64,000 nucleotides of DNA from Actinacidiphila yeochonensis CN732. Its GTDB lineage: Bacteria; Actinomycetota; Actinomycetes; Streptomycetales; Streptomycetaceae. The notes beneath the pieces were generated by a model. The model saw nothing but the letters and a program-made list of their open reading frames with translations. It was not told the DNA's origin and did not search any database. This document shows positions 1 through 64,000 of this stretch, in pieces. Within the stretch, counting starts at the first letter, position 1; the number at the start of each line of letters is the position of its first letter. Position numbers and translations under genes: made by a program. The DNA lies in NCBI RefSeq assembly GCF_000745345.1, contig NZ_JQNR01000005.1, positions 4,588,001 to 4,652,000 of the forward strand, read 5' to 3'.

Positions 1-272
1 GCCGGACCCCTCCAGCGGCGGCGCCGCGTCGCCCGGCCGTCCGCCCTGCCGGGCTGGAGCAGCGGGCGCAGCCCTCGTCAAAGCGGTGCCCTACACGGTT
101 GAATGGCCCGCATGACCACGCTGGCCTGCCTGTCCGCCTCCTCGGCGGTCCGACCTCCGCACCGGACGGCACTCCTGTCGGCCCGCACCTGCGAACGCCC
201 GACTGCCCCGGCCGCCCCGGCCGCCATGGACGAGCGCGGCCGGTGGGCCGCCGTGCCGAACGGGGGCCTCGC
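1..272. other. no gene recognised
   Basis: I see no gene here. A frame open from position 99 leads into the ADP-ribosylglycohydrolase, but its first 58 residues are Pro/Arg/Gly-rich and do not resemble the family, so this stretch is read as untranslated upstream sequence. Confidence 0.5.
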
Positions 273-1295
273 GTGAACGTCGCGAAGCGCCCTGCCACGG
301 GCGCGCTGGTCGGCCTCGCGCTCGGCGACGCCCTCGGGTTCCCCACCGAGTTCAACTCCGTGGAGATGATCGAGGCCAAGTGCGGCCCGTGGCGGACCAT
401 GGAGCTGCCGTCCCCGGCGTTCATCACCGACGACACGCAGATGACGCTCGCCTTCGCCCGGGGCCTGCGCACGGCCGCCGCACGCGGCCCGGTGACAGAG
501 GCGAGCACAGCGGGACCGGTACGCGACGAGTTCGTCGCCTGGTGGCGCTCACCGGACAACAACCGCGCGCCCGGCGCCACCTGCCTGAGCGCCTGCGCGG
601 ACCTCTCCCGCGCCGACCTGCGATGGCAGCAGGCCAGCCGCATCGGCTCCAAGGGCTGCGGGGCGAACATGCGGGTGGTCCCGGCCGCGCTGCTGCCGGG
701 CCTGGACGAGTCCGCCCGCTCCGGACTGGCCCAGTTCCAAGCCGCGTTGACGCACGGCCACCCCACCGGCCTGGCCGCCTCCGACCTGACCGCGCACACG
801 GTCCGGCTGCTCGCCGACGGAGTCCGGCCCTCCGAACTGGTCGCCCTGCTGCGCGGATACGCCACCGAGCGCCGCGCCGCCTACCGCGAGGACTGGCTCG
901 GCGACCTGTGGCAGCACGGCCACGACCCGGACGCCGCGCGGTTCACGGCACGCGGCTGGGACGAGTGCCTCGCCGCCCTCGACCGGCTGGAGCAGGTCCT
1001 GGCCGCACCCGATCCCGAGGCCGACCCCTGCCTGGCCACCGGCGCCGGATGGATCGCCGAGGAGGCCCTGGCCACCGCGCTGCTGTGCTTCCTGCTCTTC
1101 CCGGAGGAGCCCGTGACGACCCTGCGCCGGGCCGCCTTCAGCTCCGGCGACTCGGACTCGCTGGCCTGCCTGGCCGGTGCCTTCGCCGGCGCGTACCACG
1201 GCGCCGACGCCTGGCCGGCGCCGTGGGTGGAGCGGCTGGAGCACCGCGACGAACTCCTCGCGATCGGCGCGGCCTGGGACAGCGGCCGGCTCTGA
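273..1295 (+). CDS. ADP-ribosylglycohydrolase family protein
   Basis: Predicted DraG/ARH-type hydrolase of about 340 residues that removes ADP-ribose from proteins or small molecules in the cytoplasm. The N-terminus carries the family signature GALVGLALGDALGFPTEF, followed by ITDDTQMTLA (Mg-binding acidic residues) and, near the C-terminus, GDSDSLACLAGAFAGAYHG, the second metal-binding segment. The usual GNGAAMR segment appears here as KGCGANMRV. GTG at 273 is chosen because a GGGGG-type ribosome site lies 6 bases upstream and the conserved domain starts within a few residues. The gene stands alone and its substrate cannot be told from sequence. Confidence 0.85.
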   Translation: MNVAKRPATGALVGLALGDALGFPTEFNSVEMIEAKCGPWRTMELPSPAFITDDTQMTLAFARGLRTAAARGPVTEASTAGPVRDEFVAWWRSPDNNRAPGATCLSACADLSRADLRWQQASRIGSKGCGANMRVVPAALLPGLDESARSGLAQFQAALTHGHPTGLAASDLTAHTVRLLADGVRPSELVALLRGYATERRAAYREDWLGDLWQHGHDPDAARFTARGWDECLAALDRLEQVLAAPDPEADPCLATGAGWIAEEALATALLCFLLFPEEPVTTLRRAAFSSGDSDSLACLAGAFAGAYHGADAWPAPWVERLEHRDELLAIGAAWDSGRL

Positions 1296-1433
1296 CCAAC
1301 GGCGTCCCGCGGCAGGCGGGTTCCGACACCGAGCACGCACGGACGTGCCGTCCGCGCCGGCCGCGCCGGCCGCGCCGGGCCACCGCGGCTGACCGGCGGC
1401 ACCGGGGGCCCGGGGCCCGGCGGCCGGGCGGCG

Positions 1434-2474
1434 TCACGCGGAGGGCGTACGGTCCAGGTGCTCCACGTCCCGGTCCTCCATGTCCCGGTGCTCCACGTCC
1501 TGCGGCCCCGGCTCCCGGGGCGCCTGGTCGAGGGGAGCCCCGTCGTGCCGGGCCGCGGGCCGCCGGGCCCGCCGTACGTCGCGGGCGACGGCCCAGGCGT
1601 CCGCCACCGGGCCCATGTGCGTGAGCTTTTCGGGGTTGAGCACCAGGCGGATCGCCTGGACCCGCCCGTCGAGCACGTCGAGCGCCATGGTGTGGAGCAC
1701 CCTGCCGTCCCGGTCGCGGAAGACCGCTCCCGGCTGGCCGTTGACCTCCTGCGGTGTGAACCCCACGTCGATCCGCGCCATCAGCGGGAAGACGGAGGCG
1801 AGCAGCCGCGCCACCTTCTCGGCGCCTGCGACGGCCCTGGCCAGCTGCGGGGCCTTGCCGCCGCCGTCGCCGACCATCGCCACGTCGGCGGCGAGGAGTT
1901 CCCGCAGACCCTCGACGTCGCCCTCGCGCAGGGCGTCGAAGAACCGCGTGGCCAGCTCCTCCCGCTCGCCGCGGTCCGCGGTGAAGCGCGGCCGGCCCGC
2001 GGCCATGTGGCGCCGTGCCCGCACCGCCAGCTGACGGCAGGCCGCCTCGGAACGCCCCACCGCCGCCGCGACCTCGGGAAAGCCGAAGTCGAACACCTCC
2101 CGCAGCACGAACACCGCCCGCTCCAGCGGGCTGAGCCGCTCCAGCAGCAGCAGGGCGGCCATCGACACCGAGTCGGCCAGCTCCGCCGACCGCTCCGGGT
2201 CCTCGTAAGGGTCCGCCAGCAGCGGCTCGGGGAACCACGGCCCGACGTAGCTCTCCCGCCGGACCCGGGCCGAACGCAGCACGTCGATCGAGATCCGCGT
2301 CACCACCGCCGACAGGAAGGCCCTGGTCGACCTGGGCTGCGTCGGATACGCCTCGAAGCGCAGCCAGGTCTCCTGGACCGCGTCCTCGGCCTCGCCCACG
2401 CCGCCCAGTATCCGGTAGGCGATCGAGAACAGCAGCGGGCGCAGCTCCTGGAACTCCTCGATCCTGCTGCTCAT
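1434..2474 (-). CDS. sigJ: ECF41-type RNA polymerase sigma factor (SigJ-like)
   Basis: Sigma factor of about 346 residues. The N-terminal half has sigma-2 (RPLLFSIAYRILGG, EDAVQETWLRF) and sigma-4 (LSPLERAVFVLREVF, then a helix-turn-helix). The C-terminal half is the SnoaL-like extension of group ECF41, with its hallmark motifs DGGGK, NGQPG and NPEKL and a WLPEP-like GPWFPEP between sigma-2 and sigma-4. In ECF41 factors this extension, rather than an anti-sigma factor, controls activity. The start ATG at 2474 has GGAGGAG just upstream. The downstream tail (about 40 residues) is rich in Asp, Arg and His with short HRDMED-like repeats. It lies next to a DoxX-family gene with an ECF41-like promoter, a pairing known for this group. 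Confidence 0.92.
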   Translation of the reverse strand: MSSRIEEFQELRPLLFSIAYRILGGVGEAEDAVQETWLRFEAYPTQPRSTRAFLSAVVTRISIDVLRSARVRRESYVGPWFPEPLLADPYEDPERSAELADSVSMAALLLLERLSPLERAVFVLREVFDFGFPEVAAAVGRSEAACRQLAVRARRHMAAGRPRFTADRGEREELATRFFDALREGDVEGLRELLAADVAMVGDGGGKAPQLARAVAGAEKVARLLASVFPLMARIDVGFTPQEVNGQPGAVFRDRDGRVLHTMALDVLDGRVQAIRLVLNPEKLTHMGPVADAWAVARDVRRARRPAARHDGAPLDQAPREPGPQDVEHRDMEDRDVEHLDRTPSA

Positions 2475-2595
2475 GCCGGCTCCTCCCGCACAGCCATCAC
2501 CCTCCACGACCAACCCCCGACTCCTCAACCCCTTTGCAGCGGCGTCCTGTTCGTCGAACCTCATTCTGAAACCCACTCCGCGGACCGTCAGGTCG

Positions 2596-2697
2596 GCGTG
2601 ACCAGCGTGACCTGTGAGTGACTGCGTGACCGGCATGACCAGCGTGACTTTCATGACCGGCATGACTGTCATGACCGGCGTGTCCGGCGTGTCCGGT
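2596..2697. repeat. degenerate TGACCGGCATGAC-type tandem repeats
   Basis: Between the sigma factor and the DoxX gene, about eight imperfect copies of a 9-15 base unit (variants of GTGACCGGCATGACC, GCGTGACC, GTGTCCGGC) follow one another. The unit holds TGAC-type half-sites, so it may be a cluster of protein-binding sites or simple slippage. The gap holds no gene. Confidence 0.6.
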
Positions 2698-2719
2698 GCG
2701 ACCGACGGAGCTCCGGGCG

Positions 2720-3103
2720 TCAGTGGACGAAGGACGCCGGACCGAAGCGTCCCCACGCGATGAACGCCGCGAGCGCGAGGTAGCCGAGGTTCAGCACCAC
2801 GAACGCGATCTCCGCGCGGCGGCCGTGGGTGATCATCGCGCCGACCATCAGCGCGACCCAGCAGACGGCCGTCACCGGAACCAGCACCGACGCGATGTGC
2901 AGCGCGCCCGGCAGCACCAGCCCCGCCGCGGCGAGGAGTTCGAGGACACCGAGGGCCTTGACGAAGCTGTCGCCGGCGTCCCCGGTCCACCCTCCGCCAT
3001 GGGCCGCGGCCAGCTTCTCCCTCGGTACGAACGTCTTGCTGACGCCGCCGGCCAGGGCGACCACGGCCAGCAGCCCGGTACCGATCCACAGGGCGAGGTT
3101 CAT
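2720..3103 (-). CDS. DoxX family membrane protein
   Basis: Small membrane protein of about 127 residues with four hydrophobic segments (LALWIGTGLLAVVALAGGV, a middle pair around LLAAAGLVLPGAL and ILASVLVPVTAVCW-like, and a C-terminal FVVLNLGYLALAAFIAW), as in the DoxX/DoxX-like family. The exact role is unknown; family members are linked to redox and thiol stress. ATG at 3103 is chosen because AAGGAG sits 8 bases upstream; an in-frame ATG further up would add a 22-residue charged extension not seen in the family. The promoter upstream (3141-3168) matches the ECF41 consensus, so the neighbouring sigma factor probably drives it. Confidence 0.8.
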   Translation of the reverse strand: MNLALWIGTGLLAVVALAGGVSKTFVPREKLAAAHGGGWTGDAGDSFVKALGVLELLAAAGLVLPGALHIASVLVPVTAVCWVALMVGAMITHGRRAEIAFVVLNLGYLALAAFIAWGRFGPASFVH

Positions 3104-3140
3104 CTTCCACTCCTTCAGCAAGGTTTGGCTTCGTCCGTAC

Positions 3141-3168
3141 GACGAGACGGCCGCCTTCGCCTGTGACA
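3141..3168 (-). promoter_or_regulatory. ECF41-type promoter for the DoxX gene
   Basis: On the minus strand TGTCACA (3168-3162) is followed after 17 bases by CGTC (3144-3141), 38 bases before the ATG at 3103. ECF41 sigma factors recognise TGTCACA and CGTC with about 16 bases between. A 1-base difference in spacing and no experimental support keep this a prediction. Confidence 0.65.
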
Positions 3169-3366
3169 TCCGCGAACGCCCGGACCGTGAGCCGTCCGCG
3201 AGGGCCGCTCTCCTGCGGATGCCGCGCCGCCGGGCCGATCCACGTCCTCAACCGTGCCCAGGAGCAGACCGGTTGACGGAAGGCGGAAGCGGAGACAGGG
3301 AAGCAACCTTCCTGCGGCTTCGCCGGTCGAAGAGTGCGATCGATGTCGACACCAGGAGGCCCACCG

Positions 3367-4784
3367 ATGTTCTCCCCGCGTTCCGCCGCCCGTTTCCTGG
3401 CGCCCCCCGCCGCGGCCGCCCTGGTACTCCTCGGGACGGCGGTGCCGGCGGCACACGCCACCCCCCGGCACACCACTCCCAAGGCCACCGCCCCCAAGGG
3501 GAGCGACTTCAACGGCGACGGCTACGCCGATCTGGTCGTCGGCGTACCGGCCGCGACGGTCTCGGGCGCGGCCGGCGCCGGCTACGTCGTGGTCATGTGG
3601 GGCTCGGCGCACGGAGTCTCCACGACCGACCGCCAGGTCATCAGCCGCTCCACCGCGGGCGTGCCAGGGAACGCGACCCTCTCCGAGGGGCTCGGCTCCC
3701 ACGTCTCCAGCGCCGACCTCGACGGCGACGGCTACGCGGACCTCGTGATCGACAGCGTCGAGGGCACATCGCTCGTCCTGTGGGGCGGTCCGAAAGGGCT
3801 GTCGCAGCCCGTAGAGCTCACCGGCTACGACTTCTCGGCCACCGGCGACTTCAACGGCGACGGCAGGCAGGACCTGCTCGTCCTGCACACCGGCGGTGGC
3901 GGGGACGAACCGCTGGGCACCAAGGGCGCCATCTGGGACGGCCCGATCTCCCGCACCGGAAAACCCGCGTCCACCAGGGACTTCGGCAACGAGGACACCC
4001 GTTTGGACAACGTCCTGGAGGCCAGGTCCGGGGACATCAACGGCGACGGTGTGGACGACCTCGCGCTCTCCGTCTGGATCGGCCAGGACGACAACGAAGT
4101 CCAGGTCTACCTCGGCAGTCGCGACAACGGCCCCGTCACCAAAGGACGTTACGTCGACGGGCTGCGGGGCCACGGCCACGCGGTCGCCCTGGGCGACGTC
4201 AACGGCGACGGGTACGCCGACATCGTCGCCGGCGTACTGGACAGCGGTGGTGCCGGCAAGGTCGTCGTGGACTACGGCTCCGCCGACGGTGTCGCCCGCA
4301 CCGGGCAGACCACCCTCGACCAGAACTCCCCCGGGGTACCGGGCGTGAACGAGTCGGAGGACTACTTCGGCATGTCGCTCGACGTGGCCGACACCAACGG
4401 CGACGGGTACGCCGACGTGGCCGTCGGGGTGTCCGGCGAGGCGCTGGGCGACATCTGGGACGCGGGCGCGGTAATCCTGATGAACGGCTCCGCCCGGGGC
4501 CTCACCGGCACCGGAGCCGTGACGTTCACCCAGCACACCAAGGACGTGCCCGGCGCCGCCGAGACCGGCGACCACTTCGGCGACCAGGTCCGGCTGCTGG
4601 ACACCAGGAAGTCCGGCCACCCCGACTTCTACGCCACCGCGGACGGAGAGAACTCCAGCACCGGCGCTGTGTGGGACCTCCCCGGCACCGCCAACGGCCC
4701 CACGGCCACCGGCTCCTGGGCCTTCGGCCCGCCGGCACCGACGTCCCCTCACACCTGGCCCGATTCGGCACCTACCTCCACTGA
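3367..4784 (+). CDS. secreted FG-GAP repeat protein, frameshifted near the 3' end
   Basis: Secreted beta-propeller protein with a signal peptide (FLAPPAAAALVLLGTAVPAAHA) and at least five FG-GAP/integrin-alpha type blades, each with a calcium loop such as DFNGDGYADL, DLDGDGYADL, DFNGDGRQDL, DINGDGVDDL, DVNGDGYADI and DTNGDGYADV. ATG 3367 has a perfect AGGAGG 7 bases upstream. As read, the frame continues past the expected end and runs through the first CRISPR repeats to a stop at 4911. Adding one C to the CCC run at 4728-4730 gives the tail ending ARFGTYLH with a stop at 4784 and 472 residues, typical of the family. A base-calling error or a recent mutation are both possible. Function unknown; such proteins often mediate surface adhesion. 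Confidence 0.8.
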
Positions 4785-4801
4785 TCCCCTCCCGCTCGGG
4801 T

Positions 4802-6844
4802 TCAAGATCCCCGCAAGCGCGGGGACGACACACCGGACCGCGAACGGCCGCGGTGCCGGAGAGGACGACCCCCGCGCGTGCGGGGACGACAACCCCACGC
4901 GCCTTCGCTGAGGCCGGCTACCAGGACCACCCCCGCGCGTGCGGGGACGACGGCGGTCGACGCAGAGCCCGAGGAGATGTTCCAGGACCACCCCCGCGCG
5001 TGCGGGGACGACCAGCACGCCGACTCCGTCGCCGCCGGATGGCAGGGACCACCCCCGCGCGTGCGGGGACGACGGCACCACCCGCACCACCCGCCCCTGC
5101 CCCGGGGGACCACCCCCGCGCGTGCGGGGACGACTAGCCAAACTGGTCAATCTGCAGCTCAGGGAGTGGACCACCCCCGCGCGTGCGGGGACGACTTCAC
5201 GCCGTGCTTGCGGGTCGGGCGGCCCAGCGGACCACCCCCGCGCGTGCGGGGACGACGGTGATGGTCATGTGGGTGATGCTCCTCTCGGGGGACCACCCCC
5301 GCGCGTGCGGGGACGACCGGGGGGTGGTGAGAATGGCGATTCCCGGCAACGGACCACCCCCGCGCGTGCGGGGACGACCAGGTGACGGCCGTGTCGGGGG
5401 TAAGCCAGTGAGGACCACCCCCGCGCGTGCGGGGACGACGCGGCGACCAGCCGCGGCATAGACGTGTCCAGCGGACCACCCCCGCGCGTGCGGGGACGAC
5501 GTGAAACCGGGCGAGAAGGACGCGGTGAAGTCCGGACCACCCCCGCGCGTGCGGGGACGACCAGCGTGCGGATATCCGCACGGGGCGGCGTCGCGGGACC
5601 ACCCCCGCGCGTGCGGGGACGACGCCTGCTTGCGCTCGTCGTCGCCCCACGTGATCGGACCACCCCCGCGCGTGCGGGGACGACCCGGCGTTCTCCGAGT
5701 CCGGAGCGGTCGGCGGGGGACCACCCCCGCGCGTGCGGGGACGACTAGGGGCACCGGTAGGTGTAGCCCTGCACGTACGGACCACCCCCGCGCGTGCGGG
5801 GACGACATGTTCGACCTCGGAGTCATCCGGCACCGCAACGGACCACCCCCGCGCGTGCGGGGACGACCGCGCCGCCGAACTCGACCTGCGAGCCTGGCAC
5901 GGACCACCCCCGCGCGTGCGGGGACGACCTTGAACACGACGTTCTGGTTGTAGTACCCCGCGGACCACCCCCGCGCGTGCGGGGACGACGGTGATGGTCA
6001 TGTGGGTGATGGTCCTCTCGGGGGACCACCCCCGCGCGTGCGGGGACGACGCCGACGTGTTCTTCGCCACCGATCCCGGCGAGGGACCACCCCCGCGCGT
6101 GCGGGGACGACGACGGCGGCACACCTTCCAGACACGAGGGAAGGGGACCACCCCCGCGCGTGCGGGGACGACGTGATGCAGCCCACCGCCCTCCTCCTGG
6201 CCAGCGGACCACCCCCGCGCGTGCGGGGACGACCGCTTCCACGATTTTCGGGTCCACACCCCCGATGGACCACCCCCGCGCGTGCGGGGACGACCGTTCA
6301 ACGCGTCCTGGTCGGGGGCCACCGCCAGGACCACCCCCGCGCGTGCGGGGACGACCGGCATCCCCTCCGTGAGCCTCTACACGGAGGAGGACCACCCCCG
6401 CGCGTGCGGGGACGACCGCGTCGAGCTGCAGCTCGGTTCCCTCCACGGCGGACCACCCCCGCGCGTGCGGGGACGACCGGATCTCGGCGTCGGTGAACTC
6501 CAACACGGTGGGGACCACCCCCGCGCGTGCGGGGACGACTGACGTCATGGCGCCGTGGCGGCGTGGCGTCATGGACCACCCCCGCGCGTGCGGGGACGAC
6601 ACCACGAGCGGCTCTGGAACGCGCTCGACGCGCGGACCACCCCCGCGCGTGCGGGGACGACTACGTCCGGGCCCTGGTCCTCGGGCTCGGGCGAGGACCA
6701 CCCCCGCGCGTGCGGGGACGACGTCCGTGCAGGAAGAGGGGTATCGTGCAACACCGGACCACCCCCGCGCGTGCGGGGACGACACCCGAAGGGACCTCCC
6801 CAGTGAGCATCAGCACGGACCACCCCCGCGCGTGCGGGGACGAC
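4802..6844 (-). CRISPR. CRISPR array 1, type I-E, 34 repeats / 33 spacers
   Basis: Repeats of 28 bases recur every 61 bases (62 twice, at 5534-5596 and 6450-6512), giving 33-base spacers and two of 34. On the minus strand the repeat starts GTCGTCCCCGC and ends GGGGGTGGTCC, the usual type I-E form with a CCCCGC/GCGGGG stem. The repeat at 4863 has one change and the one at 4802 keeps only the hairpin and the last bases, so the low-coordinate end is the old, trailer end. The leader lies at 6845-6892 on the cas3 side, and transcription is leftward. The spacers at 5257-5289 and 5990-6022 differ by one base. The trailer is only 17 bases from the restored stop of the FG-GAP gene. Confidence 0.98.
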
Positions 6845-6892
6845 ACTTCGTGACCTGCGGCGATGCTAGCGCGGGTGCCGGTTTTCGTTCAC
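6845..6892 (-). promoter_or_regulatory. CRISPR array 1 leader (conserved part)
   Basis: Read on the minus strand, this 48-base stretch starts GTGAACGAAAACC and ends CACGAAGT directly before the first repeat. The leader of array 2 (17396-17443) has the same length between the same two landmarks and matches at both ends. These shared blocks are likely the sites that Cas1-Cas2 and leader-binding factors use. The rest of the leader, with the array promoter, should lie in 6893-6989, where a dyad CAGTGG...CCACTG (6931-6960) surrounds GGTGTCACC. Confidence 0.75.
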
Positions 6893-6989
6893 CTGCTTCG
6901 GTGTCATGCTTCCGCGTCCGGGGGCTGTGTCAGTGGTGTCACCTAGGGTCAGGTCCACTGTACGCACGCTGGTTGGGGAGTTGGGGAAC

Positions 6990-9935
6990 GTGGTGGAGGA
7001 ACGGTCGGTCGTCCGGCTCATGCGGTTATGGGGTGTGCCCGAGGAGACGGCCCTGCGGGTGGGGCGGTTGTGGGGGAAGTCGGCTGCGCGCAACGGGGGC
7101 AGGACGCACCTGCTGATCGGTCATCTGCTGGACACAGCTGCGGTGGCCGGAGTGATGTGGGACCGGTACCTGGCGCCGTCGTTCCGGCGGCGGCTGGACG
7201 AGATCAGCGGTGGGCGCGGGCGGGCGTGGCTGATGTGGGTGTGCGGGATCCATGACTGCGGGAAGGCGTGTCCGGCGTTCCAGGCGATGGATCCCGCCGA
7301 GGCGGCGCCGGTGCTGGCGGCCGGGCTGACGTGGGGGCGGTTGGCGGCTGGTCGGGAGAAGCGGTGGCGGCACGACGTCGCGGGTGCGGCGATGCTGCTG
7401 CCGCGGTTGCGTGACGAGTGGGGTGATCCGGAGGCTGCCGCCTGGTTGTGGCCGCTTGTGGCGGGACACCACGGGAGCTATCCGTCCATCCTGGGCCTGG
7501 AACCGCCGCAGCGGGACGCGTTGGGCAGGGGGGCGGCCTGGGCGGAGACGCAGCGTGCGCTGGTGGACGTCTTCACCCGAGCCGTGGGGTTCGAGGATCT
7601 GGCGGCGGCACGGCCGCTCGCGGCGCTGCGCAAGGCGGAGCAGTTGGCGTTGTCGGGCCTGGTCGTGATGGCGGACTGGATCGCGAGTGACAGCGAGCAA
7701 TTCGAGGGGCTGGGCGATGCCGGTGACATCTCACCGGCCGGGTCGTGGCGCCGGGCCGAGGCCGCGTGGCGGCGTCTGGGTCTGCGCGGCGGGTGGGGCG
7801 GGTTGACCGTGCCCGCGTCCGTGCAGGAGCCGTTGCACGGCCGGTTGGGCGTTCGGCCGCGTGCGTCGCAGGTGGAGTTGGTGGAGCGGGCGTGGGCCCT
7901 GCCGGCCCCGGGGCTGCTGGTGGCCGAGGCTCCGATGGGTGAGGGCAAGACGAAGGCGGCCCTCGCGGCGGCCGAGGTGCTGGCGGCCCGCTTCGGCCTG
8001 GACGGCGTGTTCGTGGCGATGCCGACGCAGGCGACGAGCGATCCGATGTACGCGCAGGTGCTGGAGTGGGTGCGGACGTTCGATCCCGCGTTGGAGCCCC
8101 ACGTCGCCCTCCTGCATGGCAAGCGGCGCTTCAACCCGAGATGGCGCGAGATCTGGGAGGCCGGGCGTTCGGCCGGGACGGGCGAAGCCGACGAGGCGCC
8201 GGCGGACCCGTGGGACGTGTACGGCGCGATCGACGAGGACGACGACTTCTTCGGCCCGGGACGCTCCCACAACGCGGTCGAGGAGGCCGGACAGGCCAGA
8301 GAGGCCGCGGAGGGGGAGAACGCGGGTCCGGCCCAGTGGTTCCTGGGCCCCAAGCGGGGCCTGCTCACCGCGTTCGCCGTCGGCACGGTGGACCACCTGC
8401 TGTACGCGGCGACGCGTACCCGACACGTGATGCTGCGGTTCGCCGGGCTGGCGGGGAAGGTCGTGATCGTGGACGAGGTGCACGCCGCCGACGTCTACAT
8501 GCGGCAGTTCCTGCTGGAGGCTCTGCGCTGGCTCGGGCAGGCGGGGGTACCGGTGGTGCTGCTGTCGGCGACGCTGCCGCCCGCGCAACGGCAGGCTTTC
8601 GTCGACGCCTACCTCTCGGGTGCCGTGGGCGCCGCGGACGTGGTGCAGCCGGTGCCCCCGCCGGCCGGCTACCCCTGCGTGACGTCGGCGCATGCGGCGG
8701 AGGGGCGGCCGGTGGCGGAGAGTTCGCGGGTCGCGGTGGCGTCCTGGCGGGAATCGGTGCCGACGCGGATCGCGTGGTTGCCGGACACGTCCAAGGACGG
8801 AGCGGTCGTGGCCGACGCGGTGCGGGACGCGGTGGCGGACGGCGGGGTGGTGCTCGTCGTCGTCAACCAGGTGGACCGCGCGCAGGCGATCCACCGGCGG
8901 CTGGAGCGGGACGGCTTCGACGGGCGGCTGTTCCTGCTGCACGGGCGACTGTGCGCCACCCACCGTGCGGACCGGAGCGCCGAGTGCCTGCGGCTGATGG
9001 GCCCGGAGGCGGGGTCGGAAGGGGCGGACCGGCCCGGGCGCATGGTGGTGATCGCCACCCAGCTCGCGGAGCAGTCCTTCGACGTGGACGCCGACCTCCT
9101 GATCACCGACCTCGCGCCGACGGACCTGCTGCTCCAACGGATCGGCCGGCTGCACCGGCACGCGGGCACGCGGCGTCCCGCGGCTCACGCGACGCCGCGC
9201 GTCCTGGTGACGGGAGTGGCCGCCGACCGGCAGGGGCGTCCCTGCTTTCTCCCCGCCTCGGAGGGGATCTACGGTGCGTGGCCTCTGCTGCGCGCGGCGG
9301 CCCTGGTGGCCGAGGCGGCGGGCCCGCTGCGCCCGGACCGCGGTGTCTCCGGCCGGGAGCCGGCCCCGTGGAGTGTTCCGGCCGACGTTCCGGACCTGGT
9401 GGCCCGCGCCTACGGGGATGCCGAAGTCTGCCCGCCGGAGTGGGACGAGTCCGCGGCTGCCGGCGTCTGGCGCGCCAAGGAGGCCGAACGGCAGAAGAAA
9501 GCGGAGGGGTTCCTGCTGACGCGAGCCCGCGAATGGGGGACGACGACCTTGGAGGGACTGCACTACGGCGGCGTCCGCGTCAGACGGGAGGAGGAACTCG
9601 ACGCCTTGGTACGCGACGGCGAACAGGGGGTCGAGGCCGTGATCGTGCGCCGCGTGCCCACAGGCTATGCGGCCTTCGACGGCACGCGGCTCGGCGTGCA
9701 CGGCGAGGTCCTGGACGAGCCGGTGGTCGAGCGACTGCTCGGCGGATCGGTACGGCTCCCCGTCGGTCTGGCGGAGGAGGCCGGACGGGCGTTGGATCCG
9801 CTTCCGGGCTGGACCGCCCACCCGTGGCTGCGTTACGCCCTGGCGCTGGTTCTGGAGGAGGACGGCTGGGCTCTGGTCGGCAAGGACCGCGTGTCGTACG
9901 ACGACGGGTTGGGACTGGTCGTCGAACGGGGGTGA
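6990..9935 (+). CDS. cas3: CRISPR-associated helicase/nuclease Cas3 (type I-E)
   Basis: Effector nuclease-helicase recruited by Cascade to degrade DNA next to an R-loop. An N-terminal HD nuclease domain shows HLLIGHLLDTAA, GIHDCGKACPAFQ and AGHHGSYP. The SF2 helicase follows with motif I APMGEGKTKAA, Walker B VIVDEVHAAD, motif III LLSATLPPAQ and motif VI QRIGRLHRHAG. The C-terminal domain is present. The frame is open from ATG 6906 (1,009 residues); GTG 6990 (981 residues) is preferred because a GGGGAG lies 9 bases before it and the upstream part overlaps the array leader. A TTA leucine codon (7026-7028) lies near the start. Third positions favour G, unlike the C-favouring cas genes after it. 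Bases 9426-9458 match the first spacer of array 2 exactly. Confidence 0.95.
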   Translation: MVEERSVVRLMRLWGVPEETALRVGRLWGKSAARNGGRTHLLIGHLLDTAAVAGVMWDRYLAPSFRRRLDEISGGRGRAWLMWVCGIHDCGKACPAFQAMDPAEAAPVLAAGLTWGRLAAGREKRWRHDVAGAAMLLPRLRDEWGDPEAAAWLWPLVAGHHGSYPSILGLEPPQRDALGRGAAWAETQRALVDVFTRAVGFEDLAAARPLAALRKAEQLALSGLVVMADWIASDSEQFEGLGDAGDISPAGSWRRAEAAWRRLGLRGGWGGLTVPASVQEPLHGRLGVRPRASQVELVERAWALPAPGLLVAEAPMGEGKTKAALAAAEVLAARFGLDGVFVAMPTQATSDPMYAQVLEWVRTFDPALEPHVALLHGKRRFNPRWREIWEAGRSAGTGEADEAPADPWDVYGAIDEDDDFFGPGRSHNAVEEAGQAREAAEGENAGPAQWFLGPKRGLLTAFAVGTVDHLLYAATRTRHVMLRFAGLAGKVVIVDEVHAADVYMRQFLLEALRWLGQAGVPVVLLSATLPPAQRQAFVDAYLSGAVGAADVVQPVPPPAGYPCVTSAHAAEGRPVAESSRVAVASWRESVPTRIAWLPDTSKDGAVVADAVRDAVADGGVVLVVVNQVDRAQAIHRRLERDGFDGRLFLLHGRLCATHRADRSAECLRLMGPEAGSEGADRPGRMVVIATQLAEQSFDVDADLLITDLAPTDLLLQRIGRLHRHAGTRRPAAHATPRVLVTGVAADRQGRPCFLPASEGIYGAWPLLRAAALVAEAAGPLRPDRGVSGREPAPWSVPADVPDLVARAYGDAEVCPPEWDESAAAGVWRAKEAERQKKAEGFLLTRAREWGTTTLEGLHYGGVRVRREEELDALVRDGEQGVEAVIVRRVPTGYAAFDGTRLGVHGEVLDEPVVERLLGGSVRLPVGLAEEAGRALDPLPGWTAHPWLRYALALVLEEDGWALVGKDRVSYDDGLGLVVERG
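9426..9458 (-). other. protospacer in cas3 matching array 2 spacer 1
   Basis: The 33 bases from GTCTGCCCGC to GTCCGCGGCT are the exact reverse complement of the spacer at 17472-17504. In guide orientation the protospacer lies on the minus strand and is flanked on its 5' side by GGC (complement of 9459-9461), which is not the AAG-like motif known for E. coli type I-E. The encoded peptide VCPPEWDESAA is in the helicase C-terminal part. The crRNA would be complementary to the cas3 mRNA. Confidence 0.95.
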
Positions 9936-9972
9936 GCGCGGGGCGCCGCCACCTCCGCGCGGCGCCGTGCGG

Positions 9973-9996
9973 GCACCCCCGTACCAACGGGGGTGC
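9973..9996 (+). terminator. hairpin after cas3
   Basis: A perfect 10-base stem GCACCCCCGT / ACGGGGGTGC with the loop ACCA lies 37 bases after the cas3 stop. There is no U tract, as is common in Streptomyces. The following 200 bases include an AT-richer island (about 10040-10160) before casA, so casA-cas2 probably has its own promoter; no clear -35/-10 pair could be fixed. Confidence 0.6.
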
Positions 9997-10221
9997 ACAC
10001 CATGCCGTCACGGCACGCCTGGTCACTGAGGTGCGGTTGGCGCCCACAAACGATCGCGCATCGCACATAAATGGCCACAGCTTGAAGTGGCGGCTGGTCA
10101 TATGCAAGAGTGATGAACTGACTGATCTCCTAACTTATGCCGAAAAAGCATGAGTTGGGCTTGTGGAGTGAGGGTCCTCCAGCGGGCCCTGCTCACCTGG
10201 GAAGCGGGAGAGGGAAGCACC

Positions 10222-11901
10222 GTGGAATCGACAGGCGATCTCGTCCAGGGCGGCTGGCTGCCGGCCGTCCGGACGGATGGCGAACTCCGCAGCGCGGGCT
10301 TATGGGAGGTGCTGTCCGAGGCACACGCCGTCCGGCGCATGGACCTGCCGGTGCCCATGATGCTGGCGGCACTGCTGCGACAGCTGCTGCTGCCGGTGAC
10401 GGTGGACGCGCTCGGCGCGCCTCGGACCCGCGCGGAGTGGGGAAGGCGGTTCGCTCAGGGGCGGTTCTCCCCGGAGGAGGTCGAGCGGCTCGCCGACTAC
10501 CTCGGCCCTCGCTACGGCAGCCGTTTCCGGCTCCTCGACGCCGAGCGGCCGTTCGCGCAAGTGGGCGGGCTGACGGCGCTCAGCGGCGACGCCAAGCCGT
10601 CCACGCTGCTTGTCCCGTCGATCGCCTCGGGCAACAACGTGCCCCTGTTCAGCGCGCTCAGCGAGGCCGACCACCTCGACCTGACCCTGCCCCAGGCGGC
10701 GTTGTGGCTGTTGCACGCGCACTGCTGGGACACCGCCGCGATCAAGACCGGAGCTGTCGGCGACGGGCAGGCGAAAGCCGGCAAGACGACGGGAAACCCG
10801 ACGGGACCACTGGGCCAGCTCGGCGTGATCGTTCCCACGGGCAGCACGCTGTACGAGACGCTGCTCCTCAACACCCCGGTCGTGCCCGACGGGCTCGACC
10901 CGGCCGACCGTCCCCAGTGGGCGTGGGACGAGCGCCCCGCGACGGCCGGTTGGAGGGCGCCGTCAGGGCCCGAGTGGTCCGCGCGGAACGTCGGCGGCCT
11001 CCTGGACCTTCTGACCTTCCAGTCCCGCCGAATCCGGCTGATCTGCACCGAGACCGAAGAGGGCCCGCGCGTGCGGGAGGTGGTCGTCTGCGCGGGGGAC
11101 CGCCTCACGGAGACGCCGCAGGTCGAGCCGCACACGGCGTGGAACCACACGGCCAAGCCCAAGGCGGGCCAGCCACGGCACCGACCCCGCCGCCACTTCT
11201 CCGGGCGCGCCGCCTGGCAGGGCCTCGACGCCCTCCTCGCGCTCGCCCTCCCCGAGGACAGCGACGGCCCCTTCACCTCCCTGCTGCTGCGTCAGATCGG
11301 GGCCCTGCACAGTGAGGGCCACCTGCCGGCCGGCTACCCGCTCGGAGTGGAGACCAGCGGGCTGGAGTACGGAAACCAGTCAGCCGTGGTGGAGAACGCC
11401 ATCACCGACAGCCTCCCCCTCCCGGTCGCGGCCCTCACCGCCACCGACCCCTGGCTGCGGAGAGCGCTGCTCGACTGTGTCGAGCAGGCCGATCGGGTCG
11501 GTCGCGCGCTGGACATGCTCAACAGCGATCTTCGGCGCGCGTCCGGCGGGGACCCGCTGCCCCGCAACAGCGGCGACCGCCCCTCGGCCCGCTTCCTGCA
11601 CGCCGTGGACGCCAGTATGCGGCGCCTGCTGGCCGGACTGAGCACCGTCGGCGACGACGACCTGCTGGAACGTGCCCGACTGGCCTGGGAGCTGACCTTG
11701 CGCCAGGCCGCGGTCGCGGAAGCCGACAGCCTGGTGGCGGCCACCCCCGCCCGAGCGGTGATCGGCCGGAAGGTGAGAGTGAACGGCAAGGAGACGGTCT
11801 TCCGCAGCGGCAGGGCCGGCGCGGCCTTCCACGGTGCCCTGCGCCAGATCCTGGCCAGAGTCGCCGAAGCCCGTTCCGCACGAGGGGACGACGCCGCGTG
11901 A
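10222..11901 (+). CDS. casA: Cascade large subunit CasA/Cse1 (Cas8e)
   Basis: Large subunit of type I-E Cascade, which reads the PAM and recruits Cas3. The protein has about 559 residues. Family landmarks are GGWLPAVRTDGELRSAGLWEVLSEAHAVRRM near the start, the helix DLPVPMMLAALLRQLLLPV, and later HCWDTAAIKTG, GPLGQLGVIVPTGSTLYETLLLNTP and AWQGLDALLAL, followed by an alpha-helical C-terminal bundle. GTG 10222 is chosen: GAGAGGGAAG lies just upstream and the conserved block begins within 10 residues, whereas the longer frame from 10150 adds an unrelated 24 residues. Codon 27 is TTA (10300-10302), rare in Streptomyces. The stop overlaps the casB start as GTGA. Confidence 0.93.
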   Translation: MESTGDLVQGGWLPAVRTDGELRSAGLWEVLSEAHAVRRMDLPVPMMLAALLRQLLLPVTVDALGAPRTRAEWGRRFAQGRFSPEEVERLADYLGPRYGSRFRLLDAERPFAQVGGLTALSGDAKPSTLLVPSIASGNNVPLFSALSEADHLDLTLPQAALWLLHAHCWDTAAIKTGAVGDGQAKAGKTTGNPTGPLGQLGVIVPTGSTLYETLLLNTPVVPDGLDPADRPQWAWDERPATAGWRAPSGPEWSARNVGGLLDLLTFQSRRIRLICTETEEGPRVREVVVCAGDRLTETPQVEPHTAWNHTAKPKAGQPRHRPRRHFSGRAAWQGLDALLALALPEDSDGPFTSLLLRQIGALHSEGHLPAGYPLGVETSGLEYGNQSAVVENAITDSLPLPVAALTATDPWLRRALLDCVEQADRVGRALDMLNSDLRRASGGDPLPRNSGDRPSARFLHAVDASMRRLLAGLSTVGDDDLLERARLAWELTLRQAAVAEADSLVAATPARAVIGRKVRVNGKETVFRSGRAGAAFHGALRQILARVAEARSARGDDAA

Positions 11902-13070
11902 ACACCACGACCACCACGACTGGCCGGTCCTACCGGCCCTACTTCTGGGACGAGTTCACCTCCGCCCCCGCCCCCCGCGGGGACGGAGGCCAGTCACTCC
12001 CGGCCTGGGCCGAAAGGGGCCTGCGCAGCCTGCGGGACGGTCTGGGCCGCGAGCCGGGAAGCGTGCCCTCCATGCGGCAACTTCACCGGGTGCGACCGAC
12101 CGACGCGGACCGGAACGCCGATCGGCTTCCGGCGTCGTACCGCGCCGAGCACGCCGTGCTCACCCTCTTCGGCCTCCACCAGACCGGCGCCGCCCATTCG
12201 GCGCACCGGCCGGGGGTCGGACTCGGGACCGCGTGCCGGGGCCTGCGCGGCTCGCTCTCCGAGGCCGCGGTCCGACGGCGCCTGGCCGCCGCGGCCACCG
12301 CGCAGGACCTCGACGAACTGGTGCAGCACCTGCGGGGAATCGTCCCCCTGCTGCGACAGGCCGACACCGGCCTGGACTACACCCGCCTGTACCGCGACCT
12401 GTGCGACTGGCTGACGCCCCGGCACACCAAGGTGCTGCGCGCCTGGGGCCTGCAGTACACCGACCCGACCGGCGCCCCGGCCGAGACCCGCGCGGACGGC
12501 CCGCAGGGTGCGAAGCCCCGCACCGCGGACCAGCCCCTCTGGGCCACCTTCGACCCGAAGAGCGGCAGCGCGGGCGCCGACCTGGCGGCGCTGCGATCCG
12601 GTCTCGGCGCCGAGGCCGGCACCGTACCGGCGATGTGGCGGTTCTACCGCACGAGCCTGTCCACGGAGCTGCGGGCCAAGGGCGCTCTCACCCGCGACCT
12701 GGTGGCCGAGCACACCGCCCTCGCCCTCTTCGGGGTGCACCAGCACGGCAGGCGCGTACCGATGCACACGCACGGAGTCAGCCCCGGTGCCGCCTGCCAC
12801 CGGCTCCTCGCGAGAGACGGCCAGGCGGACCGCACCGCGATCGAGCGCCGGCTCGGCGTCCTGCTGACCTCCCTGGACGGCGAGGAACTGGCCCACCACC
12901 TGCGCGGGCTGGTCACCCTGCTGCGGGCGAAGGACATCGGGCTCGACTACGACGCCCTGCGACGGGCGCTGCGGCACTGGGACGACTCCGAGGGAGCCGA
13001 GGAGCAGTCCCGCATCCGAAGCCGGTGGGACCGCGACTTCCGCGTCGGCGACGCGCCCCCGCGCGACTGA
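11898..13070 (+). CDS. casB: Cascade small subunit CasB/Cse2, tandem-duplicated
   Basis: The small Cascade subunit Cse2 is normally 160-220 residues and two copies line the crRNA-DNA hybrid. Here one chain of 390 residues holds two Cse2 domains, about 37-172 and 226-362, joined by a linker of roughly 50 residues. Matching blocks are GLGREPGSVPSMRQLHR / GLGAEAGTVPAMWRFYR, AEHAVLTLFGLHQTG / AEHTALALFGVHQHG, LVQHLRGIVPLLRQADTGLDY / LAHHLRGLVTLLRAKDIGLDY. The second copy is followed by the usual C-terminal WDRDF. The gene starts with GTG at 11898 inside the casA stop (GTGA). It appears intact, so it probably works as a covalent dimer. It could also be an evolutionary intermediate in which one half is redundant. 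Confidence 0.93.
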   Translation: MNTTTTTTGRSYRPYFWDEFTSAPAPRGDGGQSLPAWAERGLRSLRDGLGREPGSVPSMRQLHRVRPTDADRNADRLPASYRAEHAVLTLFGLHQTGAAHSAHRPGVGLGTACRGLRGSLSEAAVRRRLAAAATAQDLDELVQHLRGIVPLLRQADTGLDYTRLYRDLCDWLTPRHTKVLRAWGLQYTDPTGAPAETRADGPQGAKPRTADQPLWATFDPKSGSAGADLAALRSGLGAEAGTVPAMWRFYRTSLSTELRAKGALTRDLVAEHTALALFGVHQHGRRVPMHTHGVSPGAACHRLLARDGQADRTAIERRLGVLLTSLDGEELAHHLRGLVTLLRAKDIGLDYDALRRALRHWDDSEGAEEQSRIRSRWDRDFRVGDAPPRD

Positions 13071-15271
<2,201 letters not shown>

Positions 15272-15277
15272 CACCGA

Positions 15278-16054
15278 ATGCCGTACCTGTCGAAGATCGC
15301 CCTCAACCCCGGCCGCCGCGGCGGCCTCGCCCTCCTGTCCAACCCCCACCGGCTGCACGCCGCCGTCCTGAACGGCCTCGCCGAACAGCCCGTACGCGAA
15401 CGCGTCCTGTGGCGTGTGGAGAGCGACACCCCCCACCGCACGGACGTCCTCGTCCTCACCGAGAGCCGCCCGTCCTGGCATCGGCTGGTCGAAGACGCCG
15501 GCTGGCCCGGTGCCGACGGCGGCGACCCGCTCATCGCCGACTACACGCCCTTGCTGGAACGCCTCGTAACCGGACGGGAGTTCGCCTTCCGTCTGACCGC
15601 CAACCCGGTCCACAGCGTCCAACGCCCCGAACGGCCCAGCGCCGAGCAGACGCAGCGTATGAAGGCCGACACGGACGCCCCGGAACGCCGTCGCGGATTC
15701 CGTGTCGCGCACCGCACCGCCGCTCAGCAACTCGACTGGCTCCTCGGCCGCGCCGAGCGCAACGGCTTCACGATCCCCCTTACCGAAACCGCCCCCGGCA
15801 TCGACCTCGGCACCAGCACCCCCACCAGCGAAGCCCCTGCCGTCTCCCTGGTCGCCCGCGACATCCTGCGCTTCCGCAAGCACCGGAACGGCCCGCACGT
15901 CACCATCTCCAGCGCCACGTTCCAGGGCAGACTGCGCGTCACCGACGCCAACGCCCTGCGCGAGGCCCTGCTCAGTGGCATCGGCCCCGCCAAGGGCTAC
16001 GGCCAGGGCCTTCTCACCCTCGCGCCCCTGCCCGGGGAGGCCGCACGTGGCTGA
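15278..16054 (+). CDS. casE: CRISPR endoribonuclease CasE (Cas6e)
   Basis: Endoribonuclease that cuts the CRISPR transcript at the base of each repeat hairpin and stays bound to the 3' handle. The protein has about 258 residues with two ferredoxin-like folds. It shows the start YLSKIALNPGRRGG, the helix with the likely catalytic histidine in NPHRLHAAVLNGL, and the C-terminal glycine-rich loop SGIGPAKGYGQGLLTLAP. It starts 7 bases after the casD stop and its own stop lies inside cas1. It must process two repeat types that share the stem CCCCGC/GCGGGG but differ in the loop and outer bases. Confidence 0.93.
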   Translation: MPYLSKIALNPGRRGGLALLSNPHRLHAAVLNGLAEQPVRERVLWRVESDTPHRTDVLVLTESRPSWHRLVEDAGWPGADGGDPLIADYTPLLERLVTGREFAFRLTANPVHSVQRPERPSAEQTQRMKADTDAPERRRGFRVAHRTAAQQLDWLLGRAERNGFTIPLTETAPGIDLGTSTPTSEAPAVSLVARDILRFRKHRNGPHVTISSATFQGRLRVTDANALREALLSGIGPAKGYGQGLLTLAPLPGEAARG

Positions 16055-17075
16055 ACCCTGGTGGCGCACCGGCCCGCAGGACGTGCACAGGCTGGAGGAC
16101 CGCGTCTCCAGCCTGTACGTCGAGCGGTGCCACATCGACCGGGACGACAACGCCATCGTCCTCATCAACAAGGCCCGTGTCGTCCACGTCCCCGCGGCCT
16201 TCCTCGCCGTGCTCCTCGTCGGACCCGGCAGCCGGATCACGCACGCCGCCGTCACCCTCCTCGCCGACTCCGCCACCGCGATCTGCTGGGTCGGCGAGCA
16301 CGGCGTACGCCTGTACGCGTCCGGCCTCGGCACCACCCGGAGTGCCCAGCTCCAACTACGGCAGGCGTGGCTCGTCACCCGCCCCAAGGAACGGGTCGCG
16401 GTCGCCCGCCGCATGTACGACCTGCGCTTCCCCGGAGAGAAGACCGCCGGACTGACCCTCCAGCAACTCCGCGGCAGAGAAGGCACCCGCATCCGCAAGC
16501 TCTACGCTGCACACGCCGCGCGCACCGGCGTCCCCTGGTCCAAACGGGAGTACAAGGCCGGCGACGCCTTCGCCGCAGGCGACGACGTCAACCGCCTGCT
16601 GTCGGCGGCCAACTCCGCGCTCTACGGCATCTGCCACGCCGTCATCGCCGGCATCGGCGCCAGCCCGGCCCTCGGCTTCGTCCACACCGGCTCCGCCCTG
16701 TCCTTCGTCCTGGACGTCGCCGACCTGTACAAGGCCGAGTTCACCATCCCGCTCGCCTTCGACTTGGCAGCCCAGGGCCTGACCGCCGAACGCGACGCCC
16801 GCACCGCCCTGCGCGACGCCGTCGTCCAGGGCTCACTCCTGCCCCGCGTCGTCGCCGACATCAAGCAACTCCTCGTCCCCGAGGGCGCGGACCTCCCGGA
16901 GGAGGAAGCCGGCGGACTCTGGGGCGACGGCGACACGGTTGTCAGCGGCGGCCGCAACTGGGGCGAAGCCTTTGCCCCGGGCGAGCACCTCACGGTGATT
17001 CCGCCCCAGCCGGAGCCCCAGCAGTCCCCACCGGAGGCGGAAGGCGCCGGCCCGGAACAGGACCGGCAACGGTGA
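16047..17075 (+). CDS. cas1: CRISPR integrase Cas1 (type I-E)
   Basis: Metal-dependent integrase of the spacer-acquisition complex Cas1-Cas2. About 342 residues. N-terminal beta domain (LYVERCHIDRDDNAIVLIN, VPAAFLAVLLVGPGSRITHAA) and C-terminal helical domain with NRLLSAANSALYGICHAVIAGIGASPALGFVHTGSALSFVLDVADLYKAEFTIPLAFDLA, which holds the catalytic Glu, His and Asp residues (N-S-A-L-Y, G-F-V-H-T-G, D-V-A-D-L-Y-K). A Pro/Glu-rich tail follows. GTG 16047 lies inside casE, an 8-base overlap. The gene appears intact, so adaptation could continue even if casD is broken. Confidence 0.95.
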   Translation: MAEPWWRTGPQDVHRLEDRVSSLYVERCHIDRDDNAIVLINKARVVHVPAAFLAVLLVGPGSRITHAAVTLLADSATAICWVGEHGVRLYASGLGTTRSAQLQLRQAWLVTRPKERVAVARRMYDLRFPGEKTAGLTLQQLRGREGTRIRKLYAAHAARTGVPWSKREYKAGDAFAAGDDVNRLLSAANSALYGICHAVIAGIGASPALGFVHTGSALSFVLDVADLYKAEFTIPLAFDLAAQGLTAERDARTALRDAVVQGSLLPRVVADIKQLLVPEGADLPEEEAGGLWGDGDTVVSGGRNWGEAFAPGEHLTVIPPQPEPQQSPPEAEGAGPEQDRQR

Positions 17076-17413
17076 GCGCCGCAACAACCGTCGTCGTACT
17101 GATCGCCGCTCCACCCGGCCTGCGAGGCCACCTCACGCGGTGGTTCGCCGAAGTAGCCCCCGGGGTCTTCGTGGGCACCCCCAACTCCCGCATCCGCGAC
17201 CGCCTCTGGACCATCCTGGCCGAACGCATCCGTGACGGCCAGGCCGTGATGGTCGAACCCGCCCCCACCGAACAAGGCTGGACCGTCCGCACAGCGGGCC
17301 GAGACCGCTGGACGCCCGTCGACTTCGACGGCCTCACCCTGATGGCCCGCCCCCGGGGTAGCTCAGCGGCACCGGGCTGGCAGCCGACGCGGCAAGTGAA
17401 GGAAAACCCGTGA
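17072..17413 (+). CDS. cas2: CRISPR adaptation protein Cas2e
   Basis: Structural partner of Cas1 in spacer integration. About 113 residues, with the type I-E hallmarks VVVLIAAPPGLRGHLTRWFAEVAPGVFVG, a basic helix after it and RDRLWTILAERI. GTG 17072 overlaps the cas1 stop (GTGA). The last six codons (GTGAAGGAAAACCCGTGA) are also the outer end of the array 2 leader, so coding sequence and leader overlap. Confidence 0.93.
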   Translation: MSAATTVVVLIAAPPGLRGHLTRWFAEVAPGVFVGTPNSRIRDRLWTILAERIRDGQAVMVEPAPTEQGWTVRTAGRDRWTPVDFDGLTLMARPRGSSAAPGWQPTRQVKENP

Positions 17414-17443
17414 TCCCCGGGACATCAGCCCAGCTCACGAAGT
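17396..17443 (+). promoter_or_regulatory. CRISPR array 2 leader, overlapping the cas2 3' end
   Basis: The 48 bases before the first repeat start GTGAAGGAAAACC and end CACGAAGT, matching the array 1 leader in length and at both ends. The first 18 bases are the last codons and stop of cas2, leaving only 30 bases of non-coding leader. The array may be transcribed from the cas operon or from a promoter within cas2. Confidence 0.75.
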
Positions 17444-17963
17444 GTCCTCCCCGCGCCCGCGGGGGTAGTCCAGCCGCGGACTCGTCCCACTCCGGCGGGC
17501 AGACGTCCTCCCCGCGCCCGCGGGGGTAGTCCCCGCCCCTGTAGCGGGCACGAACCACCCCCCGAGTCCTCCCCGCGCCCGCGGGGGTAGTCCTCGGGGT
17601 GCTGCTGCTGGCCGATTTGCATGAGCGTCCTCCCCGCGCCCGCGGGGGTAGTCCCGCCGGTACAGTGGGGACCGCTGAGCCCACCTGGGTCCTCCCCGCG
17701 CCCGCGGGGGTAGCCCGATGATCAGGAGGTCCGTACTGGTCGGCTCCGGGGTCCTCCCCGCGCCCGCGGGGGTAGCCCGGTGGACCCCAGGTAGACGACG
17801 CTCGGGCCGCGGTCCTCCCCGCGCCCGCGGGGGTAGCCCATCGAACCCTGTACCGGGGGTGGCAGCAGTGCCCGTCCTCCCCGCGCCCGCGGGGGTAGCC
17901 CGTCCTACGGGCACCAGACGGTCAAGACGGTGACCCTCCTCCCCGCGCCCGCGTGGGTAGCTC
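17444..17963 (+). CRISPR. CRISPR array 2, type I-E, 9 repeats / 8 spacers
   Basis: Repeats of 28 bases start at 17444, 17505, 17566, 17627, 17689, 17751, 17812, 17874 and 17936. They begin GTCCTCCCCGC and end GGGGGTAGTCC or GGGGGTAGCCC. Compared with array 1 four positions differ, all outside the CCCCGC/GCGGGG stem. Repeats 1-4 end TAGTCC and 5-8 end TAGCCC; repeat 9 is degenerate (GCGTGGGTAG). The leader is thus on the left next to cas2. Spacers are 33 or 34 bases. Spacer 1 (17472-17504) matches cas3 of this locus exactly. Confidence 0.97.
17472..17504 (+). other. self-targeting spacer against cas3
   Basis: First (leader-proximal, most recent) spacer of array 2. It begins AGCCGCGGAC and ends CGGGCAGAC and is the reverse complement of cas3 bases 9426-9458 over all 33 positions. 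Confidence 0.95.
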
Positions 17964-17990
17964 CAGTCAGCCGGGTACGGCGGTGGGACA

Positions 17991-18044
17991 CGAAGACCTC
18001 CATGCGGTGTGGGCCTGGGCAGCTCCACCGCATGGAGGTCTTCG
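17991..18044. terminator. 19-base-pair hairpin between array 2 and the convergent gene
   Basis: CGAAGACCTCCATGCGGTG (17991-18009) pairs perfectly with CACCGCATGGAGGTCTTCG (18026-18044) around a 16-base loop. Its place between the array trailer and the 3' end of the leftward gene at 18092 suits a bidirectional terminator. It is longer and less GC-rich than most terminators here. Confidence 0.65.
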
Positions 18045-18091
18045 CCGTGATCAAGTGCTGACGGCGTCAACAACGCTCGTGGTCAGTACGG

Positions 18092-19771
18092 TTAGTCGCC
18101 TCCGCCTCCGGAGCCGCCACCGGAGCCGCCGCCGTCACCTCCGCCGGAGCCCCCGCCGTCGCCGCCGCTGCCTGAGCCGCCGTCTCCGCTGCCGCCGCCG
18201 TACCCGCCGGAGCCGTCACCGCCTCCGCCGTAACCACCGTCGCCTCCGCCGTAACCGCCGTAGCCGCTGTCGCCGCCGTAACCTCCGTCGGAGGAGCCGC
18301 CGTACCCGCTGTCACCCCCGCCGTAGCCGTCGCCTCCGCCGTAGCTGCCGTCGGAGGAGCCGCCGTCGTCGCCGGAAGCCGCGGCGCTGCCGTCATCGCC
18401 CGAGTCCGACGCGGCGGCCGAGTCCGTGCCGTCGTCGCCGGGTGCGGACGCGGCGGCCGCATCCCCTGCTGGGGCTGCCGGGGCTGCGGGGGCCGCCGGA
18501 GCGGAATCCGCAGGGGCTGCCGGGGCGGAATCCGCCGGGGCTGCCGGGGCTGCCGGGGCTGCCGGGGCGGCGGCAGGAGCCGCGTCGTCTGCGGCAGCGG
18601 GAGCCGCCGCAGCGGGTGCGGCCGGTGCGGCCGGTGCTGCGGGGGCCGCCGGTGCTGCGGGAGCCACCGGTGCCGCCGGTGCCGCGGGGGCCGACGCGGT
18701 CGTGCTCGTGGTGGTCGCGCCCCAGGGCGAACCCAGCATCGCGCCCGGCGTGCCGGCGATCGACCCGCTGTAGGCGCTCGCGGAGACGCTGGTCCCGGGC
18801 GGCCCGGAGATGCTCGCGGGAGCGGCGCCGGGCGCCTGTGCCGTGGCGGTTCCGCCGTCGGGAGCCGAGGCGGTCGCCGAGGAGACGCCGCCGAGCGGGC
18901 CGCCGATGCCGGTCGAGGTGGCCGAGGTCGGTCCGGAGCTGCTGGTGGCGGACGCCTGTGCGTTGCTGCCGCCGGCTTCGCTGCCGGCCGCGGACGAACC
19001 GGCCGCGGAGGTGCTCGCCGACGCGCCGGTCGCGCCGATACCGGCCTTGGCGGCGCTGCCGAGCGGCCCCGAGGCCGCGCTCGCGGAGGTGTCGCCGCCC
19101 GGGCTGGAGGCCGCCGCCGAGGAGGAGACGGCGCCGGAGTCCGCGTTGGCGCCGGAGAACCCGCCGCCCTTGGTGCTCGCGGAGGAAGCGGCGCCGGCCT
19201 GGCTGGAGCCGCTGGTCGCGTTGGCGCCCTGGCCGCCGCCGTAGGCGTCGGATGAGGCGGTGCCCTTGCTGGTGGACGCGTTGGAGTCGGCGCCGGAGCC
19301 GCTCCCGGTCGCGGTGGCGTCTCCGACCGAGAGGCCGCCGCCGGGACCGGCCTTGGCGGCGCCCGCGCCGGCCGAGTTCGTACCGCTGCCGTACGCGTCG
19401 GCACCCGCGCCGGTCTTCCCGTCTCCGACGCTCGCGCCGGCGGCGGCCGGGGCGCCATGGGAGCTGTTCCCGTAGGTCGCCCCGAGTCCTATCGCGCCGG
19501 ACTCCGGCCCCGAGCCGTTGCCGCTCCGGCCGGCCTGCCCGCTGCTGTCGCTGCCGTACGAGCCCGCCCGTGCCCCGCCGTTCGCACCCGGCGGATCCGC
19601 GAGGGCGCCCCCGGTCAGGTGCAGGACGCTCAGCACCGACGTCGCGGTCAGGATCGACGCCGTGCGCAGCGCGCGCCCCTTTCGGCCTCCCCCCGTACGG
19701 TCCGCCGGCCGGCCCGTACGGGTCACCGGAGGTCGGGCGCCATCCTCCGGTGACGACTCTTCTGCTGCCAT
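18092..19771 (-). CDS. secreted low-complexity Gly/Ala/Ser/Pro-rich protein
   Basis: I do not recognise a family. The 559-residue product has a charged N-terminus, a hydrophobic export segment (LRTASILTATSVLSVLHLTGGALA, about residues 36-58), then four low-complexity blocks. First come Gly/Ser/Ala/Asn repeats (SYGSDSSGQAG, GANATSGSSQAGAASSA), then a Thr/Ser/Ala stretch, then an AAPAAPAAP run of roughly 80 residues with DSAPAAPADSAPAAP, and last a C-terminus of GYGGGDG/GSGGGDG repeats. This layout resembles structural or wall-associated proteins rather than enzymes. ATG 19771 has GAAAGGAAG upstream. The composition would make any wrong frame look open, but the signal segment and ribosome site support this one. 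Confidence 0.6.
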   Translation of the reverse strand: MAAEESSPEDGARPPVTRTGRPADRTGGGRKGRALRTASILTATSVLSVLHLTGGALADPPGANGGARAGSYGSDSSGQAGRSGNGSGPESGAIGLGATYGNSSHGAPAAAGASVGDGKTGAGADAYGSGTNSAGAGAAKAGPGGGLSVGDATATGSGSGADSNASTSKGTASSDAYGGGQGANATSGSSQAGAASSASTKGGGFSGANADSGAVSSSAAASSPGGDTSASAASGPLGSAAKAGIGATGASASTSAAGSSAAGSEAGGSNAQASATSSSGPTSATSTGIGGPLGGVSSATASAPDGGTATAQAPGAAPASISGPPGTSVSASAYSGSIAGTPGAMLGSPWGATTTSTTASAPAAPAAPVAPAAPAAPAAPAAPAAPAAAAPAAADDAAPAAAPAAPAAPAAPADSAPAAPADSAPAAPAAPAAPAGDAAAASAPGDDGTDSAAASDSGDDGSAAASGDDGGSSDGSYGGGDGYGGGDSGYGGSSDGGYGGDSGYGGYGGGDGGYGGGGDGSGGYGGGSGDGGSGSGGDGGGSGGGDGGGSGGGSGGGGD

Positions 19772-19790
19772 GCGCGGCTTCCTTTCAACG

Positions 19791-19845
19791 ACACGTTCCT
19801 GGCACGTTCCTGACGCGTTTTTGACGTGTTCCCGGCGTGTTTCCC
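19791..19845. repeat. 11-base degenerate tandem repeats
   Basis: About five imperfect units (CACGTTCCTGG, CACGTTCCTGA, CGCGTTTTTGA, CGTGTTCCCGG, CGTGTTTCCCC) lie directly upstream of the low-complexity protein gene and may be regulatory sites or slippage products. Confidence 0.5.
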
Positions 19846-19967
19846 CGCCCGTTCCACAGGCCGCTCCTCGTACCGACTGCACCAGCAGCACCGGTGTCCT
19901 CGGTGGTGTCGGCCGCACCGACACCTTCGCGTACCGCCTTCCCGTTGGGCAAGGGCTCACGCGCGGA

Positions 19968-20014
19968 CCGCGCCCCGTACCCGCGCCGGTGGTAGGGGCG
20001 GGTACGGGGCGCGG
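19968..20014. terminator. 17-base-pair hairpin
   Basis: CCGCGCCCCGTACCCGC (19968-19984) pairs perfectly with GCGGGTACGGGGCGCGG (19998-20014) over a 13-base loop. It lies between the IS110 right end and the low-complexity gene, so it would stop leftward transcription leaving the element. Confidence 0.6.
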
Positions 20015-20073
20015 AGGTGGGGCCGACGCCGTCGGGGGGGGTGCCTCTATGTCTTTCGTCAAGTTTGGGGTGG

Positions 20074-21282
20074 TCATGCGGTGGCTGCATCGGATTGGGG
20101 TGGGTCGTAGAAGGTTCCGTCGCGGAGCATGGCGAACAGGACGCTGATGCGGTGGCGGGCGAGTCGGAGGAGGGCTTGGGTGTGGGTTTTGCCGCGGGTC
20201 CGGCATTTGTCGTAGTAGGTGCGGGAGGCGGGGTCGTGGAGGGCGGCGAAGGCGGAGAGGAACATCGCGCGTTTGAGCTGGCGGTTCCCGCTTCTGGGGG
20301 CGTGCTCGCCGTGGATCGAGGTTCCGGAGGATCTGGTCGCTGGTGCCAGGCCGGCGTAGGAGGCGAGGTGGGCGGCGCTCGGGAAGGATCTGCCGTCGCC
20401 GACGGTGACCAGGAGGACTGCGGCGGTCCTGACGCCGACGCCGGGCAGTGACGTCAGGACCTGGGAAAGAGGGTGGGCCTCCAGGAGTTCGCTGATCTGG
20501 GCTTCCAGGGCTCGGCGTTGCTCGTGGACGGCCGCGAGGGAGCGGGCCAGGGACGGGACGACGATGTCAAGGGTGCCGGTGCCGGGGACGGTGACGGTCT
20601 GTTCGTCGAGGGCGTCGAAGATGTCGTCGATGAGTCGGGTGGCCATGCGGGGGGCCTTGGGGCGGATCAGTTCGACGAGCTTGCGGCGGCCGGCTGTGCG
20701 TAGGGCGGTCGGGGATCCGTGGCGTTCCAGGAGCCAGGTGACGGCCTGGTGGTCCAGACGCGGGCCCAGGACGCGTTCGAGGCTGGGGTGGAACTGGGTG
20801 AGCAGGCCGCGTATCCGGTTGGAGGTGCGGGTGGCCTCTGCTGCGAGGTCCTGGTCGAAGCCGATGAGGACGGTGAGTTCGGCGGTGATCTCGTCGGTGA
20901 GTTCCAGCGAGCGCAGGGTGTGGGGCATGGTGCGGGCGGCGTCTGCGATCACTGCGGCGTCTTTGGCGTCGGTCTTGGCCTCGCCCGGGTAGAGGTCGGC
21001 GATCCGGCGCATGGCAAGGCCCGGCAGGTAGGCGACCCGGCAGCCCGCGTCGCGGGCCACGGCCAGTGGCAGGGCGCCGATCGAGGCGGGCTGGTCCACG
21101 ACCACCAGCACGGTGCCGAACTTCGCCGCGAGCTTGCCGAAGACCGCCCGCAGCTTCGGTTCGCTGTTGGGCAGCTGCTTGTCGAAGACCGTCTTGCCGG
21201 TCGGCGTCAGGCCGTGCCCGTGGTGGGTGCTCTTGCCGACGTCCAGTCCGAGGAAGACGCCCACACCGCTTGTGTCGATCAC
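20074..21282 (-). CDS. IS110-family transposase (DEDD and Tnp_20 domains)
   Basis: Recombinase of about 402 residues. The N-terminal RuvC-like DEDD domain begins FLGLDVGKSTHHGHG and includes VVVDQPASIGALPLAVAR and GEAKTDAKDAAVIAD. The C-terminal Tnp_20 domain shows LTSLPGVGVRTAAVLLVTVGD, LASYAGLAPATRSSGTS and the conserved serine segment APRSGNRQLKRAMFLSAFAAL. Length and motifs are complete, so it may be active. GTG 21282 is preferred to the upstream ATG 21339, which adds an unrelated 19 residues. IS110 recombinases use a bridge RNA from the element end to choose target and donor. Confidence 0.9.
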   Translation of the reverse strand: MIDTSGVGVFLGLDVGKSTHHGHGLTPTGKTVFDKQLPNSEPKLRAVFGKLAAKFGTVLVVVDQPASIGALPLAVARDAGCRVAYLPGLAMRRIADLYPGEAKTDAKDAAVIADAARTMPHTLRSLELTDEITAELTVLIGFDQDLAAEATRTSNRIRGLLTQFHPSLERVLGPRLDHQAVTWLLERHGSPTALRTAGRRKLVELIRPKAPRMATRLIDDIFDALDEQTVTVPGTGTLDIVVPSLARSLAAVHEQRRALEAQISELLEAHPLSQVLTSLPGVGVRTAAVLLVTVGDGRSFPSAAHLASYAGLAPATRSSGTSIHGEHAPRSGNRQLKRAMFLSAFAALHDPASRTYYDKCRTRGKTHTQALLRLARHRISVLFAMLRDGTFYDPPQSDAATA

Positions 21283-21490
21283 CGTGCCCCCACATGCTCG
21301 TTGCCTGCTGGCCTGGGCATCGGGGCCGTTCTCGCGCATCCACGTTATGCAGACCTGCCGCCCGCGGATGGCCGGGCATTGCGCCGGGCCGGGCGGCGGC
21401 CGGACCTCTCATCAGCGTCTCCGACGGCACCCCTCGGGCCCGGTGACACCACCCCCCAGGTCATCCGATCGACAGGGGGCAAAAGTCATA
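21283..21490 (-). ncRNA. candidate IS110 bridge RNA region
   Basis: In the IS110 group a bridge (seek) RNA is transcribed from the non-coding end upstream of the transposase. Here the flank upstream of the GTG is 208 bases, holds no convincing gene and has several GC-rich inverted segments. The assignment rests on position and family knowledge; no fold was computed. Confidence 0.4.
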
Positions 21491-21557
21491 CCGGGCCCGG
21501 AGGCCAGCGGCCCTCTTGCAGGACCACGAAAAACATAACGGGGGCGGCGGGCCGGGG

Positions 21558-21580
21558 GCTGGCGGTGCGCACCCGCCAGC
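21558..21580 (-). terminator. hairpin after the GH97 gene
   Basis: GCTGGCGG and CCGCCAGC form a perfect 8-base stem with a 7-base loop, 2 bases after the stop of the leftward GH97 gene. Confidence 0.55.
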
Positions 21581-21582
21581 GG

Positions 21583-24303
21583 TCAGTTCGCGCAGGTGAG
21601 TTGGGCCAGCCCCCAGTCGGCGTGGTCGTAGTTCTTGCCGTCGCCTCCGTCACCGGCCGCCAGTGTCAGGGTGTGCACGCCGGTGACGTCGGCGGTCAGG
21701 TCGGTCGCGTCCTGGCCGCCGTGGAGCACGCCGGTGGCCGCGAGCTGCCTGCCGTCGCCCAGCACGGTGAACGTGACGCTGCCCTGCCCGCTGGTCTCGT
21801 CGTCGACGCCGACGTGGGCCTCGAAGCGGGTGCAGCGGCCCTGGACGTCGATCTGCACCTGGGCCGGCGCGTTCATGCCCAGGCCCTTCGGGTACACGGT
21901 GGCGCCGATGGTCAGGGGGTGTCCGTCCTGCCCGCCGGCCTCGCCGTTGGACTGGTCGCGCTCGACCGGCCCGTAGCCGTTGGTCTCGGTGAGGAAGGGC
22001 TGGTCGCTGGCGTAGACGGTGCCGTGCAGCGGGATGGAGACCCGCGCGATCTCCTCGACGTGGATGGGCGGTGCCTTCCCGCCGGCCGGGTTGGCGTAGG
22101 TGGCCACCACGGGTACGTCGACCTCGCCGCCGGGCTGGTCCTTGCCGACCGTCACGGTCCAGCGGCCGTCGAGCGCCCTGCCCGCCGGCAGCGAGCCGGC
22201 CGTCACGTCCCGGCCCGAGGCGGTCCAGCCCGCGGGGAGCCGGTCGCGGTCCACCGTCAACCGCACCTGGCGCAGGGCCGTTCCCTGCGGCAGTTCGAAC
22301 GTCGCGTCGATCCCGACCTTCGCGCCGGGGCCCGCGGTCGTGGCCGACGGGTCCAGGGCCAGGGAGGTGGCGGGCGCCGTGATCACCGGATGGTCGCAGT
22401 CGGTACGGCCCTTGGTCGCGGGGCAGGCCAGGGCGACGAACCCGCCGTTGGCGGCTGCCGGGACGTCGAGGGTCTCCTTGGCGGTCACCGTCCGCACGGT
22501 GCGCTGGAGTTGGCCGTCGCTGTCGCCGACCGTCTCCAGTAGCCACGTGCCCTTGCCGAGGAAGCCGAGCGGTGCCGTCATCGTGTCGCCCGGGCCGGCC
22601 AGGATGCCGCCGACGAACCAGCGGTCGCCGTTGCGGCGGGCTATGACGGCCTGCCGGTCGCCGGCCGGCTGCTGGCCGGGGCCGCCGGATACCAGGTGCG
22701 TCTCGTCCCAGGTGGTGGGGAGCTGTTCGAGGTAGCGCTCGGCCACCGGTTGGGCGGCGAACCCCTCGGGGTTGTCGCCCAGCGACGTCCAACCGGACTC
22801 GTAGACCACGGGAAGGGCCAGCTCGTGCGCCAGGGAGTCCTGCCGGTTCGGGCGGGAGAACCACGTCGGGGTGTAGTCCATCGAGCCGACGATGTTGCGG
22901 GTGAAGGCGAGGAAGATGTCGCGGGTCGGGTTCTGCCCGTTCTCCTCACCGCGGACCGCCTCGACGCTCATCACCTGCGGCCAGGTGCGCTGCAGGCCGC
23001 GGGGGATCGTCGCGCCGTGGAAGTCGACCATCAGCCGGAGCCTCGCCGTGTCCCGCAGAATCGCGTCGTACCACTGGAAGGTGGACTGGGAGTCGGAGTA
23101 CATGTAGTCGACCTTGACGCCCGCGACGCCCCACGCCTTGACCTTGGGGAGCCAGTCGTCGCGCTGCTGCTGCGTCTTGAGGTCGTTCCAGTCGAACCAC
23201 AGGATCACGTCCACACCGCGGGCCCGCGCGTAGCGGACCAGCTCCGGGACCCAGCTCGCCTGCCATCCGGCGTCCACCAGGGTGTACTGGAGCCCGTGTT
23301 CGGCGGCGTAGTCCACGAAGTCGCGCTGCCGGTCGTAGTCGCCGGGGCTCGAACCGTCGCTGAGCCAGGACCAGTCGTCCACGCCCGGCCGTATCCAGGA
23401 GGTGTCCTCGACCTTCGAGGGCGGCGCGAGGTCGTCCACGAGGGTGGAGCCGACCAGCGTGTCCAGGTCTCCCACGATCGCCGTGCGCCACGGCGTCGCC
23501 AGCGGCCCCTGCGAGGTGACGGGCGCGTCGTCCGCGAGCGCGACGGAGTACGCGCCGCTGCCGTCCACATGGTCGAGGTGGCTGCCGGAGTACCGGCCGT
23601 CGACGTCCGCCTCCGTCAGCAGCACGTATGTGCCGCCGACCTGGAACAGCGTCGGGTAGCCGAACGAGCAGGTGTCGCCGGTGCAGGTCCGGGGCTGCGC
23701 AGTGTTGGCCGCGCCCGCGGTGGTCTCGGTGCGCTCGGTCTCGTAGCTGGTCGCGTAGGGCTGGACCCATGCCTCGGCGTCCGTCGGCAGGTCGAACGTC
23801 GACGCCTCCTGGGTCACGGTCACCGTGCCCTTGTCGTCCAGCAGGTACCGGTAGGCCACACCGTCGTCGGACACCCGCACGGCGACGCCCAGTTGGGCTC
23901 CGTCGGCGCCGCGGAAGGTGAACGTCGCCTCCCGCATGGTGGCCGAGCGCCGCAGCTGCTTCCCCGTGGTCATCCGGTAGGACTCGTGAACCGTGCGATC
24001 CTGACGTCTGATCAGTTCCAGACCCGTCGTCAGATCGTGCTGGTCGGTACGGATGCCGAGTCGGCCCGGCAGCAGCACGGGCGCGCCGCCGCGGTCGACC
24101 GCGAGGTGGAGCTCGCCCGCGGAGTCGAGGTCGAGCTGCGCGGTGAGCGTCGAGCGGCCGGGGTCGTCCACCGTCCACGTGTCGGTCGAGTGCGGTGCGG
24201 CGGTGGACGGCGCGGCAGCCGCCACGACCAGTCCGCTGCCCAGCAGCGCCGACAGGGCCACGCCGGTCACCACCCGCCGGAGTCTTTCACGCCTGAGTCG
24301 CAT
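21583..24303 (-). CDS. secreted GH97 family glycoside hydrolase with NPCBM domain
   Basis: Exported retaining or inverting alpha-glycosidase (alpha-glucosidase or alpha-galactosidase, SusB-like), about 906 residues. A signal peptide (RRVVTGVALSALLGSGLVVAAAAPSTAAP) is followed by the GH97 N-terminal beta-sandwich (about 45-300), the TIM barrel (about 310-600: YTLVDAGWQASWVPELV, VILWFDWND, AGVKVDYMYSDSQ with the likely catalytic Asp, MVDFHGATIPRG, VMSVEAVRGEEN) and the GH97 C-terminal domain. A NEW3-like segment and a final NPCBM carbohydrate-binding domain (about 770-906, YPKGLGMNAPAQVQIDV, HVGVDDE) complete it. ATG 24303 has AAAGGA upstream. Substrate specificity cannot be told from sequence. 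Confidence 0.9.
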   Translation of the reverse strand: MRLRRERLRRVVTGVALSALLGSGLVVAAAAPSTAAPHSTDTWTVDDPGRSTLTAQLDLDSAGELHLAVDRGGAPVLLPGRLGIRTDQHDLTTGLELIRRQDRTVHESYRMTTGKQLRRSATMREATFTFRGADGAQLGVAVRVSDDGVAYRYLLDDKGTVTVTQEASTFDLPTDAEAWVQPYATSYETERTETTAGAANTAQPRTCTGDTCSFGYPTLFQVGGTYVLLTEADVDGRYSGSHLDHVDGSGAYSVALADDAPVTSQGPLATPWRTAIVGDLDTLVGSTLVDDLAPPSKVEDTSWIRPGVDDWSWLSDGSSPGDYDRQRDFVDYAAEHGLQYTLVDAGWQASWVPELVRYARARGVDVILWFDWNDLKTQQQRDDWLPKVKAWGVAGVKVDYMYSDSQSTFQWYDAILRDTARLRLMVDFHGATIPRGLQRTWPQVMSVEAVRGEENGQNPTRDIFLAFTRNIVGSMDYTPTWFSRPNRQDSLAHELALPVVYESGWTSLGDNPEGFAAQPVAERYLEQLPTTWDETHLVSGGPGQQPAGDRQAVIARRNGDRWFVGGILAGPGDTMTAPLGFLGKGTWLLETVGDSDGQLQRTVRTVTAKETLDVPAAANGGFVALACPATKGRTDCDHPVITAPATSLALDPSATTAGPGAKVGIDATFELPQGTALRQVRLTVDRDRLPAGWTASGRDVTAGSLPAGRALDGRWTVTVGKDQPGGEVDVPVVATYANPAGGKAPPIHVEEIARVSIPLHGTVYASDQPFLTETNGYGPVERDQSNGEAGGQDGHPLTIGATVYPKGLGMNAPAQVQIDVQGRCTRFEAHVGVDDETSGQGSVTFTVLGDGRQLAATGVLHGGQDATDLTADVTGVHTLTLAAGDGGDGKNYDHADWGLAQLTCAN

Positions 24304-25182
24304 GCATGTCCTTTGCCGTGGACTGCCGGACGCCGCCGGAAGCGATCCCTGCTCTGTCTCCACTACGGGCTCGACAGTCGTTGGATGAACAACTACGAAC
24401 GTTTTCCGAGGTTTTCCATCACATGTCACCGGAGTCCCACACGTGCGTCAAGCGTTTGGACCGAGTTGGATCGAGCTCGCCGCGGCTGGCTCCCGCTCGT
24501 GCCGCGGGTGGTGCCGACGGACGGGCCCGGCGCGGGCGGCACCGGACGGTCGTGGGCGGGGCGGACCTCGTCCCGGAAGCACGGCTGCCGGCCCGGCGCG
24601 GCTTGGACCTCATCGGCGGTGCCCGGCGCGGGGCAACGCCTCGGCCGGGCGGACCTTCACCGCGCGGCACACCTCGGCCGGGCGGACCCTCACCGCGGGG
24701 CGTGTGACGCGCGGGCGCGGGCTGCTCGCCCGGGCGCCCGGGAAGAGCGGCTGGCAGCCGCCGAGCGGGCGGGCCGCGCCAGCCGCGGCGGCGTCCAGCG
24801 CCTGGTCGGCGGCGCGACGTGGGAACCCCGAGGCGCCCCGACGTCGCCAAGACCCCCGACGTCCCCGGTGAGGGCGATGGCCGCGTGTGCCGCGCGCGTG
24901 CTGACCGCGGCGCGGCCGGAGACGGTTCCACCCTCGAACGGCGGCCTCCGGATCCAGGCCGCGGCCTCCCCGCTCCCGGCTCCCTGGCCTCCCCGCTCCC
25001 GGTCGGCGGCGCCGGGGCGGCCCCTGCCTGCCGTGGTCCGCCCGCAGGGGGAGGGTGCGGGGGTGGGGCGGGGCGGCGCGCCGAGCTGTGGGCCTTCACG
25101 CCGGCGGCCCGGGTGTCCGGGCCGGTCCGGTGGTCGACGTCCGTCTGGGCGGGCCGGGAAGGCGCGCCCCGGCGATCACACC
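24304..25182. other. long gap without a recognised gene
   Basis: The first 120 bases are AT-richer (around TCGTTGGATGAACAACTACG) and probably hold the promoter of the leftward GH97 gene. The remaining 750 bases are GC-rich with open frames on both strands, none with family motifs. A 26-base direct repeat lies at 24639-24697. Confidence 0.5.
24639..24697. repeat. two direct repeats, 33-base period
   Basis: The 26-base unit starting CCTCGGCCGGGCGGACC occurs at 24639-24664 and 24672-24697 with one difference (T/C). Confidence 0.7.
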
Positions 25183-25818
25183 TCAGACGTTCTTGATCGC
25201 CGAGATGTCGAAGTTGAGCTTGATCTTGTCGGAGACCAGGACGCCACCGGTTTCCAGCGCGGCGTTCCAGGTCAGGCCCCACTCGGAACGTGAGATCTCC
25301 GCCTTGCCCTCGAAGCCGACCCGCTCGTTCCCGAAGGGGTCCTTGGCGGCGCCGTTGAACTCCAGGTCGATGGTGAGCGGCTTCGTGGTGCCGAGGATGG
25401 TCAGGTCGCCGGTGATGCGGTAGTCGTCGCCACCCAGGGCCTCTGCCGCCGTCGACCGGAAGGTCATCGTCGGGAACTCGTCCGTCGTGAAGAAGTCGGC
25501 GCTCTTGAGGTGGCCGTCGCGGTCCGCGGAGCCGGTGTCGATGCTGTCCATCGTGACGTCGAGGGTCGCCGTGGACCGCTCCGGAGCCACGCCGTCCAGG
25601 TGCAGCGAGCCGGTGAACTCGGAGAACTTGCCCTTGACGTTGGTGACCATGGCGTGGCGCGCGACGAAGCCGATGGTGGAGTGTGCCGGGTCGAGCGTGT
25701 AGTCGCCGGTCAGGGCGGCCAGGGCGGGGTTCACGGCCGACGGCGTCGCGGCGGTGGTGGTGGCGGTGGCGGTGGCGGTGCTGGTGCCGGCAGTGCTCTT
25801 GCGGCTGAAGATACCCAT
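25183..25818 (-). CDS. YceI family protein
   Basis: YceI/lipocalin-like protein of about 211 residues that may bind isoprenoids or other amphiphiles. The domain (about 38-208) shows DYTLDPAHSTIGFVARHAMVTNVKGKFSEFTGSLHLD, ATLDVTMDSIDTGSADRDGHLKSADFF, and C-terminal EISRSEWGLTWNAALETGGVLVSDKIKLNFDISA. The N-terminus is a Thr/Ala run, without a clear signal peptide, unlike the periplasmic E. coli member. AGGAG precedes ATG 25818. A dyad at 25869-25882 suggests MarR-type control, known for YceI genes in Streptomyces relatives. Confidence 0.9.
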   Translation of the reverse strand: MGIFSRKSTAGTSTATATATTTAATPSAVNPALAALTGDYTLDPAHSTIGFVARHAMVTNVKGKFSEFTGSLHLDGVAPERSTATLDVTMDSIDTGSADRDGHLKSADFFTTDEFPTMTFRSTAAEALGGDDYRITGDLTILGTTKPLTIDLEFNGAAKDPFGNERVGFEGKAEISRSEWGLTWNAALETGGVLVSDKIKLNFDISAIKNV

Positions 25819-25868
25819 GACGTGCTCCTGGGGACGGGCGCGACTCCGGGGTGGAGCCTCGACATTCT

Positions 25869-25882
25869 GTTGAACATTCAAC
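25869..25882. promoter_or_regulatory. MarR-like operator upstream of yceI
   Basis: GTTGAACATTCAAC has 6-base inverted arms around CA, followed by a further CTTCAAC. It lies 51 bases before the leftward ATG. The rest of the gap 25819-26131 shows no gene. Confidence 0.5.
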
Positions 25883-26131
25883 CGCTTCAACGAGGGTGGT
25901 CGCCGGAGTATTCCGTCCGCGGCGGATGTTTTTTCCGCCTCCGAATGGCACGTAGGGTGACCGACGCTGTGCGGAACGCGGCGACAGTGGGCAGTCGTGA
26001 GGCGGGACGGGGGCCGAGGGCCGCAGGGAAGCCCCGGGCTCCCCTGCGGGATCGGCACGTCCTCCGACGAGGGTGCGGCCGGGCCGCGACGCGCCTCGGG
26101 AGGCGGTGGGGAGGGCGTGGATACTGGCCCC

Positions 26132-26746
26132 ATGCGCATCGACTTCGACCCGCGACAGCAGGGCCGCAACGACTTCTACAAGCTCATGACCTCGGTCATC
26201 GTGCCCCGGCCGATCGCGTGGGTGTCGACCACGTCCGCGTCCGGCACGGACAACCTCGCGCCGCACAGCTTCTTCAACGTCGCCTGTGTGGAACCGCCGA
26301 TCGTGCAGTTCGCGTCCGTCGGGCGGAAGGACTCGGTGCGGAATGTCGAGGAGACCGGGCAGTTCGTGGTGAACCTGGCGCCCGAGCACCTCTTCGAGCA
26401 GGTCAACGCGACCGGAACGGCCTTCCCGCGTGAGGTCAGCGAGTTCGACCAGGTCGGTATCGCCCGCGAACCCAGCCTGCGGGTCAAGCCGCCCCGGGTG
26501 GCCGCGTCGCCGGTCGCGCTGGAGTGCGAGCTGCACAGCACCCTGCGGCTGGGAGACTCGACGGTGGTCTTCGGGCGCGTGGTGCACGCCGCGGTCTCCG
26601 AGTCGGTCATGGTCGACGGCCTGCCGGCTGTGGAGCGGCTGCGCCCGCTGTCCCGGCTCGGCCGCGACGAGTGGGCCACCGTCGGCGAGATCCTGGAGAT
26701 CAAGCGCATTCCCGTCGAGGAGTGGCCGAACCCGTTGGGCTCCTGA
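26132..26746 (+). CDS. flavin reductase family (FMN-binding split barrel) protein
   Basis: Flavin-binding protein of about 204 residues, similar to flavin reductase-like proteins that use FMN. The split-barrel core shows LMTSVIVPRPIAWVSTTSASGTDNLAPHSFFNVACVEPPIVQFASV, the typical PRPIAWVST and NLAPHS-F-N blocks, then FVVNLAPEHLFEQVNATG and a C-terminal half ending VVFGRVVHAAVS. It is divergent to yceI. The physiological substrate is not evident. Confidence 0.88.
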   Translation: MRIDFDPRQQGRNDFYKLMTSVIVPRPIAWVSTTSASGTDNLAPHSFFNVACVEPPIVQFASVGRKDSVRNVEETGQFVVNLAPEHLFEQVNATGTAFPREVSEFDQVGIAREPSLRVKPPRVAASPVALECELHSTLRLGDSTVVFGRVVHAAVSESVMVDGLPAVERLRPLSRLGRDEWATVGEILEIKRIPVEEWPNPLGS

Positions 26747-26824
26747 CCGGTCCCGTCGGGCCGCCCGGCCGACGCGGTTGGGGCTCCTGGCCGGTGCCCT
26801 TGGGGGCTCCTGGCCGGTGCCGCG
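26734..26824. repeat. three degenerate copies of a GGGCTCCTGGCCGGTGCC unit
   Basis: The end of the flavin reductase gene (TTGGGCTCCTGACCGGT) is repeated twice downstream as TTGGGGCTCCTGGCCGGTG and TTGGGGGCTCCTGGCCGGT, a local tandem amplification around the stop codon. Confidence 0.6.
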
Positions 26825-26853
26825 CCCGGTGGCCCTCCGTCGGCGGTGACCGG

Positions 26854-27702
26854 TCAGCCGGCAGGGGCGTCGACTCGCTCCTCGACCGGCGCCGCCGCGC
26901 GGTCCGCTGAACGGCGGGAGCGGCGCGCCCAGGCCGTCGCGGCCACCGCCGTCACCCCCAGAAAGCCCAGGGCCAGCAGGAACACCGGCGAGGTGGGCGA
27001 GGCGGCGCGGGCTCCGGCGACGACGTACGCGGCGGTGTTGGCCACGCTCCCGACCGCCGTCGCGGCCAGGAACGGGCCCAGCCGGGCGCGGGAGAGGGCC
27101 GCCGCGTAGTTCGCCGCGGCGAACGGCACGCCCGGGAAGAGGCGCAGCGCCAGGGTGCTGCGGAAGCCGTGGCGGCTCAGTTCCTGGTCCAGCGAGAGCA
27201 CCCACCGCCCCCGCAGCAGCGGCCGCAGCGCGTCGCGCCCCAGGTACCTGCCGAGCAGGAAGGCGAGCCCGGCGCCCAGCACCGTGCCGCCGACCGCCGC
27301 CGGGAGGCCCGCCTGGATGCCGTACAGGGCTCCCGCCGCTGCGTTGAGCAGCGGGCGCGGCACGAACGCGACGGTGGCCAGGCCGTAGGCGAGGGCGAAC
27401 ACCAGGGCGGCGCCGGAGCTCGACGTGTGCGGCGGCCAGCCCTGCGTCAGCAGCCGTTGCGGGTGGCAGGCGAGCGCCACCCCGATCGCGGCCCCCAGCA
27501 CCGCCGCCAGGAGGGCGAACCGGGCCCAGGGGGACGCGGCCGGCCGCAGCCGCCGCACCGCCCGTCCGGGTGCCGGGTCCGGCGACGGCACCGGCCCTGG
27601 CCGGAGAAAGGCCGGGCCGGAGGACGGGAGCGGAGCCCCCTCGGCCCGGCTGTCGGGTGCGGGCGCGGGTGCTGGCGGCGGCGCTGTGGCGGAGTCGGGC
27701 AC
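26854..27702 (-). CDS. TVP38/TMEM64 (SNARE-associated) family membrane protein
   Basis: Integral membrane protein of about 282 residues. After a Pro/Ala-rich N-terminus there are about six hydrophobic segments: FALLAAVLGAAIGVAL, GAALVFALAYGLATVAFVPRPLLNAAAGALYG, AAVGGTVLGAGLAFLLGRYLGRD, then LFPGVPFAAANYAAALSR, the family's hallmark re-entrant region, and two C-terminal helices. The family is related to DedA lipid scramblases. GTG 27702 gives a start right before the domain; the longer frame adds 16 residues. Confidence 0.82.
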   Translation of the reverse strand: MPDSATAPPPAPAPAPDSRAEGAPLPSSGPAFLRPGPVPSPDPAPGRAVRRLRPAASPWARFALLAAVLGAAIGVALACHPQRLLTQGWPPHTSSSGAALVFALAYGLATVAFVPRPLLNAAAGALYGIQAGLPAAVGGTVLGAGLAFLLGRYLGRDALRPLLRGRWVLSLDQELSRHGFRSTLALRLFPGVPFAAANYAAALSRARLGPFLAATAVGSVANTAAYVVAGARAASPTSPVFLLALGFLGVTAVAATAWARRSRRSADRAAAPVEERVDAPAG

Positions 27703-27927
27703 CCGGCGAGCGTAGCCGAGCCGTCGGCAGTGGTCACCGGCCCGCGTCACCGGGCGGGCGGGACGGGCCCGGGCCGCACCCGATCCGCACGGCGCGCGCC
27801 GTGCGGGGCGGTCCGTGGGGGAGGCGGGGCGGAGCCGGGCCTCAGGCGGGGCGTCGGGCGCCCGGGACCGCCGGACGGTGAAGGCGCCCCCGGGCGGGGC
27901 GCGCCCTCACTGTCCGGTCCGGCACCG

Positions 27928-29148
27928 TCACGAGTGTTCGAGAACCTCGTCGCGCACCCGCGGGCCGCCCTCGGCGACGACGGGGGAGACGGTGGACGCC
28001 GCGCCCGGACGGCGGTCCAGCACCCCCGCGGTCACCGCGATGCCCAGGCCGACCACCGCGAGCACCGCGCCCACCAGGGCGGGCGACGTCCAGCCCCAAC
28101 CGGCCGAGATGGCCGCGCCGCCGAGCCACGCGCCACCCGCGTTGGCCAGGTTGAACGCGGAGTGGTTGGAGGCGGAGGCGAGGGTGGGGGCGTTGCGCGC
28201 CTTGTTCATCACCAGCACCTGGAGCGGTGTGGTGGTCATGAACCCGACCCCGCCCAGCAGGACCACCGCCACGGCGGCCGTCACCTTGTCGTGCGCCATG
28301 AAGGGGAAGACCACCAGCACCACCGTGAGGGCGGCCAGCGAGCCGTAGAGGGTGGGCCGCAGGGCCCGGTCGGTGAGCGGTCCGACGGCCAGCGCGCCCA
28401 GCGTCATGCCGATGCCGAAGAGCGCCAGCAGCAGGGTCACCGAGGAGTCGGAGTACCCGGTGACCTTGGTCATCATCGAGGCCAGGTAGCTGTAGACGGC
28501 GAACACGCCGGCGAAGCCGAAGACCGCGGTCAGCAGCCCGAGCACCACCTGGGGTTCGCGCAGCGCGCGCAGCTCCGGGCCGACGCCGGCCTGCTGGCCC
28601 TCCGGCAGCCGCGGCACCAGCAGCCCGAGCGCGGCCAGGGCCAGCAGGCCGACCGCCGCGACGACCATGAACGTGGCCCGCCAGCCCAGGTGCTGGCCGA
28701 GCGCGGTGGCGGCCGGCACGCCGACGATGTTGGCCACCGTCAGTCCGAGGAACATCCCGGCGACCGCGCGGGCCCGCCGCTCGGGGGCGACCAGCCGCGA
28801 GGCGACGACCGCGCCGACGCCGAAGAACGCGCCGTGCGGCAGCCCGGAGACGAACCGTCCCGCCAGCAGCGTCCAGTAGCCGGGGGCGAGCGCCGAACCG
28901 AAGTTGCCCACGATGAACAGCCCCATCAGCAGCAGGAGCATCTGCTTGCGGGGCAGGCGCGCGCCGAGCGCGGTGAGCAGCGGCGCGCCGACGACGACGC
29001 CCAGCGCGTAGGCGGATACGAGGTAGCCCGCGGTCGGCACCGACGTTCCGAGGTCACCCGCGACGTTGGGCAGCAGACCCATCATCACGAACTCGGCGGT
29101 GCCGATGCCGAAGGCACTCACCGCCAGGGCGAGGATGGCCAGGGGCAT
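27928..29148 (-). CDS. MFS transporter, DHA1 drug/sugar exporter type
   Basis: Twelve-helix major facilitator of about 406 residues, similar to AraJ and chloramphenicol/sugar efflux proteins. Visible: N-terminal helix LAILALAVSAFGIGTAEFVMMGLLPNVA, the motif A-like ALGARLPRKQMLLLLMGLF, motif C-like SGLPHGAFFGVGAVVASRLV, and the second-half FNLANAGGAWLGGAAI. GGAGGA precedes ATG 29148. Substrate unknown. Confidence 0.9.
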   Translation of the reverse strand: MPLAILALAVSAFGIGTAEFVMMGLLPNVAGDLGTSVPTAGYLVSAYALGVVVGAPLLTALGARLPRKQMLLLLMGLFIVGNFGSALAPGYWTLLAGRFVSGLPHGAFFGVGAVVASRLVAPERRARAVAGMFLGLTVANIVGVPAATALGQHLGWRATFMVVAAVGLLALAALGLLVPRLPEGQQAGVGPELRALREPQVVLGLLTAVFGFAGVFAVYSYLASMMTKVTGYSDSSVTLLLALFGIGMTLGALAVGPLTDRALRPTLYGSLAALTVVLVVFPFMAHDKVTAAVAVVLLGGVGFMTTTPLQVLVMNKARNAPTLASASNHSAFNLANAGGAWLGGAAISAGWGWTSPALVGAVLAVVGLGIAVTAGVLDRRPGAASTVSPVVAEGGPRVRDEVLEHS

Positions 29149-29546
29149 GGAAGGTTCCTCCACGGAAGACAGAGACACACGGAAGACGGAGACGGAAGAC
29201 GGGTGGCGCGGGCGGGCCGGCGACCCCGGAACGCCTTAAGTTTAGCTGCGGAACAAAGTCTGCCACCACCGGAATTCCTCCATGTCACACCCGGGTGACG
29301 AGAACTCGACGTTCCCGTATCCGGGAGGTGCGGAGCCGGTCCGTCCTCCCTTCGGGAGCCCCGGCCTCCGCGCACCGTGGCCGCGCCGCCGCCCGTGGCC
29401 GCGGCGGTGCGGCCACGGGCCGTACGAAGCCGCCGGCGGGACGACGGGACTTGCGGGCGGCGGACGGCGGGCCCGGCGCACAGGAGGGCGCGGGCCCCGT
29501 GGAGGGCGCGGCGCGGGCGTCCGGACGGAGGGGGCACAATCGTGGC
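29149..29546. other. divergent intergenic region
   Basis: Between the leftward MFS gene and the rightward methyltransferase-like gene. An AT-richer block near 29236-29260 (GCCTTAAGTTTAGCTGCGG) is the best place for the MFS promoter. No gene is seen in the rest. Confidence 0.45.
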
Positions 29547-30392
29547 GTGCACGACGAGCCGACCCCCGTGACCCGCCGTGTCGACCTCGGCACCGCCAAG
29601 CTCCTGCCGGACCTGGACCGGCCCCGCGCCTGGCTGCTGACCGTGGACGACGCCCCCCAGTCGTACGTCGACCTCGACGACCCCGAGCACCTGGAGTTCG
29701 AGTACGTACGGCGCGTCGCCCACGTGGCGGAGGCCGCCTGCGCCGCGCCCGTCGACGTGGCGCACCTCGGCGGCGGGGCTCTCACCCTTCCCCGGCGGTT
29801 CGGCCGGACGCTGCCGGGATCACGCCAGGACGTCGTCGAGTTCGACCGGGGCCTGGCCGCGCTGGTCGCCGAGCACCTTCCGGTCGCCGACGACGGAGTG
29901 CGCACCTGGACCGAGGACGCCCGGGAGTGGCTGGCCGGCAGGCCCTCGGGGAGCCTCGACCTGATCGTGGCGGACGTCTTCGGCGGCGCGCGGGTGCCGG
30001 CCCGGGTCACCTCGGTCGAGTTCGCCGCGCAGGCGGCCCGGGTGCTGCGCCCGGACGGCGTCTACGTCGCGAACCTCGCCGACCGGGCCCCCTTCGCCTT
30101 CCTCGGCGGCCAGCTGGCCACGCTCCGCGAGGCGTTCGGGCCCGAGGCGGAGCTGGCCGTCCTCGCCGAACCCGGCGTACTGCGCGGGCGCCGCTACGGC
30201 AACGCCGTGGTGGTGGCCGCCCGGCGCCCGCTGCCGTGGGCGGACCTCACCCGCCGGTGCGCCGGCGACCCCTTCCCGGCGCGGGTCCTGGACACCGCCC
30301 AGGCGCTGCGCGCCTTTCCGGGCGCACCGGTGCGGGACGGTTCGGCGGCCGACTCCCCGCCCCCGCCGAGCGGGGCCTTCACCGTGGGGTGA
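29547..30392 (+). CDS. spermidine synthase-like SAM-dependent methyltransferase fold protein
   Basis: About 281 residues with a Rossmann methyltransferase-type core resembling spermidine synthase-like proteins common in actinobacteria. Landmarks are PQSYVDLDDPEHLEFEYVRRVAHV (substrate-entry region), DVAHLGGGALTLPR (glycine loop), VVEFDRGLAALVAEHL (acidic residue for the cofactor ribose) and LDLIVADVFGGARVPARVTSVEF. Whether it uses SAM, decarboxylated SAM or no cofactor is unclear. GTG 29547 is chosen by position; no strong ribosome site is visible. Confidence 0.78.
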   Translation: MHDEPTPVTRRVDLGTAKLLPDLDRPRAWLLTVDDAPQSYVDLDDPEHLEFEYVRRVAHVAEAACAAPVDVAHLGGGALTLPRRFGRTLPGSRQDVVEFDRGLAALVAEHLPVADDGVRTWTEDAREWLAGRPSGSLDLIVADVFGGARVPARVTSVEFAAQAARVLRPDGVYVANLADRAPFAFLGGQLATLREAFGPEAELAVLAEPGVLRGRRYGNAVVVAARRPLPWADLTRRCAGDPFPARVLDTAQALRAFPGAPVRDGSAADSPPPPSGAFTVG

Positions 30393-30446
30393 GGCCCTCG
30401 CGGCGCCACGGCGGGCGGCGCGCCCAGCGCGGGGCCGTCCCAGTCC

Positions 30447-30505
30447 GCCCGGTTCAGGGCCGCCCCAGCTCGGGCCCGCCCGGTTCAGGTGCCGCCTGGT
30501 TCAGG
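30447..30505. repeat. three GCCYGGTTCAGG repeats between convergent genes
   Basis: Copies at 30447-30458, 30478-30489 and 30494-30505; the last overlaps the stop of the leftward MFS gene. Confidence 0.6.
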
Positions 30506-31823
30506 CGCCGGCCGTGGCTTCGGCCTCGGCGACCGCGGCCTTCCCGCCCGCCGCGGGGACGTGGCGACGCTCAAGGCGTCGCACCTCCGGCAGCACCAGC
30601 ACCAGGCAGGTGAGCAGGACGACCAGCCCGGCCGCGCCCCACAGGGTGTGCGTGCGCCCGAACGCCGACGCGGCCGGACCCGCCAGCGCGGCGGCGACCG
30701 GCGTCAGCGAGACGGAGCCGAGCCAGTCGTACGCCGACACGCGCGACAGCTTCTCCTCCGGGATCTCCTGGTGGAGCGCCAGCATCCAGCCGACGGCGAA
30801 GACCTCGATGGCCGTGCCCGCCGCGAACATCATCAGCGACAGCAGCCAGGTCGGCACGACGAGTGCCAGCGCCACCGGAGGCAGCGCCAGCGGGAAGACG
30901 CCGAGCGTCCCCACCAGCAGCATCCGGCGCGGGCGCCAGCGCATCATGAGCAGCCCGCCGCCGACCGTGCCCGCGCCGGCCGCGGCCAGGGCCAGGCCCC
31001 AGGGCCCGGCACCGCCGAGGTGCTCCCGGGCGACCAGCGGGCCGTAGACCGACTCGACGGCCATCACCACGCTGTTGACCACGCCGAACTGCACCACGAT
31101 CCCCCACAGCCACGAGCGGGAGGAGAACTCGCGCCAGCCGTCGCGCAGGTCCGACAGGACGCTTCCGGAACGCGGCCCACTCTCGCGGGCCGAGACGCCC
31201 AGCCGTGAGCGCATCGCCGCCGCCAGCGCGAAGCAGGTCGCGTCCACGGCCAGCACCCAGCCCGGACCGACGGCGGCGACGAGGGCGCCGCCCACCGCCG
31301 CGCCCATGATCATCGCGCCGTTCATGGAGAGCCGGTACGCCGAGAAGGCCCGGCTCGCGTGCGCCGGATCGACGCTGGAGAGCACCAGTCCCTCGGAGGC
31401 GGGGGAGAAGAACGCCTGGCCGACGCCGCCCAGCCCGACCAGCAGCGCCATCGTCCACAGGGACGGCGAGCCGGTCAGCACCAGCAGGGCGAAGGCGGCC
31501 TGCGAGGCGGCGTTGAGAACGTTCGCGCCCACCATGACGCGCTGCCGGGGCAGCCGGTCGGCCACCGCCCCGCCGACCAGGAGGAACACCACGAGCGCCA
31601 GGACCCTGGCCGCTGTCACCAGGCCGACGTCCGTGGCGTCGCCACCCTGGTCGATGACCGCGTAAACGGCGGCGATGGAGGCGCCGGCGTTGCCGAGGTT
31701 GGATATGAAGGAGGCGCCGAGGACGAGGCGGAAGTCCCGTCCGACCCACTCCGGCGGCTTCGGCAGCAGCCTGCGGCGGCCGGCTGCGGGTGTGGGGGAG
31801 GAGGGCGGGGCGGCGGTACTCAC
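30501..31823 (-). CDS. MFS transporter, EntS-like
   Basis: Major facilitator of about 440 residues in the EntS (enterobactin exporter)-like group. It shows LVLGASFISNLGNAGASIAAVYAVI, motif A-like GGAVADRLPRQRVMVGANVLNAASQ, GVGQAFFSPASEGLVLSSV, and a second half with MMRWRPRRMLLVGTLGVFPLALPPVAL and EIPEEKLSRVSAYDWLGSVSLTPVAAALAGP. GTG 31823 (GTGAGTACC) is chosen; the longer frame to 32066 adds 81 Arg-rich residues that look untranslated. Substrate unknown; a siderophore or drug is possible. Confidence 0.88.
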   Translation of the reverse strand: MSTAAPPSSPTPAAGRRRLLPKPPEWVGRDFRLVLGASFISNLGNAGASIAAVYAVIDQGGDATDVGLVTAARVLALVVFLLVGGAVADRLPRQRVMVGANVLNAASQAAFALLVLTGSPSLWTMALLVGLGGVGQAFFSPASEGLVLSSVDPAHASRAFSAYRLSMNGAMIMGAAVGGALVAAVGPGWVLAVDATCFALAAAMRSRLGVSARESGPRSGSVLSDLRDGWREFSSRSWLWGIVVQFGVVNSVVMAVESVYGPLVAREHLGGAGPWGLALAAAGAGTVGGGLLMMRWRPRRMLLVGTLGVFPLALPPVALALVVPTWLLSLMMFAAGTAIEVFAVGWMLALHQEIPEEKLSRVSAYDWLGSVSLTPVAAALAGPAASAFGRTHTLWGAAGLVVLLTCLVLVLPEVRRLERRHVPAAGGKAAVAEAEATAGA

Positions 31824-31981
31824 CGAGGCACTATCCCTGACGAGGGGCTTTCGCCGCCACCTGGTCCCCGTCCGGGGCCCGGCGCCGGCCCGGCGGCCCG
31901 CGCCCGCCGCCGGCTCCGTCCGACGGTGCGCGCGCGTCCCCTCATGGGCGTAAGAGGGGACGCGCCACGGTTGGCGCGCCA

Positions 31982-32025
31982 CGGTTGTAAGGGGACGTCC
32001 CCCTGCGATGTACCCCTTACAACCG
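31982..32025. promoter_or_regulatory. 13-base inverted repeat upstream of the MFS gene
   Basis: CGGTTGTAAGGGG (31982-31994) and CCCCTTACAACCG (32013-32025) are perfect inverted arms 18 bases apart. GCGCCACGGTTG occurs twice at its left side. It lies in the 319-base gap 31824-32142, which holds no gene, and could be an operator or hairpin. Confidence 0.5.
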
Positions 32026-32142
32026 CTGGCAAGAGGGGCCCCACTCCGTACGCCGCGGCCGCCCATCGGCCTCGGACGTGTGGCGGCCGGTGCGGCGCCG
32101 GAGCGACGGGGGCCGTGAGTTCCGTACGCCGTGGCCGGTGAT

Positions 32143-33309
32143 TCAGTCCTTGAGCGGCCGGATGGTGCTCTTGATCCTGTCGACGACCGACTGGGCGAGC
32201 TGGTCGTTCATGCCGGTGTCGGCGTAGAGCACCCACACGACCGGGGTCGGGAGCCTCTGCGACGGGTCCATCCACGCCACCGTGTAGGCGATGCCGCCGG
32301 GCGGCGAGCACTTGTCGGCCTTGGGAAGGCCGGTGGCCGTCGCCTGGGCCTGCCAGCCGGAGATCCCGTGGTCGTTGTGGAACGCCCGGCTGTCCTCGGC
32401 CTTCGAGAAGGTGCCCTTGCCCTTGTCCTGGTAGGCCCAGTACGCCCACGACGCGGCCTCGGTCTCCGCCGCCTCGCGCAGGCTCCCGGCGCCCGCCGCG
32501 CCCTTGGTGCCCACGGCGCCCCGGTCCGCGCCGACGGAGTCGCCCGGGTCGCACCAGTCGTGCTGGTAGTACGCGGGGGAGCTCATCACCTCCTGGGGTT
32601 TGCCGTTGTCGTCCTCGAAGCCGATGCTCATGCTCTCCGCGTCCACCGTCCAGTCCGGCGGAACGTCGAAGGCGACGTTCCGCTCGCCGCCGCGGACCAC
32701 CTTCCAGCCGGGTATGACGGACTTGACGCCGACGGAGTCCGGGGCGCCGCGAGGGTTGTCGGTCTGGCCGCCGTCATCCGACCGCGGCGCGGAGGGGGAC
32801 GGTGCCGCAGCGCGCGTCGCGGTGGTGGCCGCCGTGGTGTCCTTCGCGGCCGGCCTCCCGCCGCCACCGCCGGTCAGGACGGTCACCCCCACCCCGACAG
32901 CGGCGGTCACGGCGACCGCCGCGACGACCGAGAGGACAACCGTGGTCCGGTTGCGGCCACCGCCCTGCGGCGGGAGACCCGGCGGCGGGGTGCCCGGCCC
33001 GAACCGCCACTGCGGGTGTCCGGCAGGGTGGGGGTAGGGCGGGGTCGGCGGACCGAACCCCGGGGCCGGCTGCCGGTAGGGACCCGGTTGGTAGGGCGTC
33101 CGCGGCTGCTGCGGAGGGTGGCCCTGGGCGGGCTGCCGCGCGTGGCCGTGATCCTCGTTCGGGCCGGCGGACGGCGGCGGCGCGTAGGGGCTCCGCGGCG
33201 GCGGACCCGGCGGCGGGGGCTGCCGGAACGGCCGCGAGTACCGCGGGGTGGTGGGGGGATCGCCCTGCGGACACCGCTCGCCCCCGGACTGCTGGTCTCC
33301 TGGCCACAT
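32143..33309 (-). CDS. proline-rich single-pass membrane protein with extracytoplasmic domain
   Basis: Not assigned to a named family. About 388 residues: a Pro/Gln/Gly-rich cytoplasmic N-terminus (about 1-140), one transmembrane helix (RTTVVLSVVAAVAVTAAVGVGVTVL), a Thr/Ala/Ser linker, and a soluble domain of about 190 residues (VIPGWKVVRGGERNVAFDVPPDWTVDAES, SPAYYQHDWC, KCSPPGGIAYTVAWMD). This layout is common in Streptomyces surface proteins of unknown role. ATG 33309 is chosen; the longer frame adds 31 residues. Its start is about 70 bases from the divergent gene at 33382. Confidence 0.75.
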   Translation of the reverse strand: MWPGDQQSGGERCPQGDPPTTPRYSRPFRQPPPPGPPPRSPYAPPPSAGPNEDHGHARQPAQGHPPQQPRTPYQPGPYRQPAPGFGPPTPPYPHPAGHPQWRFGPGTPPPGLPPQGGGRNRTTVVLSVVAAVAVTAAVGVGVTVLTGGGGGRPAAKDTTAATTATRAAAPSPSAPRSDDGGQTDNPRGAPDSVGVKSVIPGWKVVRGGERNVAFDVPPDWTVDAESMSIGFEDDNGKPQEVMSSPAYYQHDWCDPGDSVGADRGAVGTKGAAGAGSLREAAETEAASWAYWAYQDKGKGTFSKAEDSRAFHNDHGISGWQAQATATGLPKADKCSPPGGIAYTVAWMDPSQRLPTPVVWVLYADTGMNDQLAQSVVDRIKSTIRPLKD

Positions 33310-33381
33310 GGCGGGAAACAGTAGGGGAGGCTCCGTCGGCAATGCACCTCCGGATTTCCTACCCGTTGGTAACCTGACGGT

Positions 33382-33963
33382 ATGCCCGAGATACAGGCTC
33401 AAGACGCCCTGGCGGACGGTGCTTCCGCCGCCGCACCCGCGACTCCGGTGACTTCGACGGCCCAGGCGGACGAACCGGCCCGCCCCGCCGGTCCGGACGG
33501 CGCCCCCGCGCCCGACGAGGCCACCCGCTCACTCGGCGCGCTGCTCGCGTCGACCGTGCCCATGGTCGCCACGCTCAAGCTGGAGTACGTGGAGGTCACC
33601 CCGGAGCGTGCGGTGCTGCGGCTGCCCGATCAGCCCGAGTACCGCAACCACGTGGGCGGCCCGCACGCGGGAGCCATGTTCACCCTCGGCGAGTCCGCCT
33701 CCGGTGCCGTGGTGCTGGCGGCGTTCGGTGACACGCTCGGCAGGGCCACCCCGCTGCCGGTGCGCGCGGAGGTCGACTACCGCAAGATCGCCCGCGGCGA
33801 CCTCGTCGCCACCGCGGTGCTCGGCCGCCCGGCGGGCGAGGTGCTCGCCGAACTGGACGCGGGGCAGCGCCCGGAGTTCCCCGTCGAGGTCTCCACCGTC
33901 CGCCCGGACGGCGCCGAGACCGGGCGGATGACGGTGGTGTGGACACTTCGGCCCAACGGCTGA
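33382..33963 (+). CDS. hotdog-fold (DUF4442/PaaI-like) thioesterase family protein
   Basis: About 193 residues. The first 50 are Ala/Pro/Thr-rich. The rest is hotdog-like: ATLKLEYVEVTPERAVLRLPDQPEYRNHVGGPHAGAMFTLGESASGAVVLAAFGD, with the HVGGPHAGAMFTLGE helix start typical of the DUF4442 group, and a final strand GRMTVVWTLRPNG. It probably acts on acyl-CoA or acyl-carrier substrates, but no catalytic residue is certain. Confidence 0.82.
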   Translation: MPEIQAQDALADGASAAAPATPVTSTAQADEPARPAGPDGAPAPDEATRSLGALLASTVPMVATLKLEYVEVTPERAVLRLPDQPEYRNHVGGPHAGAMFTLGESASGAVVLAAFGDTLGRATPLPVRAEVDYRKIARGDLVATAVLGRPAGEVLAELDAGQRPEFPVEVSTVRPDGAETGRMTVVWTLRPNG

Positions 33964-34017
33964 GCGGTCCGGGGCCGCGGCCCGCCGACCCGTCCTGGGC
34001 GCCGGTCCCGGACGCCG

Positions 34018-34046
34018 GTCCTGGACGCCGGCCCGGCGTCCAGGAC
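34018..34046 (+). terminator. hairpin after the hotdog gene
   Basis: GTCCTGGACGCCGG (34018-34031) and CCGGCGTCCAGGAC (34033-34046) form a near-continuous inverted repeat about 55 bases after the stop. The rest of the gap 33964-34284 shows no gene. Confidence 0.6.
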
Positions 34047-34284
34047 GGGGGCCGTATAGGGCATGCGGGGGTGCGCGGCAGGTGCTGCGGGGTGGTCGGG
34101 GCGACCGGCGCCGGCGGTCCGCCGCAACGGTGGGATCGCGAGCGGAATACCCGATCATCCGCCTGTTGTTCGGTTGTCGGGTGGTTGCGGCCGACCGGGT
34201 CCGCGGACCCTTCGGCTAGGCTTCCCGTAGCGTCGGCGCCCCAGGCTGACGCGGACCACCGTCCGACACGGGAGGGCACCGGCA

Positions 34285-34947
34285 GTGAACGCGCAGGGCT
34301 GGCTGGACGGCCTTCCCCCGCTGGCCGTCTACCTGACGGTGGGTCTGGTGGTCGGCGTCGAGAGCCTCGGCATCCCGCTGCCCGGCGAGATCGTCCTGAT
34401 CACGGCCGCCCTGCTCGCCTCGCAGGGCCACGCCGACCCGTGGCTGGTCGGCGCCAGCGCCGTGCTGGGCGCCGTGGCCGGCGACTCCGTCGGGTACGCC
34501 ATCGGGCACAAGGGCGGCAGACCCCTGCTGGACTGGTGCGGCCGCCGCTTCCCGGGGCACTTCTCAGAGGCCAACATCGCCGCCGCGGAACGCTCCTTCG
34601 AGCGCTGGGGGATGTGGGCGGTCTTCTTCGGCCGCTTCGTCGCGCTGCTGCGGATCTTCGCGGGCCCGATGGCCGGCATCCTGAAGATGCGCTACCCGAA
34701 GTTCATCGCGGCCAACGCCCTGGGCGGCGTGGTGTGGGCCAGCGGCATGACCGCGATCATCTACTACGTCGGCGTCGTCGCCGAGCCGTGGATCAAGCGC
34801 TTCGGGTACTTCGCCCTGGCCATCGCGGTGCTCCTCGGCATCGCCTCGGTGGTCGTCGTCAAGCGCCGGTCCGCCCGGGCGCACGAGGCGGCGCAGGCCG
34901 AGGCCGCCGACGGCCGGCGCGAGCCCGCCCGCACCCCGGCTGAATAG
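34285..34947 (+). CDS. DedA family membrane protein
   Basis: DedA/lipid scramblase-like integral membrane protein of about 220 residues. It has VESLGIPLPGEIVLITAALLASQG (conserved PLPGE), GAVAGDSVGYAIGHKGG, FFGRFVALLRIFAGPMAGILKMRYPKFIAANALGGVVWA with the family's two arginines, and a last helix FALAIAVLLGIASVVVV. GTG 34285 has GGAGGG 8 bases upstream. Likely works in the membrane on undecaprenyl phosphate or phospholipid flipping, as known for the family. Confidence 0.9.
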   Translation: MNAQGWLDGLPPLAVYLTVGLVVGVESLGIPLPGEIVLITAALLASQGHADPWLVGASAVLGAVAGDSVGYAIGHKGGRPLLDWCGRRFPGHFSEANIAAAERSFERWGMWAVFFGRFVALLRIFAGPMAGILKMRYPKFIAANALGGVVWASGMTAIIYYVGVVAEPWIKRFGYFALAIAVLLGIASVVVVKRRSARAHEAAQAEAADGRREPARTPAE

Positions 34948-35468
34948 CGCCGCTCGAACAGCCCCGACCGGTGGTCCCTGCGGCGCGTGTCCGAGGTCCC
35001 ACCTCTCCCGTCCTCCTCCGGACCTTCCTCCGCGGGCTTCACGTGCGGGCTTCCCGTCGTGCGCCCGGACGGAGCGCCGTGCCTGCCGGTGCGGCGGCAG
35101 CATGCCGGGTGCGCCGAGCCGGAACGGCCGCCGGGCGGTGTGGCCGCCGGGCGGACGGTTCGGCAGCCGTGCCCACCGGCAGGGCGCGGCCCGACGATCC
35201 TCCTCCGCGCCGGCCTGGAGCCGCCGCCCGTCACACGAGGCGGTGCCGCCCGCGGCGCCGTGGGTCGTGCGGCCGCGGAGCCGCGGGACGGGCTGAGATG
35301 CCGCACCTCGCAACCGCCCGTCGCGGCGAGCCGGTTGGCCGACCGTGCCGACCGCGCGGAACCGCGCCCCTGGGCCACTCGCCGTGGCGGCTGACGGCGC
35401 GCTCCCGCGCGGCCTCCGACAGCGGCCGCGGCGGCCCAAGAGGGGAGCGCAGCGTATACGGTGGGCCC
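34948..35468. other. gap without a recognised gene
   Basis: The 521 bases are GC-rich with open frames on both strands but no family motif or good ribosome site. I see no repeat or RNA here. Confidence 0.5.
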
Positions 35469-36329
35469 GTGGCCGAAAACGAGAACGTGTTCTCCTCCGC
35501 GGTGTCCCGTGTGGCGGCCTGGCGCCGACGCGGCACGACGCGACTGGTGCACCGGATGTGGCGCCACGTCCAGGAGGCCGGGGCGGTCACCGCCGAGCGG
35601 CCCGGGCGACTGCGCTTCGGCAGGATCGGCTGGGGCACCCGCCTGGCCTTCCCCCTGGGCACGGTCTTCGGGGAGCACTGGATCCACCTGGGAGCCTGCT
35701 GCATCATCGGCGAGCAGGTCACCCTGACGGTCGGGCTGGCACCGGCGGAGTTGGACTACGGACCCGATCCGGTGATCACGATCGGCGACGGGGTCGTCCT
35801 GGGGCGCGACAGCCACGTGGTGGCGCTGGCGCCCATCACCCTCGGAGACAAGGTCTACTGCGGGCCCAACGTCTACATCACCAGCACCAACCACTCCTAC
35901 CGGGACCCGGAGACGGCGATCGGCGAGCAGTGGCCCCACGCGGCGCCGGTGGAGATCGGGGCGGGCAGCTGGCTTGGCGTCAACAGCGTCGTGCTGCCCG
36001 GCGCGCGGCTGGGCCGCAACGTGGTCGTCGCCGCGGGCTCCGTGGTCCGCGGCGAGGTGCCCGACCACGCGGTGGTGGCCGGCGCGCCCGCCCGCATCGT
36101 CCGCCGCTGGACACCCGAGGCCGGCTGGCAGCCACCGCTGCGCCCGGCACCCGCGATCCCGGGCGCCGACGGCGGCTCCGCCTCCGGCCAGGACGGCGGC
36201 TCCGGCTCCGCCCCCGCCCGGGAACCGGCCGGGGAGCCGGGCACGGTCCCGGCTCCTGGCGATCCCGCCGCCGTCCCGCCCGAGCGGCGGCTGGACCTCG
36301 ACGGCTTGGAGGAGCCCGCTGGCGCCTGA
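35469..36329 (+). CDS. hexapeptide-repeat (LbH) acyltransferase
   Basis: Left-handed beta-helix acyltransferase of about 286 residues, near maltose/galactoside O-acetyltransferases. The repeat region shows GTVFGEHWIHLGACCIIGEQVTL, ITIGDGVVLGRDSHVVALAPITLGDKVYCGPNVYITSTNHSYRDPE with the catalytic histidine, and SWLGVNSVVLPGARLGRNVVVAAGSVVRGEVPDHAVVAGAPARIVRRW. A disordered Gly/Ala/Pro tail of 80 residues follows. GTG 35469 is chosen. The acceptor is unknown; a cell-surface glycan or sugar is likely. Confidence 0.87.
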   Translation: MAENENVFSSAVSRVAAWRRRGTTRLVHRMWRHVQEAGAVTAERPGRLRFGRIGWGTRLAFPLGTVFGEHWIHLGACCIIGEQVTLTVGLAPAELDYGPDPVITIGDGVVLGRDSHVVALAPITLGDKVYCGPNVYITSTNHSYRDPETAIGEQWPHAAPVEIGAGSWLGVNSVVLPGARLGRNVVVAAGSVVRGEVPDHAVVAGAPARIVRRWTPEAGWQPPLRPAPAIPGADGGSASGQDGGSGSAPAREPAGEPGTVPAPGDPAAVPPERRLDLDGLEEPAGA

Positions 36330-36353
36330 ACCCCGGGCCGGGCGGACCGTACC

Positions 36354-36402
36354 CAGCCGCCAGCCGCCAGCCGCCAGCCGCCAGCCGCCAGCCGCCAGCC
36401 GT
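36354..36402. repeat. heptanucleotide tandem repeat (CAGCCGC)
   Basis: Six perfect copies of CAGCCGC and a seventh ending in T lie between two genes. The unit length is not a multiple of three and copy number could vary. Confidence 0.85.
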
Positions 36403-36492
36403 CGACGGGCGGCCGGGGAGGACCCGGCCGCGGGGAGGCGGGATCAAGCGCACTGCCGCGGGCCTCGGAAGCCCTTTGCTAGATTGCCCGCC

Positions 36493-37035
36493 ATGCGAGC
36501 ACCGATCGGTTCCTTCGAGGACGCCCGACCCGCCACCGAGCGCAAGGACCTCCTCCCGCCGACGGTCGCCGGCGCCGTCACCTCCGACATGCTGCATGTG
36601 GACACCGACCCGGCCAAGGCCGACACCGCCGACTTCGTCGCCACCTACGGCGCCGACCTCGACGGCTGCTCCGCCAACTGCGTCGTCGTCGCCGGCAAGC
36701 GCGGCCAGGACGTCACCCTGGCCGCCTGCCTGGTGCTGTCCACCACCCGCCTGGACGTCAACGGCCTGGTCCGCCGCCACCTCGGCGTACGCAAGGCGTC
36801 CTTCGCGCCGATGGAGACGGCGGTACGCGAGACGGGCATGGAGTACGGCGGCATCACGCCCGTCGGGCTGCCCGTCGGATGGCCGCTCCTCGTCGACGCC
36901 GCCGTGGCCGCCGCCCCCCACCTGGTGGTGGGCAGCGGTGCCCGCCGGGGCAAGCTCATCGTGCCCGGCCCCGTGCTGGCGGCGCTTCCGGGTGCGGTCG
37001 TCCTCGACGGCCTCGGCATCCCCGTCCCGAGCTGA
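36493..37035 (+). CDS. YbaK/aminoacyl-tRNA deacylase-associated domain protein
   Basis: About 180 residues, a YbaK/ProX-type editing domain that may hydrolyse mischarged aminoacyl-tRNA (prolyl or cysteinyl). Landmarks: CSANCVVVAGKRGQDVTLAACLVLSTTRLDVNGLVRRHLGVRKASFAPMETAVRETGMEYGGITPVGLP, the typical A-E-TG-EYGGITPVGLP segment, and GSGARRGKLIVPG. ATG 36493 gives the full domain. Confidence 0.88.
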   Translation: MRAPIGSFEDARPATERKDLLPPTVAGAVTSDMLHVDTDPAKADTADFVATYGADLDGCSANCVVVAGKRGQDVTLAACLVLSTTRLDVNGLVRRHLGVRKASFAPMETAVRETGMEYGGITPVGLPVGWPLLVDAAVAAAPHLVVGSGARRGKLIVPGPVLAALPGAVVLDGLGIPVPS

Positions 37036-37063
37036 CCGCGACCGGTCCTCCCGCGGACCGGCC

Positions 37064-37468
37064 CTACAGCCGGGGAATCTCGATCGCGGGGCAGCGGTCC
37101 ATCAGCATCTCCAGGCCCGCCGCGCGCGTCCGGTCGTAGGCCGCCTCGTCGACCACGCCGAGCTGGAACCAGACCGCCTTCGCACCTGCGGCCACCGCCT
37201 CGTCCGCCACCGCCCCGGCGAGGTCGGAGTTGACGAAGACGTCCACCACGTCCACCGGGAACGGTATGTCGGCCAGGGACGCGTAGCCCTGCTCGCCGTG
37301 GACGGTCTCGGCCCTGGGGTGCACGGGCACGATCCGCTTGCCGAACCGCTGGAGCACTCCCGCCACGCCGTAGGCGGCCCGCGAGGTGTTGTTCGACAGG
37401 CCCACCACCGCCCAGGTGTCACCGCTCTCGGTCAGGATCCTGCGTACCGTCGCCGCGTCGCCGTACAC
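37064..37468 (-). CDS. CoA-binding domain protein (YccU-like)
   Basis: Rossmann CoA-binding protein of about 134 residues, with DTWAVVGLSNNTSRAAYGVAGVLQRFGKRIVPVHP and later DVVDVFVNSDLAGAVADEAVAAGAKAVWFQLGV. GTG 37468 gives the usual family length and has GGAGGG about 10 bases upstream; a longer frame starts at 37558. Physiological role unknown. Confidence 0.88.
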   Translation of the reverse strand: MYGDAATVRRILTESGDTWAVVGLSNNTSRAAYGVAGVLQRFGKRIVPVHPRAETVHGEQGYASLADIPFPVDVVDVFVNSDLAGAVADEAVAAGAKAVWFQLGVVDEAAYDRTRAAGLEMLMDRCPAIEIPRL

Positions 37469-37609
37469 CCCTCGGCCCTCCACTCCCGCACGTCCTCCGT
37501 GCCGCGCGCAGGGCGCGGCTCTTTCCACGGGCGGCAACACGCTCCGGAACGGAGCCATTCCCCCGGGTCAGAGGTTCAGCCGTTCGGCGCAACCGCCTAC
37601 CCTGGCCAG

Positions 37610-38236
37610 GTGGAGGATCGGTATCTGACGGTGGCCCGGGTCGGCACGTACGAGAGCGAGGTCAAGCGCTCCCGCTTCCTGTGCACGCTCGCCCCCGCCG
37701 AGAGCGAGGAGGCCGCGCAGGAGGCGGTGCGGGCCGTGCGGCGCGAGCACCCCGACGCCACCCACAACTGCTTCGCCTACGTCGTCGGCGCCGACGGGCG
37801 GTGGCAGCGGGCCGGCGACGACGGCGAGCCCGGCGGCACCGCCGGAACCCCGATGCTCCAGGTGCTGCTCGGCCGGGGCGTCCGCGACACCGTCGCCGTC
37901 GTCACCCGCTACTACGGGGGCGTCCTGCTCGGCGCCGGCGGCCTCGTCCGGGCCTACGGCGGCGCCGTCTCGGCCGCCCTCGACAGCGTCGGCACCGTCG
38001 AGCGGCGGCGGCTGGCGCTGCTCACCGTCACCGCCGGCCACGGCCGGGCCGGCCGGCTGGAGAACGACCTGCGCGCCGCCGGCCACACCCTGCGCGAGGT
38101 CCGCTACGGCGCCGAGGTCACCTTCCACCTGGCCGTACCCGAGGGCGACGTGCCCGCCTTCCGCGGCTGGCTCGCCGACGCCACCGCGGGGTCGGCCACC
38201 TGCGCCGCTGACGGCTCGGCCTTCGTCACCCTCTGA
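37610..38236 (+). CDS. YigZ/IMPACT family protein
   Basis: About 208 residues. The UPF0029 (IMPACT) N-terminal domain is clear: KRSRFLCTLAPAESEEAAQEAVRAVRREHPDATHNCFAYVVG, DDGEPGGTAGTPMLQVLLGRGVRDTVAVVTRYYGGVLLGAGGLVRAYGGAVSAAL, followed by the C-terminal ferredoxin-like domain. The family may bind ribosomes or nucleic acid; its precise role in bacteria is unknown. GTG 37610 is followed at once by the conserved start VEDRYLTVAR. Confidence 0.9.
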   Translation: MEDRYLTVARVGTYESEVKRSRFLCTLAPAESEEAAQEAVRAVRREHPDATHNCFAYVVGADGRWQRAGDDGEPGGTAGTPMLQVLLGRGVRDTVAVVTRYYGGVLLGAGGLVRAYGGAVSAALDSVGTVERRRLALLTVTAGHGRAGRLENDLRAAGHTLREVRYGAEVTFHLAVPEGDVPAFRGWLADATAGSATCAADGSAFVTL

Positions 38237-38425
38237 CGACCCGCCCTGGTCCGCCGGACCCCTCCGGACCCCGTGACACCCATGGGGGCGGTCCCCGGCT
38301 GCCGCGGCCCCGCCCTCTAGACTCCTGGTGATCCCTGCCGCGCGGCCCTCGGGGCCACGCCCGAGGACGGGGACGGCCGCCGCGCGGGGGCCGGCGGACG
38401 GGACGGAGCGGCAGGTGGGAGCGCG

Positions 38426-39586
38426 GTGAGATTCCTGCACACCTCGGACTGGCATCTGGGCCGGTCCTTCCACCGGGTGAGCCTGCTCGACGCCCAGCAG
38501 ACCTTCCTCGACCACCTCGTGGCGACCGTGCGCGACCGCGAGGTGGACGCCGTCCTCGTCGCGGGCGACGTCTACGACCGGGCCGTACCGCCGCTGGCCG
38601 CCGTCGAGCTGTTCGACCAGGCGCTGCACCGGCTCGCCGACCTCGGCGTCCCGGCGGTGATGACCTCCGGCAACCACGACTCGGCCCGCCGCCTGGGCGT
38701 CGGCTCCGGGCTGATGGGCAGGGCCGGCATCCACCTGCGCACCGACCCGGCCACCTGCCACCAGCCCGTGCTGCTGTCCGACCGGCACGGCGACGTCGCC
38801 GTCTACGGGCTGCCCTACCTCGAACCCACACTGGTCCGCGAGGAGTTCGGGGCGCGCACCGCCGACCACACGGCCGTGCTCGGCGCCGCCATGGACCGGG
38901 TCCGCGCCGACCTCGCAGCCCGGCCCGACGGCACCCGCGCGGTCGTCCTCGCGCACGCCTTCGTCATCGGCGGCGCGGGCTGCGACAGCGAACGGGACAT
39001 CACCGCCGGCGGTGTGGCGGCCGTACCCGCCGCGCTCTTCGACGGGGTGCACTACGCCGCCCTCGGCCACCTGCACGGCTGCCAGACGATCAGCGAACGG
39101 GTCCGCTACTCCGGCTCCCCGCTGGCCTACTCCTTCTCCGAGGAGCACCACCGCAAGAGCATGTGGCTGGTCGAGCTCGGACCCGGCGGGGAGATCACGG
39201 CCGAACGCGTCGACACCCCCGTGCCCCGGCCGCTGGCCCGGCTGCGCGGCCGCCTCGACGACCTGCTCGCCGACCCGGACCTGGACCGCCACGCCGGTTC
39301 CTGGGTGGAGGCCACCCTCACCGACCCGTTCCGCCCGCACGAGCCGATGGCCGCGCTCGCCAAGCGCTTCCCGCACGTGCTCACCCTCGCCTTCGCCCCC
39401 GACCCGACCGGCGACGACCCGCTCGCCAGCTACGCGGAGCGGCTGCGCGGCCGCACCGACCAGCAGATCGCCGAGGACTTCGTCGTCCACGTCCGCGGCA
39501 CCGTCCCCGACCCGGGCGAGCGCCTCGTGCTGCGTGACGCGCTCGACACCGTCCGGGCCGACGCCGTGGGAGCGGAACGCGACTGA
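38426..39586 (+). CDS. sbcD: exonuclease subunit SbcD
   Basis: Nuclease subunit of the SbcCD (Mre11-Rad50-like) complex that cuts DNA hairpins and blocked ends. About 386 residues with the five phosphoesterase motifs: FLHTSDWHLGRSF, VAGDVYDRA, TSGNHDSARR, LAHAFV and GHLHGCQ. The C-terminal SbcD region (RLRGRLDDLLADPD on) is present. GTG 38426 is the first codon of the conserved VRFLHTSDWH. Its last base is shared with the sbcC start (TGATG). Confidence 0.95.
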   Translation: MRFLHTSDWHLGRSFHRVSLLDAQQTFLDHLVATVRDREVDAVLVAGDVYDRAVPPLAAVELFDQALHRLADLGVPAVMTSGNHDSARRLGVGSGLMGRAGIHLRTDPATCHQPVLLSDRHGDVAVYGLPYLEPTLVREEFGARTADHTAVLGAAMDRVRADLAARPDGTRAVVLAHAFVIGGAGCDSERDITAGGVAAVPAALFDGVHYAALGHLHGCQTISERVRYSGSPLAYSFSEEHHRKSMWLVELGPGGEITAERVDTPVPRPLARLRGRLDDLLADPDLDRHAGSWVEATLTDPFRPHEPMAALAKRFPHVLTLAFAPDPTGDDPLASYAERLRGRTDQQIAEDFVVHVRGTVPDPGERLVLRDALDTVRADAVGAERD

Positions 39587-42500
39587 TGCGCCTGCACCGT
39601 CTGGAGATCACCGCCTTCGGGCCCTTCGCCGGCACCCAGCACGTCGACTTCGACGAGCTGTCCGCGGCCGGTCTCTTCCTGCTGCACGGCCCCACCGGCG
39701 CCGGCAAGACCTCCGTCCTGGACGCCGTCTGCTACGCCCTGTACGGCCAGGTGCCCGGCGCCCGCCCCGCCACCCGGCTGCGCAGCGACCACGCGGCGCC
39801 CGGTACGGCCACCGGCGTGGTCCTGGAGCTGACCGCCGGCGGGCGGCGGCTGGAGATCACCCGGCGCCCCGAGCAGCCGCGGGCCAAGAAGCGCGGCACC
39901 GGCACCACCGTGGACAAGGCCGTCACGCTGCTGCGCGAGCACACCGGCGACGGCTGGCGCGGGATGTCCACGTCCCACCAGGAGATCGGCGAGGAGATCC
40001 GGCAGCTGGTCGGCATGAGCCGCGAGCAGTTCTGCCAGGTGGTGCTGCTGCCGCAGGGCGAGTTCGCGACGTTCCTGCGGGCCGGCGCCGCCGAGCGCGC
40101 CGACCTGCTGGGACGGCTCTTCGACACCGGCAGGTTCCGCGCCGTGGAACGGCGGCTGCGCGACCTGCGGCACGCCGCCGAGCAGGGCGTCACCTCGGGC
40201 GACGCCGACCTGCGCGACCTGGCCGCCCGGATGCGGCAGGCCGCCGGCCCGCTCCCCGCCGATCCCGCCTCCGACACCGCTCCGGCCGCTTCCGACGGCG
40301 GCGGTCCCGGCGATCCCGGCGCGCACCTGCTCACCCGCGCCGCCCTTCTGCGCTGCGAGGCCCGCGAGGCGCACACCGTCGCGTGGGCCGGGACACGCGC
40401 GGCCGAGGAGGCACACCACGCCGCCAGTGGCGCCGCCGACGCCGCCCGCGCCCTGCACACGCTCCAGCGCCGCCACCGCGTGGCAGTCGAGCGCGCCGCC
40501 GCCGTCGCCGGGGAACAGCCCCGCCGCGCCGCCGCGCGCGCCCGCCTCGACCGCGCCAACCGGGCGCTGGCCGTCGAACCCGCCCTGGCGCTGCGGGAGA
40601 AGGCGGCCACCGGGTACGAGGAGGCGCTCGCCGCCGCCGAGGAGCTCCGGCGCTCCCTGGCCCGCGCCGGTGAACTCCCGCCGGCCGCCGTCGTCCCGGC
40701 CGCCCGCGCCGCGCACCCCTCCCGCGAGACCGCCCCGCCGCAGCCGGGCGCGGCGCGGACGCGGAGCGCGCCGCACCGGCAGAGGGCGCGGGCGAACAGC
40801 GCGGCCACGGCGGCGCCGAGGCACTGACCGAGCGCGCCGGGCTGCTGCGCGAGGAACTCGGCGGACTGGCCGGCGCGGAGGAGGCCGAGGAGCGGGCCGC
40901 CGCCGTACGGGCCCGGCTGGCGGGCCTGGAGGCCGAGGAGCGCGCCGACGAGACCGCCGCCCGCGAGGCCCGGACCTGGCTGGAGCGCTGGCCCGGCGAA
41001 CGGGCCCGGCTCCAGCAGCGGGTGGACGCCGGAGCCGGCGCGGCCGCGCAGGCCGTGGAACTCGCCGGCCAGGCCGCCGCCGCCCGCGCCCGCGCGCGGG
41101 CCGCCGCCCGGCGCGACGACCTCGGCGAGCGGCTGGAGCGTGCCGAGGACGCCGCCCGCGCCGTCCGCGACCGCGCCGCCGACGCCCGCGACCGGTGGCA
41201 GGACGCCCGCGAGGAGCGCATCGCCGGGATCGCCGCCGAACTCGCCGCCGGCCTCGCCGAGGGCGAGCCCTGTCGGGTCTGCGGCTCCGGCCACCACCCC
41301 GCTCCGGCCCGCCCCGCCGGACGCCAGGTCACCCGCGCCGACGAGGACGCCGCCGGCCGCGCCCACCAGCAGGCCCAGAGCGCCCACGAGCAGGCACGCG
41401 ACAACGCGTCCCGGCTGGCCGCCGAACACGCCGCCGCGACCGCCGAGGCGGGTACCGCCCCGCGCGCCGACCTGGACGCCGAGTACGCCGTCGCCGCGGC
41501 CCGCGCGGAGGACGCCGCCCGCGCCGCCGCCGACCTGCCCCAGGCCCGCGCCGCCATGGAGAGCGCGGAGGGGGAGCGGGACCGGCGCACCGACCAGCAC
41601 CGGCGGGCGGCCGGCCGGGCCGCCGCCCACGCCTCGCTGCGCGAGGAGCTGGAGGAGCAGCGGCTACGGCTGGAGGCCGAACGGGACCGCGCCCGGGCCG
41701 GCCACACGACCGTCCGCGACCGCCGCCTCGGCCTCGGCGAGCGCATCGGCCTCCTTGACCGCGCCGCCCACGCGCTGCGTGAGCGCTCGGGGGCCGCCGA
41801 CCGGCTCGCCGAGGCCGAGGCGGCGGTCGAACAGGCCGCGGCCGGAGCCGGATTCGGCTCCGCCGAGGAGGCGCGTGCGGCGCTGCTGCCGACCTCGGAG
41901 CTGTGGCGGGTACAGCGGCAGGTCGCGGAGTGGACCAGGCAGGAGGCGGCCGCGGAGGCCGCGCTGGCCGAGGAGGAGCCGGCCGCCGCCGCACTGCTGC
42001 CACCCGCCGACCCCGCTGCCGCGCAGGCCGCCCAGGAGGCGGCCCAGCGGCGACTGCGCGCGACCTCGGCCGCCGAGTCGGCCGCCGCCGACCGCTGCCG
42101 CGACCTGGACCGGCTCGGCCGGCAGGCCGACACCCTGGTCCGCCGGCTGGCCCCGCACCGGGCCGAGACAGCCCGGCTGCGGCGCCTGTCGGATTTGGTC
42201 TCGGCCACCTCCGCGGAGAACCGCTACCGGATGGAACTGGAGACCTACGTGCTGGCCGCCCGGCTGGAACAGGTCGCCGCCGCGGCGAGCGTCCGCCTCC
42301 AGCGGATGTCCGGCGGGCGCTACACCCTCGTCCACACCGACGCGCGGGCCGGCGGTCGCGGCAAGTCCGGCCTCGGCCTGATGGTCGTCGACGCCTGGAC
42401 CGGCAGCGAGCGCGACACCGCCACCCTCTCCGGCGGCGAGACCTTCTTCGCCTCCCTTGCGCTCGCCCTCGGACTGGCCGACGTCGTCACCGACGAGGCC

Positions 42501-42725
42501 GGAGGCGCCCGTCTCGACACCCTCTTCATCGACGAGGGCTTCGGCAGCCTCGACGACCAGACCCTCGACGAGGTCATGGACGTGCTGGACACCCTGCGGG
42601 AACGCGATCGGGCGGTCGGCATCGTCAGCCACGTCGCCGACCTGCGCCACCGCATCCCGGCCCAACTCCGCGTCGCCAAGGGCCGCGACGGCTCCACGAT
42701 CCGGCTGCGCACCGCCGCGGGCTGA
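39586..42725 (+). CDS. sbcC: exonuclease subunit SbcC, frameshifted in the first coiled coil
   Basis: SMC-like ATPase subunit of SbcCD. N-terminal Walker A HGPTGAGKTSVLDAVCYALYG, then a coiled coil with the zinc hook CRVCGSGHHP (near 41275), the signature TLSGGETFFASLALALGLADVV and Walker B LDTLFIDEGFGSLDD. The frame breaks near 40735: it continues with a Pro/Arg-rich tail to a stop at 40827, while the frame one base over carries the rest. One added C in the CCCC run 40733-40736 restores one chain of 1,046 residues, a normal length. As written, both halves would be inactive. Given similar one-base losses elsewhere here, a base-calling error is likely. Confidence 0.9.
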
Positions 42726-42986
42726 CCTGCCGCCCACGCCAACCGCGGACCCGGCGCGCCCCCTACGTCGGGCCGCTTGTCGTGCTCCCCGTGCGATCGC
42801 GTTCCAGGCGGACGAGCGGCGCCCGCGCCGGTCCTTCGGCGAACGCGCCACGGGATCGCGTGGCGGCCGGGACGGCCGCGCGGCCGCCCGCTTCGGGGAC
42901 CCGGCGGATCGCGAGGTAGAGGTCGAGGGGCCGAGGGACCAGGCGTAAAAATTGATGTCCGGGTTGATAAAATCAAGGATCGTGCG
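42726..42986. other. intergenic upstream of the DUF2089 operon
   Basis: GC-rich for the first 200 bases with no gene. It becomes AT-rich from about 42940 (GCGTAAAAATTGATGTCCGG), leading into the promoter at 42987. Confidence 0.5.
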
Positions 42987-43015
42987 TTGTGGGATCAGAG
43001 AAGTCAAGGTACAAA
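42987..43015 (+). promoter_or_regulatory. sigma70-like promoter of the DUF2089 operon
   Basis: TTGTGG (42987-42992), 17 bases, TACAAA (43010-43015), 41 bases before the GTG at 43056. It sits in the most AT-rich stretch of the neighbourhood. Confidence 0.6.
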
Positions 43016-43055
43016 GGATGTGTGGACGCGTAGTCGAGAGCAGGGGAGTCGCCGG

Positions 43056-43418
43056 GTGGACTGGCAGGAACTCACGGACCTGACGCGCGGACAGCCGTTC
43101 GTCGTCGAGCGGGTCCGCCTTGTGGGCAGCGGCATCGCGGTCGAGGGGCAGTTCGAGCCGCCGCAACTGGCCCGACTCGGCGCCGACGACCAGGTGTTCG
43201 TCGCCGCCTTCGTGAGGTCGCACGGTTCGATCAAGGAGATGGAGCGGACCTTCGGGGTGAGCTACCCGACGGTGAAGTCCCGGTTGAAACGGATCGCCGA
43301 GCAGCTCGACTTCGTCGACACCGACCCGGCGCCCGACGCCGCCGACATCGTCGACCGTCTGCGACAGGGGGAGATCAGCGCCCAGGAGGCGCTGGCCGAG
43401 CTGGAGGGGTACCGGTGA
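43056..43418 (+). CDS. DUF2089 family protein
   Basis: About 120 residues, DUF2089 domain with a helix-turn-helix-like core: WQELTDLTRGQPFVVERVRLVGSGIAVEGQFEPPQLARLGADDQVFVAAFVRSHGSIKEMERTFGVSYPTVKSRLKRI, where GSIKEMERTFGVSYPTVKSRL looks like a sigma-4-type DNA-binding helix pair. The C-terminus holds RLRQGEISAQEALAELEG, a short SHOCT-like motif. GTG 43056 has AGGGGAG 7 bases upstream. It heads a three-gene overlapping operon and probably regulates it; not tested in the family as far as I know. Confidence 0.85.
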   Translation: MDWQELTDLTRGQPFVVERVRLVGSGIAVEGQFEPPQLARLGADDQVFVAAFVRSHGSIKEMERTFGVSYPTVKSRLKRIAEQLDFVDTDPAPDAADIVDRLRQGEISAQEALAELEGYR

Positions 43419-43675
43419 TCCCGCAGCTGGTGACGATCCGTCATCGTCGTCCCGATGGAAAGCGGTTGCGGTTGTACATCCCCGTCCTGCCGGTCCTGCT
43501 GGTGCTGTCGCCACTGCTGGTGGTCGCCGCGCTGGGCGGGCTGGTCGCCTGTCTCGCCACCCGGGTGAGCCCGACGGGCGCGCTGCGCGGCGTCGGGCGG
43601 CTGCTGTGGGCACTGCCCGGCACCCGGATCGAGATCGAGCAGGGGCGAACGGCCGTACTGGTAAGCGTCAGATGA
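43415..43675 (+). CDS. small membrane protein
   Basis: 86 residues with a basic N-terminus (RHRRPDGKRLRLYIPV) and a double hydrophobic stretch (LPVLLVLSPLLVVAALGGLVACLA). It is in the position of small membrane proteins that go with DUF2089/LiaX-like genes. GTG 43415 overlaps the previous stop (GTGA). No function assigned. Confidence 0.75.
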   Translation: MIPQLVTIRHRRPDGKRLRLYIPVLPVLLVLSPLLVVAALGGLVACLATRVSPTGALRGVGRLLWALPGTRIEIEQGRTAVLVSVR

Positions 43676-44124
43676 GTGAGGAAGGAAGAGCGACCGTGGA
43701 CGAGCAGCGCCGCCAGATCCTGCAGATGCTGGCCGACGACCGGATCACCGTGGACGAGGCCGTGCGGCTGATCGACGCCCTCGACCGAGGACGGTCGGAA
43801 ACGCCCCCGGGGACGGCGTCCGGCCCGAAGTCCCGGCCCAAGTACCTGCGTGTGGTGGTGAATTCGACGGACAGCTCCGGTGACGGGCCGAGCCGGGTCA
43901 ACGTGCGGGTGCCGCTTCAGCTGCTGCGCGCCGGGGTCCGGCTCACGAGCCTCGTCCCGCCGCAGGCGCTCGCCAAGGTCAACGCGGAGCTGAGCAGGTC
44001 GGGCGTGCCGATCGACCTCGCCGAGCTCAAGCCGCAGCACCTTGAGGAGTTGATCGACCAGCTCGACGAGGTCCACGTCGACGTGGACGACCCCGAGTCC
44101 ATGGTGCGGGTGTTCTGCGAGTAG
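43672..44124 (+). CDS. YvlB/LiaX N-terminal-like (SHOCT-type) domain protein
   Basis: About 150 residues. The N-terminal helix pair VDEQRRQILQMLADDRITVDEAVRLIDALD is the short motif shared with YvlB/LiaX and SHOCT proteins. A Ser/Pro linker is followed by KYLRVVVNS, RVNVRVPLQLLRAGVRLTSLVPPQA and an acidic end. ATG 43672 overlaps the previous stop (ATGA). In Firmicutes such genes belong to envelope-stress modules; a like role here is an inference. Confidence 0.8.
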   Translation: MSEEGRATVDEQRRQILQMLADDRITVDEAVRLIDALDRGRSETPPGTASGPKSRPKYLRVVVNSTDSSGDGPSRVNVRVPLQLLRAGVRLTSLVPPQALAKVNAELSRSGVPIDLAELKPQHLEELIDQLDEVHVDVDDPESMVRVFCE

Positions 44125-44287
44125 CACCACCGCGGGGCCGGCGGTGAACAGGCGGACCGGTGCGTGGAGGCGACGCGGCGGCGTACGGCGGCGAGCGTTC
44201 GTCGCGGTCCGCTCCCTGCGGCTCCGTCCTGCACCGTTCCGTTCTGTGCCGTTCCGGGCGTGCGATCCTGACGGATCGCCAGTTTCT

Positions 44288-44318
44288 GCCCGCGGTGGAT
44301 CACGGACTCACCGCGGGC
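44288..44318 (+). terminator. hairpin after the DUF2089 operon
   Basis: GCCCGCGGTG and CACCGCGGGC form a perfect 10-base stem over an 11-base loop, 163 bases after the last stop. The gap 44125-44565 holds no gene that I can recognise. Confidence 0.6.
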
Positions 44319-44565
44319 GGGTCGCACGGGGCTCCGTGACGGCGCCGGCGCCGATGTCGGATGCCGACGGCGAAGGACCGCTCACCGGCCGCCCTCGGCG
44401 CGGACGGCCTCCCCGTCGGCCGACGCCCGTGCGCCTCCGGTGATCACCGCGCCGGTGCCCGCCGGGTGCCGAGGCCGCACACCGCGGGCCCGCCCGCTCC
44501 CGGCGGTCCGGCCGGCTGCGTCGGGAGCGGTCGGGAGGCCCTCCGCCCACCGGTTCCCGGACCGG

Positions 44566-45090
44566 TCACACAGGCAGGCCCGTCAGTTCGTACGCCCACA
44601 GCTCGCCCCGGTCGGACACCCGCTCGAAGCCGATGCGTTCCAGGACGGCCTGCGAGGCGCGGTTGCCCGGCACCGTCGCGGCCAGCACCACGACGACCTG
44701 CGGCTGGGACAGCGCCCACACGCACAGGGCCCGGGCCGCGTCGGTGGCCCAGCCGTCGCCGCGTGCCGAGGGGGCGAGGTCGTAGCCGATCTCCACCGCG
44801 CCGCGGTCCGGCGGGCCGTGGAAGCCCGCGCCGCCCACCGCCGTGCCGTCCGCGGTGCGCTGGATCGCGAACAGCCCCCACCCGGGCTGGTAGACACCCG
44901 CGGCGGCCGCGGCCACCGTCATCGAGGCGGCGCTGATCGTCCCCTCGCCCGGCACGGCGTCCACCCAGGTGAGCCCGGCCGGCTTGCCGTCGGCCAGCTG
45001 CGCCGCCTCCTCGGGCCCCTGCTCGCGCAGGGTCACCCGTCCGGCGGTCAGGACGAGCCGACCGGCGTCGTACGCGGTGTGCAGCGTCAT
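44566..45090 (-). CDS. GNAT family N-acetyltransferase (RimJ/RimL-like)
   Basis: About 174 residues. Acetyltransferase fold with VGGAGFHGPPDRGAVEIGYDLAPSARGDGWATDAARALCVWAL, including the acetyl-CoA loop (R-G-D-G-W-A in place of Q/R-x-x-G-x-A), and VPGNRASQAVLERIGFERV, the usual final segment of ribosomal-protein-type acetyltransferases. Substrate unknown. Confidence 0.88.
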   Translation of the reverse strand: MTLHTAYDAGRLVLTAGRVTLREQGPEEAAQLADGKPAGLTWVDAVPGEGTISAASMTVAAAAAGVYQPGWGLFAIQRTADGTAVGGAGFHGPPDRGAVEIGYDLAPSARGDGWATDAARALCVWALSQPQVVVVLAATVPGNRASQAVLERIGFERVSDRGELWAYELTGLPV

Positions 45091-45498
45091 CGGGCGGAAA
45101 CTCCTTGGAGCGGCGGCGGAAGGGGGCCGGAACGGGGAGCGGCGAGCGGTTGTCGGGACGGCGTCGGGCGGGTGGTGAGTCCCGCTGCGGGAACCCTACG
45201 CCCAGCGGGGCCCGTCCGGGTGGCCGTTGTCCACAGGCCGCGTCGGGAACCTCGCAGGCGACGAGGCCGCCCCGTCACCGCGCCGCGCGCGGGGACGCGC
45301 CCACCACCCGCACGAGAGGTTCGGCGCCCCGCCCGCCGGGCTGTCGGGGCCCGCGGGGCAGCGGGCCGAGCGGGGTGCGGACCGGCGGCGGCGCGCCGTC
45401 TCCCCGGAGGCGCCGCGCGGGCGCGGGTTCCGGGGAGACGGCGCGGAGGAGACGGGTCCCGGGAGAGCGAGCCGGGGCGGGGTCGGGCCGGGTCGGGG
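45091..45498. other. gap without a recognised gene
   Basis: About 400 GC-rich bases between two leftward genes. Open frames exist but none carries a family motif. I see no hairpin of note. Confidence 0.45.
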
Positions 45499-46914
45499 TC
45501 AGGCCGGGCGTTCGACGGCGGTCCAGGGCAGTTCGGAGGGCCGGCCGGAGGCCGCCGCGGGAAGGGCCGCCGTGATCACCAGGGTGCTCTCCTCGACCTG
45601 GAAGTCCAGCGGCAGGTCGAGGGACCGCATCGCGGCCACCATGGCGGTGTTGGTCGAGCGGGTCACCGCGTAGACGCTCTCCCGTCCGGCCGCCGCGGCC
45701 ATCTCCACCAGCTTGCGCAGCAGCAGCCCGCCGACGCCCCGGTGCTGCCACGCGTCCTCGACCAGCAGCGCGACCTCGCTCTCCGTGCTGCCGGCGCCGT
45801 CCGAGCCGTCCCAGAGGAGGTGGCCCAGGGCCACCAGCCGTCCGGAGGGGGTGCGCACCCCCAGGGACTGGCCGAAGCGCGGGTTGAGCAGGTGCGAGAC
45901 GTAGCGGTCGGCGTCGCCGACGGGGCCGTGGTAGCGCATCGCCAGGCTGTCGGCCGAGCAGCGGCCGTGCATGGCCAGCGCGGCCGCGTGGTCGGCGGGA
46001 CCGGCCGGGCGGACGCCCACCTCGTAGCCCTCGGGCAGGGCCAGGACCTCCCGGCCGCGCGGCAGCCGCACCCCGAGCCGCGCGTCGAGCTCCACCAGGG
46101 CGCGGGCCCGGGCGAACTCCGTGGGGGTGAACGGCAGGTGCTCGCGGCGGACGGTGATGGTGCCGCCGGACGGATCGGGCAGCCGCATCACGGTCGGCCG
46201 GGCGGCGTCCGAGCCTTCGCGACCCCGGCCCCCGGCGCCCGCGGCGGCCTCCGCGCCGTGCCCGGCGGGCGAGGTGAGGATGGTGCAGCGGCCCAGCAAC
46301 TGGCGCAGCGCCAGCGGCAGCTCGGCCGGGTCCAGCGCGGTGCGGGTCGCCAGGGTGAGCATCCGGGTCGGGGCGTCGACCAGGTCGTGCGCGTCGGCCC
46401 GCTCCAGCCAGGTGTCGGTGCCGCCGGCCTCGTCCACGGTGAGCACCAGCGCGGCCGGCGTGAGGCCGGCGGGGGCCCGCAGCAGGAACTCGTCCACGGT
46501 GCCATCGGCGAGCGGGTGCGTCTGGAGGGTGATGATGTCGACGCGGCCGGCCGCCAGCGCCGTGGAGACCCGGCCGAGGCTGCCGGGCGCGTCGCGGACC
46601 GTGGTGCGCAGCCGCCACAGCGCGGGCTCCCGCTCGGGCTCGGCGGCGGCCTTGCCGACGGCCGCCTTGACCGCGGGCGCGGCCGCCCGGGCCCGGTGCC
46701 GGGTCCAGCGCGCCCACCCGACGTGGAAGGCGGCCGCCATCAGCAGGGCCGCGGCGGAGGTGGCGAGCAGCACCCGCCCGTCGGGGCCGTGGTCCACCAG
46801 GTCGGCCACACAGTCCGCGGCGGCCATCGCGGCGAAGACCGCGGCGACCTCCACGAGTTCACGGCCCCAGTGGCGGCGCGGCGCGGAAGGGGAGGGAGGG
46901 GTCGAATCCGGCAT
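45499..46914 (-). CDS. GNAT family N-acetyltransferase with N-terminal membrane helices and ACT-like domain
   Basis: About 471 residues in three parts. A membrane-like N-terminus (GRELVEVAAVFAAMAAADCVADL and VLLATSAAALLMAAAFHVGW) is followed by an ACT-like domain (LWRLRTTVRDAPGSLGRVSTALAAGRVDIITLQTHPLADGTVDEFLL) and a GNAT domain (LVALGHLLWDGSDGAGSTESEVALLVEDAWQHRGVGGLLLRKLVEMAAAAGRESVYAVTRSTNTAMVAAMRSL). The ACT part suggests small-molecule (amino acid) sensing of acetylation, as in allosteric protein acetyltransferases of actinobacteria. ATG 46914 avoids a 156-residue Arg/Pro-rich extension. Confidence 0.82.
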   Translation of the reverse strand: MPDSTPPSPSAPRRHWGRELVEVAAVFAAMAAADCVADLVDHGPDGRVLLATSAAALLMAAAFHVGWARWTRHRARAAAPAVKAAVGKAAAEPEREPALWRLRTTVRDAPGSLGRVSTALAAGRVDIITLQTHPLADGTVDEFLLRAPAGLTPAALVLTVDEAGGTDTWLERADAHDLVDAPTRMLTLATRTALDPAELPLALRQLLGRCTILTSPAGHGAEAAAGAGGRGREGSDAARPTVMRLPDPSGGTITVRREHLPFTPTEFARARALVELDARLGVRLPRGREVLALPEGYEVGVRPAGPADHAAALAMHGRCSADSLAMRYHGPVGDADRYVSHLLNPRFGQSLGVRTPSGRLVALGHLLWDGSDGAGSTESEVALLVEDAWQHRGVGGLLLRKLVEMAAAAGRESVYAVTRSTNTAMVAAMRSLDLPLDFQVEESTLVITAALPAAASGRPSELPWTAVERPA

Positions 46915-47489
46915 ACGGCTACTGTGCCGAAGCCGTGTTGCGCGATCACGAATTCCCCGTGTCAGCCGGGTAAAGGAGTGATTGTCCGGGTCGGCGGGCA
47001 TTCGGCAGCCGCCGCCGCCCGTCCGGTGCCCCACCCGCCGGGTGCCGCCCGTCCGGGAGCCACCCGCCGCGGTCCGTCGGCGCCCGGACAGCCTACGCCC
47101 CGCCGCGCGGCACGGCAGCCGTTCCGCCGGTCTGCCGTTCCGCCGGTCGGCCCGTCCGCAGCCCGGCGGTGGCCGATGTCCCGGCGGTGTCCCGGTCCGG
47201 CGGCCCAACCCGTTCCCCGCCCGCCGGTACGAAAAGTACGCCGCATGCAGGCAGGAGCGGGGAACTCCGCCGGTGGCCCGGTAGTTGTGGTGGTACGGGC
47301 CGGTGGCGCACCGGCCCGGCCAACGGCTCCGGCCGGGCGCCCCCGTCCCGGTCGGAGCTGCCCCGCGCTCCTCGCGGGGCACTACGCATGGGCCCGCTCT
47401 CGGCGCGGCACATCGGGGAGCCCACGGCGAGTCGCGGGAACGCGGCCGCCCCGGGCGACCGGACCTGCCCGGTTGGTAGCGTCGCCGGC
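46915..47489. other. divergent intergenic region
   Basis: 575 bases between the leftward acetyltransferase gene and the rightward gene at 47490. The first 70 bases are AT-richer (AATTCCCCGTGTCAGCCGGG) and should hold the leftward promoter. I see no gene in the rest. Confidence 0.45.
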
Positions 47490-48173
47490 ATGGGTGAGGA
47501 CCGGGTACTCGAAGCGCTGCGCCAGGAGGCCGAGGCGCTCACGGATGCCGTGTCAGGGCTGTCCGAGGCTGAGTGGGACCTCCCGACACGCTGCACGCCG
47601 TGGACGGTACGTGACCTGCTCGGCCACGTCTGCGTCGCGATCGACCGGCTTCCGGGGATGCTGGACGCGCCGGCGCCGGACGGGGCCGCCATCTCCGCGG
47701 CGCGGTACTACCGCCCGGACGACCGCTTCTCCCCCCGGACCGACAGCGCCCGGATCGCCCTGGCCCAGGAGCGGGCGGCGGAGTCGGCCGGCGGTACCGC
47801 GTTCGCCGACGACTTCGCCGCGGTCTGGCGGCGGGCCGACCGGCTCTGCCGGGCCCAGCCGGCCGGCCGCACCGTACGGACGCGTCATGGCGATGCCATG
47901 CTCCTGTCGGAGTTCCTGCTCACCCGAGTCGTGGAGGTCGCCGTCCACGGCCTGGACCTGGCCGACGCGCTCGGACGTGAACCGTGGCTCACCCCGGCGG
48001 CCGGGGACGCCGTACTGGCGTTGCTTCTCGGCGCGGAGCGGACGGCGGCCGCCGACACGCTGGGCTGGAGCCGGCCGCGGTTCCTGCGCAAGGCCACCGG
48101 CCGCGAGCCGCTGGACGCGGCCGAGGCCGCACGGATCGAGGAGCTCGGCATCCGATGGCTCGCCCTGGGCTGA
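47490..48173 (+). CDS. maleylpyruvate isomerase N-terminal (DinB-like) domain protein
   Basis: About 227 residues. A four-helix DinB/MDMPI domain with LRQEAEALTDAVSGLSEAEWDLPTRCTPWTVRDLLGHVCVAIDRLPGML, where the TPCxGWTVRDLLGHV-type segment and its histidine are the usual metal ligand, and LLTRVVEVAVHGLDLADALGR with the second histidine. Members are often mycothiol-dependent enzymes. The exact reaction is unknown. Confidence 0.87.
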   Translation: MGEDRVLEALRQEAEALTDAVSGLSEAEWDLPTRCTPWTVRDLLGHVCVAIDRLPGMLDAPAPDGAAISAARYYRPDDRFSPRTDSARIALAQERAAESAGGTAFADDFAAVWRRADRLCRAQPAGRTVRTRHGDAMLLSEFLLTRVVEVAVHGLDLADALGREPWLTPAAGDAVLALLLGAERTAAADTLGWSRPRFLRKATGREPLDAAEAARIEELGIRWLALG

Positions 48174-48359
48174 CGCCCGCGCTCGGCCGCGACGCCCTTC
48201 CTCGATCCCTCCGCCACCGCGTCCCGGGCCGGGGGACACCCGCGGCCGGGGCCCGTCTCGCGGGACCCGGCCACGCGGTGGAGGCGCCGGCGGCACCCCG
48301 GGCGGCGGCGTGCCGGTGGACGGCCCGCTCGGACCGGGGGCCGGCGGCCCGATCGGCGG

Positions 48360-49823
48360 TCAGTTCGCGCCGAGCGCCTGCTGGAGCGGGTGGATGGCGA
48401 AGTACGCCAGGAAGAAGACCGACACCACCGCCACCAGCGGATGGATCCGCCGCCACTCGCCCAGCACCAGCCTGATCGCCACGAAGGACAGGAGGCCCGC
48501 GCCGATCCCGTTGGTGATGCTGTAGGTGAAGGGCATCACCGCGATGGTCAGGAACGCCGGGATCGCCGTGTCGTAGCTGGTCCAGTCGATCAGCCGCACC
48601 TGCGCGATGAGCAGGAAGCCCACCGCGACCAGCGCCGGCGCCGCCGCCTGCGAGGGCACCACCCCGGCCAGCGGGGACAGGAACAGCGCCACCGCGAACA
48701 TCGCGCCCGTCACCACGCTCGCCAGCCCCGTACGGGCCCCCTCGCCGACACCCGCGGCCGACTCCACGTAGGCGGTGTTGGAGGAGCAGGACGCCGCCCC
48801 GCCCGCCACGGCCGCGGCGCCGTCGATGAACAGCACCCGGCCGATGTTCGGTACCCGGCCCTTCGCGTCCAGCAGCCCGGCCTCGCTGGAGACGCCCACG
48901 ATCGTGCCCATGGCGTCGAAGAAGTCCGACAGCACCAGCGTGAAGACGAACAGCACCGCGGTCACCACGCCCGCCTCGCGGAAGCCGCCGAACAGGCTGA
49001 AGTGGCCGAGCAGGCCGAAGTCGGGGCCGGCCACCACCTTGTGCGGCACCTTCGGCACTGTCAGGCCCCAGGCCGCGGCGGGGACGTCCGCGACGGCGTC
49101 GACCACGATCGCCACCACCGTCATCGTGACGATGCTGATCAGGATCGCGCCCTTGACCCGCCGCGCCACCAGGGCCACCGTCAGCAGCACGCCCGCGCAG
49201 AACACCAGCACCGGCCAGCCCGTCAGCGACCCCGAACCGCCCAGCTGCACCGGCGTGGTGGTGCCGGCGGCGTCCGGGACCCGGCTGGCGAAGCCGGCGT
49301 CCACCAGTCCGATGAACGCGATGAACATACCGATGCCGGCACCTATAGCGTGCTTGATCGGTACCGGGATCGCCTCCATGATCGCCTGCCGCAGCCCGGT
49401 GGCCACCAGCACGCAGATCAGCAGGCCCTCCAGGACGACCAGGCCCATCGCGTCCGGCCAGCTCATCCTCGGCGCCAGCTGGAAGGCGACGACGGCGTTG
49501 AGGCCGAGCCCGGCCGCCACCGCGAGCGGCAGGTTGCCGCCCACGCCCATGATCGCCGTCATCACGGCGGCCACCAGCGCGGTCGCGGTCAGCAACTGGT
49601 CCGGCGCCAGGTGGTGGTGGAACTTGTCCGTCGCGCTGCCCAGGATGATCGGGTTGAGCACGAGGATGTAGGCCATGGTGAAGAACGTGGCCAGCCCGCC
49701 GCGCACCTCCCGGCCCGGGGTGGACCCCCGCTCGGCTATCCGGAACCAGCGTTCCAACGGGCCGCCGGGCGGCGGAGGGGAGTCGGCTTCGGGCCGCGGG
49801 GTGTCGGTGACAGGACCGGGCAT
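48360..49823 (-). CDS. NCS2 family nucleobase permease (AzgA/PbuG-like)
   Basis: Purine (hypoxanthine/guanine/adenine) permease of about 487 residues with 12-14 helices. Family landmarks are EVRGGLATFFTMAYILVLNPIIL, GVGGNLPLAVAAGLGLNAVVAFQL, LVVLEGLLICVLVATGLRQAIMEAIPVPIKHAIGAGIGMFIAFIGLVDAGF, VLSDFFDAMGTIVGVSSEAGLLD and SSNTAYVESAAGVGEGARTGLASV. It looks complete. Substrate range is not determined by sequence alone. Confidence 0.92.
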   Translation of the reverse strand: MPGPVTDTPRPEADSPPPPGGPLERWFRIAERGSTPGREVRGGLATFFTMAYILVLNPIILGSATDKFHHHLAPDQLLTATALVAAVMTAIMGVGGNLPLAVAAGLGLNAVVAFQLAPRMSWPDAMGLVVLEGLLICVLVATGLRQAIMEAIPVPIKHAIGAGIGMFIAFIGLVDAGFASRVPDAAGTTTPVQLGGSGSLTGWPVLVFCAGVLLTVALVARRVKGAILISIVTMTVVAIVVDAVADVPAAAWGLTVPKVPHKVVAGPDFGLLGHFSLFGGFREAGVVTAVLFVFTLVLSDFFDAMGTIVGVSSEAGLLDAKGRVPNIGRVLFIDGAAAVAGGAASCSSNTAYVESAAGVGEGARTGLASVVTGAMFAVALFLSPLAGVVPSQAAAPALVAVGFLLIAQVRLIDWTSYDTAIPAFLTIAVMPFTYSITNGIGAGLLSFVAIRLVLGEWRRIHPLVAVVSVFFLAYFAIHPLQQALGAN

Positions 49824-50191
49824 GGCGCTCCTCGGGAGGTTCGGACCCGCGGCCGCCGACGGCGCCCGACCCGGACATGCCCCGCCCCGGCCCCGCAGGC
49901 CCCGGGAGCCGGGCCGCCGGGGCCTGCGGCGGGTGCGGAGCCCGCGGTGCGGAAGGGAACCCGGAAGGCCGGCGCCGGCCGGAGCCGGCGGAAACGGACG
50001 GCGCCGGCCGTTCGCGGGCGGACGGTTCGGCGCCGGGGGACACGGATTGTGCCCTCGGGCGGGCGCGCGCGGGTTTCCCCGGCGTTACGGTCTGCGCCGC
50101 GGCCCGTACCACCGTCGGGTTTCAGCCATGTTCAGGTCAACCCTCGTGCGCCCCTCCGTGTCGGCCGGCGCCGGCGCCCCCGCCTCGCCCG
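49824..50191. other. gap without a recognised gene
   Basis: 368 GC-rich bases between two leftward genes; no family motif, RNA or hairpin stands out. Confidence 0.45.
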
Positions 50192-51010
50192 TCACAGGCC
50201 GCCGGCCACCCGCAGCACCGTGCCGGAGGTGTACGAGGCGTCCGGCGACAGCAGCCACGCCACCGCGCCCGCGACCTCCTCCGGGTAGCCCGGCCGCCCC
50301 ATGGGGATGCGGCCCCCCGCCTTGAACGGCCGCTCCGGGTCGCCCATCGCCGCGTGGATGTCGGTCACGATCATCCCCGGCTGCACGGAGTTGACCCGGA
50401 TGCCCTCCGCGGCCAGCTCCTTGGACAGGCCCAGCGTCATCGTGTCCACCGCCGCCTTGCTCGCCGCGTAGTGCACGTACTCGCCCGGGCTGCCCAGCGT
50501 CGCACCGCCGGAGGAGACGTTGACGATGGCGCCGCCCGCGCCGCCGTAGCGGGTGGACATCTCCAGCACCGCCCGGCGCGCGACCATCAGCGCGCCCATC
50601 ACGTTGACGTCGACGACCCGCCGCATCACGTCCACCGGCGTCTCGGCGAACCGTCCCAACGGGCCGGTGATGCCGGCGTTGTTGACCAGCCCGGTGACCT
50701 GGCCGAGTTCCGCGCGCACCGCGGCGAAGAGGGCGTCCACCTGCTGCTCGTCGCTGGTGTCGACCTGGTGGACCAGGCAGCTCCCGCCCGCCTTCCGGAT
50801 CGCGGCGGCCACCGACTCCGCCGCGTCCCGGGCCTTCTCGTAGCCGATCGCGACCGCGTGCCCCTCCGCGGCCAGCCGCGACGCCACGGCCGCGCCGATG
50901 CCCCGGCCGCCTCCCGTGACCACCGTGACCCGGGCCTGCTCCTGTCCGGCCTCCGCTTCCACCTGTCCACCCCCAGCTCCGGTCCCGACGGGACCCGCCT
51001 GATCGTCCAT
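50192..51010 (-). CDS. short-chain dehydrogenase/reductase (SDR)
   Basis: NAD(P)-dependent oxidoreductase of about 272 residues. Cofactor motif VTVVTGGGRGIGAAVASRL, LVNNAGITGPLG, the serine at NVSSGGATLG, the YVHYAASKAAVDTMTLGLSKELAAEGIRVNSVQPGMIVTDIHA block with Tyr-x-x-x-Lys, and a C-terminal SGTVLRVAGGL. ATG 51010 is used; no good ribosome site is seen before it, and GTG 51040 is an alternative. It is divergent to the GntR gene. Confidence 0.9.
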   Translation of the reverse strand: MDDQAGPVGTGAGGGQVEAEAGQEQARVTVVTGGGRGIGAAVASRLAAEGHAVAIGYEKARDAAESVAAAIRKAGGSCLVHQVDTSDEQQVDALFAAVRAELGQVTGLVNNAGITGPLGRFAETPVDVMRRVVDVNVMGALMVARRAVLEMSTRYGGAGGAIVNVSSGGATLGSPGEYVHYAASKAAVDTMTLGLSKELAAEGIRVNSVQPGMIVTDIHAAMGDPERPFKAGGRIPMGRPGYPEEVAGAVAWLLSPDASYTSGTVLRVAGGL

Positions 51011-51033
51011 GTGATCGTTCCGACCGTTCTGGA

Positions 51034-51047
51034 CGATCACCTGATCG
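51034..51047. promoter_or_regulatory. operator-like dyad upstream of the SDR gene
   Basis: CGATCACCTGATCG has 6-base inverted arms around CC, 24 bases before the leftward ATG. The GntR protein encoded next door could be the binder; this is an inference from location. Confidence 0.4.
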
Positions 51048-51121
51048 TTGTCGAACGGGGAACGCTACCGCAGGCGCGGCGCCGGTCCGGCCGGAGGCCG
51101 CGCCGGGGGAGCGGATTGGTC

Positions 51122-51151
51122 TTGACCAAGCTCGCGCCACGCCTCTATCGT
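51122..51151 (+). promoter_or_regulatory. sigma70-like promoter of the GntR gene
   Basis: TTGACC (51122-51127), 18 bases, TATCGT (51146-51151), followed by GAAAGGACCTTTAA with an AAAGG/CCTTT dyad (51162-51172). It is about 200 bases before the GTG at 51353. Confidence 0.6.
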
Positions 51152-51191
51152 CCTCGTAGTGAAAGGACCTTTAATAAACAGGGGTTCTGAA

Positions 51192-51228
51192 ACAAGGCTC
51201 CACAAGGCGCGGCGGACCTCTACAAGGC
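51192..51228. repeat. three ACAAGGC direct repeats in the GntR leader
   Basis: ACAAGGC at 51192, 51202 and 51222 (10 and 20 bases apart, on one face of the helix) just downstream of the promoter, a layout suited to a regulator binding site. Confidence 0.5.
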
Positions 51229-51352
51229 TCGGCCGGGCACAGCGGGAAGAAGCGGGCGCACCAGCGCCCGACCGGGTCGGGACGGCCCGGAACGGCCAAC
51301 GAAGGCCCGCGCGCGGTACCGCCGCGCGGGCCCCGTCGATTGCGAGGACAGG

Positions 51353-52117
51353 GTGGGGACCACGCAGCTCGAAGCGGCGCAGGAGCCGAAGTACTGGCAC
51401 CTGAAGACCGTGCTGAACGACGCCCTGGACTCGGAGTTCGAGGTCGGCGAGATCCTGCCCAACGAGCGGGACCTGGCCGCCCGCTTCGGCGTCGCGCGGG
51501 CCACCCTGCGCCAGGCGCTGGAGCAGCTCGAACTCGAAGGGCGCCTCCAGCGCCGCCGTGGTGTCGGCACCACCGTCGCCCCGCCCCGCATCGGGGTCCC
51601 GGTCGGCCCGTCCGCGCACACCTGGCCCGGCGCCGGCCGCGACGCCTGGGCCACCGTCGGCTGCGCCGAGGCCGTCGCGCCCGCGCAGATCGCGTCGGTG
51701 CTCGGCACCGGCTCCGACGAGCCGGTGCACACCGTCCGGCGGCAGCGCGTCATCCAGGGCCAGCAGATCGCCACCGAGCTGCTGTACGTGCCGGCCGGCT
51801 CCGTGCCGGACCTGTCCGGCATGCTCAGCCCCGCCGACCACGCCCCGGCCGTGCTGCGCGAGCTGCACGCCCTGGCGCTGGAGAGCGAGGACCGCTCCGT
51901 GGAGCTCGGCTCCGCCCGCGCGGAGGACGCGCGGCAGCTCGACCGGCTGCCCGGAGCGCCCGTCCTCGTCGTCACCACGCGGTACTTCGCCGGCGGCCGG
52001 GTCGCCGCCGTTTCCGTCGCCACCTACCGGGCCGACACCTGCCGGCTCACCTTCGGCGACTCCGGCACCCTGGAGGTCCTGCACCAGGAGCCCGACGAGG
52101 ACCGCGCGGCGTCCTGA
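51353..52117 (+). CDS. GntR family regulator, HutC/UTRA type
   Basis: About 254 residues. N-terminal winged helix (YWHLKTVLNDALDSEFEVGEILPNERDLAARFGVARATLRQALEQLELEGRLQRRRGVGTTVAPP) and C-terminal UTRA ligand domain (VHTVRRQRVIQGQQIATELLYVPAGSVPDL to VVTTRYFAGGRVAAVSVATYRADTCRL). GTG 51353 has GAGGACAGG just upstream. It resembles regulators of sugar or amino-sugar uptake, but the ligand cannot be read from sequence. Confidence 0.9.
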   Translation: MGTTQLEAAQEPKYWHLKTVLNDALDSEFEVGEILPNERDLAARFGVARATLRQALEQLELEGRLQRRRGVGTTVAPPRIGVPVGPSAHTWPGAGRDAWATVGCAEAVAPAQIASVLGTGSDEPVHTVRRQRVIQGQQIATELLYVPAGSVPDLSGMLSPADHAPAVLRELHALALESEDRSVELGSARAEDARQLDRLPGAPVLVVTTRYFAGGRVAAVSVATYRADTCRLTFGDSGTLEVLHQEPDEDRAAS

Positions 52118-52125
52118 CCCGCAGT

Positions 52126-52151
52126 AGGGCCGGACCCTCTGGTCCGGCCCT
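52126..52151 (+). terminator. hairpin after the GntR gene
   Basis: AGGGCCGGACC and GGTCCGGCCCT make a perfect 11-base stem with loop CTCT, 8 bases after the stop. Confidence 0.75.
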
Positions 52152-52655
52152 TCCGATCCGGTCTTCTGCCCCTTCCACCCGGTGTCCGCTTCACCCGGCG
52201 CCTGCTCCACCCGGTGTCCGCCCGACGCCGGTTCGGCGCGTGGCCGCCGAACGCGCCCGCCGCCCGTCCGCGTGTCCGGAGCCGCCCGCACCGCCCCTGA
52301 CGCCCCGCCGGCCGAACCCCCTCCCGGCTGTCGGGCGCCGCCGGGGTGCCGTACCCGAGGTACGGCGCCCCGGCTTCCCGCTTTCGGGCCAGGTGCCGCG
52401 TCGGCCGCCCCCCGATCGGGCCGGCCCGGCGTGGTGCGAGGTGCGGCGTCCCGTGTCAGGGCCTTCCAGGCGGCCGGCCAGGACGCCGCCCCCGCTCGCG
52501 CCGGCCCACCCGCACTCCGACAGCGCTACCGGCCCGGCTGGGGCGGGCCCGACGGCCGGTGGCCGGGGGCGACCCGGCGGCGGACCGGTGGGACCCGACG
52601 GCCGCTCGGCGGCTCCGTCGCAGGCCCGCGGGCCCAGCCGCCGTACGACCGGGGC
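52152..52655. other. gap without a recognised gene
   Basis: About 500 GC-rich bases between convergent genes. Open frames carry no family motif. Confidence 0.45.
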
Positions 52656-53813
52656 TCAGTAGCGGGCCAGCGCCGTCTGCTCGACGGCGAACAGCTGCTC
52701 CTCCACGTGGTCCAGCGCCAGCCGCAGCGCCCCCGTGGCGATGGCCTCGCGCCCGAGCGCCGAGAGCACCACGTTCGGCGGGCGCAGGCAGTAGCGGGCC
52801 AGCTCCGCCTTCATCGGCTCCAGCACCCCGTCGAGCCCTGCCGCCCAGCCGCCGATCACCACCAGCTCCGGGTCGATCGCCAGCACCAGCGCGGCCACGT
52901 CGTGCACCAACCGCTGGATGAACCGCTCCATCGCGTCCTTGGCCTGGACGTCGCCCTCCCGGGCCAGGGCGAACACCCGGGCCACCGCGGGCTCGTCCAG
53001 CGGGTGCAGCGGCTTGCCCGTCGTGGAGAGCAGGTGCTCGGGGGTGACCTCGCGGCCCAGCAGGTGCAGCGCCCCGATCTCGCCGGCCGCGCCCCCGAAC
53101 CCCCGGTGCAGCCGCCCGCCGATCAGCGAGCCCGCGCCGGGACTCAGCCCCGCCAGGACGAAGACCACGTCGTCCGTGCCGACCGCGGCGCCCTTCCAGT
53201 GCTCGGCGACGGCGGCGACGTTCGCGTCGTTCTCCACCAGGACGGGACATCGGAACGACCGCTGCAGCCGCTCGCCCAGCGGCAGCCCCGTCCAGCCCGG
53301 CAGCGCCGTGCCGAGCCGTACCTCGCCGCCGGCGGCCACGATGCCCGGGCTGCCCACTCCGACCGCCCACAGGGTGCTGCGGGCCACGCCGGAGCGGCGC
53401 AGCAGGTCGGCGACGGTGGTGCGGACGCGGTCGATCCGGTCGTCGGCGCCGGCGTCCTCGGCCACCTCGTGGCCCAGCGAGCCGAACACCTGCCCGCTGA
53501 GGTCGGAGATGACCACCCGCACCTGGTGCGAGCCGATCTCGATGCCCAGCAGGTGCCCCGCCTCGGCGTGGAAGCGGAACCTGCGCGCGGGCCGCCCCTG
53601 CCGACGGCTGTCGCCGGGGTCGGCCGCCGCCTCGACGACGAGGCCGGAGTCGCTGAGGCCCTCGATGACCCCTTCGACCGTGGGCCGCGACAGCCCGGTG
53701 GACTGCACCAGCTCCGTGAGCGACGGCGTCTGGGCGCCGCGCAGCGCGTGCAGGACGACCGCGGAGTTGATCCGCCGGAGCAGGGACGGGTCCCCGCCGG
53801 TGAGGCGCCCCAA
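52656..53813 (-). CDS. ROK family transcriptional regulator / kinase-like protein
   Basis: About 385 residues. N-terminal winged helix-turn-helix (LRRINSAVVLHALRGAQTPSLTELVQSTGLSRPTVEGVIEGL) followed by a ROK domain (LLGIEIGSHQVRVVISDL, WAVGVGSPGIVAAGGEV, VENDANVAAVAEHW, LAGLSPGAGSLIGGRLHRGFGGAAGEIGALHLL). The zinc-binding Cys-rich motif of typical ROK kinases is absent, so kinase activity is doubtful; a sugar-responsive regulator fits better. TTG 53813 is the start; GGGAGGA lies 6-8 bases upstream, which supports this rare codon. Confidence 0.87.
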   Translation of the reverse strand: MGRLTGGDPSLLRRINSAVVLHALRGAQTPSLTELVQSTGLSRPTVEGVIEGLSDSGLVVEAAADPGDSRRQGRPARRFRFHAEAGHLLGIEIGSHQVRVVISDLSGQVFGSLGHEVAEDAGADDRIDRVRTTVADLLRRSGVARSTLWAVGVGSPGIVAAGGEVRLGTALPGWTGLPLGERLQRSFRCPVLVENDANVAAVAEHWKGAAVGTDDVVFVLAGLSPGAGSLIGGRLHRGFGGAAGEIGALHLLGREVTPEHLLSTTGKPLHPLDEPAVARVFALAREGDVQAKDAMERFIQRLVHDVAALVLAIDPELVVIGGWAAGLDGVLEPMKAELARYCLRPPNVVLSALGREAIATGALRLALDHVEEQLFAVEQTALARY

Positions 53814-54061
53814 GGTTGTCCTCCCAGACTGTGCCTGTGTGTGGCGGATCGTACCCGCCGCAAGGGCCCGCGGCGAGTGCCGCCCGGTTCCGTTCCTGTT
53901 GCCCTTGGTTCACCCCGTACCATGCCCGCCGCCGGCGCGCGGACCGCCGGCGCGGACGCCGCCGGGACGCCGGGCCGATCCGGAACGCCGACGGGGCGTG
54001 CGTGCGGCGGGTTCCGGACCGCCGGCCGGACTGCCCTCCCGCGCCGTCCGGCCCGCGGCCC

Positions 54062-54604
54062 CTACGCGGCCAGGGCCGACGCCTCCCGCAGCCGGGCGAA
54101 CTCCTGCGCCAGTGCCGCCGGCGTCCAGTGCGCGTTGAGGCCGCTCGGGCTCGGCAGCACCCACACCCGGGTGCCGCCGAAGGCACCAGGCTGCGGGCCG
54201 ACCCGGGCGCCGCGCTCACCGAACGCCGTGCGGAACGCGGTCACGCCGAGGACCGCCAGCCAGTCCGGCCGGTACTCCTCGACCTTCGCCACCAGCCGCC
54301 GCCCGCCGGCCACCAGCTCCTCGGCGGTCAGCTCGTCGGCCCGGGCGGTGGCCCGGCCCGCGACGTTGGTGATGCCGAGGCCCAGCTCCAGCACCTGCTC
54401 CTGCTCGTCGGGCCGGAACCGGCGCGGGGTGAACCCGGAGGCGTGCAGGGCAGGCCAGAACCTGTTGCCGGGGCGGGCGAAGTGGTGGCCCCGCAACGCG
54501 GACATCAGGCCCGGGTTGATGCCGCAGAACAGCACCCGCAGCCCCGGCCGGACGAGGTCCGGCAGGGTCAGCTCCCGGGCCCGCGCCAGCTCCTCGGGTG
54601 TCAG
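54062..54604 (-). CDS. mug: G/U (and xanthine) mismatch-specific DNA glycosylase
   Basis: DNA repair glycosylase of the Mug/TDG family, about 180 residues, with VLFCGINPGLMSALRGHHFARPGNRFWPALHASGFTPRRF, GLGITNVAGRATARADELT and the C-terminal LPSPSGLNAHWTPAALAQEF. Homologues start MTPEELA; here the matching codon is CTG at 54604 in a CTGA overlap with the purB stop, followed by TPEELARA. No ATG or GTG is available before the conserved core, and the next in-frame GTG would cut into it. A CTG start is therefore the best reading. Confidence 0.85.
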   Translation of the reverse strand: MTPEELARARELTLPDLVRPGLRVLFCGINPGLMSALRGHHFARPGNRFWPALHASGFTPRRFRPDEQEQVLELGLGITNVAGRATARADELTAEELVAGGRRLVAKVEEYRPDWLAVLGVTAFRTAFGERGARVGPQPGAFGGTRVWVLPSPSGLNAHWTPAALAQEFARLREASALAA

Positions 54605-56034
54605 AGGATCGCCCCCGGCCGGTATCCGGCCGCGTCGGGGTGCGCCTTGACGACGTCCTCGACCCGCCGGACCACCTCGGCGACCTGGCCGGCGGCGGCG
54701 CCGGTGAACGACAGCCGGTCGGCCATCAGGTCGTCGAGGGCGGGCCGGTCCAGCGGGATGCGCTCGTCGGCGGCCAGCCGGTCGAGCAGCTCGTTGCGCT
54801 CGGTGCCGAGCTCGCGCATGGCCAGCGCGGAGGCCACCGCGTGCTCCTTGATCGCCTCGTGGGCGACCTCCCGGCCGACACCCGCCCGCACCGCGCCCAT
54901 CAGCACCTTCGTGGTGGCCAGGAACGGCAGGTAGCGGTCGAGCTCGCGGGCCACCACGGCGGGGAACGCGCCGAACTCGTCGAGCACCGTCAGGAACGTC
55001 TCCAGCAGCCCGTCGAAGGCGAAGAACGCGTCCGGCAGCGCGACCCTGCGCACCACCGAGCAGGACACGTCGCCCTCGTTCCACTGGTCGCCGGCCAGCT
55101 CGCCGGTCATCGAGGCGTAGCCGCGCAGCACCACCATCAGGCCGTTGACGCGCTCGCACGAGCGGGTGTTCATCTTGTGCGGCATCGCCGAGGAGCCGAC
55201 CTGGCCCGGCTTGAAGCCCTCGGTGACCAGCTCGTGGCCGGCCATCAGCCGGATCGTCTTCGCCAGCGAGGACGGCGCCGCCGCCAGCTGCACCAGCGCG
55301 GTCACGGCCTCGTAGTCCAGCGAGCGCGGGTAGACCTGGCCGACGGAGGTGAACGCCCGGGCGAAGCCCAGGTGGTCGGCGACCCGCTGCTCCAGCTCCG
55401 CCAGCCGCCCGGCGTCGCCGCCGAGCAGGTCCAGCATGTCCTGGGCGGTGCCGACCGGGCCCTTGATCCCGCGCAGCGGGTAGCGCTCCAGCAGCGCCTC
55501 CAGCCGGCCGAAGGCCACCAGCAGCTCGTCGGCGGCGGTGGCGAACCGCTTGCCGAGGGTGGTCGTCTGCGCGGCCACGTTGTGCGACCGGCCGGTCATC
55601 ACCAGCTCGCCGTACTGGGCGGCCAACTGCCCGAGGCGGGCCAGGACGGCGACGGTGCGGTCGCGCGCGAGTTCGAGGGAGAGCCGGATCTGGAGCTGCT
55701 CCACGTTCTCGGTCAGGTCGCGCGAGGTCATGCCCTTGTGGACCTGCTCGTGGCCGGCCAGCGCGTTGAACTCCTCGATACGCGCCTTCACGTCGTGCCG
55801 GGTGACCCGCTCCCGCTCCGCGATGGAGCCGAGGTCGACCTGCTCCAGCACCCGCTCGTAGTCCTCGACGGCGCCCTCGGGCACCTCGATGCCGAGGTCG
55901 CGCTGGGCGCGCAGCACGGCCAGCCACAGCCGCCGCTCCAGCACCACCTTCCGCTCGGGGGACCACAGGTCGGCGAGCTCCGGCGACGCGTAGCGGCCGG
56001 CAAGGACGTTGGGGATGCGGGGCTTGGCAGTCAC
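54601..56034 (-). CDS. purB: adenylosuccinate lyase
   Basis: Purine biosynthesis enzyme that splits SAICAR and adenylosuccinate, releasing fumarate. About 477 residues. Fumarase-superfamily motifs: VHKGMTSRDLTENVEQLQI, MTGRSHNVAAQTTTLGKRFA, and the signature QVGSSAMPHKMNTRSCERVNGL with the catalytic serine loop. GTG 56034 opens the conserved TAKPRIPNVLAGRYASPE. Its stop is shared with the mug start. Confidence 0.95.
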   Translation of the reverse strand: MTAKPRIPNVLAGRYASPELADLWSPERKVVLERRLWLAVLRAQRDLGIEVPEGAVEDYERVLEQVDLGSIAERERVTRHDVKARIEEFNALAGHEQVHKGMTSRDLTENVEQLQIRLSLELARDRTVAVLARLGQLAAQYGELVMTGRSHNVAAQTTTLGKRFATAADELLVAFGRLEALLERYPLRGIKGPVGTAQDMLDLLGGDAGRLAELEQRVADHLGFARAFTSVGQVYPRSLDYEAVTALVQLAAAPSSLAKTIRLMAGHELVTEGFKPGQVGSSAMPHKMNTRSCERVNGLMVVLRGYASMTGELAGDQWNEGDVSCSVVRRVALPDAFFAFDGLLETFLTVLDEFGAFPAVVARELDRYLPFLATTKVLMGAVRAGVGREVAHEAIKEHAVASALAMRELGTERNELLDRLAADERIPLDRPALDDLMADRLSFTGAAAGQVAEVVRRVEDVVKAHPDAAGYRPGAIL

Positions 56035-56322
56035 GAGACGAGAGTTTACCCGCCGCCCGTACCCGTCGCGGCTCCCGCAGCGTCCGGGAAAGCCCTGGTC
56101 AGTGGCGGCCGACCCATTCCGCGCCGCACCGCCCGCCGGACGGGCGTGACCCGCCGGCCGCGCCGGGCGGCTCCCACGACTGGCACGCGGCCTCCGGGCG
56201 GAGCGTCGGCGCCCCGCACGGACGGCGCCACCCGCACCGGCTGCCCCTGTCCGACACTGTCCGACACTGTCCGGCGGCGTCCGGCGGCGTTCGAGCTGTC
56301 CGGCGGCGTCCGGCGGCGTCCG

Positions 56323-56538
56323 TCACGGGCAGCTCCGGCAGAGTGGACAGGCACACGGCGGCCACGCCATCGTGAACACCGGGGAGCGGGCGGGTCCCAG
56401 CCGCTGCGCCGGGCCGACGTCCCTCCGCTCACGGGTCGCCTGGTCCACCCGGTAGACGCGGATGGTGAGCCCCGGATGGCCGGGCCGCTCGGGCGGCGTG
56501 GTGTCGGGCCGCGCGTCTTCCGAATCGTGATCGGTCAT
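56323..56538 (-). CDS. small conserved actinobacterial protein of unknown function
   Basis: 71 residues: a charged N-terminus, HPGLTIRVYRVDQATRERRDV, and a C-terminal MAWPPCACPLCRSCP. Short Streptomyces proteins with LTVRVYRVD near the start and a PPCxCPxC end are common, and the paired cysteines could bind a metal. ATG 56538 lies inside an inverted repeat. Confidence 0.55.
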   Translation of the reverse strand: MTDHDSEDARPDTTPPERPGHPGLTIRVYRVDQATRERRDVGPAQRLGPARSPVFTMAWPPCACPLCRSCP

Positions 56539-56548
56539 TCACTGACCG
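56532..56548. promoter_or_regulatory. operator-like dyad CGGTCA-N5-TGACCG
   Basis: Perfect 6-base arms (56532-56537, 56543-56548) around the ATG of the small gene, between it and a transporter remnant. TetR-type operators often look like this. Confidence 0.45.
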
Positions 56549-56572
56549 TAAGGATAAGGCGGGGTGTGGCTC

Positions 56573-56605
56573 GATGGCACTTTGACCAGCCGTCAAGCCG
56601 AAGTG
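56573..56605. promoter_or_regulatory. nested inverted repeat before the MFS remnant
   Basis: TGGCACTT...AAGTGCCA outer arms and TGAC...GTCA inner arms lie just before the transporter remnant at 56610. It may be a hairpin or an operator left over from a deleted regulator-transporter pair. Confidence 0.5.
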
Positions 56606-56609
56606 CCAC

Positions 56610-56891
56610 TTGCCGCAGCCGCTACAGCGGGAGCGCCACCGCGTCCGCGAGCACCCGCACGCGATCGGCTCCGCCGTGGGCCTTGCGGTCCTTGTCGCCA
56701 TCGCCAACGCCGGTGTCCACACCACCACCGGCCCGGACCTCGTCCCCGGCCTGCACACCGCGGGATACACCGCCGCCGCCCTCACCCTCCTCGGCGTCGC
56801 GATCGCCCTCACCCTCCGCGGCCCCGGCTCCACCCCCACGCACGGTGCGACCGGCGCGGAGCAACCGGCGGAAACGGGCGTCTCCGCCTGA
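56610..56891 (+). pseudogene. C-terminal remnant of an MFS drug transporter
   Basis: Only the last part of a 14-helix efflux protein is present: GSAVGLAVLVAIANAGVHTT, then LVPGLHTAGYTAAALTLLGVAIALTLRG and a short tail. The first 400 or so residues expected are missing, and no upstream gene piece is found. An ATG at 56610 would give a 93-residue product, but a Pro/Arg/His-rich start does not fit. This looks like the scar of a deletion. Confidence 0.6.
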
Positions 56892-57094
56892 GACCAGGAC
56901 CGCGCCGATCGCCTTCGCCCGCCGCGAGGGTGATCGGCCGCGTCCGGCGGCGATGCCGGTGCGGCCGGCGGTGCGGGGCCGGTGGCGGCGGGGAGGTCAG
57001 CTTCAACAAGGTGCTAGCGCAAGGTATGTGACGTGTCGTCGCCTCGCTGCCGCGCGGCTCGGTGCCCGCCGACTTCCGTCACCTCCCGCCGGCG

Positions 57095-57937
57095 CTACGA
57101 CGGCGTTTCGGCGGGGGCCGGGGCGCCGGGCGCGTCAGCGTAGGGGAGCAGCTCGGGGCGCTTGGGCGGCAGGCCGTCGCCGCTGGAGCGGCCGGTCAGC
57201 CGGCGGCCGATCCACGGCAGCAGGTGGTGGCGGGCGAAGCGCAGGTCGGCGGTGCGGCGGGCGGCCCAGCCGGCGCGCACGGCGGGCGGCAGCGGGTCCA
57301 GCCAAGGGGACTCGGCCGGGCCGCCGAGGGCCTGCCACACCGCCTCGGCCACGCGCGTGTGGCCGTCGTCCGTCAGGTGCAGCCGGTCGTCCGCCCACAT
57401 CCGGCGGTCGCCCAGCACCTCCGCGCCGTACAGGTCCACCACGACCGCGCCGTGCCGCTCGGCTGCCGCCGCGACTTCGGCGAAGAGGCGGTCGATCCGC
57501 GGCATCACGCGGGTGGCGACCGGACCGCGGCGGATCGGGCTGCGCATCAGCACCAGCTGCCCGCAGGCGGGGGCCAGCCGCTCCACGCAGGAGGACAGCA
57601 GCGCGCACACCGCCTCCACGTCGCACCCCGGGCGCAGCACGTCGTTGAGGCCGCCGACCAGTGTGACGAGGTCGGGGCGCATGGCCACCGCCGCGTCCAC
57701 CTGCTCGTCGGCGATCTGCCGGATCAGCTTCCCGCGCACCGCGAGGTTCGCGTACCGGAAGCCGGGCGTGCCCGCGGCCAGCCGCCCCGCGAGCAGGTCC
57801 GCCCAGCCCCGGTAGGAGCCGTCGGGGAGCCGGTCGGACATGCCCTCGGTGAACGAGTCGCCCAGGGCGACGAAGCTGGCGAAGCCCGGGACGGCGGAGA
57901 CGGCGGGGGCGCTGGAGCGCGGCGGCGGTGTCTGCAT
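57095..57937 (-). CDS. SGNH/GDSL family hydrolase
   Basis: Esterase/lipase-like enzyme of about 280 residues. Block I FVALGDSFTEGM holds the nucleophile Ser, block II NLAVRGKLI, block III LVGGLNDVLRP (Gly-x-Asn-Asp) and block V ADDRLHLTDDGH (Asp-x-x-His). No signal peptide is visible, so it probably acts in the cytoplasm. It is complete and of usual length. Confidence 0.92.
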   Translation of the reverse strand: MQTPPPRSSAPAVSAVPGFASFVALGDSFTEGMSDRLPDGSYRGWADLLAGRLAAGTPGFRYANLAVRGKLIRQIADEQVDAAVAMRPDLVTLVGGLNDVLRPGCDVEAVCALLSSCVERLAPACGQLVLMRSPIRRGPVATRVMPRIDRLFAEVAAAAERHGAVVVDLYGAEVLGDRRMWADDRLHLTDDGHTRVAEAVWQALGGPAESPWLDPLPPAVRAGWAARRTADLRFARHHLLPWIGRRLTGRSSGDGLPPKRPELLPYADAPGAPAPAETPS

Positions 57938-58049
57938 GGCGCGCCGATCCTATGCGAACGCCCGGCGGCCGGTCCCGCCCGCCGGGCCGCCGGCGCCCAG
58001 GGAGCCGGTACGAGGACGCCGCGCACGGGAGCCGGCGGGACCTCCCGGT

Positions 58050-59066
58050 TCAGCCGCGGCCCCGGCCGACCAGCTCCTTCAGCACGTCCTGCATCGTCAC
58101 CAGGCCCACCCAGCTCCCCTCCCCGTCCACCACGGCCGCCATGTGGGCGCGCGCGGCCCGCATCGCGGTGAGCACGTCGTCCAGCGGGGTGGCCGCGCCG
58201 ACCCGGGGGATGGGGCGCAGCGCCGAACGGGGGATCGGCGCGCTCCGCTGCTCGGCGTCCAGCGCGTCCTTGACGTGGAGGTAGCCCAGAACCCGCCCGT
58301 CGTCGTCGGCCACCGGGAAGCGGGAGAAGCCGGACTCCGCCGCCAGCCGCTCCAGGCCCTCGGCGGTCACCCCCAGCCGCGCGGGCAGCACCCGGTCCGG
58401 CGGCAGCAGCACCTCGCCGACCGGCCGGCGGCCCAGCGCCAGCGCGTCCCGCAGCCGTTCGGCGGCCCGTTCGTCCAGCAGCCCCGCCGCTCCGGCGTCC
58501 ACCACCATCCGGGACAGCTCCGCGTCGGAGAAGACCGCCCCCACCTCGTCCTGCGGCTCCACCCGCACCAGCCGCAGCCCGGCGTTGGCCAACCCGTTCA
58601 CCCCGGCGATCAGCGGCCGCAGCACCCGGGCCACCGCCACCAGCGGCGGGCCCAGCAGCAGCGCCGCGCGCACCGGGTCGGCCAGCGCCACGTTCTTGGG
58701 CACCATCTCGCCGAAGAGCATGTGCAGGTAGGTCGCCAGGGCCAGCGCGAGGGCGAACGACACGACGTGCACCGTGCCCTGCGGCACGCTCAGCGCGTGG
58801 AAGAGCGGCTCCAGCAGGTGCGAGATGGCCGGTTCGGCCACGATGCCCAGGACCAGCGTGGAGGCGGTCACGCCCAGCTGGGCGGCGGCCAGCATCACCG
58901 AGACGTGCTCCAGCGCCCACAGCACCCGGGCCGCGCGCCGGTCGCCGCGCTCCGCGCGCGGCTCGATCTGGGCCCGCCGCACCGACACCAGCGCGAACTC
59001 GGCGCCGACGAAGAACGCGTTGGCCACCAGGGTGAGCAGCCCGACCAGCAGCTGGACGAAGATCAC
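58050..59066 (-). CDS. CNNM/HlyC-CorC family membrane protein with CBS pair
   Basis: About 338 residues. DUF21 membrane domain (FVQLLVGLLTLVANAFFVGAEFALVSVRRAQIE, LGVTASTLVLGIVAEPAI, THLHMLFGEMVPKNVALADP-like block) and a CBS pair (EVLLPPDRVLPARLGV to VVDGEGSWVGLVTMQDVLKEL). Such proteins are linked to Mg2+/divalent ion efflux. GTG 59066 is preceded by four GGGAGC units that include the ribosome site. It follows a paralogue at 59156 in the same direction. Confidence 0.9.
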   Translation of the reverse strand: MIFVQLLVGLLTLVANAFFVGAEFALVSVRRAQIEPRAERGDRRAARVLWALEHVSVMLAAAQLGVTASTLVLGIVAEPAISHLLEPLFHALSVPQGTVHVVSFALALALATYLHMLFGEMVPKNVALADPVRAALLLGPPLVAVARVLRPLIAGVNGLANAGLRLVRVEPQDEVGAVFSDAELSRMVVDAGAAGLLDERAAERLRDALALGRRPVGEVLLPPDRVLPARLGVTAEGLERLAAESGFSRFPVADDDGRVLGYLHVKDALDAEQRSAPIPRSALRPIPRVGAATPLDDVLTAMRAARAHMAAVVDGEGSWVGLVTMQDVLKELVGRGRG

Positions 59067-59071
59067 CGGCC

Positions 59072-59095
59072 GCTCCCGCTCCCGCTCCCGCTCCC
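59072..59095 (-). repeat. four GGGAGC units acting as ribosome-site repeat
   Basis: On the minus strand GGGAGC occurs four times in a row; the nearest copy is 5 bases from the GTG at 59066. Slippage here would change the number of ribosome sites. Confidence 0.6.
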
Positions 59096-59155
59096 CGCGC
59101 CCCGCCCCGGCCGCCGCTCCGCCGCCCCCGTCCGTGCCGGGCGGCGCCGCGCGCC

Positions 59156-60525
59156 TCAGGGGACGGCGGCGCCGGCCGCGGGTCCGCCCCGGCCGTCGTC
59201 CGCCGCGCGCCCGTGTCGTACGGCGGCGACACCAGCAGCACCCGCGCCGCGCGGTGGCCGGAGGCGTCGGTGACCTCCATCCGCCAGCCGCCCACCACGG
59301 CGACGTCGCCGCGGCGCGGGATACGGCCCAGCCGGTGCGCGATCAGACCGGCCAGCGTCTCGTACGGGCCCTCGGGGGCGCGCAGGCCGATCCGCTCCAG
59401 CCGGTCCTCGGTGCGAGCCGCGCCGTCGGCGTCGTAGGTGCGGCGGCCGTCCGGGTCCTCGTGGAGGAAGAGCAGGTCGGGCAGCTCCTGCGGGTCGTGC
59501 TCGTCGCGGACCTCGCCGACGACCTCCTCCACGATGTCCTCCAGCGTGACCACCCCCGCGGTGCCGCCGTACTCGTCGATCACCACCGCCATCGACGTGC
59601 GGCTGGTGAAACGGTCCAGCAGCCGGTCCACGCTCAGCGACTGCGGCACCAGCAGCGGTTCGCGCAGCAGCGTGGTGACCGCCGTACGGGCGCGCCGCCC
59701 GGCCGGAACGGAGAGCACGTCCTTGATGTGGACGGTGCCGACGACCGCGTCGAGGGTGTCGCGGAAGACCGGGAACCGGGACAGGCCGGTGGCCCGCGCC
59801 GCGTTGGCCACGTCCTCGGCCGTCGCCTGCTCCTCCAGCGCGGTCACCTGCACCCGCGGCGTCATCACGTGCTGCGCCGTCAGGTCCGACAGGCCGATGG
59901 TGCGCACGAACAGCTCGGCGGTGTCCGCCTCCAGCGTGCCGGCCCGAGCCGAGTGCCGGGCCAGCGCCCGCAGCTCCTGCGGGCCGCGCGCGGAGTCGAG
60001 CTCCTCGGCCGGCTCCAGGCCCATCCGGCGCAGCACCCGGTTGGCGGTGTTGTTCAGATGGTGGATCAGCGGGCCGAACGCCGCCGTGAACGCGCGCTGG
60101 AGCGGTGCCACCCGCTTGGCCACCGGCAGCGGCCGGGCGATCGCCCAGTTCTTCGGCACCAGCTCGCCGATCACCATGAGCGCCACCGTGGACAGCGCCG
60201 TACCCAGCACCAGCGCCAGCGAGGACACCGCCGACGCCGGCACCCCGGCCGCCCGCAGCGGGCCGCGCAGCTCCCCGGCCACCGAGGACTGCGCGAGCAT
60301 GCCGATGACCAGCCCGGTCACCGTGATGCCCAGCTGCGCGCCGGACAGCTGCACGGTCAGCGACCGCACGCCCGCGAGTACCGCTGCCGCGCCCCGCTCG
60401 CCGTTCTCCGCGGCCCGCTCCACCTCGCCGCGTTCGACGGTGGTCAGCGAGAACTCCGCCGCGACGAACACGCCGCAGACGAAGGTGAGCAGCACGGCCA
60501 CCGCCACGAGGAGCGCTTCGGTCAT
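59156..60525 (-). CDS. CNNM/HlyC-CorC family protein with CBS and transporter-associated domains, probable one-base frameshift
   Basis: DUF21 membrane domain (LLVAVAVLLTFVCGVFVAAEFSLTTVERGEVE, SGAQLGITVTGLVIGMLAQ, IGELVPKNWAIARPLPVAKRV), CBS pair (VMTPRVQVTALEEQ, FPVFRDTLDAVVGTVHIKDVL, MAVVIDEYGGTAGVVTLEDIVEEVVGEVRDEHD) and a CorC_HlyC domain ending RVLLVSPPYDTG. As written the frame has no stop until 57724, running through the whole next gene. One added base at the CCC run 59210-59212 gives a stop at 59156 and a normal 456 residues. ATG 60525 has GAGGTG upstream. Confidence 0.85.
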
Positions 60526-60642
60526 CGGAACACCTCGGTCCCATGATCGGACAGGCCCGGACGGCACGCATGGCGCGGGCGTCCGCCTGTGTGTCCGCCC
60601 GTGTGCCAGGAGAGCCGCGCGCGTCGCCGCGGCCGTGGATCG

Positions 60643-60686
60643 GCAGTGGTTCGGTCGTGCTGTGTCAGTGGTTCGTCAGTGGTTCG
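60643..60686. repeat. three CAGTGGTTCG direct repeats
   Basis: CAGTGGTTCG occurs at 60643, 60666 and 60677 in the gap between the CNNM gene and the next acetyltransferase. Confidence 0.6.
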
Positions 60687-60739
60687 GCCGTGCCCGCGGT
60701 CGTCGGTCCGGTGAGCCCCCGGACTCGCGGGCGCCGGCG

Positions 60740-61228
60740 TCAGACCAGCGGCTTCGTCCAGCGCCGCCACTGCTCCTCCGGCCCGTAGCCCGCCGCCTGC
60801 CAGGCGTGCTGCGCCAGCTCGTTCTCCACCAGCACCATCGCGTCGCCGCGCCGCCCGCCCACGGCGAGGAACCGCTCCTCGGCCGCCCTGAGCAGTACCC
60901 GGGCCACGCCCTGGCGGCGCGCCGCCGGCAGCACCGCCAGCCGGTACAGGTGGCACCGCCAGCCGTCGAACCCGGCGATCACGGTGCCGACCAGCTCGCC
61001 CTCGCGTTCGGCCAGCAGCAGGGCCTCCGGGTCGCGCCGCAGCAGCGCGGCCACGCCGTCCTCGTCGTCGGAGATGCTGGTGCCCTCGGCGGCCGTCTGC
61101 CAGAAGGCCAGTACGGCGGGCGCGTCGTCGAGCCCGGCCGGGCGGACGCGTACCTCACCCCCCGTTACGGCGATGGGACCGCCGTGCGTGGCGTGGTGGT
61201 GGTGTCCGTCGCGCGGCAGATCGCTCAT
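60740..61228 (-). CDS. GNAT family N-acetyltransferase
   Basis: About 162 residues. VRVRPAGLDDAPAVLAFWQTAAEGTSISDDEDGVAALL, then AVLPAARRQGVARVLLRAAEERFLAVGGRRGDAMVLVENELAQHAWQAAGYGPEE, the acetyl-CoA loop and last strand of the fold. The N-terminus has GHHHHATHGG, a short His cluster. ATG 61228 is used because the longer frame adds only Arg/Pro residues. Confidence 0.87.
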   Translation of the reverse strand: MSDLPRDGHHHHATHGGPIAVTGGEVRVRPAGLDDAPAVLAFWQTAAEGTSISDDEDGVAALLRRDPEALLLAEREGELVGTVIAGFDGWRCHLYRLAVLPAARRQGVARVLLRAAEERFLAVGGRRGDAMVLVENELAQHAWQAAGYGPEEQWRRWTKPLV

Positions 61229-61373
61229 ACGGGCCAGCCAACCAGCGGGGCGCGGGCGGCTGCCGGGCATTCCGCGATGCGGGACGGCGGAGCACGCCGC
61301 TCCCGCGTGCCACGCGGGCCGACCTCCGGACGGCCCATCGGACGGGGAGCCGCCGCGGATGCCCTTGCCGGTA

Positions 61374-61391
61374 CTAGCGCCAGAGCGCTAG
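61374..61391. promoter_or_regulatory. operator-like palindrome before the RHH gene
   Basis: CTAGCGC-CAGA-GCGCTAG, 7-base perfect arms, ends 9 bases before ATG 61401. RHH antitoxins usually repress their own operon at such a site. Confidence 0.65.
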
Positions 61392-61400
61392 CGTGAGGGT

Positions 61401-61724
61401 ATGGCGAAAACCCAGTTGAACGTGCGGGTGGACGAAGCCACCGCGGAGACCGCGCGGGAGCGCGCCTCGCAGCGCGGCATCAGCGTGAACCGCTACATCG
61501 AGGAACTCGTCCGGCAGGACGAGGGCGAGGCCGGGCGGGCCTTCGTACAGGCCGCCGCCGACTTCATGAAGCGCTACGAGGCGGTCTTCGCCGAGGGGGA
61601 GGCCCCCGTCCACGGACCGGGCGCACCTCTGCCGGACCCGCTCGCCCTACCGGACGCACTGGCCGCCGCGGTGCCCGACACGCCGGCCGCAGCCGGCTCC
61701 CTCGGAGGCGACGAGCCGCGTTGA
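61401..61724 (+). CDS. ribbon-helix-helix (Arc-type) antitoxin
   Basis: About 107 residues. The N-terminal RHH domain (AKTQLNVRVDEATAETARERASQRGISVNRYIEELVRQ) binds DNA as a dimer; the C-terminal half (FVQAAADFMKRYEAVFAEGEAPVHG and a Pro/Ala/Asp tail) is of the kind that wraps a partner protein. It overlaps the Fic-like gene by four bases (TTGA), which suggests a toxin-antitoxin pair. Confidence 0.85.
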   Translation: MAKTQLNVRVDEATAETARERASQRGISVNRYIEELVRQDEGEAGRAFVQAAADFMKRYEAVFAEGEAPVHGPGAPLPDPLALPDALAAAVPDTPAAAGSLGGDEPR

Positions 61725-62092
61725 CCCTCCGGATCGACCTCGCCTGGCTGCTGATGGTCGCCGAGCACAACACGCCCGGGGACCCCCAGGTCACCGACTG
61801 GGGCGCGCTGGTCGCCGCGGTCGAGCGGCACCGCGCCGAGATATTCGGCCGCCCCGTCTACGACGACCCGCACCTGCGCGCCGCCGCGCTCCTTCAGCTC
61901 CTGCTGCACCTGCCGGCCCTGGAGCGCGCCAACGCGCTCTTCGCCACCGCGGTGGCGTACGCCTACCTGGTGGCCGACGGCCTGAAGGTGGCCACCTCGC
62001 CCGAACAGGTCCGCGACCTGGCCCGGCTGGTCCGCGAGGACCACGCCGACCTGCCGAAGATCGCCGCCGCACTGCGCACCTGGACCTCCTGA
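61721..62092 (+). CDS. degenerate Fic/Doc-type toxin component
   Basis: About 123 residues, similar to the small Fic-like toxins annotated in Streptomyces next to RHH antitoxins. Conserved parts: LAWLLMVAEHN, VTDWGALVAAVERHRAEIFGRPVYDDPHLRAAALLQLLLHLPALERANALFATAVAYAYLVADGL. The catalytic Fic motif HxFx(D/E)GN is replaced by HLPALERANAL, so AMP- or phosphate-transfer activity is unlikely as such. TTG 61721 is inside the antitoxin stop (TTGA). Confidence 0.8.
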   Translation: MTLRIDLAWLLMVAEHNTPGDPQVTDWGALVAAVERHRAEIFGRPVYDDPHLRAAALLQLLLHLPALERANALFATAVAYAYLVADGLKVATSPEQVRDLARLVREDHADLPKIAAALRTWTS

Positions 62093-62317
62093 CCCGACCC
62101 CTCCAACGGTCCACCGGCCCCGATCCCCGCCGTCGGCCCTCGACCCCGCCCGGCCGGGCACCCCGGCGCACGTCCTCCGCGGTGCCCGGCCGGACGGGGA
62201 GCCGCCACGGTCCGTACGACGGAAGCCGCCGGGGACCGTGAGCGACGGCTCCCAGGTGGTCCCGCCGGCCGGTTCCCACCTGCGTCGACCTGCGCCGGCC
62301 GGTTCCTGCCCGCGCCG

Positions 62318-63130
62318 TTACGCCGCGGGTCCGGTCCCGGCGCCGGCTGGGACGTCCGACCGCTCCGGGCCGGGGGCGGCGTCCGCGCTCCGGCCGGCCC
62401 CGCCGTTCAGCGGTGCCGGCGCGTACACGTGGGCGAAGGCCGCGCTGTCCCAGACGCCGCCGAGCTGCGGCGCGAGCCAGTTCAGGGCCGCGGCGCGGAA
62501 CTCCTCGGGTGCCAGGCCACCCACCCCCTGCGGCAGCGCGCCCAGCAGCGGAGCGCCCGCCGCGCCCGGGAGGTCCGAGACGTTGCAGCGCTCGGCGAGG
62601 TCGGGCGTGCCGGGCCAGGAGCCGACGACCAGGCCCAGCAGGTTCAGCCGCCGGGCCCGCAGCGCCTCGGCGGTCAACGCCGTCGCGTTGAGGGTGCCCA
62701 GGCCCGCCCGCGCCACCAGAAGGACCCCGGCACGCATCAGCGCGGCCGCGTCGGCGAGCGTGTGGCCCTCCTCGTCGTAACGCACCAGCAGGCCGCCGGC
62801 GCCCTCCACGAGCACCACGTCGTGCACCGCCGACAGCTTCGCCGCGGCCTCCGCCACCTCGGCGGGCGTCACCGGGGCACGGCCCGAACGCCGGGCCGCC
62901 CGCTGCGGTGCCAGCGGCTCGGGGTAGCGGGCCAGCTCCACCGCGGTGACCGCCCCGGCCAGCCGGGCCACCTCGGCCGCGTCCCCCGGCTCCTCCTCGG
63001 CCACCCCCGTCTGGGCCGGCTTGAGCACCGCCACGCTCAGCCCCTGGGCCAGGGACGCGGCCGCCACCGCGGCCGTCGCCACGGTCTTGCCCACCTCCGT
63101 GTCCGTCCCGGTCACAACGACGATCGCCAT
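62318..63130 (-). CDS. bioD: dethiobiotin synthase
   Basis: ATP-dependent enzyme that closes the ureido ring from 7,8-diaminopelargonate, the step before biotin synthase. About 270 residues. P-loop [58 protein letters not shown] and [22 protein letters not shown] Gly/Ala/Pro-rich tail of 35 residues is extra. ATG 63130 is used. bioA follows upstream in the same direction, 48 bases apart. Confidence 0.93.
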
Positions 63131-63178
63131 ACCTGTCTCCGTCCCGCACGTTCCCAAAAACCAGCACCCCGGAGGGCG

Positions 63179-64000
63179 TCATCCCGCGAGCGCCGCGGCC
63201 CGCACCCCCGCGCAGACCGCCGCGACGTCCGCGTCCCCGGTGACGTACGGCGGCATCGTATAGACCAGGTCCCGGAAGGGCCGCAGCCACACCCCGGCCC
63301 GCACCGCCGCGCGGGTGGCCGCGGCGATGTCCACCTCGTGGTCCAGCTGCACCACGCCGATCGCACCCAGCACCCGCACGTCCCGCACCCCGGGGCACCG
63401 GCCAGGCCCGCCAGGCCCGCCCGCAGCCCCGCCTCGATCCGGCCCACCTCCGCCGCCCAGTCCTGGCCCAGCAGCAGCTCGACGGAGGCACAGGCCACCG
63501 CCGAGGCCAGCGGGTTGCCCATGAACGTGGGCCCGTGGGCCAGCACCGGTACATCGCCGCGGGAGATGCCCCGGGCCACCTTCTCGGTGCACAGCGCCGC
63601 CGCCAGGCTGAGGTATCCGCCGGTCAGGGCCTTGCCCACGCACATCACGTCCGGCGCGATCCCGGCGTGCTCGGCCGCGAACAGCCGGCCGGTGCGCCCG
63701 AAGCCGGTGGCGATCTCGTCCAGCACCAGCAGCACGTCGTGCTCGTCGCACGCCTCCCGCAGCACCCGCAGGTACGCGGGGGAGTGGAAGCTCATCCCGC
63801 CCGCGCCCTGCACCACCGGCTCCACCACGACGGCGGCCAGCTCGTGCGCGTGCCGGGCCACCAGCTCCCGCAGGTGGTCGGCGTAGGCGGGCGACGGCTC
63901 GGCGTCGAAGCCCGGCGGGGGAGCGTCGGCGAACACCTGCCGGGCGAGCGCTCCGGACCACAGGTGGTGCATGCCGCCGTCCGGGTCGCACACCGACATC
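63179..64000 (-). CDS. bioA: adenosylmethionine-8-amino-7-oxononanoate aminotransferase, partial and frameshifted
   Basis: PLP-dependent aminotransferase that makes diaminopelargonate in biotin synthesis. Only the C-terminal part lies in the window. It shows [85 protein letters not shown] (PLP-lysine in GKALTGG) and ends [17 protein letters not shown] near the C-terminus. A one-base loss in the CCCCGGGG at 63388-63395 splits it into two frames; one extra base joins AGLAGAPG to [20 protein letters not shown]. The 5' end is outside the window. Confidence 0.88.

Follow-up and report, generated by a model that had tools for sequence, protein, structure and literature searches.

Here, we describe a spacer in Actinacidiphila yeochonensis CN732 that matches the cas3 gene of its own type I-E CRISPR locus over its entire length of 33 nt. 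The spacer next to the leader of array 2 (spacer 1) is the reverse complement of a segment of cas3. On the crRNA side of the match, the PAM is absent, while an AAG stands at the other end, where its G pairs with the terminal C of the spacer; this detail had been missed in an earlier, sequence-only reading of the region. We consider it likely that spacer 1 was acquired by accident from the cell's own cas3, was integrated backwards and is not acted on by Cascade.

The window, i.e., the whole 64,000-nt stretch analyzed, has all eight type I-E genes in the order cas3-cse1-cse2-cas7-cas5-cas6-cas1-cas2 between array 1 and array 2, with repeat-spacer units of about 28/33 nt (Table 1). Downstream of the frame-broken cas5 (casD), cas6, cas1 and cas2 gave profile scores above the cut-offs.

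Table 1. Features of the type I-E locus, with positions counted from the first base of the window.
Feature	Positions	Strand	Remarks
CRISPR array 1	4802..6844	-	33 repeats and a degenerate one, 33 spacers; repeat GTCGTCCCCGCACGCGCGGGGGTGGTCC
cas3	6906..9935	+	HD, helicase and C-terminal domain matches
AAG at the "wrong" end of the cas3 match	9424..9426	+	context GCCGAAGTCTGCC; 9426 pairs with the last base of spacer 1
cas3 segment matched by spacer 1	9426..9458	- (protospacer strand of the crRNA)	codons about 841-851 of 1009
Flank in crRNA orientation	9459..9461	-	GGC (PAM = GCA with the first base of the spacer), not AAN
cse1 (casA)	10150..11901	+	
cse2 (casB)	11898..13070	+	two Cse2 domains fused in tandem
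cas7 (casC)	13246..14478	+	
cas5 (casD)	14475..15271	+	frame broken at C run 14933-14938; limits counted by eye from frame translations
cas6 (casE)	15278..16054	+	
cas1e	16080..17075	+	profile match from 16080, start approximate
cas2e	17075..17413	+	profile match within ORF 16061-17413
Leader end of array 2	17414..17443	+	CACGAAGT adjoining the first repeat, likewise in array 1
First repeat of array 2	17444..17471	+	GTCCTCCCCGCGCCCGCGGGGGTAGTCC; predicted 7-bp hairpin
CRISPR array 2	17444..17963	+	9 repeats (last degenerate), 8 spacers
Spacer 1 of array 2	17472..17504	+	leader-proximal, 33 nt, antisense to cas3; 33/33 reverse complement of 9426-9458

The two domains of Cse2 are 43% identical to each other over 133 aa. 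A double Cse2 was present in 29 of the 39 other entries listed (with some genomes represented twice), which all belong to loci close in type to that of the window, and the fused protein would represent a covalently joined pair of the two Cse2 subunits of Cascade. Among the repeats of array 2 between 17444 and 17901, repeats 1 to 4 end in GTCC and repeats 5 to 8 in GCCC, perhaps because the first repeat changed and later units were copied from it. In array 1, spacers 26 (5257-5289) and 14 (5990-6022) lie 12 units apart and differ at one base, and the same target or a variant of it was apparently acquired twice; the pair had no exact match in viral contigs, and its matches in phages were weak (mycobacterial prophage holins, 25/29, E 0.3). 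The DNA beside array 2 (18093-18690) is repeat-rich and of low complexity and lies within a 704-aa minus-strand ORF (18092-20206).

Several lines of evidence support the match between spacer 1 and cas3. First, the identity claimed in the sequence-only reading is complete, and the whole-genome alignment proposed there, when run with up to 3 mismatches, placed the 33-mer in array 2 and in cas3 and nowhere else in the 7.8-Mb genome. Spacer 1 is, therefore, a self-targeting spacer with a perfect match to its own chromosome outside the arrays. Second, that a match of this kind cannot be due to chance is borne out by the other 40 spacers of the window, none of which exceeds 24 identities to the rest of the window, arrays excluded. 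In a BLAST search of the own genome with both arrays, there was no other comparable match outside CRISPR repeats among the first-look candidates scored (40 of 330 and 40 of 115). Third, a chimera of the assembly is unlikely, as the match stops at the repeat borders save for flanking bases common to the repeat and cas3; with these bases included, it spans 37 nt at 97% in the own-genome BLAST. Fourth, spacer 1 should be the most recent spacer of array 2, as previously proposed, because the leader lies to its left, the repeats have the I-E orientation and the degenerate repeat (17936-17963) closes the array on the right. The bases that immediately precede the first repeat, CACGAAGT, are found again at the leader end of array 1 (84% over 49 nt when the repeat is counted in), and this homology together with the repeat orientation and the degenerate terminal repeat rules out that array 2 was read in the wrong orientation.

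The flanks of the cas3 match differ in a telling manner. On the coding strand, the matched segment begins with GTCTGCC and ends with GCGGCT, and is preceded by GCCGAA and followed by GCCGGC. For the crRNA of spacer 1, the right end is the one relevant to interference. Here, the flank had been given as GGC and judged not to be AAG-like; the latter stands, but GGC comprises the three bases before the 33-mer. Because the repeat is 28 nt, the first base (A) of the 33-nt unit corresponds to position -1 in the numbering used for Escherichia coli and Streptomyces avermitilis, and the PAM in crRNA orientation is GCA; neither triplet fits AAG or AAN. At the far end, by contrast, the spacer strand reads CTT, composed of the last spacer base C and a TT beyond it. 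Of the 3028 positions of the cas3 coding strand, 17 have AAG and 15 have CTT; the chance of an AAG exactly at the far end is about 0.6%, and at either end about 1.1%. Because the -1 base in the clade is not always G (see the base counts below), it may be that only AA should be counted as the motif at the far end; with 35 AA dinucleotides in cas3, the chance is still about 1%.

This configuration has a counterpart in the type I-E system of S. avermitilis, in which AAG is described upstream of all but four protospacers (PMC4762764, Qiu et al. 2016). The four exceptions are reported to have TT downstream and C (T) as the spacer end, and are explained by inverse insertion of the 33-bp fragment; they come from a set of 69 new spacers, 67 of which aligned to plasmids (PMC4762764). 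A review gives the effective PAM of this system as AAN (PMC12231136). The PAM of the system studied here is inferred from S. avermitilis and from the base counts in the clade. A search for native protospacers yielded none: when four spacers out of the other 40 were compared to the phage collection, two had no match and two had weak matches only, and of the four patterns run against viral contigs, neither the one whole spacer pair nor the three 25-nt cores gave a match.

The base that follows the repeat in related loci provides an independent view of the PAM. We sampled 885 distinct spacers from related loci with a cas3 >65% identical to that of the window, choosing units by repeat pattern (three loci gave none). 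The first base after the 28-nt repeat is C in 46%, G in 39%, T in 12% and A in 2% (18 spacers; 2.0%), compared to 14.7% A inside the spacers and 9.6 to 21.5% A at the eight other positions listed. Thus, the position after the repeat carries a footprint of the PAM that avoids A. C is the last base in 11 of the 18 A-first spacers versus 304 of the 867 others (one-sided Fisher P 0.023), an excess that would be expected if some of them were flipped AAG fragments. The cas3 spacer is of this A...C type, and its first base departs from the usual PAM-derived base. However, A follows the repeat in 5 of the 41 spacers in the window, more often than in the relatives (18 of 885; P 0.0025), and of these five, two end in A, two in C and one in G. 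The surplus may reflect more frequent flipping or a looser, less strict PAM in this strain, and is a mild argument against holding the rules of the relatives to be binding here.

Altogether, these findings favor a scenario in which Cas1-Cas2 captured a fragment of the resident cas3 that started at AAG, as in normal type I-E adaptation, and in which this fragment then entered array 2 in reverse orientation. The crRNA of spacer 1 would pair perfectly with cas3, but the side read as PAM has GCA instead of AAN and would not be functional; Cascade should then not license cleavage by Cas3 at this site, and the cell would survive. The same fragment in normal orientation is expected to be lethal and, therefore, the surviving lineage would be the one carrying the flip. 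The guide would now have little or no effect. The resident cas3 is the simplest source of spacer 1. From its matched segment, it is 2.6 kb to array 1 and 8 kb to array 2; in E. coli, the chromosomal hotspots of acquisition are reported to include a region upstream of CRISPR-1 (PMC10011333).

One argument against this explanation comes from casD. The gene reads in one frame up to SLGRRSCPP and then in another, and its C run (window sequence TGCCCCCCGCC) has one base fewer than in relatives, while the frame is kept in all 27 other entries listed (some genomes twice). With casD broken, tolerance of spacer 1 needs no explanation by the PAM: Cascade would be missing, a self spacer would be neutral and its orientation would be accidental. 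A genome search gave a single other Cas5 match, which is fused to Cas3 in a type I-B-like system, and revealed neither a further type I-E cas3 nor a further type I-E cas5. Nevertheless, we regard tolerance mainly through casD inactivation as unlikely. The missing base in the C run may stem from a mutation, possibly a later one, or from an error in sequencing or assembly. Had interference been off at the time of capture, direct insertion would mostly be expected, since inverse insertion is described for only four protospacers in S. avermitilis, there in plasmid-targeting cells (PMC4762764). The flip that is observed, thus, favors a system that was active at capture, as far as the rates in S. 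avermitilis can be applied here. Moreover, only 1 of the 41 spacers is a known self match. Of the earlier proposal that accidental self-acquisition was tolerated because of the PAM or because of a broken casD, the PAM branch is supported and made more precise by the AAG at the wrong end; the frameshift of casD is confirmed but may be an error of the assembly or a later event.

The type I-B-like system (own genome, contig C5:2797000-2816000) is a second CRISPR system with 55 repeats of another type. A single 1043-aa fusion protein combines its Cas5 and Cas3 and is encoded on the minus strand at 7775-10906 of this locus (L142) beside Cas7/Cst2 and Cas1b; this protein accounts for the only other Cas3_HD and Cas5 matches in the genome. 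Four further arrays with I-E-like repeats lie away from the I-E cas genes, at about 238200-239200 on contig C4 and at about 1298690-1299010, 1685860-1686620 and 2167600-2167870 on C5; they could be served by the same Cascade.

Alternatively, spacer 1 could have been taken from a plasmid or a phage, as was also raised in the sequence-only reading, or from an incoming chromosome, with a nearly identical type I-E cas3. Spacers of this kind do exist among the relatives, in which we found two clear cases directed against type I-E cas DNA of other strains. In genome G191, the spacer with index 33 of 37 in array 1 (15163-15195 of locus L150) targets the ribosome-binding site and start of cas7; it matches Streptomyces marokkonensis, Streptomyces minutiscleroticus and Streptomyces paradoxus (L003, L011 and L017) at 31/33 each, with AAG (L003, L017) or AAA (L011) on the crRNA side. 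Compared by eye, the start of G191's own cas7 deviates at about 10 of the 33 positions, and this spacer would, judged from these matches, be an anti-cas spacer in a strain with its own I-E system. In genome G160 (L162), the spacer with index 11 of 12 in array 0 matches the cas3-cse1 gap just upstream of cse1 in Streptomyces sp. CB02056 (L029) at 29/33, with no AAG at either end of the target; around the end of its own cas3 it reaches 18 at best, and its own gap gives no match.

For spacer 1 itself, the evidence points away from such an origin, which we consider improbable. Its identity to the resident cas3 is perfect, while the closest other cas3 at this site, that of Streptomyces sp. MspMP-M5 (L013), reaches 29/33 without AAG at the relevant end. 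Among the 30 entries listed of 108 (window included, some genomes twice), AAG is present at the site in one other cas3 (L168), which matches at only 21/33. Neither the 50,697 phage nor the 72,556 plasmid records gave a convincing match (best E about 1 and 0.3, respectively; the best 20 of 70 phage matches). An 18-nt match to a plasmid-borne cas2 of Streptomyces californicus (H31) concerns a type I-C cas2 and, at E about 3, was taken as chance. The proposal of a foreign cas3 is, therefore, not supported.

We also asked how common spacers against cas genes are. In 100 related loci with arrays (4067 spacers, some genomes included twice), there was no match to the own cas region comparable to that of spacer 1; five entries with at least 26 identities represent three distinct cases (27/40, 26/33 and 26/32), which we take as chance. 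When 3791 distinct spacers, including the 41 of the window, were compared to the cas regions of 108 loci, 8 had a score (matches minus mismatches) of at least 22 versus 0 for reversed spacers. The limits of these cas regions came from a query set with cas5 and cas2 in the wrong frame, while the entries for the cas3 site used cas3 alone. The flanking DNA gave 13 matches (reversed, 3) in 0.73 Mb versus the 8 in 1.03 Mb of cas DNA and, thus, spacers are not enriched against cas operons.

A further possibility is that the flipped spacer was kept and not just tolerated, its antisense guide with a dead PAM allowing Cascade or the pre-crRNA to dampen cas3 and in that way to act as a throttle on the cell's own nuclease. 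We find this reading, in which one flipping error both makes the guide non-lethal and creates the throttle, very improbable. The broader proposal of a retained guide that lowers cas3 expression, by a Cascade roadblock or by pairing with the mRNA, seems exceedingly improbable: the guide is indeed complementary to the cas3 mRNA over 33 nt, as had been pointed out, it should be well transcribed next to the leader, and type I effectors are reported to regulate genes with altered guides (PMC10989794), but the target lies far into the cas3 reading frame, at codons about 841-851 of 1009, the PAM is absent on the side where it is needed, no comparable own-cas match occurs in the 100 related loci, and a natural example, scaRNA, is described as using a partial match (PMC6990116), unlike the full 33-nt match of spacer 1. 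Beyond antisense polarity, nothing positive speaks for this proposal, and a regulatory role of spacer 1 is possible but unsupported.

Self-acquisition from cas3 followed by reverse integration would make spacer 1 a natural example in which the orientation of integration alone can explain survival after a piece of the cell's own CRISPR nuclease gene has been stored. If so, self-targeting spacers in public genomes could be sorted by whether the PAM is missing or stands at the correct or the wrong end, and if wrong-end PAMs turned out to be in excess among tolerated self-spacers, flipping would be shown to be a main route of surviving autoimmune capture. The base counts in the clade, in which A is nearly absent after the repeat and A-first spacers tend to end in C, suggest an inexpensive search for flipped spacers even where the protospacer is not known.

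Self-targeting spacers, inverse insertion and spacers matching cas genes are each already in print; limited word and phrase searches of the literature gave no report of a spacer directed at the cas3 of its own system. Self-targeting spacers, reported in a third of 75 Salinispora strains (PMC4223832), share with spacer 1 a perfect match to the own chromosome (PMC6990116). Spacer 1 differs from them in that it targets the nuclease gene of the same system and has the AAG at the opposite end. The anti-cas spacers in orphan I-F arrays of E. coli likewise match cas genes; they are described in strains that lack the targeted cas genes and as acting on incoming ones (PMC8616872, PMC5972030, describing Almendros et al. 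2016), whereas the target of spacer 1 is resident and its flank non-permissive. In the scaRNA of Francisella and in a haloarchaeal RNA resembling a crRNA, as here, a CRISPR-related RNA pairs with a resident gene. The haloarchaeal RNA reportedly acts at a promoter by partial pairing. Pairing is also described as partial for scaRNA (PMC6990116), while the match of spacer 1 is complete and inside the gene. The closest likeness is to the inverse insertions of S. avermitilis, with which spacer 1 shares the lack of an upstream AAG, the downstream TT, the last base C, the 33-bp fragment and a base other than G after the repeat (PMC4762764). There, the fragments came from target plasmids; here, the source would be the system's own cas3, and the array is that of a natural genome.
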